This document shows, one piece after another, positions 1-38,719 of a stretch of DNA of 38,719 bases. Every line of letters begins with the position of its first letter. Within the stretch, counting starts at the first letter, position 1. The notes beneath the pieces were generated by a model. The model ran no database searches. It was not told the origin of the DNA and saw only the letters and a program-made list of their open reading frames with translations. A program made the translations under genes and the position numbers. The DNA is taken from assembly GCA_016177225.1 (NCBI GenBank), contig JACOVQ010000014.1:1-38719 (forward strand), given 5' to 3'. Origin of the DNA: Candidatus Zambryskiibacteriota bacterium. GTDB lineage: Bacteria; Patescibacteriota; Minisyncoccia; Phycocordibacterales; Zambryskibacteraceae.

Positions 1-132
1 ATTGGTTCAGTGACTCAAGAAGAAATAGATGAAATCCTTTCCTTCTTGAACGACCGACCGAGAGAATGCATTGGCTTTCAGAGTGCTTCGGAGTATTATT
101 ATTCACTAACTAGTGTCCTACTTGAGGGGTAA
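1..132 (+). CDS. IS30-like transposase, C-terminal fragment (truncated by window start)
   Basis: Frame 1 reads IGSVTQEEIDEILSFLNDRPRECIGFQSASEYYYSLTSVLLEG*, like the IS30 C-terminus (LNxRPRxxxGFxxxxE). Confidence 0.7.
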   Translation: MGSVTQEEIDEILSFLNDRPRECIGFQSASEYYYSLTSVLLEG

Positions 133-241
133 CTGGAGTCCTCATTGCCTGTCTTAATCATAGCATAGTACAATGCTTATGTCAAGGACTTTTTGGTATT
201 TCTAGGCTGAATTATTCAAAATATGGCTAAAAATAGCGATT

Positions 242-1120
242 TTATAGCTCTCTTTCTGCCTTTAAAAACTCATCGAGGTTACCATTCAATACTTTCTCTA
301 CATCGCGGACTTCGACATTTGTTCTGTGGTCTTTGACCATCTTGTAAGGGTGGAGGACGTAAGAGCGGATTTGATTCCCCCACTCGATTTGCGTTGTTTT
401 TGAAATATACATTCCTTTTTCTTTGGCTTTTCGCTCTTCTTCGAGCATTTTGTAGAGTTTGGCCTCAAGCATTCTTTGAGCTTTTTCTTTATTCTGCGCC
501 TGGCTGCGTTCAGATTCTACGTGTACAGAAAGATTGGTAGGAATATGTACAAGACGCACTGCAGTTTCTCTTTTGTTTACATTTTGTCCGCCCGGACCGC
601 TGGCTCTTGAAAGTTCCACTTTCAAGTCTTCCGGCGGGATTTTAACTTCATCTGTTTTTTCAAATTTTGGTATCACTTCCACCATGGCAAAAGAGGTATG
701 ACGCTTCTCGTTAGCGTTGAAGGGAGAGACGCGAACCAGGCGATGCACACCAGATTCATTCTTCAAAGTTCCGTACACTCCCCTACCTTCAATTTCTAAA
801 GTTATATTTCTATATCCGCCATGGTCATTTTCATTTTTATGGATTACCGAGTATACCCATTTTTTATTATTAAAAAGTTTGAGATACATTTCTAAGAGAA
901 TTTTGGCAAAGTCTTCCGCATCATCCCCTCCCGCCCCGGCAAAAATAGTTATGACTGCCGAACCTTTATCATACTTCCCTACTCCTAGAAGCTCGTCTTT
1001 GAGATTTTGCAATTCCTTGATTTCTCTCTGCGCCCTTTCTTTATTATTCCAAAAATCCGCACCGCCCATAGCCGTCTCAAGTTCCTCTATTTTCCTTTTC
1101 AGTTCTTCTTTAGAAGCCAT
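242..1120 (-). CDS. prfB: Peptide chain release factor 2
   Basis: GGQ motif in SRASGPGGQNVNKRETAVRLVHIPTNLSVHVESERSQAQN; AGAGGDDAEDF; shortened N-terminal domain. Confidence 0.93.
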   Translation of the reverse strand: MASKEELKRKIEELETAMGGADFWNNKERAQREIKELQNLKDELLGVGKYDKGSAVITIFAGAGGDDAEDFAKILLEMYLKLFNNKKWVYSVIHKNENDHGGYRNITLEIEGRGVYGTLKNESGVHRLVRVSPFNANEKRHTSFAMVEVIPKFEKTDEVKIPPEDLKVELSRASGPGGQNVNKRETAVRLVHIPTNLSVHVESERSQAQNKEKAQRMLEAKLYKMLEEERKAKEKGMYISKTTQIEWGNQIRSYVLHPYKMVKDHRTNVEVRDVEKVLNGNLDEFLKAEREL

Positions 1121-1122
1121 GA

Positions 1123-1194
1123 GCCACCTCCCAGGATCGAACTGGGGGCCTCAGTCTTACGAAGACCGCGCTCTGCCAACTGAGCTAAGGTGGC
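1123..1194 (-). tRNA. tRNA-Thr(CGT)
   Basis: Cloverleaf GCCACCT...AGGTGGC, anticodon loop TTCGTAA, T-loop TTCGATC. Confidence 0.93.
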
Positions 1195-1221
1195 ACCTTA
1201 CCACTTTACCAAATTTTAAAA

Positions 1222-1593
1222 TTATAAGTATTTGGCATATATTCCAGCCAATATGGGAATAATATATAAAATAAAAAGAATGATATTTATTAGATAGTCT
1301 TTTATTTCAAGCTTGAATACAGAGCGACTGAAATAGCCGAGAAAACTCTGTTCTGCATACACCTTCTTCCCTTCTTTTTTAAGAGCACTCTTTTCCCATA
1401 CGGTAAGAGGGCAACCCGGGAAAATACGCCAGGATAAGACGATGCAACCAACAAGACCAGCCGTTATGAATAAATATAAGTCGGAAGAGAAAAAATTTAC
1501 ATACTTAACGGCCAATAAAGGTGACGTAAGCGAAAAGAGCATCAATATGACAAAAGATGTCAGGTGAAGCCTGAAATAAAATCTAGATGACAT
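1222..1593 (-). CDS. Small membrane protein
   Basis: 123-aa ORF with several hydrophobic segments, in line with the downstream sigma-factor gene group. Confidence 0.5.
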   Translation of the reverse strand: MSSRFYFRLHLTSFVILMLFSLTSPLLAVKYVNFFSSDLYLFITAGLVGCIVLSWRIFPGCPLTVWEKSALKKEGKKVYAEQSFLGYFSRSVFKLEIKDYLINIILFILYIIPILAGIYAKYL

Positions 1594-1603
1594 ATAACGG
1601 ATA

Positions 1604-1921
1604 TTATACCTGCATCAATTCTTTTAGCCGGCTTACATTACCAAAATTACGCAATGAAAAAATCGCTATCATACCCGCAGTTAAGATTATGGACTGAACT
1701 AGATGCTCGGTATGGAAAAACGCCATAAGAAAATAACCGGAGAAATCGCCGGAAGCAATCATGTTTGAGAATACGCTTGGAACAGATACGAATATAGATA
1801 GAACAATGGCGAGCATGGAAAATAGAGAAAGTTCCGCTACAAAAGGGCTCTTTAATTTGCGTATTAAACACCACGCACATACGCGCACCATTATTCTGTT
1901 CCTTAAACTTAGTATTTTCAT
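1604..1921 (-). CDS. Small membrane protein, start overlaps the sigma factor stop
   Basis: 105-aa hydrophobic ORF overlapping the ECF gene end by 4 nt. Confidence 0.5.
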   Translation of the reverse strand: MKILSLRNRIMVRVCAWCLIRKLKSPFVAELSLFSMLAIVLSIFVSVPSVFSNMIASGDFSGYFLMAFFHTEHLVQSIILTAGMIAIFSLRNFGNVSRLKELMQV

Positions 1922-2430
1922 ATTAGTTTTACTGCTATATCTTTAAACTGCTTCTTCGCTCGATAAAGGCCTGATTTTACCGCCCCAAGAGAAGTATTTT
2001 CCAAAACGGCAATTTCTTTATAATTTTTCCCTTCAAAAAAATAGAGGGACAGCAATCTGGAAAACTTAGCCGGCAGTCGAGAAAGAACTGACTGGACTAG
2101 CGAAGATTGTTCATTGTCTAAGAAATCGTCCCCGTTGCTGAAGACATCCATATCTTCAAGCTCTACTGTTTTTTTCGACGTGTAACCGTAACAGGTATTG
2201 GTCAGAATTTTATACGCCCATGAGCTGAAGCTCGCGCCGCCTCTGTATGAAAATTTATGCGCATACCTATATATCCTAATAAAAGTATCTTGCACCGCAT
2301 CTTCCGCCATATCGGGAGAATGAAGAATGCCGACAGCTTTTCGCAAAAAAGGCTTTTGGTACTTATCTACCAGCATGCCAAACATTGATGGAGAACTCCG
2401 AGATTCTTGAAGTATTTGTTCATCCGACAT
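1918..2430 (-). CDS. ECF-type RNA polymerase sigma factor
   Basis: Region 2 (DMAEDAVQDTFIRIYRYAHKF...FSSWAYKILTN) and region 4 (LPAKFSRLLSLYFFEGKNYKEIAVLENTSLGAVKSGLYRAKKQ). Confidence 0.88.
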   Translation of the reverse strand: MSDEQILQESRSSPSMFGMLVDKYQKPFLRKAVGILHSPDMAEDAVQDTFIRIYRYAHKFSYRGGASFSSWAYKILTNTCYGYTSKKTVELEDMDVFSNGDDFLDNEQSSLVQSVLSRLPAKFSRLLSLYFFEGKNYKEIAVLENTSLGAVKSGLYRAKKQFKDIAVKLI

Positions 2431-2468
2431 TCATCTATTATAACTCATCCAGAAACCAAAAAGTTGTA

Positions 2469-3869
2469 TTATTTATTTTTAGAGAATATAACTATGTAGT
2501 TGTCCATGAAAACGGCTTTCCAATCTTTGTCTTCGGCGCGTTCGGCAAGAAACTTCTGCCCCCACGGTGTGTAGTCGCGATGCGAGAATATTATGGTGTT
2601 GAATTCGTATTGCTCGTCTAATTTGCGCCAAGCTGACTCATCTTCTTGAGCTGGCACATAAATTTCTTCAAAAAACTTCTTTGTATAAGCCTCCGGCCGG
2701 TTATCGACAAAAACTTTTTCACTCGGATAAAGGCTATAAATCAGATAGCTTCCCACGTCGTAATTATTAAATATCGGGCTTTTGATATCGCGAGATGTGA
2801 TAAATACTCGAGCATTCAGAACATCTGGCGCTAACCCCCAACCAACGTTCCGAATGTCTTTCAATCCAAAAGACACGAGCAGAACAATGATTAATATGGA
2901 AGAGCCTAGGACTATGTCTCTGCCAATTTTTGAAAAGAATAATTGATACGCGTAAGATAGGAAAACTAGCGCAAAGAGTCCGAAAATTGGGAAATGCCTG
3001 ATACCGAGATACGCCATGCTTAAAGTGGCGAGGGTCGGCAATAAAATTGATATTGGAGGTTTTGTGCATTTGTATAGCAATAGTCCAAGTGAGATTAGCG
3101 TAGCGCCGGCAATTATTTTAAAAAGCAGAAAATGCTCGCCGGCCGTAAAGCCGATATTTTCGAGAAAACGTACGGACTGATTCTCCACTATTCTATAGCC
3201 ATAATCTTTAAAAATGAGAAAAGGGTAAAGAAGAATCTTGTAACCGAATGGATTAATCAGGGCCAGAATGGCTGAAACAATAGTAATTTTATAGAATTTT
3301 TTGAAATCTTCGAGACAAAAACTGCCCAAAATCATAAAGCCAAAAATAAAACCGATATGCAGATTGACCCAAAGCATCATTAGTATAGGTAACGCCCAGA
3401 TATATTTTCTGAAAAATAAAATGTTTAAAAACACTCCGCTTAAAAGAAGACTGAATACTTCCGGCCGAACTTCGGCCCTAGAGACAAGAATGGGAGCAAG
3501 GACAATTGTAAAAAATGATGCAATATAAAAGCTAGAAAGTTTTCTTGCTACATTCCAAAAAAGAAATATGGCTCCCAAACTTCCCAAAACATAAAATACC
3601 GAAAGACCAGTAAAGCCGAAAAGCTTATGGATAAAATAAAAAATCACACCGCTTGCCCAATGGTGATTGACGAAAGGCGCATCCGGCATGGTGTAAGAGT
3701 AGAAATTAGTGTGAAGCAGAGCGAGTTTTGCGGCAAGCGGCGCCTCCACCAAAATTTTGCCGTTAGTAATATGCCGGCCAATATCAGCGGTTACCAAGTC
3801 AATCTTTTGTGAGAGAAAAATTCCGCACCATAGGATGATAAAAATAATGGTAAGCGCTTTAAGCCGCAT
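2469..3869 (-). CDS. Polytopic membrane protein, GT-C glycosyltransferase-like
   Basis: Many hydrophobic segments with a soluble C-terminus; start set at MRLKALTI because the longer ORF runs into a tRNA. Confidence 0.55.
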   Translation of the reverse strand: MRLKALTIIFIILWCGIFLSQKIDLVTADIGRHITNGKILVEAPLAAKLALLHTNFYSYTMPDAPFVNHHWASGVIFYFIHKLFGFTGLSVFYVLGSLGAIFLFWNVARKLSSFYIASFFTIVLAPILVSRAEVRPEVFSLLLSGVFLNILFFRKYIWALPILMMLWVNLHIGFIFGFMILGSFCLEDFKKFYKITIVSAILALINPFGYKILLYPFLIFKDYGYRIVENQSVRFLENIGFTAGEHFLLFKIIAGATLISLGLLLYKCTKPPISILLPTLATLSMAYLGIRHFPIFGLFALVFLSYAYQLFFSKIGRDIVLGSSILIIVLLVSFGLKDIRNVGWGLAPDVLNARVFITSRDIKSPIFNNYDVGSYLIYSLYPSEKVFVDNRPEAYTKKFFEEIYVPAQEDESAWRKLDEQYEFNTIIFSHRDYTPWGQKFLAERAEDKDWKAVFMDNYIVIFSKNK

Positions 3870-3872
3870 GGA

Positions 3873-3944
3873 GCCAAGACGGAGGATCGAACTCCGGACC
3901 TCATCCTTACCATGGATGTGCTCTGCCAACTGAGCTATCTTGGC
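3873..3944 (-). tRNA. tRNA-Thr(GGT)
   Basis: GCCAAGA...TCTTGGC acceptor, anticodon loop ATGGTAA, T-loop TTCGATC. Confidence 0.93.
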
Positions 3945-4248
3945 ACGAGCTTAATCTTATAAAAATAAAGAGGTTTTACAAGTTTAATATGGCAAGGCAA
4001 GACCTTTGAAAATTTCCGCGACCTCCACTCGGAGCCAAGCTCCTCCGTGCTTCAAGTCCCAACATTACTCATGCTGAAACATAAGAAAAAGCGGAACCTA
4101 ACCCGCTCTTTCTTAGCTTTGCGCGACCTAGTGAACAACGTAAGAACCAGTCTCAAGAATTATGACGGCCTTATATACATTCCGGACCTTAAATTGTACA
4201 TGGCGTTTGAGGTAAAACAGCCTATCAAGAATAAGGAGATGGGTGGGT

Positions 4249-5235
4249 CTACCAATACATCTCGTCCTCGCCACGCTTTAAAAGCGTCTTGAATATTTTA
4301 CTACCCAATTTTGGTTCGACAGAGTGGATAAAAGCAGCGAAACCTTCAAGTCCCCACCCACCATAAGCTACCTGTGAAAATCTGCTTGGGTAAGTATTTT
4401 TGTCTATGGCTCGTTTTATTGCCTTGGCCCAGTGGTCCATAAACCCATATTTCTTAATGTAATAAAGCTCTAATCGTAATCTTCTCTTAAATTTCTTGGA
4501 CAATCTCGGACGTTTATCTACAACCGATAGTCCTGTCACATACTGAGGGCCACCTCGGCGATAAATACGGTACTTGTTTTCATTAATTTCAAAACCATAT
4601 TTAATAAGGATATTCTTAATTTCCTCTTTTGAGGGGATTTCTTTATTTGAGGATAAGGTTATATCGTCAGCATATCTTGTATAGATTAGTCCATGCTCAT
4701 TAGCTAGATTTTTAAAGTCTTCATCTAAATCAAGACAAGCTATGTTAGATAGCACAGGACTTGTGGCAAAACCAGCAGCAAGCACCCCATCCACAGTTAC
4801 TAATTCAGTAAGTTTTCCTGCAATTTTATCTTGAAAGCCAACTTTAATGAATATTCCATGCACTTCTTTAAAAGTTATTGATTCAAAGAAATGCTTAATA
4901 TCTATGTTAGTCACACTTTTCTTTTGGGTATGCTGTTGAGCGTTTGTAATTATTGATCTCCTCTTCACAAATCCATGAACAGAATCTGGTATCCGATGTG
5001 AATACCACTCGTACAGAAATGCCGATAGTGTTCTTAGAAAAATTCTATATGGATCAGACTTGGTGAAAACTATTTTCCTGTATTCACCACTTCTGTTCTT
5101 AAGCATCAATACTCTTGCAACTAATTCATCATGATTATCTATAAAGCCCTGCAGCATCTCTTCAGATACGTCAAAAAGAGAAGCTAATTCAATGAGAGTC
5201 TTTATTCTTTCAATATTAATTCCTACTGGGTGCAT
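4249..5235 (-). CDS. Retron-type reverse transcriptase
   Basis: NAQQH (retron NAxxH), AGFATSPVLSNIACLDLD, YTRYADDITLS, QYVTGLSV (retron VTGL). Confidence 0.9.
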   Translation of the reverse strand: MHPVGINIERIKTLIELASLFDVSEEMLQGFIDNHDELVARVLMLKNRSGEYRKIVFTKSDPYRIFLRTLSAFLYEWYSHRIPDSVHGFVKRRSIITNAQQHTQKKSVTNIDIKHFFESITFKEVHGIFIKVGFQDKIAGKLTELVTVDGVLAAGFATSPVLSNIACLDLDEDFKNLANEHGLIYTRYADDITLSSNKEIPSKEEIKNILIKYGFEINENKYRIYRRGGPQYVTGLSVVDKRPRLSKKFKRRLRLELYYIKKYGFMDHWAKAIKRAIDKNTYPSRFSQVAYGGWGLEGFAAFIHSVEPKLGSKIFKTLLKRGEDEMYW

Positions 5236-5252
5236 GGTGACGTATATAATGC

Positions 5253-5334
5253 GAAACCCCCAGCTAGGAAAAACAAGAAGATTCGTAACTACAGGCGCGA
5301 ACTCACGCCTTCGTATTGTTTAGCCGGGGGTTTC
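5253..5334 (-). ncRNA. Candidate retron ncRNA (msr/msd-like foldback) upstream of the RT
   Basis: Minus strand GAAACCCCCGGCTA...TAGCTGGGGGTTTC: 14-bp stem with one G-U pair, enclosing 54 nt with inner hairpin AGGCGTGAGTTCGCGCCT; sits between the DUF3800-like stop and the RT start. Confidence 0.65.
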
Positions 5335-5346
5335 TCCAGTATTCTA

Positions 5347-6039
5347 TCATTTTTGACCCAGAAAATTTACAATGTCTTCTCCGCGTTCATACCTGAACTT
5401 TTTACCTTTTTCAGACATTAAAATAAGGCCAACCTTATTGCCTATTAGCTTGAGAGAATCAGCAGACCATGAATTCCCTTGCATGCAGTGGTTTACAAAT
5501 CCCAGGAAATAATCCGGTAAGAAAGTTAGTGGTTCCTCCTCCTTGGTCACAACTTGAATTTCCATATCTCTGCAGAGGGGTATAGTTTCTAGAATTTTCG
5601 TAAAAAAATTCCTATCTAAATTTGATTTGTCTGTTAGGTTTTCAAATTTAACTAAATATTCTATATCAGATCCATATCTTTTAGAGAATTTCATCTTCAA
5701 CGGTTTTAGTAGCTCTGGCAATAAGGTCTGGTAAACAAATGTATCTTTCTCTTGTTTTGTCGAAAAAATAGCCTTTTTATTTATAGCTAGATAGGTGGAT
5801 ATGGGCATCTTGTATATCCATGACGACAAACTTTGCCGTGCTCCAATACTATCTTCGTTATAATGGAAAGTTTTAGTTTGAGCGCGGTAAACATTAATTG
5901 CAGGATCTATTGCTATCTGGCGCATCTGATCGTTAAGCAGAGAGATGTTCTCCTCTCCATGAACACATACAATGCATACAGAACAACAGTCTTTGATATA
6001 GCATTCATCAACCAGCATCAAAACCTTCTCCTTTTTCAT
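5347..6039 (-). CDS. DUF3800-like (RNase H-fold-like) protein, putative retron effector
   Basis: N-terminal MLVDECYI and C-terminal FLPDYFLGFVNHCM resemble the DUF3800 acidic motifs; same strand, directly upstream of the foldback and RT. Confidence 0.6.
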   Translation of the reverse strand: MKKEKVLMLVDECYIKDCCSVCIVCVHGEENISLLNDQMRQIAIDPAINVYRAQTKTFHYNEDSIGARQSLSSWIYKMPISTYLAINKKAIFSTKQEKDTFVYQTLLPELLKPLKMKFSKRYGSDIEYLVKFENLTDKSNLDRNFFTKILETIPLCRDMEIQVVTKEEEPLTFLPDYFLGFVNHCMQGNSWSADSLKLIGNKVGLILMSEKGKKFRYERGEDIVNFLGQK

Positions 6040-6053
6040 TTCTATTTTTAACT

Positions 6054-6200
6054 TTAATAAACTAAGTAACCTTTTAGCTTATCAACATAAGGCTGCTTCT
6101 TTTCTGTGGTCGACCAATAGGTGTTCTGGTCATTAAGGTAATAGTTATCTCTTTCATAGCGCGACAAAATATTGAGGTATTCTGTCTGGTATATTTTCAT
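6054..6200 (-). CDS. 48-aa small ORF, coupled to the upstream nucleotidyltransferase
   Basis: MKIYQTEYLNILSRYERDNYYLNDQNTYWSTTEKKQPYVDKLKGYLVY*; ATGA overlap with the upstream stop; below the ORF-track cutoff. Confidence 0.55.
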   Translation of the reverse strand: MKIYQTEYLNILSRYERDNYYLNDQNTYWSTTEKKQPYVDKLKGYLVY

Positions 6201-6649
6201 ATTATTTTCTCTATCGCTTCAATTTTAGTTTTAGTGCTAGTTAGTTTTTTCTGCTGACTCTCTTGATTTCTTTTATATACTAGCAAATAATCTTTTAGAG
6301 CTAATTCCTTGAATTTTACTCCATCAATTTCTGTAATCTTTAGCTTTTCTATGTCAATCTCCAACTTAATCAAGTCACTTTCTGGCTCAAACCCAACAGA
6401 GCCTTCCCCTTTTGTAAATTCGTGAGGATACGAAGCATCTTGTTTATAATTAACTTCGGCTAAAATTCTCATTAATTCTTCAAGATTATTAATTAAAATT
6501 TTGTTTGGAATGATAATATCAATATCATTTATCTTGTCTAATTGACCAGTAATTCTGTATAGACCGAGGGAACCGTATAACACAGGAACTATTCCGTGTT
6601 TATTAAGTGCTTTCGCTATCTCTAGAAAACTCTGAAATTTCTTATCCAT
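6197..6649 (-). CDS. Nucleotidyltransferase-like protein
   Basis: LYGSLGLYRITGQLDKINDIDIIIPN resembles the NTase GS...DxD core. Confidence 0.65.
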   Translation of the reverse strand: MDKKFQSFLEIAKALNKHGIVPVLYGSLGLYRITGQLDKINDIDIIIPNKILINNLEELMRILAEVNYKQDASYPHEFTKGEGSVGFEPESDLIKLEIDIEKLKITEIDGVKFKELALKDYLLVYKRNQESQQKKLTSTKTKIEAIEKII

Positions 6650-6722
6650 AATAAAAAGTATACCAAGTTAGAACTGAATAATCCTTATGATGTAATGACT
6701 TAATAAGAAAAACTTGCTTTGC

Positions 6723-6795
6723 GCGAGTGATGGGACTTGAACCCACGGCCTCTTCCGTGACAGGGAAGCGCTCTAACCAGCTGAGCTACACCCGC
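6723..6795 (-). tRNA. tRNA-Asp(GTC)
   Basis: GCGGGTG...CACTCGC acceptor, anticodon loop CTGTCAC, T-loop TTCAAGT. Confidence 0.92.
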
Positions 6796-6862
6796 ATTGC
6801 GTTACAAATTAACAGATTTTTTAGTCTTAATCAATTTGCTTGCACTGAACTCGTTGAAGTGT

Positions 6863-6934
6863 GCCGGGGGTGGGGATCGAACCCACGACCTGTGGTTTAT
6901 GATTCCACTGCTCTACCAACTAAGCTACCCCGAC
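6863..6934 (-). tRNA. tRNA-Met(CAT), elongator type
   Basis: GTCGGGG...CCCCGGC acceptor, anticodon loop ATCATAA, T-loop TTCGATC. Confidence 0.85.
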
Positions 6935-7617
6935 ATTGTTTCTCTTTTTAGAGATTCTACCAATCCTAACATTTTATACTTCAAGTGTTTACCCCTGCGT
7001 ACAAAGAGCCTACATACTCCAAAATAAGTATCATAATTGTCATAGATTTTCTTTATTTGAGTTTTGACAAAATAAGGTTTTCTTATTTGAGAATTATCCA
7101 AATTTAACAATTTTTTCCAAAAAATCAATACTTTATCAATTCTTTTCCTATGAATTTCATTTATTTGGATTCCACAAACCAAATCTTCTTGAGGCACATC
7201 CATAACTGATATTAGAAAATTTTTCATAAATAAAACCATCTGAGGGTCAGAATTAACAAATACAAATGTACTCGTAGACTCGGATTTTGAACCTTCACAC
7301 CAATACAGCGCTGAAGCAACCAAAGACATGTCTCTTTTTGAAACTTCTCTAATCGTCTTTCTTGCCCATTCATTTGCGGATTCAATTATTTCTAACTTTT
7401 TTCTTTTGTTTGCCTCTGCTCCCATTCTCTGACCTGTAGTAACTGACACGCCTTTATTTTTTCTAAGTTTCTCAAACTGAGATGAAGTTAAAATAATATC
7501 TCTACACCAGAGACTTATAGTGCTTTTAGAAGCCTCTAATTGTCTTGAAATTACTACTATTGACTCTCCGCCCTCTCTCATTTTGCGAGCCTGTATCCTC
7601 AAATCGTATTTAGCCAT
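6925..7617 (-). CDS. HTH protein with LAGLIDADG-like C-terminal region
   Basis: HTH-like ARKMREGGESIVVISRQLEASKSTISLWCRDI; ALYWCEGSKSES..FVNSDPQMVLFMKNFL...RKPYFVK..FGVCRLFVR; start set at MAKYDLR. Confidence 0.6.
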   Translation of the reverse strand: MAKYDLRIQARKMREGGESIVVISRQLEASKSTISLWCRDIILTSSQFEKLRKNKGVSVTTGQRMGAEANKRKKLEIIESANEWARKTIREVSKRDMSLVASALYWCEGSKSESTSTFVFVNSDPQMVLFMKNFLISVMDVPQEDLVCGIQINEIHRKRIDKVLIFWKKLLNLDNSQIRKPYFVKTQIKKIYDNYDTYFGVCRLFVRRGKHLKYKMLGLVESLKRETMSG

Positions 7618-7665
7618 ATACAACATTATCTCATAAGTTCTAATACAATGTGCAGATTTATGTGG

Positions 7666-7702
7666 ATAACAAAACAGCGCAATCATTGCGCTGTTTTGTT
7701 AT
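7666..7702. terminator. Perfect 18-bp inverted repeat with 1-nt centre, likely terminator 3' of tRNA-fMet
   Basis: ATAACAAAACAGCGCAAT-C-ATTGCGCTGTTTTGTTAT, starting 6 nt past the tRNA 3' end. Confidence 0.7.
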
Positions 7703-7708
7703 TACTTG

Positions 7709-7779
7709 TTGCGGGGGCCGGTACCGCCCCGGCTCCTACAGGTTATGAGCCTGTCGAGGTACTATTCCTCCACCCCGCT
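7709..7779 (-). tRNA. Initiator tRNA-fMet(CAT) with non-canonical D- and T-loops
   Basis: A1-A72 mismatch, GCGGGG/CCCCGC acceptor, ACAGG-CTCATAA-CCTGT anticodon arm; D-loop AATAGTA; T-arm GCCGG-GGCGGTA-CCGGC. Confidence 0.8.
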
Positions 7780-7821
7780 AACGTACAATTATACGCCTTT
7801 TTGCCAAATTTGCAACCAAAT

Positions 7822-8505
7822 TTATATGGGCGTCTGCACTAACCCGAATTCTTTAAATATTTTCTCAAAAAGGGCAATGACGCGTTTTGTTTCTCGTTCG
7901 TTCAAATCAAATCCTGTGCCGCCGTGAGCGATGGCGTTTCTCACTTTATGCGCTTCCCACGCTTCGTCGAGCGCAGAAAATTCATTCCTGTCCGCCGCTT
8001 TAAGCATCTCGCCCACCGAATCTCCTGGAAGTCCGAGGGTGCGTAAAAGCTCTTCCAGCATTACGTCGGCTTCCATTATGGCAAGTCTCCAATCCGAATG
8101 ATTTGTGGAATTAAGATAACTCATTACCTTTTCCCACTTCTCATTTCTTAAAGACTTTTTAATCACTTCCGCTTCTTCTGGAGAAATTTCGTAATCCAAA
8201 AGCGGCGGACTAAAAATTTTATCTTCCTCTTGGTTGATTTCTCTAAGGTTTCGAAGATTGTGAACGATACCGTAGATGCAAAGGGCACTCAATATGGCGG
8301 AGGCAACAATCCAGATTGGCCAGATTTCCAAGAGAAAAAAGTTTTTTAATCTAAACCAGATAAATTCAGGCGAACCGAGATTGAAGCTTGTTATATATTT
8401 CAAAAGAGCCGCCACAAGCAAAGACAAAACAAAAAGAAATATCAGAAGAGACGTCGGCGTATTGATGTGCTCATACCACTTTTTTTGCGGCGCTTCTTCA
8501 GCCAT
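7822..8505 (-). CDS. Two-TM membrane protein with HEPN-like C-terminal region
   Basis: Two N-terminal hydrophobic segments; WRLAIMEADVMLEELL...AWEAHKVRNAIAHGG contains an RxxxxH-type motif. Confidence 0.55.
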   Translation of the reverse strand: MAEEAPQKKWYEHINTPTSLLIFLFVLSLLVAALLKYITSFNLGSPEFIWFRLKNFFLLEIWPIWIVASAILSALCIYGIVHNLRNLREINQEEDKIFSPPLLDYEISPEEAEVIKKSLRNEKWEKVMSYLNSTNHSDWRLAIMEADVMLEELLRTLGLPGDSVGEMLKAADRNEFSALDEAWEAHKVRNAIAHGGTGFDLNERETKRVIALFEKIFKEFGLVQTPI

Positions 8506-8514
8506 AGGTTTATT

Positions 8515-9801
8515 TTACTCTATTTCCCCCAAGAATTCTTTGCCTGCCCTAAATAAATTATCTTCCCTGCCCAAATCGGCCCAAAGCTGGAGATTATTAG
8601 GTATGGATATGGCGGGAATGCCGGCAATATTGACCGGCACCGTAAAGATATCTTCGATATAAGTTTCTACAGGGTCGGAACTCTTTTCTCCGATTTTCCA
8701 CGCGCCGTTTGGAGTGGTCGGCAGAACAATTAAATCATATTTTTTAAAAGCTTCTCGAAGCTCTTGGGTAATCTTTTTCCTCACGGCAATAGCTTTCCCG
8801 TAATAAGCATCATAATAGCCGGAAGATAGAACGTACGTGCCCAAAATAATTCTGCGGCGCACTTCCTTGCCGAAACCGGCGCCCCGAGTTTTGAAGTAAT
8901 CATCAATACTATTCTCCCCATCGACATGCAGACCGTATTTCACTCCGTCAAAGCGAGCCAGATTAGCCGAAGCTTCAGCCAAAGCAATAATGTAATAAGC
9001 CGAGAGAGAATATTTGAGAGAAGGCAATTTAATGTCGTGGATTTCATAACCCAGCGTTTTTAATTTGTCTTCAGCTTCTTTGAAACTCTTTTTTACTTCG
9101 CCACTCACTCCTTCGCTTCCGACAAAATCGCGTGGAATGCCAATCGTTTTATTAAATTTCTTTTTATTCGGATATGTATCGTCATTAATACTGGTACTGT
9201 CATTAAAATCTTCGCCTTTTATTACGTTGTAAATGATTTCTGCGTCTGTAACGGTTTTCGTCAAAGGGCCAATTTGGTCGAGAGACGAGCCATAAGCAAT
9301 AAGCCCGAAGCGAGAGACTCTCCCATACGTCGGTTTCAACCCAACCACTCCGCAAAATGCTGCCGGTTGCCTAATCGAACCTCCTGTATCAGAACCGAGA
9401 GCCATATCACACATGCCGGCCGCCACGGATGCCGCCGCACCGCCAGAAGAACCTCCGGGCACTCTTTCTAGATTATGTGGATTCTTTGTTACACCATAAG
9501 CCGAATTCTCTGTAGAACTGCCCATGCCGAACTCGTCCATATTTGTGCGCCCAACGATAATTGCTCCGGCTTCTTTTATTTTTCTTATGACCGTTGCATC
9601 GGAGATTGCAGTGAAATTTTCAAGTATCTTCGAGCCCGCACTAGCTTTATGGCCTTCTAGAAGAAGATTATCTTTTATCGATATCGTTTTTCCTGACAAA
9701 GCGCCTGCCCCGTACCAAGCTTGCTCTGGTGCGGGGTCTTCGAACACCTCAAGAAAGGCATGTATGTCTTTATCCTTATCGCGAATTTCTTTTGGCGTCA
9801 C
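8515..9801 (-). CDS. gatA: Glu/Asp-tRNA amidotransferase subunit A
   Basis: Amidase signature NMDEFGMGSSTENSAYGVTKNPHNLERVPGGSSGGAAASVAAG. Confidence 0.95.
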   Translation of the reverse strand: MTPKEIRDKDKDIHAFLEVFEDPAPEQAWYGAGALSGKTISIKDNLLLEGHKASAGSKILENFTAISDATVIRKIKEAGAIIVGRTNMDEFGMGSSTENSAYGVTKNPHNLERVPGGSSGGAAASVAAGMCDMALGSDTGGSIRQPAAFCGVVGLKPTYGRVSRFGLIAYGSSLDQIGPLTKTVTDAEIIYNVIKGEDFNDSTSINDDTYPNKKKFNKTIGIPRDFVGSEGVSGEVKKSFKEAEDKLKTLGYEIHDIKLPSLKYSLSAYYIIALAEASANLARFDGVKYGLHVDGENSIDDYFKTRGAGFGKEVRRRIILGTYVLSSGYYDAYYGKAIAVRKKITQELREAFKKYDLIVLPTTPNGAWKIGEKSSDPVETYIEDIFTVPVNIAGIPAISIPNNLQLWADLGREDNLFRAGKEFLGEIE

Positions 9802-10073
9802 AGTATTTTCTTTACCTTTATATAATCACCTTCTCTCGATGGAGCTTGCGCGAGAATGGCATCAGTAAATTGTCCGGATGGATGAGATTCCGAGTCGGAA
9901 CGAAACACATTCTTTAACGTAAAACCTGTCGAACCTTCGGAAACGTCGACTGATTTAATCTCGCTGACGTAATTAAGAATTGAGCCGAGTTCTTTAGCCA
10001 AATTTTCCGCTTCTTCATCCGATACATCAATCCTTGCGAGCTTAGCCAATTTCAAAACCTCCTCCTTATTCAT
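9798..10073 (-). CDS. gatC: Glu/Asp-tRNA amidotransferase subunit C
   Basis: VLKLAKLARIDVSDEEAENLAKELGSILNYV, overlaps gatA start. Confidence 0.92.
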   Translation of the reverse strand: MNKEEVLKLAKLARIDVSDEEAENLAKELGSILNYVSEIKSVDVSEGSTGFTLKNVFRSDSESHPSGQFTDAILAQAPSREGDYIKVKKIL

Positions 10074-10077
10074 CCTG

Positions 10078-12487
<2,410 letters not shown>

Positions 12488-12497
<10 letters not shown>

Positions 12498-12988
12498 TTA
12501 AAAATATTTTCTCTGGCTCGAAAACTTTGTGAGGCAGTTCCTTTCGACCAATCTATGGTAACAAGAATCGAAACTTCGTAACCATTGATTTGCTCAAGCT
12601 GTATCTCTCTCTTTAAAACCGTTGGAGGCCAGAGAGCATTATAGCCGAAGAAGCCCGTCTGCGTATCTTGTCTTAGTACTGGACAGGTGCCAAATAAGCC
12701 GCAAGCAGCAACATTAGAATTCTCAACCGGACTGACTGTGCATGAGTTGGGAGAAAAGCAATCAGATAAACCGGTAAGCCAGTCGCGTCCGGCAAGAGCA
12801 TTTTCATCACGGATATTGCGCACTTGCTCGAAACCTTCCTGGGCGAGATAGAAGGCAATTACCTGATCTTTAGAAAAAATATATGATGAAATGCCGGTTT
12901 GCAGAGCGGCAGATGCCCCAGCGATGGCGGCGAGTAAAATCGCCATGGCCACCAAACTTTCGATAATTGTGAATCCGTTATTTTTCAT
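12488..12988 (-). CDS. PilV-like minor prepilin
   Basis: NNGFTIIESLVAMAILLAAIAGASAALQTG. Confidence 0.7.
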
Positions 12989-13542
12989 AAAGCTCTATCT
13001 AGAGTGCGTTCGGACACGAGAGTCTGCAAAGTGAAATCCGAACGGCTCTTACCGGAACCGGCATGGCTCTTAATCTTCATAACTACTTTGGGCTGAAGAG
13101 CGTCTGCGCTTGAAGCGCCTTGAGCATAGAACACCAGGTCGTCTATGACTATCTCCGGGGCCGTTACTGCAAGGTACGAGCCGGTTCCGACTTTCTTCTC
13201 TATCGAGGCGTTATTAAAGCGATAAGTAATTTGCGCGCCATCGCTCGAAAGAAAACTTATAATAATATCGCCGGAAGAGCAATTTTGCGGAATGCTTACA
13301 TCTCCTCCGCCGCAATGATAATTTCTGCCAAAGCGCATTTCTCGGGACATGCTTTCGACGGCGAGATTAAGGTTATTGAGCACCGTTTTTAAAGAACGAG
13401 ATTTGCGATTAACGTCAAAAATATTGAGAAGAGAACCCATGGAAATGGTCATTACTATGGTAAAGATTGCAATCGCCGTCATCAACTCGATGAGCGTGAA
13501 CCCTTTTTGAAAATTGAAAATTGAAAATTGAAAATTTTTCAT
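12985..13542 (-). CDS. PilW-like minor prepilin
   Basis: KGFTLIELMTAIAIFTIVMTISMGSLLNI; start set at MKNFQFSIFNFQ. Confidence 0.7.
   Translation of the reverse strand: MKNFQFSIFNFQKGFTLIELMTAIAIFTIVMTISMGSLLNIFDVNRKSRSLKTVLNNLNLAVESMSREMRFGRNYHCGGGDVSIPQNCSSGDIIISFLSSDGAQITYRFNNASIEKKVGTGSYLAVTAPEIVIDDLVFYAQGASSADALQPKVVMKIKSHAGSGKSRSDFTLQTLVSERTLDRAL
13509..13536. repeat. 7-nt tandem repeat, GAAAATT x4
   Basis: Coding strand ATGAAA(AATTTTC)x4AAAAAGGG at the start of the prepilin ORF. Confidence 0.95.
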
Positions 13543-13543
13543 A

Positions 13544-14107
13544 TCATTGTACGGTAATTTGCCCGCTGGTATAAACAATAACAGATTTTACTCGCCCCGC
13601 CGGACTCTTGAGCGTTATCTTTGCTCCAATGACATTCTCTATCGGGTTGGAGAAAACCAGTTGCGGCTCGGTCTTTGGGCGAATGAAAGTGATGTCGACT
13701 CTCTCTATGCCGCAATCTTCAGGGCTGGAAGATTTGACAGCGCAGATATCGGCAATATAGTTATCGCGAGAAATATTGATTTGAGAAAGATTTTCTTCCG
13801 CATCATAAATTTTATCGCCATCCAAGTCTGTAAAGTAGACATAGGCTTTGTTGGAACTGAGAGTAAAAGACAAGCCGTAAGCGGCTGAGAAATTGGCGGA
13901 GCCAGACCCGGCTTCCCTGACGGCGGCGCCGTAAGTTTGCGCCTGCGATAAAGAGAGAGAGATGTCGTCAGCCAAGTTTGAGAGAGCAATGCTATCGCTG
14001 TAAGAAGACTGGTTGGAAATAATTGCAGTAAGAATAATGGAAGCAATGCCAATAGAAACGATAAGTTCAACAAGACTGAAGCCGGTATTTTTAAAATGAG
14101 ATGACAT
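13544..14107 (-). CDS. GspH/FimT-like minor prepilin
   Basis: NTGFSLVELIVSIGIASIILTAIISNQ. Confidence 0.7.
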   Translation of the reverse strand: MSSHFKNTGFSLVELIVSIGIASIILTAIISNQSSYSDSIALSNLADDISLSLSQAQTYGAAVREAGSGSANFSAAYGLSFTLSSNKAYVYFTDLDGDKIYDAEENLSQINISRDNYIADICAVKSSSPEDCGIERVDITFIRPKTEPQLVFSNPIENVIGAKITLKSPAGRVKSVIVYTSGQITVQ

Positions 14108-14783
14108 GCAATAAATCTAGATTTAGCATCATGCCGAGCCAAGCGCCCAGTATCATAAACGGCGCGAATGGCACTTCGCTTTTCATTGTAAGCCCTTTTC
14201 GCCGCATGAGAAAGAGGCTTACTATCGCCCCTATCCAAAAGGCCACCACGATGGCAGAGAAGCCTTGTGCTCCGCCGAGGAGGAGTCCGATAGATAACCC
14301 GAGTTTGGCATCGCCGAAGCCGATAATGCGACCTTTACTGATAAGCCATAGGAGAGCAAAAAATGTGAAGATAATTAGTCCTGCCAATAGATGCCGTCCG
14401 AACAATAGAGAGATGATGATAACGGAGTAGACAAGAGTGTCTGGAATAATTTTGTGATGAAAATCGTAAATAAGGATGACGATATAAATGCAAAATACCG
14501 GCAACATCCACAGCGGCACGGTAATAAACACCAGACCAGTAAACAGTTCGATAAGCGGGTATTGATAAGAAATTTTTGCTTCGCAATTTCCGCATTTGCC
14601 TCTTTGAACCAGAAAACTTAGAATCGGGATTAACTCATGCCATTTGAGAACCTTCCTGCAATGCGGGCACGCGCTTCTACCACCGATACTTTTCTTACCA
14701 AAACGCAGAGCTACAACATTAAGAAAACTGCCAAATACCATACCGAAAACAAAAAGGAGTGCTGTGTTAGCAAACGGCGTCAC
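14091..14783 (-). CDS. pilD: Prepilin peptidase
   Basis: VFGSFLNVVALR, CPHCRKVL...CGNCEAKI, FGDAKLGLSIGLLLG; likely GTG start overlapping the pilin stop. Confidence 0.9.
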   Translation of the reverse strand: MTPFANTALLFVFGMVFGSFLNVVALRFGKKSIGGRSACPHCRKVLKWHELIPILSFLVQRGKCGNCEAKISYQYPLIELFTGLVFITVPLWMLPVFCIYIVILIYDFHHKIIPDTLVYSVIIISLLFGRHLLAGLIIFTFFALLWLISKGRIIGFGDAKLGLSIGLLLGGAQGFSAIVVAFWIGAIVSLFLMRRKGLTMKSEVPFAPFMILGAWLGMMLNLDLLHVISF

Positions 14784-15192
14784 CAGAGCCGATGGTACCA
14801 GCAGATTTTGAGGTTCCGAGACTGTCAACGCACCAATTTCCTCCCGCTCCAGGAAGAAGAGCCGAGACGGCATAACCGGTACCAGTGGATACGCAAGTCA
14901 GAGTCGCGCCGGTCGGATAATTGCCTGCGGTAGTGTAGTTGACCATACCGGAAGCGGCGTCAGAAAACATGTTGTTGCAACTGGCGGTGACAGTACCATA
15001 ACTGCCGTTATTGTCGTAGTAAATTTCTGCAGCGGCTCTGAGTCCTGAAAGCTGAGCTTTAATTTTTGCATCATTGCCTTTGCCTCGCGCCGTATTGAGA
15101 GAAGTCAAGACCACTGAAGACAAAATGCCGATGATAGCAATGACTACCAAAAGTTCGATAAGAGTGAAGCCTCTTGTTCTATTTTTATCCAT
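14767..15192 (-). CDS. Type IV pilin (major pilin candidate)
   Basis: RGFTLIELLVVIAIIGILSSVVLTSLNTARGKGNDAKIKAQLS, Cys pair near C-terminus. Confidence 0.85.
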   Translation of the reverse strand: MDKNRTRGFTLIELLVVIAIIGILSSVVLTSLNTARGKGNDAKIKAQLSGLRAAAEIYYDNNGSYGTVTASCNNMFSDAASGMVNYTTAGNYPTGATLTCVSTGTGYAVSALLPGAGGNWCVDSLGTSKSAGTIGSGDAVC

Positions 15193-15206
15193 GATGTTAT
15201 TATACC

Positions 15207-16415
15207 TTAAACGCCTCCGGAATTGGCAATCTGGTATATGGGGATAAGAACGGAAGCCATAATCAGCCCGACACTTAAGCCTAAAAGCACTATCATCATG
15301 GGTTCTATCAGGCTTACCAAAGTATCAACCGAGTCCATCACTTCCCTTTGATAAAAGTGGGCCATGGTACCCAAGATAGAACCTAATTCTCCGGACTCCT
15401 CGCCAACCTTAATCATCTGAACCAAGGTACTGGGAATTTCTTTATATTGAGACAGGGACTGCGACAAAGAACGGCCTTCTTTAACGGCGAGAAGTGCTCC
15501 CTCCAAAATTTCTCGATAGACTTCGTTGTCCACAACCGAAGAAGTGACTTCAATGGCCTTGACCATGGGAATGCCGGACATGACCATTGTATTCATATTA
15601 TCGGTGATGATTGAAAGATATAACTTCTTATAGATATCTCCAGCATACGGTATCTCAAGTTTGAATCTGGCAAGTTGAGCCCTCCCTTCGCGAGTGCGGG
15701 CAAATTTTACGATCAAAAATACGATGACTATCAAAGCGACAATTATAAGAAATCCGTAACTAACCAGAAAACTGCTCGCGGCAAAGACCACTTTCGAGTA
15801 GAACGGTACGGCTTCGCCTGATTCGGCAATGATAAGACTGATTTTTGGTATGACAAAAGTAAACATCAGCACCATTACCGCGATAAATACGACGATTACA
15901 AAACTGGGATAAATAAGAGCGTTCCTTGCTTTGGACATTACCTCGTAACTGCGGTTAATGTAATCGGCAAGGTATTTAAAGATTTCGTTGAGCTTGCCTG
16001 TCTCTTCTCCGGACCTTACCATATTGACGTAAAAATTGGAAAATATGGCCGGATGTTTCTCTAAAGCCTTTGAAATAGTGCTTCCGGCTTGAAGGTCAGT
16101 CGTTACTTGTATCAGGCTTTTTCTTAAAGTCTTGTTCTCCATCTCTTCTGACAAAAGAGAAAATATTTTTAGGGGTGAGATTCTTGCTTCAAAAAGAGCC
16201 GAGATTTGGCGGGAGAGCATGACTATTTCTTTCTGAGACACTCCCGAGCCGAACTTTATATTTGAAAGCCAGGAAGTTTTCTCGGCCGGCTCAATACTGG
16301 CCACGATAAGACCGCGTTTCTGGAGCGAACCGACGGCGACATCCATGGAAACGGCTTCGATGGAACCTCCCGTTCTTTTTCCTGAATTTTCTAAAGCTTT
16401 GTAATTAAATAGCAT
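15207..16415 (-). CDS. pilC: Type IV pilus inner-membrane platform protein
   Basis: GspF/PilC-like; FSNFYVNMVRSGEETGKLNEIF, VQMIKVGEESGELGSIL. Confidence 0.92.
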   Translation of the reverse strand: MLFNYKALENSGKRTGGSIEAVSMDVAVGSLQKRGLIVASIEPAEKTSWLSNIKFGSGVSQKEIVMLSRQISALFEARISPLKIFSLLSEEMENKTLRKSLIQVTTDLQAGSTISKALEKHPAIFSNFYVNMVRSGEETGKLNEIFKYLADYINRSYEVMSKARNALIYPSFVIVVFIAVMVLMFTFVIPKISLIIAESGEAVPFYSKVVFAASSFLVSYGFLIIVALIVIVFLIVKFARTREGRAQLARFKLEIPYAGDIYKKLYLSIITDNMNTMVMSGIPMVKAIEVTSSVVDNEVYREILEGALLAVKEGRSLSQSLSQYKEIPSTLVQMIKVGEESGELGSILGTMAHFYQREVMDSVDTLVSLIEPMMIVLLGLSVGLIMASVLIPIYQIANSGGV

Positions 16416-16439
16416 ATTACTTGCAGTGAGCTTGTCGAA

Positions 16440-17537
16440 CTATATCATTCTTTCGAGCGCTTTGGGATTGACTGAAAATTGAAAAGCATTTTCCACCGTT
16501 ATGTCGCCGCTTCTGACAAGCTGGGCCAAAGAGCGGTTTAGGTCTATCATGCCCTCTTCCGAGCTAGTTTCAATAACGGCGCCAATCTCATGAGTGCGCT
16601 TTTCTCTGATTAAATTAGAGACAGCATTGTTACTGATAAGAAGTTCATAAGCCGGAATAAGGCCTCCGGAAATTCTCGGCACAAGCCTTTGAGAAAAAAT
16701 GCCGAGAAGAGATTCTGATAACTGAATGCGGATTTGCGATTGCTGTTCCGGCGGGAAAGAATCGATAATGCGGTCGACCGTTTGAGATGCCGTATTGGTG
16801 TGGAGCGTTGAGAGCACTAAGTGTCCGGTTTCTGCCGCCGTGACCGCGGTCGAAATTGTCTCCGGGTCGCGCATTTCTCCTATCATCACGATATCGGCAT
16901 CCTGTCTGAACACTCCCTTTAATGCAGTGTGGAAATCCGGAGTATCGAGTTTTACTTCGCGCTGGTCAATAATCGCTTTTTTGGGCTCAAATACGAATTC
17001 TATCGGGTCTTCAACGGTAATAATGTGTTCCAGTCTTTCCGTATTGATTGCTTCGACCATCGTTGCGAGCGTAGTCGATTTGCCCACCCCTATCGGCCCC
17101 ACCACCAGAAAGAATCCTTGCTGGCGCTTGGCAAAACTCTCAAGAATCGGCGGCAAATTTAATTCGGCAAAGGTTTTGACGATAGACGGCACCAAACGCA
17201 TGGCAAGACTGATTTTGCCAAGCGCCTGATAAGCGTTGCAGCGGAAACGTTCCTGATTCTTATGATTGTAAGCAAAATTTACTTCTTTGCTGTTTTCAAA
17301 TTCTTTTTTCTGTTCCGGCGTAAGCATTGCCGATATCAGAACTTCCGTATCTTGCCGCGACAACGGAGAAATCTTTGTAAGCGGGATGAGAAAATTCGCC
17401 ACTCTTATGACGGGCAATCTACCTTCGGCGAAATGAAGGTCTGAAGCGCCTTCTTTAAAAACCGTCTCAACCAGCTCGTCTAAAAGTTTCTCATGCTCGG
17501 ACATATAAGTTTTATTATAGCGTATTAATCTCTTCAA
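16440..17537 (-). CDS. pilT: Twitching-motility ATPase
   Basis: VVGPIGVGKSTTLATMVEAIN, DIVMIGEMRDPETISTAVTAAETGHLVLSTLHTNTASQTVDRIIDSFP. Confidence 0.92.
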   Translation of the reverse strand: MKRLIRYNKTYMSEHEKLLDELVETVFKEGASDLHFAEGRLPVIRVANFLIPLTKISPLSRQDTEVLISAMLTPEQKKEFENSKEVNFAYNHKNQERFRCNAYQALGKISLAMRLVPSIVKTFAELNLPPILESFAKRQQGFFLVVGPIGVGKSTTLATMVEAINTERLEHIITVEDPIEFVFEPKKAIIDQREVKLDTPDFHTALKGVFRQDADIVMIGEMRDPETISTAVTAAETGHLVLSTLHTNTASQTVDRIIDSFPPEQQSQIRIQLSESLLGIFSQRLVPRISGGLIPAYELLISNNAVSNLIREKRTHEIGAVIETSSEEGMIDLNRSLAQLVRSGDITVENAFQFSVNPKALERMI

Positions 17538-19086
17538 AAGGAATAATTTTATCGAAAGCTTTGAGAAGAGCGTCTTCCTTCATTGAAAGCATGCCTTTGG
17601 CGCGGGCAATTTTATACAGTTCCGCTTCCGTCGGGTTTTCGAGAATGGCCTTCTCGACTTTTTTATCCATCTCAAGCACTTCTATCACGGCAATTCTGCC
17701 GGAAGTGCCGGTAAGACAAGAGGGTGTCGGCTCTATGCCGAAGACTTCTTTGCCAAGTTTGAGTTCTTTCTTAAATTCAGAGGGCAAATCCTCAAATTGT
17801 TTGTCTATCATTACTTTAATGGAATCCTCCACCGGTATCGGTTTGCCACCGTCCGGACAAAGTTTGCGCACCAATCTCTGCGCCATCGAGAGCGCGAGCG
17901 TCGGAGCGATTAGATACGGGTCAACACCCATATCGATAAGCCTTGGTATCGCACCTATGGCGTTATTGGTATGCAGGGTGGAAAAGACCAAGTGTCCGGT
18001 AAGAGCGGCTTGTATCGCAAGCTGAGCCGTCTCTTTGTCGCGAATTTCTCCCACCATAATAATGTCCGGGTCTTGACGCAAAGTGGTTCTCAAACCGGTG
18101 GCAAAGGTGTAATCGATTTCCGGGTGCACTTGCGATTGCGATACGCTGTCGATGGAATACTCGATGGGGTCTTCAAGAGAAAGAACGTTTTTATGTTCCT
18201 TATCAACCTCATTAAGCATGGCGTAAAGCGTCGTTGATTTACCCGACCCGGTTGGACCGGTAATGAGAATGAGCCCGTATGAACGCTTAAGGGCTTTTCT
18301 TATCGCCTTCATATTGGTATCGGTAAATCCAAAATCGTCGAGAGTCCGAAGACCTTGCGACTGGTCAAGGATTCTCATGGCCACCTTCTCTCCATAGTAA
18401 GTGGGAAAAGTGGAAACGCGGAAATCTATTTTGTTTTCTTCCACTTTGGCCGAGAAACGCCCGTCTTGAGGTTTGCGCTTTTCGTCCAAACGCATATTGG
18501 AAAGAATCTTGATGCGCGCCACTATGGCCGAATGCACCTTTACCGGCAAAGTCAAAGAAGTGTTAAGCATTCCGTCTACGCGGAAACGGACGCGCACATG
18601 GTCGTGCATTGGCTCAATATGAATATCGGAAGCCTTGCCCTCCGAGGCGTAGCTTAAAATGGTGGCGACAATTTTAGTGACCGGAGCCTCTTCCACAATA
18701 ACCGCTTCGGACGGCTCTTTGCCTTCCCCTTTCTTTTCTTCAGCAATCGAGCTGGCGGTTGATAGTTCTGATTCAAGTTCGGTCAAGGCCTTAGTCACTT
18801 CCCCGGAAAGTCCTTTGTATTTTTCCAACACCAACTTGAAATCATCTTCACTTATGAGAAACAGCTTATAAGGCATGCCTATGCGCGCCGAAATGAAATT
18901 GAGAGCGTCGCGCGTTTCGAGATTGTTTGGATCTAGAGCTCCTATCTCAAGCACGCCGTCTTTAACGCCTAAAGGAACCGCTCCGTAATGTTCGGCGGAC
19001 TCTTCGGGAATATACTCAAGAATCTTTCCGGAAGCGTCAGTATCTTTCAGTTCTCTGGTTGGTATTGCGGTCGCATTTTTTGGCAT
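17515..19086 (-). CDS. pilB: Type IV pilus assembly ATPase
   Basis: LITGPTGSGKSTTLYAMLNEVD, DIIMVGEIRDKETAQLAIQAALTGHLVFSTLHTN. Confidence 0.93.
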   Translation of the reverse strand: MPKNATAIPTRELKDTDASGKILEYIPEESAEHYGAVPLGVKDGVLEIGALDPNNLETRDALNFISARIGMPYKLFLISEDDFKLVLEKYKGLSGEVTKALTELESELSTASSIAEEKKGEGKEPSEAVIVEEAPVTKIVATILSYASEGKASDIHIEPMHDHVRVRFRVDGMLNTSLTLPVKVHSAIVARIKILSNMRLDEKRKPQDGRFSAKVEENKIDFRVSTFPTYYGEKVAMRILDQSQGLRTLDDFGFTDTNMKAIRKALKRSYGLILITGPTGSGKSTTLYAMLNEVDKEHKNVLSLEDPIEYSIDSVSQSQVHPEIDYTFATGLRTTLRQDPDIIMVGEIRDKETAQLAIQAALTGHLVFSTLHTNNAIGAIPRLIDMGVDPYLIAPTLALSMAQRLVRKLCPDGGKPIPVEDSIKVMIDKQFEDLPSEFKKELKLGKEVFGIEPTPSCLTGTSGRIAVIEVLEMDKKVEKAILENPTEAELYKIARAKGMLSMKEDALLKAFDKIIPFEEINTL

Positions 19087-19088
19087 AT

Positions 19089-19808
19089 TTAATCTCGTTC
19101 CAAACGCTCGAAAGGATTTGGACGACCGGTATCTTGGCTTGATAGATTAACACTGAAGTCGGAGAGTTGTGAGAAAGCGGAGTCTGAAAAAATATTTTTT
19201 TCCAAAGTTACCTCTTTGAGCCTGTTAAGAATCGATAGCAGGTCTTTGTCGATATCGGCAATAGGGGTTTTACCGATTTTATAAGTTTCTATAGTGACCT
19301 TGTGTTCGTAGAGACCGGAATCCTCGCTTCTAAAAGAAACCGACTTGATTTCCATCAATCGAAGATTCTTCTCCACATCAGAGAGAAAGCGCTTGAAGTT
19401 TTGGTAATTGGACACGAAGCTGAAAGAAACGCGAGTTTTGTCATACGAAAGATTATTTTGGGGCAATACGGCGGCAACCGCCCGGCTATTATCGGAATCA
19501 ATGCTGACATCTTTCAAAGAAATGCCGTAGCGGGCTCCTATACCGTCCAGTTCGAGAGCAAGATTAACCGTATCAACATTGTCAGGTAGAACTTTTTCTA
19601 TGCGGGCTTTTTCATCGGCTGGAAATTCTTCGTAAGACACAAGCAGATTGTCTCTAAGATTTATGACATCGGCAATATTGGCGAGTACATCCTGGTACTT
19701 TATTACGGCACTATGAAGTTCTTTTGCCTTTTCGTATTCGACATTGGTAAAAGTGTAGAAGAGGCCTAAGGCTAAGACTATGAGGGTAATGGCGCTTTTA
19801 TTTTTCAT
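19089..19808 (-). CDS. PilO-like pilus assembly protein
   Basis: N-terminal TM and coiled region; order after PilN-like and before pilB. Confidence 0.6.
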   Translation of the reverse strand: MKNKSAITLIVLALGLFYTFTNVEYEKAKELHSAVIKYQDVLANIADVINLRDNLLVSYEEFPADEKARIEKVLPDNVDTVNLALELDGIGARYGISLKDVSIDSDNSRAVAAVLPQNNLSYDKTRVSFSFVSNYQNFKRFLSDVEKNLRLMEIKSVSFRSEDSGLYEHKVTIETYKIGKTPIADIDKDLLSILNRLKEVTLEKNIFSDSAFSQLSDFSVNLSSQDTGRPNPFERLERD

Positions 19809-20413
19809 TGCGGGGTGGAAGAAGCGGCGGAAACGGCCGAATAAGATAATAATTCGGGATTTACCGTAGTTTTAAAAGAGAAGAGCACTTCGCCTTTATC
19901 GTTCAAGGCAAGGTTGGAGAAAGCGGGAGCGCTGAAGTATCGACTTTGATTAAAGCTTTGCGCAAGAAGCGCCACGGCGTTATAGCCTTTGGCCAAACCG
20001 TTAAGAGTAAATTCTAATCCATGTTCTCCGACGGAATACTGGAACTCGGTAAAGCGCACAGTCTTGGGAGTCTCCGCTTCCAGAAATTCCAGAAGCGGAG
20101 TGATAATACGATGGTCTTTAATCAAAGTTTTAGTCGCGACGATGCGGTTGTTAAGATTGGTAAGTTCTTCGATGGATTGCGGGTCAAGTTGAGCTTTGGC
20201 CGAAACCAGGTCGGCAGACATTTGCTTGATGCGGTATTCAAGATAAGTTTTGTATCCAAATACTCCGATAGCCAGTATTAAGGAAACTACGAAGATTAGA
20301 TAAGCTAAGGAAGAGACAAAATTTCTTTGTCCCACCCTCCTTACCACGGCCGTTTGCGAGGACGACGCTATCGGCCCTTTTGGAATAAATGATGACTGGA
20401 ATTTGGGTGGCAT
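19805..20413 (-). CDS. PilN-like pilus assembly protein
   Basis: Single TM after short N-terminus; 4-nt overlap with PilO-like gene. Confidence 0.6.
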   Translation of the reverse strand: MPPKFQSSFIPKGPIASSSQTAVVRRVGQRNFVSSLAYLIFVVSLILAIGVFGYKTYLEYRIKQMSADLVSAKAQLDPQSIEELTNLNNRIVATKTLIKDHRIITPLLEFLEAETPKTVRFTEFQYSVGEHGLEFTLNGLAKGYNAVALLAQSFNQSRYFSAPAFSNLALNDKGEVLFSFKTTVNPELLSYSAVSAASSTPQ

Positions 20414-20463
20414 TTGTAGCTAAATTATAAAACAAAAATCAAGTTTCCGACACAATAAAGTGT

Positions 20464-21402
20464 TTATAACTTTCCAATCAATTTTCGCAACTTACGCCCA
20501 TTCCCCCACTCCAGCATCCCCAAATACGAATCGAGAGATTCTTTGTTTGGATTTTGTTTGAGCTTCTTCAGCATTCTCCTCTTCGTAACAGTTCTTAAAA
20601 CTCTGTGCTTTGGGAAATGCACCCAGCCGAGGAAGTCTAGTCCGGAAGAGAGGGTTTTGGTAAAGACTTTGTTTGGGTGGAGAGTGAGTTTAAGGTTATT
20701 TTCCAAGAAATTTTGAATTTCTCTAAGAGGATGCGATTTATCTTGAGAAAACAGGATGAAGTCATCTGCATATCTTATGTAGTGTTTGATTTTAAGCTTG
20801 TGTTTAACGAATTGGTCGAATTCATTCATATAGATGTTTACTAGGAGTTGGGAGGTTAAGTTTCCTAAGGGAAGGCCTTTATCAAAACTATAAATAATTC
20901 TTTCTAAAAGCCAGAGAATATTTTTATCACTTATATATTTCTCTAAAATTTGCAAGAGTATTTGGTGGTCAATGCTTGCAAAAAACTTTCTAATATCGCA
21001 TTTCAGAATAAAGCACTGCTTGGTACGGTTCTTGGAAACCCGGTTTCCAAATCGCTTGAATCTCTCTAGTGCTCTATGAGTGCCTTTGCTTAATCTGCAG
21101 GAATACGAGTCTGAGATGAATGCCTTATCGAAATATGGATAGAGAACTCGGTAGATAGCGTGGTGCAATAATCTGTCTCGGACTGTAGCTTTGTGGATGT
21201 TTCTTGGTTTGGGGTCTGAGATATTGAAAGCGTGATAGGGGCCGTGGAGATAAGAAAAGGATTTTAAGTCCAAATGAAGATTGTAAATATTTGCTGAAAG
21301 ATTTTCTGAAAATTCGGCAACGTCTTTACGCTTCCTTTTGCCTTTTAGGAATTCCCGCCAGGCGTCGAAAAGATTTTCTAAAGATATGATACGCTCGTAC
21401 AT
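20464..21402 (-). CDS. DGR-type reverse transcriptase
   Basis: GLPLGNLTSQLLVNIYMNEFDQFVKH (DGR-type LGNxxSQ), HYIRYADDFILFS, LHPNK; start set at MYERIISLENL. Confidence 0.93.
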   Translation of the reverse strand: MYERIISLENLFDAWREFLKGKRKRKDVAEFSENLSANIYNLHLDLKSFSYLHGPYHAFNISDPKPRNIHKATVRDRLLHHAIYRVLYPYFDKAFISDSYSCRLSKGTHRALERFKRFGNRVSKNRTKQCFILKCDIRKFFASIDHQILLQILEKYISDKNILWLLERIIYSFDKGLPLGNLTSQLLVNIYMNEFDQFVKHKLKIKHYIRYADDFILFSQDKSHPLREIQNFLENNLKLTLHPNKVFTKTLSSGLDFLGWVHFPKHRVLRTVTKRRMLKKLKQNPNKESLDSYLGMLEWGNGRKLRKLIGKL

Positions 21403-21785
21403 ATGGATAAGAATAGCGGAACTACCCCCCCGCAAAAGTACCTACGGTACTTTTTAAGGAGAAGGCGGCATATTCGTATTGGCTGAAACTTTATAGGAAA
21501 ATAGCCAAGCCAGAACGCTTTGGAGTAGGAGAGAGAATAGATAATTTATTTCTTGAACTTTTAGAACTCACTCACACTTCTAGATTCGCTTCTCCATCCA
21601 ATAAATTGCCCTATCTTGAAAAAGCAATATATAAAATGGATAGAATTAAATTCTTTGCAGAAATTGCCTGGGAAAACGAGTTGATAAATAGCAAGGAATA
21701 TTCTGAATTCCTTCAACAATTAGAAAAGATTGGGTTAGAACTAGGCGGATGGAAAAAAGGGTTAAATAAAAACTCCCGCCCTTGA
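21403..21785 (+). pseudogene. Avd-like DGR accessory gene with apparent C7 frameshift
   Basis: Continuous frame from 21417: KVPTVLFKEKAAYSYWLKLYRKIAKPERFGVGERIDNLFLELLELTHTSRFASPSNKLPYLEKAIYKMDRIKFFAEIAWENELINSKEYSEFLQQLEKIGLELGGWKKGLNKNSRP*; ATG at 21403 (MDKNSGTTPP) is in another frame across 21425-21431. Confidence 0.7.
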
Positions 21786-21797
21786 TAGAAGCGGGAG
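21768..21797 (-). terminator. Intrinsic terminator 3' of the DGR TR, overlapping the Avd 3' end
   Basis: Minus strand CTCCCGC...GCGGGAGTTTTTA. Confidence 0.7.
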
Positions 21798-21806
21798 AAA
21801 ATTTAC

Positions 21807-21921
21807 AGTTTCGAGAAACCACCTGGTTACCAGCATTCCAGCTGTTCGGATTCGTCACCGAGTTGGCGTTGACGTTCCAGCCGCCGTTGTCGGTGTTCCA
21901 GTTCGCGTTCACGGCCCAGAG
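21807..21921 (-). repeat. DGR template repeat (TR), 115 nt
   Basis: Gap-free copy of 22190-22304 (offset 383); rich in AAC/AAT (WAVNANWNTDNGGWNVNANSVTNPNSWNAGNQVVSRN). Confidence 0.95.
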
Positions 21922-22114
21922 TGATTTCGTGCGGAATGCTTTCCATGCCACCACCTCTTGAATCTTCTTAAGGTTGTATCGAATTCGGAGTCTCTACTCC
22001 ATAACATCTCGCACCAACTATTTTATTTTTTGATACCATATTTAATTTACTGGTATGCATCTGCCACCCTTAACCTTGATCAAAGATGCCAACAGATTTA
22101 TTTTAATAATATAG

Positions 22115-22140
22115 AAAAAGGCGCCTCGTGAGAAGCGCCT
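22115..22140 (-). terminator. Intrinsic terminator of the DGR target gene
   Basis: Minus strand AGGCGCTTCTCACGAGGCGCCTTTTT. Confidence 0.75.
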
Positions 22141-22141
22141 C

Positions 22142-22159
22142 GACACTTTCGCAAGTGTC
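22142..22159 (-). promoter_or_regulatory. Hairpin 3' of VR with GCGA tetraloop (candidate DGR homing cruciform)
   Basis: Minus strand GACACTT-GCGA-AAGTGTC; adjacent hairpin TCCTGCC-GAA-GGCAGGA at 22161-22177. Confidence 0.6.
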
Positions 22160-22187
22160 ATCCTGCCTTCGGCAGGAGTCAAAGGGT

Positions 22188-22736
22188 CTAGTTGCGAGAA
22201 ACCACCCGGCGACCAGCATCCCAGCTGTACGGATACGTCACCGAGTGGGCGCGGACGTCCCAGCCGCCGTCGCCGGTGTCCCAGTACGCGTGCACGGCCC
22301 AGAGGTTTCCATCCCTACCGCGAAGGTAGAAGATGAACCACTCTGAACTCTTGCGGTTCTTAGCAAGGAACACCTTGAATTGCGACACTGCCGTCTCGGC
22401 TTTGTCTCCACGTTCGGCGAGGATGGGCGCATCGAGCGATGCTTGTTCCAGTTTGTGGATAGCAAGCTCGGTTTCCGCAGTCTCGGGAACTTCCAGGCCC
22501 AGGAATTGAGCCTTGAAGTTGTCTCCCGTCCACTTCACTCCCGCTTCCTCGAAATATTCTTTCGAGGTGGTGATAGCGGGTTGGGCGGCAATGGAGAACG
22601 TGCGGAGGAAGGTGAGGATTGTTTCGAAAACGACCTTACCTTGTCCGCCGATAAATCGAAGGAAGTTGTCCCAACCGCCCATGCGATTGATACAAGCCTC
22701 TGTTTGACCCGCACTCACATCTGCATATTTTGCCAT
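22188..22736 (-). CDS. DGR variable target protein
   Basis: C-terminus WAVHAYWDTGDGGWDVRAHSVTYPYSWDAGRRVVSRN is encoded by the VR; AGGAG upstream of ATG. Confidence 0.9.
   Translation of the reverse strand: MAKYADVSAGQTEACINRMGGWDNFLRFIGGQGKVVFETILTFLRTFSIAAQPAITTSKEYFEEAGVKWTGDNFKAQFLGLEVPETAETELAIHKLEQASLDAPILAERGDKAETAVSQFKVFLAKNRKSSEWFIFYLRGRDGNLWAVHAYWDTGDGGWDVRAHSVTYPYSWDAGRRVVSRN
22190..22304 (-). repeat. DGR variable repeat (VR), 115 nt
   Basis: 16 mismatches to TR, all at A on the TR sense strand, no indels. Confidence 0.95.
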
Positions 22737-22831
22737 ACTGTCTCCTTTCGGCTGAAAGCCGAGAGCTTCCCTCTGCCCGAGGTTATAGGGGCCGCAAAGC
22801 GGCGGTTAAAGAGCTTGAATTACCTGTGTAC

Positions 22832-22860
22832 ATCATACACCTAAAGCCGCCAAATGTCAA
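22832..22860 (-). promoter_or_regulatory. Sigma70-type promoter of the DGR target gene
   Basis: Minus strand TTGACA-17 nt-TATGAT, about 95 nt before the ATG. Confidence 0.8.
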
Positions 22861-22912
22861 GGATTTGGCGTTTTATGGCTCTAAATAAGGCTTATTCTTC
22901 CTTGGATATCCA

Positions 22913-23122
22913 TTACAAATCATCTGGCATAAGACCAGTGCATTTAGATATGCGAGCAAGCATGCGAGGACCGATTTCTTCCTGCTCGTGGAATGCAAAA
23001 GTAAAATCAGGCCATCCCGATTTTGTTAAAATTCTATGGGAACCTTTTTGCCTTTTGATAAACCGGCCAAGTTTGAATAATGATCTTAAAACTTGAGGGG
23101 CTTTAGCTGTGCGCCATTTCAT
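22913..23122 (-). CDS. hicA: HicA-like toxin
   Basis: LGRFIKRQKGSHRILTKSG small dsRBD-like protein overlapping the HicB-like end. Confidence 0.8.
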   Translation of the reverse strand: MKWRTAKAPQVLRSLFKLGRFIKRQKGSHRILTKSGWPDFTFAFHEQEEIGPRMLARISKCTGLMPDDL

Positions 23123-23345
23123 TACTAAACAATTTGGTCACTGAAGCAGGAGTGATTCCGTGTTCTACCTTATCTGCAAGAGTGCGCAATGCGATAGCGA
23201 AAACTTTTTTTCTAGCTTCTGTTTTAGTGAGACCGTAAGCCATCACTCCCGGTAGGTTCGGGATATCGGCGATCCAGCGCTTGTCTGTTTCGCGCTCATA
23301 TTCAACAAGAAATGATGGGGTTTTAGGTAGAGTTTTTCTAGTCAT
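23103..23345 (-). CDS. hicB: HicB-like antitoxin
   Basis: KRWIADIPNLPGVMAYGLTKTEARKKVFAIALRTLADKVEHG. Confidence 0.8.
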   Translation of the reverse strand: MTRKTLPKTPSFLVEYERETDKRWIADIPNLPGVMAYGLTKTEARKKVFAIALRTLADKVEHGITPASVTKLFSNEMAHS

Positions 23346-23397
23346 ATTTTGTATATTATCATAGACTCTGACGTACGTTAATAGTCTTCATTACAAG

Positions 23398-24513
23398 CTA
23401 CTCCTCCTCGGATAATTTGCGTAAGGCGAGGCCGATGGCGACGGCGAATTCCGGGCCGGTTTCTTTCAAAATATTGGCGAGAAAGGCCGGCGCGGATACT
23501 TTGCTAAACGGGTCGGCGGACATTACTTCCGTCTTGAAAGCTTCTTTGGCCAGATTCGCGAGGCCTTTGAGCGCCGAGCCGCCGCCGACTAAAATCACTT
23601 TGGCAATGGTCCTGTTGTATTTCTTCTCAAAAGAAAGGAGTGCGACATTGGCTTCGCCGAAAATATAATCGAGCACCAGCCTTGAAACATCGGTAATGTT
23701 TTGATTCTCGCCAACGAGCCCTTCTTGGCGTTTGATAACCTCAGCCTCTGCAGGAGCAACGCCGAGTGATTTTGAAATGGCGCCGGTAATGTCTTGAGAA
23801 CCGCGGTTGACGGTATGGGAAGCGCGGATAATGCCGCGTTCGACGACATAGAGCTTGGTGGTGGCCGCGCCGATATCTATAATCATCACCGGCTGAAGCA
23901 CTTCGTCGAGCACGGCGCGGCCAGTGGCAAAAATTTCTATTTCAAAAAAACTTGCTTCGAGCGCGCTCTTCGCAATAATTTCTTGATAGCGCGCGATGGT
24001 TTCGTTATGAATGGCCACGATTAACACGTCAATTTTTGGAATGGCGGAGATGGCCACATTTCTCCCGGCAAGTTCATCTTCCGCACGGCTTACGCCGCTT
24101 TTCGGAATGACCGACCAGTCTATCTGCACTTCCGATATTGGCACCGGTATATATTTCCTGGCTTCCAGAGGCACCATTACGGCAAGTTCTTTAGTGCTCA
24201 CTTCCGGCATCTCAATGACAGACATAAGCGAAGAACCGAAAGGAATAGAGAGTCCGCATTTTCGAGTGGTCACACCAACTTCTTTCTCGTTTAATAAATC
24301 GTTAATGGCTTGGGCGATTTTTCCCGGCGGCAAAGAGACGGCTTGGCCCACGTTAAACCCGGCATAAGGCCCGAGAGCCAGCTCGCCGTAAGTGACGAGT
24401 GCCGCCTGGCCGTTTTTCTTTGCCAGCTCCACCACCTTTATCGCGGAAGAGCCGATATCGACGCCCAAAGCTCTTGATTCTTTTTTGTCGAAAAATTTAG
24501 AGAGGAATGCCAT
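23398..24513 (-). CDS. pilM: Type IV pilus assembly protein PilM
   Basis: ALGVDIGSSAIKVVEL..., VMIIDIGAATTKLYVVERG, VILVGGGSALKGL. Confidence 0.9.
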   Translation of the reverse strand: MAFLSKFFDKKESRALGVDIGSSAIKVVELAKKNGQAALVTYGELALGPYAGFNVGQAVSLPPGKIAQAINDLLNEKEVGVTTRKCGLSIPFGSSLMSVIEMPEVSTKELAVMVPLEARKYIPVPISEVQIDWSVIPKSGVSRAEDELAGRNVAISAIPKIDVLIVAIHNETIARYQEIIAKSALEASFFEIEIFATGRAVLDEVLQPVMIIDIGAATTKLYVVERGIIRASHTVNRGSQDITGAISKSLGVAPAEAEVIKRQEGLVGENQNITDVSRLVLDYIFGEANVALLSFEKKYNRTIAKVILVGGGSALKGLANLAKEAFKTEVMSADPFSKVSAPAFLANILKETGPEFAVAIGLALRKLSEEE

Positions 24514-24529
24514 TGGTTATAATATTATC

Positions 24530-25177
24530 ATGAATTTATTTCTGGATTTTCTCTTTCCCAAAAGTAACGAGACTTTGGAACTTGAAGCGCTCTCGGCCGC
24601 CGCCATTCTTGATAAATGTCCTCAGGCCGAAAGAATTTCCGAAAAAGATATCTTCGCAATCTTTGATTACAGCCACCCAACGGTTAAAAAGATTGTTTGG
24701 GAAATCAAATACCGAGGCAATAAGATTATTGCCGATAAAGCGGCTGAAATTATTCACGACGTCATCAAGCATGAATTTGCCGAGATATCTTTATTTCATT
24801 CCGGCTGGCAAGAAACGCTCATTCCTCTGGTTCCCGTTCCATCTTCAAAAGAACGCCGACGGGAACGCGGCTGGAATCAGACCGAACTTATCACAGCAAA
24901 AATAATGGATAAAGATATGGGCCATACATTCGCTCACTTCCCAAAACAATTAATAAAAATTCGCCATACTCAAAGTCAAACGGAAACTTCTTCCAAAAAT
25001 GCGCGTTTGGAAAATATCAAAAATTCAATGTCGATTATCGATGAGCAAGTCTTTAAGGGCAAAAACGTGCTGATTATCGACGATGTTTTTACCACGGGCG
25101 CGACATTTGCCGAAGCGAGGCGCGTTCTTAAACTAGCCGGAGCCAAACAAATCCTTTGTGTAGCGTTTGCTCACTAA
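24530..25177 (+). CDS. ComF family phosphoribosyltransferase
   Basis: LVPVPSSKERRRERGWNQTELIT, VLIIDDVFTTGATFAEARRVLKLAGA. Confidence 0.88.
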   Translation: MNLFLDFLFPKSNETLELEALSAAAILDKCPQAERISEKDIFAIFDYSHPTVKKIVWEIKYRGNKIIADKAAEIIHDVIKHEFAEISLFHSGWQETLIPLVPVPSSKERRRERGWNQTELITAKIMDKDMGHTFAHFPKQLIKIRHTQSQTETSSKNARLENIKNSMSIIDEQVFKGKNVLIIDDVFTTGATFAEARRVLKLAGAKQILCVAFAH

Positions 25178-25187
25178 GTAAACGGCA

Positions 25188-25598
25188 TTAACGAGTGCGA
25201 AGGAGAGTATTGACGCGGATGACGCCTTTAATGCCAAAAGCTGTCCACTGGGAAGTGGCGGCTTCGCTTTCCGGCTTGATAAATCCGGTAACGGCGATAG
25301 TGTCTTCAACTTTCAGGTCCGTGTTGACGTCCTGGATGTGGCTTATATCGAGAGCATAGTAGAAACCATCGCGGCTTTTGACGCCGAGTACGCAGTTTGT
25401 ATCGTCAATGGACGTGCCGTCCTTAAACGGGAGACAATTGAAACTGCCGGTAACAGTTTCCATTTTGCCGTCAATTTCCTGGTTAACTACCTTGTCCCAT
25501 CCTTTAAAGAGAAGAAAGCCAAAGACGATAAAAGCCGCAAGCACTACAAGCCATATGCCGTTTTTCCTCACAAAACTCCCGTTTTCAAATTCATTCAT
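25188..25598 (-). CDS. Small membrane-anchored protein
   Basis: NGIWLVVLAAFIVFGFLLFKGW TM then a soluble domain. Confidence 0.5.
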   Translation of the reverse strand: MNEFENGSFVRKNGIWLVVLAAFIVFGFLLFKGWDKVVNQEIDGKMETVTGSFNCLPFKDGTSIDDTNCVLGVKSRDGFYYALDISHIQDVNTDLKVEDTIAVTGFIKPESEAATSQWTAFGIKGVIRVNTLLRTR

Positions 25599-25641
25599 AT
25601 TGGCTAGATTATAATCCAACCACATCTTTCAAGCAAGCTTT

Positions 25642-25925
25642 TTATAATAATTTGTAATTGTCCGGCACATGGAGGCTCTCTCCGTTTTTACCATCCCAGC
25701 CAATTTCACCGTTTATAACCATATTTGTGATTTTCGGTTGCCATCGATGCTCCATTTTATTGACTCGCTCTCCAAGAGTTTCGGCAGTATCGTTTGCTAG
25801 AATTTCCACGGGGAATCTGAAGAGGAAAGTTTCTCGGACCTTTGAGCTATTACTAAATTTTCAAACCCGCTTCCACCGCCGATTTTAGTTCCAGACGAAA
25901 AGATAATGAGTTTTGGTTTTTGCAT
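25642..25925 (-). pseudogene. Remnant of a PurN-like formyltransferase with internal deletion
   Basis: N-terminal MQKPKLIIFSSGTKIGGGSGFENLV and out-of-frame C-terminal VEILANDTAETLGERVNKMEHRWQPKITNMVINGEI. Confidence 0.55.
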
Positions 25926-26079
25926 TTTATTAAAACTTGGCGGGGACGATTGGCGCAACTTTGAACCAAGACAACTCAATTACGCTAGGGTTGATAAAGC
26001 TGTAAGGGATTTAAGACGAATCTACAAAGAAAATCCAGATTACTTTGAAGTTCCTACTTTTGCGCAAAAACAGTATTAA
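25906..26079 (+). CDS. 57-aa ORF, possible C-terminal gene fragment
   Basis: MSFGFCILLKLGGDDWRNFEPRQLNYARVDKAVRDLRRIYKENPDYFEVPTFAQKQY*; no homology assigned. Confidence 0.3.
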   Translation: MSFGFCILLKLGGDDWRNFEPRQLNYARVDKAVRDLRRIYKENPDYFEVPTFAQKQY

Positions 26080-26227
26080 CCACCCGTTCAACTTCTTTAT
26101 CGGACAGCTTTGATCCTGCAAGTCGAGTAGATGCGCCAGTAGAAGCTATGAGTGTGGCTCGGTGAAGTTCTGCCAGATGCTCTGGAGAAATGCCGAAATT
26201 CTTTTTTGTTTGTTTAGTCTGTGTCAT
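26054..26227 (-). CDS. 57-aa ORF resembling a Fic N-terminal region
   Basis: MTQTKQTKKNFGISPEHLAELHRATLIASTGASTRLAGSKLSDKEVERVVNTVFAQK*; below the ORF-track cutoff. Confidence 0.45.
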   Translation of the reverse strand: MTQTKQTKKNFGISPEHLAELHRATLIASTGASTRLAGSKLSDKEVERVVNTVFAQK

Positions 26228-26231
26228 ATGT

Positions 26232-26666
26232 TTATAAGGCTTGTTTAATCGCTTTAATCGCCGTGTCTATTTCTTCTTGAGGAGAAGCGACTGTTCGAGG
26301 ACCGGGTCGATAAAGAAACTCTCGGGGCTCGTACTGATAGATACCAACATCTCCTTCTTTCCGCGGAACGATATGGAGGTGGAAATGCGATACCGATTGA
26401 CCACCTATCTTTTCCTCATTCCAAGCATAATTAAATCCTTCTGCTCCAAACGCTCTCTTTAATGCGGGTTTGAGTTTGCCTCTTAAATTCTCAATAGCAT
26501 TCTTTTCTTCCGAGGTGGTGTCTTCGTAATACTGGATATGCCTTTTTGGACACACAAGAATATGGCCGGAAACTATTGGAGTATTAGTTGGGAACGCAAA
26601 AGCGAGATCATTTTCGATGATCGTTCGATGCTTCACTTCTTCGTTTTTGCAAAATGGGCAGTCCAT
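26232..26666 (-). CDS. HIT family hydrolase
   Basis: SHFHLHIVPR histidine triad, MDCPFCKNEE; start set at MDCPFC. Confidence 0.92.
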   Translation of the reverse strand: MDCPFCKNEEVKHRTIIENDLAFAFPTNTPIVSGHILVCPKRHIQYYEDTTSEEKNAIENLRGKLKPALKRAFGAEGFNYAWNEEKIGGQSVSHFHLHIVPRKEGDVGIYQYEPREFLYRPGPRTVASPQEEIDTAIKAIKQAL

Positions 26667-26740
26667 ACTTTCTTTAAGTTCGAATCCCTTTACTGACTTC
26701 GCTAAAGCTACGTCAAGTCGAAGAGGGTTCTTACATTTTA

Positions 26741-26944
26741 TCACTTTTCTGTTTTGAAATATTGCGCAAAATGTTTATTTATAAATGCTCGACCTGACCC
26801 CGACTTAAGATATTTTTCGAAAGGCAAGCGATTTGCGGTTGCAGGTACATTACCTTTTGTATGCCTATTTAAACGATCAATGATGTCGTCAGTACACCCA
26901 ACATAATATCCATCTTTGCATTTTAAACTATATACGTAAAACAT
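26741..26944 (-). CDS. GIY-YIG nuclease family protein
   Basis: MFYVYSLKCKDGYYVGCTDDIIDRLNRHTKGN. Confidence 0.85.
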   Translation of the reverse strand: MFYVYSLKCKDGYYVGCTDDIIDRLNRHTKGNVPATANRLPFEKYLKSGSGRAFINKHFAQYFKTEK

Positions 26945-27018
26945 GTATTTTCTTCCCGCCTTCGCTTGTCTTCTGCGGACTGTGTCACGCCAAAGCCGAG
27001 CTACTGCGAGGCGAAGGC

Positions 27019-27106
27019 GGAGCCGCTGGGATTTGAACCCAGGAGGGCTTTGAGACCCTACCACGTTAGCAGTGTGGCGCTTTCGACCGGACTCAGCCAC
27101 GGCTCC
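27019..27106 (-). tRNA. tRNA-Ser(GCT)
   Basis: Long variable arm, GGAGCCG...CGGCTCC acceptor, anticodon loop CTGCTAA, T-loop TTCAAAT. Confidence 0.93.
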
Positions 27107-27133
27107 AAAGTATGCTAAATTTAGCACAAATCC

Positions 27134-29272
27134 ATGAACTTAGAAACACGATTAACAGAAGCTTTCAGAATCTCTCCTGCACAAGAAAAAGGATTAAAGA
27201 AATTGGGAGTTGTAACAATAAAAGATTTGCTCTATCACTTCCCAGCTCGTTATGACAGCACAGCTGACACTTCAATTATCTCTAATCTGCGCAAAGGAGA
27301 AAGTGCCGTAATCTTTGGCACTATTTCCGGACTTAAAACTAAAAAGGCTTTTAGAAAGAAGATTCCAATGGCTGAAGGGTTCGTAGAAGATAATAGCGGA
27401 AAAATAAAAATTATTTGGTTCCACCAAGCTTATTTGGCCAAGATGATTTCGGAAAATTCTTTTGTGAGAGTGGAGGGGAAAGTTTCTGAAAGGAAGGGAC
27501 AATTATATTTCTCAAATCCAAAAGTGGAACCGGCTGCAACTCTCTTTACATCAAGTAAAGAACATAATTTGTACCCAATTTATCCCGAGAGTCGCGGCAT
27601 CACATCTAACTGGATTTATCATAGCGTCAAAAAAGTGCTGTCAAGGGTACCTCTTGACATTGATCCTATTCCACAAGAGATACTGAGAATTTATAATCTT
27701 CCAAACTTAAAAACTTCTCTTATCTGGATCCACACGCCGAAAAAATTAGAGCACGCCCAAGCGGCGCGCAAAAGGTTCGCATTTGAAGAAATATTTTTCA
27801 TCCAGCTAGAAAGACAGAAAGCTCGGCATGAGTTTAAAGAACGCGTTGCTTTTGTTATTAATAGAGATATTGGGGAATTAAATAAATTTATTGAGCGTTT
27901 TCCTTTCAAAGTAACCGGAGCGCAGATGAAATGCATTGAGCATATTTTGGAAGATTTTCGCCGTGGACATCCGATGTCACGCCTTTTGGAAGGCGACGTC
28001 GGTTCCGGCAAAACCGCCGTGGCCGCGGCGGCAACCTATGCCGTAGTCGCAAACAAATTTCAAGTAACCTATATGGCTCCGACCGAAATACTGGCGCGGC
28101 AACACTTCGAATTTTTCATCAAATATTTTTCGCATTTGCCTATTCAAATTGGTCTCATTACCGGCAGTGGCTGTTTGAAATTCCCTTCCAAAGTTAATCC
28201 GGACGGTTGGACGCATATTTCCCGTTCACAATTATTGAAATGGGTTTTAAACGGCGAGATTGCAGTTGTTATCGGTACTCACGCGCTAATTCAAAAATCG
28301 GTAAAGTTTAAGCATTTAGCACTAGCTATCGTCGATGAACAGCATCGATTCGGTACAGCTCAAAGGCAAAAATTGGTAAACAAAGAAGAAAGAACTCCGC
28401 ATCTCTTGAGCATGACCGCCACCCCTATTCCCAGAACGCTCGCTCTTACGATTTATGGAGATTTGGATTTGTCGCTTTTAGACGAAATGCCGGTCGGCCG
28501 CAAGAAAATTATTACTGAAATAGTTACTTCTGAGAAAAGGCTTGAAGCGTATGAAAAAATCCGAGAAGAATTGAGGGCCGGAAGACAGCTTTATGTTATT
28601 TGTCCGAGAATCAATGAACCTGACCCGAATAAACCCGCCCGCCACGGCTTCGCCGTAGGCGAGTCGGGCGGGGAACTGGCAATACAGGCTAAATCGGTAA
28701 AAGAGGAGGCAAAAAGACTGAAAAAAGAAATATTTCCAGAATACGGAATTGGAATCCTGCACTCAAAGATGAAGCCAATGGAGAAAGAAAAAGTGATGCA
28801 ACAATTTAAAAATCATGAAATAGACATTTTGACCTCGACTTCAGTCGTCGAGGTCGGAGTAAATGTCGAGAACGCCTCGCTTATTATTATAGAAGGAGCA
28901 GAACGCTTCGGCCTCGCGCAACTGCATCAATTACGCGGCCGGGTGCTTCGAGGCACCCACCAGCCATATTGTTTTGTCTTTGCTGAAACTAAATCAGAAA
29001 AAACGATAGACAGATTAAATGCATTAAAAACCGCCAAATCTGGTTTTGAATTGGCTGAGTTTGACCTCTTGCAACGCGGCGCGGGAGAATTGCGCGGTGC
29101 TAAACAGTGGGGCATCTCCGACCTCGGCATGGAAGCCGTTAAAAATATTAAAATGGTTGAAGCCGCGCGGGCAGAAGCAACCAAAATTATTGAAAATGAC
29201 CCGACATTATCAAAATTTCCTATTTTGAAAGAACGAGTAGAGTTTGTTAGTTCAAAAATCCACTTTGAGTAA
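27134..29272 (+). CDS. recG: ATP-dependent DNA helicase RecG
   Basis: Walker A LLEGDVGSGKTAVAAAA, DEQHRFG, LSMTATPIPRTLALTIYGDLD, QLHQLRGRVLRG. Confidence 0.95.
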   Translation: MNLETRLTEAFRISPAQEKGLKKLGVVTIKDLLYHFPARYDSTADTSIISNLRKGESAVIFGTISGLKTKKAFRKKIPMAEGFVEDNSGKIKIIWFHQAYLAKMISENSFVRVEGKVSERKGQLYFSNPKVEPAATLFTSSKEHNLYPIYPESRGITSNWIYHSVKKVLSRVPLDIDPIPQEILRIYNLPNLKTSLIWIHTPKKLEHAQAARKRFAFEEIFFIQLERQKARHEFKERVAFVINRDIGELNKFIERFPFKVTGAQMKCIEHILEDFRRGHPMSRLLEGDVGSGKTAVAAAATYAVVANKFQVTYMAPTEILARQHFEFFIKYFSHLPIQIGLITGSGCLKFPSKVNPDGWTHISRSQLLKWVLNGEIAVVIGTHALIQKSVKFKHLALAIVDEQHRFGTAQRQKLVNKEERTPHLLSMTATPIPRTLALTIYGDLDLSLLDEMPVGRKKIITEIVTSEKRLEAYEKIREELRAGRQLYVICPRINEPDPNKPARHGFAVGESGGELAIQAKSVKEEAKRLKKEIFPEYGIGILHSKMKPMEKEKVMQQFKNHEIDILTSTSVVEVGVNVENASLIIIEGAERFGLAQLHQLRGRVLRGTHQPYCFVFAETKSEKTIDRLNALKTAKSGFELAEFDLLQRGAGELRGAKQWGISDLGMEAVKNIKMVEAARAEATKIIENDPTLSKFPILKERVEFVSSKIHFE

Positions 29273-29278
29273 ACAAAT

Positions 29279-29309
29279 AAAAAAGAGGGCGTCTTCGCTC
29301 CTCTTTTTA
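29279..29309 (+). terminator. Intrinsic terminator after recG
   Basis: AAAAAGAGG...CCTCTTTTT inverted repeat with T tract. Confidence 0.65.
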
Positions 29310-29322
29310 CTTCCACCGTTAG

Positions 29323-29529
29323 TTATACGATACTTGCTTTCTGCCTTTTTTCATCATGATGAAGGCTGAAAGCGTAAAACCTCCGGTCGCAGCCGTTGCA
29401 ACGCCACGGGAACCGGAAAACAAACACGCGGAGACTTTCAAAAAACCGTGTGCCGAACGAATACCTGCGGGAACGAAAACGCGCGGCATGCACGTTTTCG
29501 TTCCCGCACCGCGGACATTTTTTTGCCAT
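29323..29529 (-). CDS. Small zinc-ribbon protein
   Basis: CPRCGN and CNGCDRR Cys pairs. Confidence 0.65.
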   Translation of the reverse strand: MAKKCPRCGNENVHAARFRSRRYSFGTRFFESLRVFVFRFPWRCNGCDRRFYAFSLHHDEKRQKASIV

Positions 29530-29727
29530 ATTCCCCCCAAAGGTAGTCCGTTTTTAATACTAGCACATAACACAGAAAAATCTATTGGATAAGCTTCACT
29601 TGTCCACCGTACCGAGCCGATCTTCGAACTTTTGTTGGAAAGAAAACTAAATGTGCCAAAAGTATTTCGGAGATATGGGAACCTTTAATCGCAGGGCTTT
29701 TGGAGGTCTTCGCAAAAGAGCCAGATG

Positions 29728-30564
29728 TCATTCCAGAACGCGTCTCGTGAGAATTGCAATGAGAATGCCACCCATCAAATATCCCAAGAATACTTCTACG
29801 ACAACGAGCGATTTCGCCAGAACCCCTATTGGATAAATGTCGCCATAGCCAAGTGTCGTAAAGGTTACCGCGGAAAAGTAGAGACCGTCTAATGTACCGC
29901 CACTATTGGAACCCTGCAAAAGCCCGGGCACTATGGAATAAATGAGGCCGAAGAACATTATTACGCCTGCAGTCCATGCCGACCATCGCCAGAGAGAGCG
30001 ACCATAATCAGAAGTGATTCTCAGGAAGATTGCAAACCGTGGATGGCGGTGCTTGAGTTCGTCGATTCTTTGCTGCTCTTTAGCGGCGGACAAGAAATGA
30101 AGAGCGAAATTTGTGTTGATGCCGCTCAGATCGATTCCCAATAATTTTGTATTTGCATCAATTATAACGTTGTCGACTAGGGTTCCCTTGACTTTCGCCC
30201 AAGAAAGCACTGCTCCGCTGATATTCACCTGTGACAAGTAACTTTCGCTAAGGTCAGCGTTCCAGAGATCTGTTTGTTGCATATCGGCACTAAAGAGATC
30301 GCAGTGTGAAAGGTCCTTTTTTCGCAGATTGGCATTTCGTAGCGGAATACCTCTGAGATCAAGTTTGCCGTTCAGTTTGCCTATAAGCCGCTCTAGTACC
30401 GCTCGATCAAATTCCGAGTTCTTCCACTCGTTAATAATCTCTTGACCCTTTGGCGAAAGCCATCGCTCACGGAGAACTAACGAGTCCAACATAGCGAAGT
30501 ATTGATATCTCGCATTCCCAGTTTTTAAATCAGCGCCCGCTGAAATCATGCTATCTGTATTCAT
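29728..30564 (-). CDS. Pentapeptide-repeat / two-TM potassium channel-like fusion
   Basis: LRGIPLRNANLRKKDLSHCDLFSADMQQTDLWNADLSESYLSQVNISGAVLSWAKV then pore FSAVTFTTLGYGDIYP. Confidence 0.85.
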   Translation of the reverse strand: MNTDSMISAGADLKTGNARYQYFAMLDSLVLRERWLSPKGQEIINEWKNSEFDRAVLERLIGKLNGKLDLRGIPLRNANLRKKDLSHCDLFSADMQQTDLWNADLSESYLSQVNISGAVLSWAKVKGTLVDNVIIDANTKLLGIDLSGINTNFALHFLSAAKEQQRIDELKHRHPRFAIFLRITSDYGRSLWRWSAWTAGVIMFFGLIYSIVPGLLQGSNSGGTLDGLYFSAVTFTTLGYGDIYPIGVLAKSLVVVEVFLGYLMGGILIAILTRRVLE

Positions 30565-30765
30565 GATAAGCGATTGATATCGTTGCAGTTATGCTACCAC
30601 AGCCGTCAAATCAAATCACGGAGTGGTTCAACTGAAAACCGTGGATAACTTCTGAATTTATGCAAAGGTATCTGACATTCCGGTGAGATAGACCGGAACT
30701 AAAAATACTAAGGAACTTCCTCGATATTTCAAGAGGGGGATATTTCTGTTTTAGAGAATTTATAG

Positions 30766-30837
30766 TCCACCTCCCTGGATTTGAACCAGGAACCAATCGC
30801 GTATAAGGCGAGTGCTCTACCGTTGAGCTAGAGGTGG
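30766..30837 (-). tRNA. tRNA-Ile(TAT)
   Basis: CCACCTC...GAGGTGG acceptor, anticodon loop CTTATAC, T-loop TTCAAAT. Confidence 0.82.
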
Positions 30838-31003
30838 CTAACACTTGTTCAATGTACCAGAATACCAGAAAATTTATTGTTGTTAAAATGTAAGAATGAG
30901 TTACGAGTTTTTGGAAGACTGGGGAAAACTCGACTTGCTTAAAACTTAATGATGCTAAGATTAAATACAGGTTAGAAATAACCTTAACAACTAATTGCAA
31001 TAT

Positions 31004-31204
31004 ATGCACAAACTTGCATTCATACTTCTCGTGATTGGAGGTCTCAACTGGGGTCTTACAGCGCTGGTTGGCGGCTGGAGCTTGGCGAATTTCGTCGGTT
31101 CAAGCATCGCCACGATAATCTATGTGCTGGTAGGACTTTCAGCCATTTACGAAGTCTTCAGCCACAAAGGACGCTGCAGACACTGCATGTCGCAAGGCAT
31201 GTAG
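31004..31204 (+). CDS. DUF378-like small membrane protein
   Basis: LAFILLVIGGLNWGLTALVGGWSLANFVGSSIATIIYVLVGLSAIYEV. Confidence 0.8.
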   Translation: MHKLAFILLVIGGLNWGLTALVGGWSLANFVGSSIATIIYVLVGLSAIYEVFSHKGRCRHCMSQGM

Positions 31205-31205
31205 T

Positions 31206-31233
31206 AAAAAGTCCGCCGAAAGGCGGACTTTTT
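31206..31233. terminator. Bidirectional intrinsic terminator
   Basis: AAAAAGTCCGCC-GAAA-GGCGGACTTTTT between convergent genes. Confidence 0.9.
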
Positions 31234-31239
31234 CAATTT

Positions 31240-33159
31240 CTAATTCTGATGTTCTATATCTTGCTTTTTCTTCGGAGCGATGCCGTTTGCCACGAGAATT
31301 TCTTCAAATTCTTTCTGTTCGATGGTTTCCGCTTCAATCAAGCGTTTTGCAATAGCGTCTAGAGTGTTACGACGTTCTTTGATAATCTTCTCCACTTTTT
31401 TCATCGCATCATTCATAATTTTTGAAACTTCGGCATCAATTTCAGTCCCGACAGCTTCAGAATATTCTTTATCGCCTATTCCTATGCCCATAATCGGCTT
31501 GCCGGCCATTCCCTCGAGCGCCAAGGGCCCCATTTTTTCCGACATGCCATATTTGGTAACCATATCGCGAGCCAGCGCGGTCGCAACCTGAAGGTCGCTC
31601 GATGGTCCGGTAGTAACATCGCCGTACACAATTTTCTCCACCGCATAACCTCCAAGCGCCGTAGCAATGTCATCGAGAAATTCTTTCTTTGATTGAAGCT
31701 TTCTATCTTCCAAAGGCAGTTTAAGAGTGTAGCCTCCGGCTCGACCGCGGGCAATGATGGAAATCTTATGCACTGGGTCCGCGTAAGGAAGCACCGAAGC
31801 GACAAGCGCATGACCGGCTTCGTGGTAAGCGGTAAGCTCTTTTTCCTTCTTTGAAAGGATGTGGGACTTGCGCTCCGGACCAAGCATCACTTTCTCAATC
31901 GAGCGAATTAAATCAAACTGCGAAACTTTATTTCTATTTTCCCGGGCCGCGAGTATTGCCGCTTCGTTCATAAGCGAATAAAGGTCTGCGCCGGAGAATC
32001 CGGGCGTACGTTCGGCGATAAGCAGGATGTTTACATCCTCGGCAAAAGGCTTTTTGCGCGCATGTATGAGAAGTATTTCTTCTCTGTCTTTGCGGTCGGG
32101 AAGGTCGAGCGTTACCCGCCTGTCGAACCTGCCCGGCCGTAGAAGCGCCGGGTCAAGCACATCAGGGCGGTTGGTGGCGGCCATGACGATCACTTTTTCA
32201 TTCGGCTCAAAGCCGTCAAGCTCTACTAGAATCTGATTGAGTGTCTGCTCGCGCTCGTCATTGCCGCCGCCGACGCCGGTGCCGCGCACGCGCCCGACCG
32301 CATCGATTTCATCGACAAAAATTATTGATGGCGCCACTTTTTTAGCCAAATCAAAGAGGTCGCGCACGCGAGAGGCTCCAACGCCCACAAACATTTCCAC
32401 GAACTCCGAACCGGAGATGGAAAAGAACGATACTCCCGCTTCACCCGCCACTGCCCGAGCCAAAAGCGTTTTGCCCGTACCCGGCGCGCCCATAAGAAGC
32501 ACTCCTTTTGGAATCCTTGCGCCGATATCCAGAAATTTTTTGGGATTCTTTAAGAAATCCACAATTTCCCTTAATTCTTCTTTGGCTTCTTTTGCTCCGG
32601 CCACATCTTTGAAAGTGATGCGCTGATTTTTATCATCGGGAGTGGTTAAGCGCGCCTTTGATTGCCCGAAGGTAAAAGCCTGCATGCCCGCTCCTCTCAC
32701 CTGCCGCGACAGAAACCAGAGAATGGCAAATATCACAATGACCGGCAGAAAGATGGGGGCAAGCGATGAGAACCAGTAGAGAAAACCTTGGTCATTTTTT
32801 ATTTCAATATTTACTTTGGCGAGGGCTTCCGAAGAGACATTGTAATTTTTGAGCGTGGTGGTCAGAGGCGCGGAAGTTTCTTTCTTGGAAATCTTTTGTT
32901 TTCCATCGGCATAAGTGATATCGAGCTTGTCTCCGATAACCGTGAGACCGGTCACTTTATTTGAAGATATGTCTTGAGCTAGAGTCGAAAGAGAAATCTC
33001 TTCCGCTGACTTTTGTGCTCCGGTAAGAAGCGAGTAGCCGCTCGCCAGAAAAAGAAAAATAATAAGAGCAAGAAACGCCTGGTTCAAAAGCCCGCGACCC
33101 GGCGGACTAGGCTTTTTTGGCGGCTTGGGAGCAATGACTTTCTTGGGATTTAATTTCAT
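31240..33159 (-). CDS. ftsH: ATP-dependent zinc metalloprotease FtsH
   Basis: [26 protein letters not shown] zinc motif. Confidence 0.95.
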
Positions 33160-33194
33160 ATAGTGGCATTATACTGAAAAAGTATATAATTCCA

Positions 33195-33635
33195 ATGATG
33201 ACTACGTTTGCAGACAATAGGCGGGCTTTGTTTGATTTCGAAATCCTGGAGAAGTCGAGCGCGGGACTCGAACTTCTCGGTACGGAAGTAAAATCGATTA
33301 AAGACGGTAAGATGAATCTTCGCGGTTCGTTTATAAATATCAGAGGTAATGAGGCATTCCTCGTTAGCGCGGATATTCCGGCATATCAGCCGAAAAATGC
33401 CCCTCCTGATTACGACGCGAGAAGAGCGAGAAAACTTCTTATTTCAAAGCGAGAAATTGAGGAGTTGAGAACTGCCGAAGCGACAAAAAGCTTGACAATT
33501 ATACCTCTATTAGTGTATAATAAAGGCAGGTTTCTGAAAATTGATATCGCTATCGCCCGGGGCAAAAAGAAATTTGATAAGCGCCAAGCAATCAGAAAAC
33601 GCGATATCGAGAGAGACCTAGGACGTTCATTATAA
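33195..33635 (+). CDS. smpB: SsrA-binding protein
   Basis: GLELLGTEVKSIKDGKMNLRGSFINIRGNEAFL, KKFDKRQAIRKRDIERDLGR. Confidence 0.95.
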   Translation: MMTTFADNRRALFDFEILEKSSAGLELLGTEVKSIKDGKMNLRGSFINIRGNEAFLVSADIPAYQPKNAPPDYDARRARKLLISKREIEELRTAEATKSLTIIPLLVYNKGRFLKIDIAIARGKKKFDKRQAIRKRDIERDLGRSL

Positions 33636-33639
33636 ATAC

Positions 33640-34042
33640 GGGGGTGTCAGTTTTGACACAAAGACAGCTTCGTATGTGCAAGCGGAGCTCCAAGAACTCC
33701 TAAAACTCTTGGAAACTTTAAGTGTAGACTCAATGGTCACACGGGCAAAGTCAGTAATTTCTCCGTATTTTACGGCGAAAGACTTTGAGTTCGCATACGC
33801 TCGAGTTTAATCTCGCGTAACGAACCGATTAAGTATCGGCTATCCGGCAAAGATACCTTAATCGCTTAATCTGTCGGATTGTAGCCTCGAGAGTGCTCGC
33901 CTCGGGACCAAACTTAGAGCTTTGTCTTTTGGATGTTTTGTCTGATTTATAGTCCGAGAGCCGAGAATTAAAATCATTCTAAGCTTGTAGATTCATATGT
34001 CGCATCTTTATGGACGCGGGCTCGCTCCCGCCACCTCCACCA
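33640..34042 (+). ncRNA. ssrA: Transfer-messenger RNA
   Basis: 5' GGGGGTG pairs with 3' CACCTCC with a G3-U70 pair, encoded ACCA end, directly after smpB. Confidence 0.88.
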
Positions 34043-34063
34043 ATATTGTGATATAATGACAGC

Positions 34064-34312
34064 ATGGAAAAGCAAATAGGCACTGTGACCCATTGGTACG
34101 ATAAAATTGGCGTAGCTGTTATAAAACTCACCAGTTCTCTTTCCAAGGGCGACAGAATAAAGGTAAGGAAAGGAGACGAAGAGTTCGAGGAAATAGTTTC
34201 GTCATTGCAGATTAACCACACTGACGCAACTTCTGCCAAGAAAGGCGCCGAGGCTGCCATTAAGCTCTCGCGGAGGGCAAAAGAAGGCGCTGGCGTTTAT
34301 CTTCTCTCGTAA
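34064..34312 (+). CDS. Translation elongation factor-like small protein (EF-Tu domain 2-like)
   Basis: IGTVTHWYDKIGVAVIKLTSSLSKGDRIKVRKGDEEFEEIVSSLQI. Confidence 0.65.
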   Translation: MEKQIGTVTHWYDKIGVAVIKLTSSLSKGDRIKVRKGDEEFEEIVSSLQINHTDATSAKKGAEAAIKLSRRAKEGAGVYLLS

Positions 34313-34608
34313 AGACCAACAAGAGTAGTCTTTTGGAGAATGTGTTCTTGCATAGCCTTTTTTATTTCGGACTTGGTTGCTCCTTCTTTCAAGTCAAGTA
34401 TTGTATCCAGACTATAAAGATAGAAAAAGTAGCGGTGCTCTTTGTCAGGCGGGCAGGGCGGACCGTAATTTAAGTCGCCGGAAGTGTTGGTACCAGAAAC
34501 ACCACCAGGGTCCTCTCCTTCCTCAATGCTTGTGAGAGTTGCCGGAAGATTAAACTTCAGCCAGTGGTCCCACATGCCGTCAGTTCGTACATTTTTCGGT
34601 ACATCTAA
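34297..34608 (-). pseudogene. Remnant of a PEBP/YbhB-like protein
   Basis: LDVPKNVRTDGMWDHWLKFNLPATLTSIEEG...YGPPCPPDKEHRYFFYLYSLD; N-terminus absent, in-frame stop upstream. Confidence 0.65.
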
Positions 34609-34632
34609 GCATCAGGACAGCGACAACTTTTA

Positions 34633-35724
34633 TCATTGTCTAAACGGAACCATAAACGCAGAAATGATATTTGCCACAAAAGACTTTGAGCGGTCATAAC
34701 TGGTGGGAGAAGGTTCTGGCATATGGATAGGTTCGCTATATGTTGGAGGAGGTGTATAAGTCTCGCTGGGCGGAGGGGAGAATGTCGCTGGCATATCCTG
34801 CGGAGATTGCATTATATTATCTCCGGGCTGTACCACTCCCTCTGGCGGTCTCATCATACCTTCTGGCGGCACCATTCCTTGATAGCGGCCACGATTTTTC
34901 TGATACTTTGCTCTCATTTTTTCCATCTCTTCTTCAGTTGGACGCTGTCCAAAATTCATTTCTCCAGGTATCTCATTCATGCGCTCATCCATATGCTCGC
35001 GCCGCATTTCCATTAACTCATCCTTATGCTCTTTAAATTTCTGGAGCATCTCGCGCACTTCTTCTGGGGATTTACCGGTATGCTTGGCGCCAAATTCAGC
35101 ACATTCTTCCACGCGCGATACGTCAGAACAATATGTTCGACATTTCCCCTCGTCTTTGCACCCGCCCGGACCGCCCGTTTCTTTGATCTTCTCTAGAATT
35201 TTCTGGCCTTGTTCAAAGCGTTCTACTTCCTTGTCATCTATCAATCCTTGTTCTCTGGCAAATTTAAAACATTCTTCTCTGTGCGAGACCTCATTGCAAT
35301 AAGTCCTGCATTCCTCGCCCTTACAGCCTCCCGGTCCACCCTTTTCTTCTATTTCCTGAAATTTTCTGAAGCGTTCAGCTTTACCGGGCTTAATCAAGCC
35401 ATTTTCTTCGGCAAATTTGATGCATTCTTCTCTATGCGAGACATCTTGACAGTAAGTTTTACACTCTTCTCCCCTGCATCCACCCGGACCAGTCTGATTA
35501 AGAAATTTGAGAGCTCTATCGGCATCTTCCTGGCTCATCATGCCATTTTTCACAGCAAAATTTAGGCATTCTTCTTTGTGGTTATCGATATCGCAGTAAT
35601 TACGACATTCTTCTTTAGAAGTACAGCCACTGGGTCCGACGAAGCTCTGCCCTTCTTGAGCCAGAGCTTCGTTCACTAACAACAAACAACTTACGACCAA
35701 CAACGACATTAAGAATTTTTTCAT
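34633..35724 (-). CDS. Secreted Cys-rich repeat protein (four 4-Cys repeats)
   Basis: Signal peptide MKKFLMSLLVVSCLLLVNEALAQ; repeats GPGGCxxEECxxYCxxVSHxEECxxFAxxxGL. Confidence 0.75.
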   Translation of the reverse strand: MKKFLMSLLVVSCLLLVNEALAQEGQSFVGPSGCTSKEECRNYCDIDNHKEECLNFAVKNGMMSQEDADRALKFLNQTGPGGCRGEECKTYCQDVSHREECIKFAEENGLIKPGKAERFRKFQEIEEKGGPGGCKGEECRTYCNEVSHREECFKFAREQGLIDDKEVERFEQGQKILEKIKETGGPGGCKDEGKCRTYCSDVSRVEECAEFGAKHTGKSPEEVREMLQKFKEHKDELMEMRREHMDERMNEIPGEMNFGQRPTEEEMEKMRAKYQKNRGRYQGMVPPEGMMRPPEGVVQPGDNIMQSPQDMPATFSPPPSETYTPPPTYSEPIHMPEPSPTSYDRSKSFVANIISAFMVPFRQ

Positions 35725-35725
35725 G

Positions 35726-35950
35726 TTATTCAAAAGGATTTGTCTTTATGCCCTCATAAGGATTATTCGATTCTTCGAAAGGATTTGCTGGCTCTTCTTG
35801 GTTGAACGGGTTTAATCTGGCTGCTTCTTCTTGGAGAGCTTCATCATCAGGAGCAACTTCTTGAGATGTCCAGAAAAACTGGTAGCCGAAATATCCCAAT
35901 ACTACTAAAATGACTACCACAACGATCGGCGTTAATTTTCTTTTTTCCAT
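35726..35950 (-). CDS. Small membrane-anchored protein with NPF-type repeats
   Basis: N-terminal TM; LNPFNQEEPANPFEESNNPYEGIKTNPFE; ends next to the Cys-rich gene start. Confidence 0.6.
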   Translation of the reverse strand: MEKRKLTPIVVVVILVVLGYFGYQFFWTSQEVAPDDEALQEEAARLNPFNQEEPANPFEESNNPYEGIKTNPFE

Positions 35951-36066
35951 ATATTTATGAATTAAGTATACAATATTTTACCTTACTCCCCCTTTTAAAT
36001 AAAACAACTGTGAGATTCGTTCCCTACTTGTGACCCCTTTTTTCACCCACACTAAGTCCACAAAAT

Positions 36067-36101
36067 AAAAGTCCCGCACACGACAGAAGTACGGGACTTT
36101 T
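36067..36101 (-). terminator. Intrinsic terminator
   Basis: AAAAGTCCCG...CGGGACTTTT inverted repeat downstream of the 36128-36487 gene. Confidence 0.75.
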
Positions 36102-36127
36102 GTTTAATGCGGGACACTCTATTTAGA

Positions 36128-36487
36128 CTAGTACTTTGACAGCCTCGGTTTGGCGACCAGGTTTGGCGACCAGATGATTTCGGTACCGTCCGGCTGTACG
36201 AAGACATTGGTACCACCCATCGCGCGAGCGGCGGCTTCGAAGTCGAAATGGTATCTTTCTTTCAAATACTCACGGGTTTGGGGACCACAGCCCCCGTCAA
36301 CTTCGAGTTCCGCCAGATTTTGAAGATTCCTCATCCAGTGGACGCCGGTATCTCCATAGATCCCATCGCAATCTATGCCGTGAAGACTAGTGTCGACTAC
36401 CTCTCGAGCGTACACAGCCAGTATTGCGAGAATGAGGTTTACCGCAGGACCCCGTGAGCCTTTCTCCATATACTTCGGAAATTCCAC
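36128..36487 (-). CDS. Peptidoglycan-binding-like domain protein
   Basis: KGSRGPAVNLILAILAVYA...IDCDGIYGDTGVHWMRNLQNLAELEVDGGCGPQTREYL. Confidence 0.6.
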   Translation of the reverse strand: MEFPKYMEKGSRGPAVNLILAILAVYAREVVDTSLHGIDCDGIYGDTGVHWMRNLQNLAELEVDGGCGPQTREYLKERYHFDFEAAARAMGGTNVFVQPDGTEIIWSPNLVAKPRLSKY

Positions 36488-36583
36488 AATGTTCTCCTTT
36501 CGAAAAGACGTTACTTCCGGGCAGTATTAAAACATTTCTATCTAAAAATTGCTAGCCTAGCAATTTCTTACTTTTACTTTATT

Positions 36584-36614
36584 AAAAGGCCGCGAGTGAA
36601 TATTTTTCGCGGCC
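36584..36614 (-). terminator. Intrinsic terminator of the candidate ncRNA
   Basis: Minus strand GGCCGCGA-AAAATATTCAC-TCGCGGCC-TTTT. Confidence 0.8.
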
Positions 36615-36810
36615 GGGGGTAGGCAGAGTCTTGTGAGAGCCGCTCTCGTCCGACAGATTCGGAGCATTTTCGCGCCATGCAACCAGACAAACGCGATAGC
36701 TCTGCGAATCCTTATGGGACAGACCGCCGAAATTTGAGCCGTCAAATTTCGGCAGACAAACCGGCGACCAACCGGCCGTGCGCGCAATAACAACCTCTTG
36801 CCTACCCTTA
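36584..36810 (-). ncRNA. Candidate multi-hairpin structured RNA of unknown class
   Basis: Long-range closing stem GGGTAGGCAAGAG (36795-36807) with CTCTGCCTACCC (36617-36628), at least four internal hairpins, 3' terminator, no convincing ORF. Confidence 0.6.
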
Positions 36811-36839
36811 CTTAACTTAACACAAAGGCATTTATCAGT

Positions 36840-37295
36840 CTACCGTCTTTCAATTTTACGCGTCATCTCCAGAAGCATCTCGTTCTGATTTTCAAGGTGG
36901 GCGATGATGATTTCTATCTCGTGTTCGGCTTTCTGGTTGATCTCGAAATCCATCTGGGCGCGCCATTCCGCCGCCCTACCCTCGATATTTTGGCCCACCA
37001 TAATCACCGGCAGGAGAATGAGCTGGAGAATATTGGAAGTGAAAAGCCAGATGACAAAAGCCGGCCCAGGGTCGAAACGGTACTCAATGGGACCAAACAT
37101 ATTCCAACCGAGCCAAATAATGGTCCAGAAGATGAGCAGAAAAAAGAATCCGAGTGAACCGATTTGTTTATGTAGGTAAACTGCAAGTTTCTCTCCCCCG
37201 GAGAGAGATTTGAGATGTTCGATGCGGTCATTTTTAATCGGCTTTCTGTACTGGCGAAGTTCGGCTAAAGTCGGCGGATTATGTTTGTATTCCAT
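36840..37295 (-). CDS. DUF1003-like membrane protein
   Basis: GSLGFFFLLIFWTIIWLGWNMF...FDPGPAFVIWLFTSNILQLILLPVIMVGQNIEGRAAEWRAQMDFEINQKAE. Confidence 0.85.
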   Translation of the reverse strand: MEYKHNPPTLAELRQYRKPIKNDRIEHLKSLSGGEKLAVYLHKQIGSLGFFFLLIFWTIIWLGWNMFGPIEYRFDPGPAFVIWLFTSNILQLILLPVIMVGQNIEGRAAEWRAQMDFEINQKAEHEIEIIIAHLENQNEMLLEMTRKIERR

Positions 37296-37337
37296 ATCGA
37301 ATCAGTGTATTATAACATTAATAATTAAGATTAGAAG

Positions 37338-37841
37338 TTGCAACCTAGAATTAACCAGCAAATAAAAGTTCGTGAATTGCGCGTCATCGGACCGAAAGGA
37401 GAAAATCTTGGCGTATTGACTCTAGAACAAGCGCTTGTAAGAAGCGAATCGCTCGGGCTTGACCTTATAGAAATTTCTCCCGATGCTAACCCTCCGGTAG
37501 CGAAGATTGCCGATTTCGGGAAATACCTATATGAAGAAAATAAGAAGAGCAAACTTGTCGCCAAGAAATCTCACTCATCAGAATTAAAAACTGTGCAGAT
37601 AAAAACAGGCACGGGAGACCACGACCTGTCGCTGAAAGCTAAAAAGACCAGTGTTTGGCTAAATGAAGGCAACCGCGTAAAGATAGACTTGTTTTTGCCC
37701 GGACGGACAAAATATTTAGATGAGAAGTTTTTGCGCGAGCGCATTGAACGTATGCTTAAATTTGTCAGCGTTGATTATAAAATCGCCGACCCAGCCAAAA
37801 AAAGCCCGAAGGGAATGACGGTTATTATTGAACGCGCTTAA
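37338..37841 (+). CDS. infC: Translation initiation factor IF-3
   Basis: RINQQIKVRELRVIGPKGENLGVL, SLGLDLIEISPDANPPVAKIADFGKYLYE; apparent TTG start. Confidence 0.95.
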   Translation: MQPRINQQIKVRELRVIGPKGENLGVLTLEQALVRSESLGLDLIEISPDANPPVAKIADFGKYLYEENKKSKLVAKKSHSSELKTVQIKTGTGDHDLSLKAKKTSVWLNEGNRVKIDLFLPGRTKYLDEKFLRERIERMLKFVSVDYKIADPAKKSPKGMTVIIERA

Positions 37842-37842
37842 A

Positions 37843-37880
37843 TAAAAAAATCGGAGCGCTAAACAAACGAGCGCTCCGAT
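37843..37880 (-). terminator. Intrinsic terminator (minus orientation)
   Basis: ATCGGAGCGCT...AGCGCTCCGAT with a 7-A run on the low-coordinate side. Confidence 0.7.
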
Positions 37881-37893
37881 ACACTGCCACACT

Positions 37894-38574
37894 TCAATTG
37901 AAATGAAGAATAGACCTCCTCGCCGGCTGCCTGTTTTGGCAAGCCGCTTCCAAGCCGTCAACCGCCTTGATGATTTTGGCGGCATGGGCGTTGATGAAGT
38001 CTCTTGTTTCAACCGAAACGACATCGTACGGATTCATTTCTTGCACGCCCGGAAGAAAATAATTCTTCGGGTCATGCCGGAGCTTTTTCCAAAACCAGAC
38101 CGGCTTCGGCCAGCCGAAGATTTCACCGAGAAAAATATTGTCTTCGGATGCTTCTTCGATCTGTCGTGTCTTACTCATACCGCGAAACAAACTCTCACCG
38201 ACAAGTTGAAGCGATTCGCACAACTGCGCCAGATTTGTTGCCGCAGTAGTGTCTCGGTATGATTTCAACATACCTTGATGAATCGCTCGGATTTTCCCAA
38301 GCCGGTCATACCATGGCGACACGATGGTAAAAAACGGCACGATTGCTTTGACGCCGTCATTGCGCCATGTGTGCGACAGCAAAAACTGAAGGCTCGCCAG
38401 CCTATCTCGAAGTTCTAAACCCAGCTCCGGCAAAAGAGTTTTGAGCTCGGCAAGCGGGTCAGGTTTGAAGAAATTGAAGCGAACGCTATCCAGTTCATGG
38501 CGGAAAATCGTCACGACAATGGCTATGGCAGTTACAACCGCCATAACCGTTAATGAAACAAGTTGATTACCCAT
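37894..38574 (-). CDS. Membrane-anchored hypothetical protein
   Basis: One N-terminal TM (LVSLTVMAVVTAIAIVVTIF), soluble remainder. Confidence 0.6.
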   Translation of the reverse strand: MGNQLVSLTVMAVVTAIAIVVTIFRHELDSVRFNFFKPDPLAELKTLLPELGLELRDRLASLQFLLSHTWRNDGVKAIVPFFTIVSPWYDRLGKIRAIHQGMLKSYRDTTAATNLAQLCESLQLVGESLFRGMSKTRQIEEASEDNIFLGEIFGWPKPVWFWKKLRHDPKNYFLPGVQEMNPYDVVSVETRDFINAHAAKIIKAVDGLEAACQNRQPARRSILHFN

Positions 38575-38644
38575 AACAGACCCCAGATACCTTTGAAGTA
38601 GGACAGTTAGAATTAATTGGCGAATTAAGAATTAATTAACTGTC

Positions 38645-38719
38645 ATGAAAAAGAAATATAATCATTTGAGAGACGAGGAGAGATTTGTGATTGAGAAACT
38701 GTATCGAGTAGGAGTACTG
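38645..38719 (+). CDS. IS30-like transposase, N-terminal fragment (truncated by window end)
   Basis: MKKKYNHLRDEERFVIEKLYRVGVL, IS30-type N-terminal HTH; preceded by GACAGTTA...TAACTGTC inverted repeat (38602-38644). Confidence 0.7.
   Translation, partial: MKKKYNHLRDEERFVIEKLYRVGVL

Follow-up and report, generated by a model that had tools for sequence, protein, structure and literature searches.

Gene content and host of the locus

The window, by which we mean the whole 38.7-kb contig stretch that was analyzed, carries five features on the minus strand: a reverse transcriptase (RT) gene, a foldback and three further genes. An earlier note on this DNA had described an RT with a foldback and three same-strand genes upstream of it, and every coordinate and strand that it gave was confirmed. 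The features, together with the parts of the RNA, are as follows.

5235-4249, minus strand: RT, 328 aa, with NAQQH, YADD and VTGL; AAG replaces the QG motif
5334-5253, minus strand: putative ncRNA (msr-msd), 82 nt, with an a1/a2 outer stem (5321-5334 / 5253-5266)
5293-5310, minus strand: msr hairpin, AGGCGUG-AGUU-CGCGCCU, 7 bp plus a tetraloop kept in type VII
5267-5292, minus strand: stretch of ∼26 nt between the msr hairpin and a2, presumed RT template from sequence and fold comparison
6039-5347, minus strand: probable effector, a diverged DUF3800 protein of 230 aa with weak similarity to DUF3800_VII
6200-6054, minus strand: 48-aa open reading frame (ORF), a HIT-domain C-terminal tail and probable gene remnant
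6649-6197, minus strand: nucleotidyltransferase (NTase), pol-beta type and DUF2204-like (Pfam DUF2204, E 2.8e-5), probably an independent passenger

The 48-aa ORF overlaps the NTase gene by ATGA and is separated from the start of the DUF3800 gene by 14 nt, while a gap of 111 nt, which contains the foldback, lies between the DUF3800 and RT genes. The cassette is flanked by tRNA-Thr (3869-3944) and tRNA-Asp (6721-6795). The membrane protein of the left flank, used to look for synteny, had no match among 13 relatives, and a search for island borders through repeats returned only tRNA similarity and some short repeats that probably arose by chance.

Two other reading frames lie close by. At 6925-7686 (minus strand) the window encodes a 253-aa protein of no clear family with a possible N-terminal helix-turn-helix (HTH), whose end overlaps tRNA-Met (6861-6934); the gene lies next to the retron cassette and could be a small one of mobile or homing type. 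At 4047-4292 (plus strand), antisense to the 3' end of the RT gene, there is an 81-aa ORF that matches no family and whose first 65 residues look coding-like, possibly a gene fragment.

The host genome comprises 455 kb in 15 contigs and is an estimated 95.6% complete, and its relatives range from 400 to 1100 kb. Set against those relatives, its size and completeness probably fit a CPR (Patescibacteria) lineage, the host that the earlier note had proposed.

The RT belongs to a type VII retron clade

We searched for relatives of the window RT by a scan of GTDB genomes, which yielded three type VII-A2 loci, L016 (deltaproteobacterial MAG UBA6106), L017 (Flavobacterium gillisiae) and L018 (F. frigoris), as well as the RT-DUF3800 fusions L019, L021 and L022; searching the Flavobacterium order added L258, also a VII-A2 locus. 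The best PADLOC model for the window RT was RT_VII-A2 (1.9e-75), with the models for RT_III-A and the RT-DUF3800 fusion scoring lower, and the RT reached 252 bits with RT_VII-A2 compared to 453 to 464 for typical members. A tree of 60 RTs placed it inside the retron clades, within a type VII clade (bootstrap/SH-aLRT, 98/93) and as the sister of four VII-A2 RTs (97/92). A quick tree of 178 RTs recovered the window RT in the same type VII clade with weaker support (94). The NAxxH (NAQQH), YADD and VTG (VTGL) signature of retron RTs is kept in full. Profiles, motifs and tree thus agree with the earlier identification of this protein as a retron RT, and a group II intron, DGR or DRT identity was rejected on lower model scores and the tree. 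Separately, the RT_VII-A2 search of 14 control genomes produced a candidate match in Methanosarcina acetivorans.

The site of the QG motif reads LAAGFATSP in the window RT, with AAG in place of QG. The glutamine is retained in 161 of the 178 RTs in our set; it is replaced in six of ten type VII RTs (the window RT and all five fusions) compared to 11 of the 168 others.

A second locus of the same kind was absent from 380 sampled genomes of the phylum, and among 31 genomes of the family no second copy of the window RT appeared at the limit used, the search finding one other retron-like RT. RT relatives in viral contigs, plasmids and phages were distant RTs only, and sequence searches of the PDB returned no structure of a type VII retron or a DUF3800 protein.

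The foldback is a homologue of type VII ncRNAs

The arms of the foldback are 14 nt long and 93% complementary (an inverted repeat), and its fold has a z score of -3.7 against dinucleotide shuffles. The foldback exceeds chance expectation, because dinucleotide shuffling of the gap, repeated 200,000 times, produced the type VII hairpin motif in just 7 cases. We trained a covariance model on the four other VII-A2 ncRNAs, leaving the window out, and its top site in the window was 5333-5255 (minus strand; 19.0 bits), with a modest E value of 0.024 calculated over the window; the runner-up reached 11.7 bits (E 1.9). The 82-nt foldback that the earlier note had placed just 5' of the RT was therefore found independently by the model, and we locate it at 5334-5253. 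Over 57 sources (the window and 56 loci), the best nontraining match was upstream of the L019 RT-DUF3800 fusion (18.7 bits, E 0.47). A scan with Rfam matched no retron family, only tRNAs scoring above threshold.

The corresponding gaps in the other VII-A2 loci are similar in size, and each folds alike, with an outer stem, a 7-bp hairpin, a short stretch and a closing arm. The hairpin reads AGGCGUG-AGUU-CGCGCCU in the window compared to GGAUAUG-AGUU-CGUAUCC in Flavobacterium, such that five of the seven pairs carry pair-preserving changes and the two loop-closing pairs (UG..CG) are invariant. Type VII ncRNAs span 82 to 91 nt and have a near-fixed AGUU loop. The gap of the window thus holds an RNA with the a1/a2 stem and the msr hairpin of a structured retron ncRNA beside the RT, and on sequence and fold we identify the 82-nt foldback as a type VII ncRNA homologue.

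Between the msr hairpin and a2, comparison of sequences and folds with L016, L017 and L258 revealed no evident hairpin. Given this and the 82- to 91-nt length of the RNAs, our reading is that the template would measure ∼26 to 30 nt. Across the type VII RNAs that were compared, no unpaired G directly after a1 is conserved.

These features invite a different account, in which the locus works like a DRT system and the RNA, as a scaffold or as a template, lets the RT make short DNA, repeated or untemplated, that is itself a signal or a poison. A template region of ∼26 nt that lacks a hairpin, the missing conserved G after a1, and the frequent replacement of the QG glutamine among type VII RTs would all be in keeping with such a system. 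However, the RT bears the NAxxH and VTG signature motifs of retrons and falls among retron RTs in the tree, and the a1/a2-like stem and msr hairpin of the RNA resemble those of retrons. We therefore consider a DRT-like system unlikely and favor a retron.

The partner gene probably encodes a diverged DUF3800 protein

DUF3800 proteins have been described as nucleases of the RNase H fold with rearranged catalytic residues (PMC10910872, PMC12669027). The earlier note named DUF3800 as a catalogued partner of one retron type, and PADLOC does hold the models DUF3800_VII and RT_VII-A2; the partner genes of the RT relatives match DUF3800 and DUF3800_VII. For the 230-aa protein of the window, no DUF3800 match was obtained in Pfam, NCBIfam or PADLOC at the thresholds used.

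Further comparisons pointed weakly to the same family. The top two phmmer matches of this protein among 11,562 ORFs of the loci were the Flavobacterium DUF3800 genes (E 0.2 and 0.36), and hmmsearch gave an E value of 0.035. Aligned with hhalign to the four VII-A2 DUF3800 proteins, it scored 25.2 (probability 6.5), compared to maxima of 19.6 in 60 shuffles and 21.8 in 300 decoys, the latter leaving out one higher score that belonged to the DUF3800 protein of L018 itself. The window protein and its VII-A2 counterparts align collinearly, with the FH, FE, DY and LI-K-G-I positions retained, and by eye the N-terminal VDE pairs with IDE at a shift of one residue; in the window protein the motifs are DE11-12, FH58-59, FE132-133 and DY176-177. 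An AlphaFold model built from a five-sequence alignment was poor (pLDDT 39), and a PDB search using the effector alignment returned nothing meaningful. No close relatives of the window effector were found in plasmids or viral contigs, nor any of the L016 DUF3800 protein in plasmids or phages.

As a separate gene upstream of the RT, the 230-aa frame has the place and size expected of a DUF3800 partner, and its similarity, though weak and under family-model thresholds, is collinear. We conclude that it is probably a strongly diverged DUF3800 gene, for which homology is likely but unproven, and that the partner named in the earlier note stands at this strength.

The NTase and 48-aa ORF probably lie outside the retron

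Searching 197 genomes of the order with the 48-aa ORF, we obtained a match (E 4.5e-6) to the last part of an open frame of 163 codons whose product is a 154-aa HIT protein (HIT Pfam, 2.5e-13). Residues 8 to 46 of the ORF align to residues 114 to 152 of that protein (BLASTP, 1e-9), past its HxHxH motif, and the reverse search from the HIT protein returned to the 48-aa ORF in its own genome (2.1e-5). The C-terminal tail alone aligns, and the HxHxH catalytic motif does not occur in the ORF. From these alignments, the 48-aa ORF is probably a tail left behind by a disrupted HIT gene, lying outside the retron and making no working HIT enzyme. Elsewhere on the contig, 26349-26570 (minus strand) falls within another HIT-like open frame, distinct and longer (180 aa).

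The NTase keeps its G-S and D-x-D motifs intact and is predicted with confidence by AlphaFold2 (pLDDT 89.6), and its Foldseek matches are nucleotidyltransferases, MenT and MNT among them. An orthologue, 77% identical, occurs in a genome of the same genus (G1244, locus L265), where neither the RT nor DUF3800 was found, and farther copies of the family are solitary (L266 and L267). In G1244 the NTase gene belongs to a two-gene cassette (L265:8831-9771), in which it has an ATGA overlap of its own with a nucleoside 2-deoxyribosyltransferase-like gene (weak Pfam match, 0.009). Neither the NTase nor the 48-aa ORF was present in the examined stretches of four other VII-A2 loci. In the VII-A2 stretches examined, conservation alongside the RT holds for DUF3800 and fails for the other two genes.

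These results bear on the proposal, made in the earlier note, that the NTase and 48-aa ORF are extra components of the system. In such a four-gene variant the NTase, perhaps with the 48-aa product, would be functional, for example as an antitoxin or an accessory toxin that modifies a tRNA or the effector. The shared strand, the ATGA overlap and the 14-nt spacing to the DUF3800 start would suit that arrangement, as would an NTase with intact motifs and a confident fold, given that NTase toxins and antitoxins exist. Nevertheless, the close orthologue lives in a genome without the RT or DUF3800, the gene is not found beside the other VII-A2 loci examined, and the 48-aa ORF, a HIT tail, lacks the catalytic motif. 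We accordingly abandoned the proposal of extra components, regard a four-gene variant as very improbable, and take the NTase to be probably an independent passenger gene. We also rejected a toxin-antitoxin pair of NTase and 48-aa ORF, the latter being a HIT tail.

A broken neighbor also raises the prospect that the whole locus is a decaying, inactive remnant, with its QG glutamine lost and its effector diverged. The AAG motif, the adjoining HIT-tail ORF and the absence of a second RT copy from the 31 family genomes (at the limit used, and apart from the one other retron-like RT) agree with decay. Yet the RT and DUF3800 genes have open, full-length frames, the YADD and the acidic residues of DUF3800 are kept, the ncRNA stem is well formed, and active-looking relatives lack the glutamine too. 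We think it quite unlikely that the locus is a remnant, if less so than the four-gene variant.

A probable tripartite type VII-A2 retron and its proposed mechanism

The RT is sister to VII-A2, the RNA is a homologue of type VII ncRNAs, the partner is probably DUF3800, and the extra components are unsupported; the locus therefore reads as a deep-branching type VII-A2 retron. We consider it likely that this is a tripartite system made of the RT, the 82-nt RNA and a probable DUF3800 nuclease, with the NTase and HIT-tail ORF outside the machine. By sequence, its lineage is near the VII-A2 retrons of Flavobacterium and the deltaproteobacterial MAG, yet deeply diverged from them.

The retron literature that we searched, which did not include the main classification paper, gave no account of how type VII retrons work. 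Our comparison rests on gene content and order, on RT and ncRNA homology and on probable effector homology, and the later steps below are taken from retrons in general. By that analogy, the conserved AGUU hairpin would be where the RT binds the 82-nt RNA; the enzyme would prime at a guanosine close to the point where the a1 stem ends, and copy the short stretch before a2 into single-stranded DNA of ∼30 nt or less. The complex of RT, RNA and DNA would hold the DUF3800 nuclease in check until a phage disturbed it, whereupon the freed nuclease would stop or kill the infected cell. The NTase and HIT-tail ORF would stand upstream by happenstance, probably on the same transcript.

Beyond this locus, we tentatively suggest, at somewhat less than even odds, that type VII retrons form a class with a minimal ncRNA of 82 to 91 nt and no msd hairpin, with RTs that often lack the near-universal glutamine of the QG motif, in which a shorter RT-DNA or a different product controls the DUF3800 nuclease. 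If true, the RT-DNA of type VII would be much shorter than in other retrons, or a product of another kind. So compact an ncRNA with a near-fixed AGUU loop raises the question of which DNA, if any, is made from so short a template, and together with the missing QG glutamine it is a point for specialists. The locus would also widen the host range of type VII retrons to include a bacterium with a minimal genome, probably of the CPR, and add a third branch for comparing effectors and ncRNAs, with two false leads, the NTase and the 48-aa ORF, cleared away.

Comparison with known retrons

Retron-Eco1 (Ec86) has an RT homologous to that of the window (1.7e-25), whereas its effector, like those of the other solved retrons, is different. 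Retron-Eco1 and the other solved retrons have longer ncRNAs with a hairpin in the msd. CPR-related genomes encode further retron RTs associated with protease-like domains, as RT-protease fusions in L003 and L004 and as an RT with a protease-like gene beside it in L029; these are type XI-like.

Type VII-A1 systems, the RT-DUF3800 fusions (L019, L021, L022, L011 and L096), share with the window the type VII clade, a DUF3800 effector, replacement of the QG glutamine and, upstream of L019, a related ncRNA hairpin. They differ in that their effector is fused to the C terminus of the RT, whereas that of the window is a separate upstream gene. In L096 (IMGVR_UViG_3300044656_000401, 150-1718), a VII-A1-like fusion with LAPGINSSP at the QG site, the gene sits on a viral contig beside genes of phage structural type.

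The closest likeness is to type VII-A2. The order of DUF3800, short gap and RT is common to L016, L017, L018 and L258, and the window shares with L016, L017 and L018 this order, the ncRNA plan and the hairpin loop. It departs from those three in its sequence identity, which is 36 to 37% for the RT and 16 to 19% for the effector, and from VII-A2 in having AAG rather than QG, in the shorter C terminus of an effector that the family models miss at the thresholds used, and in its host, a CPR-like bacterium with a small genome.
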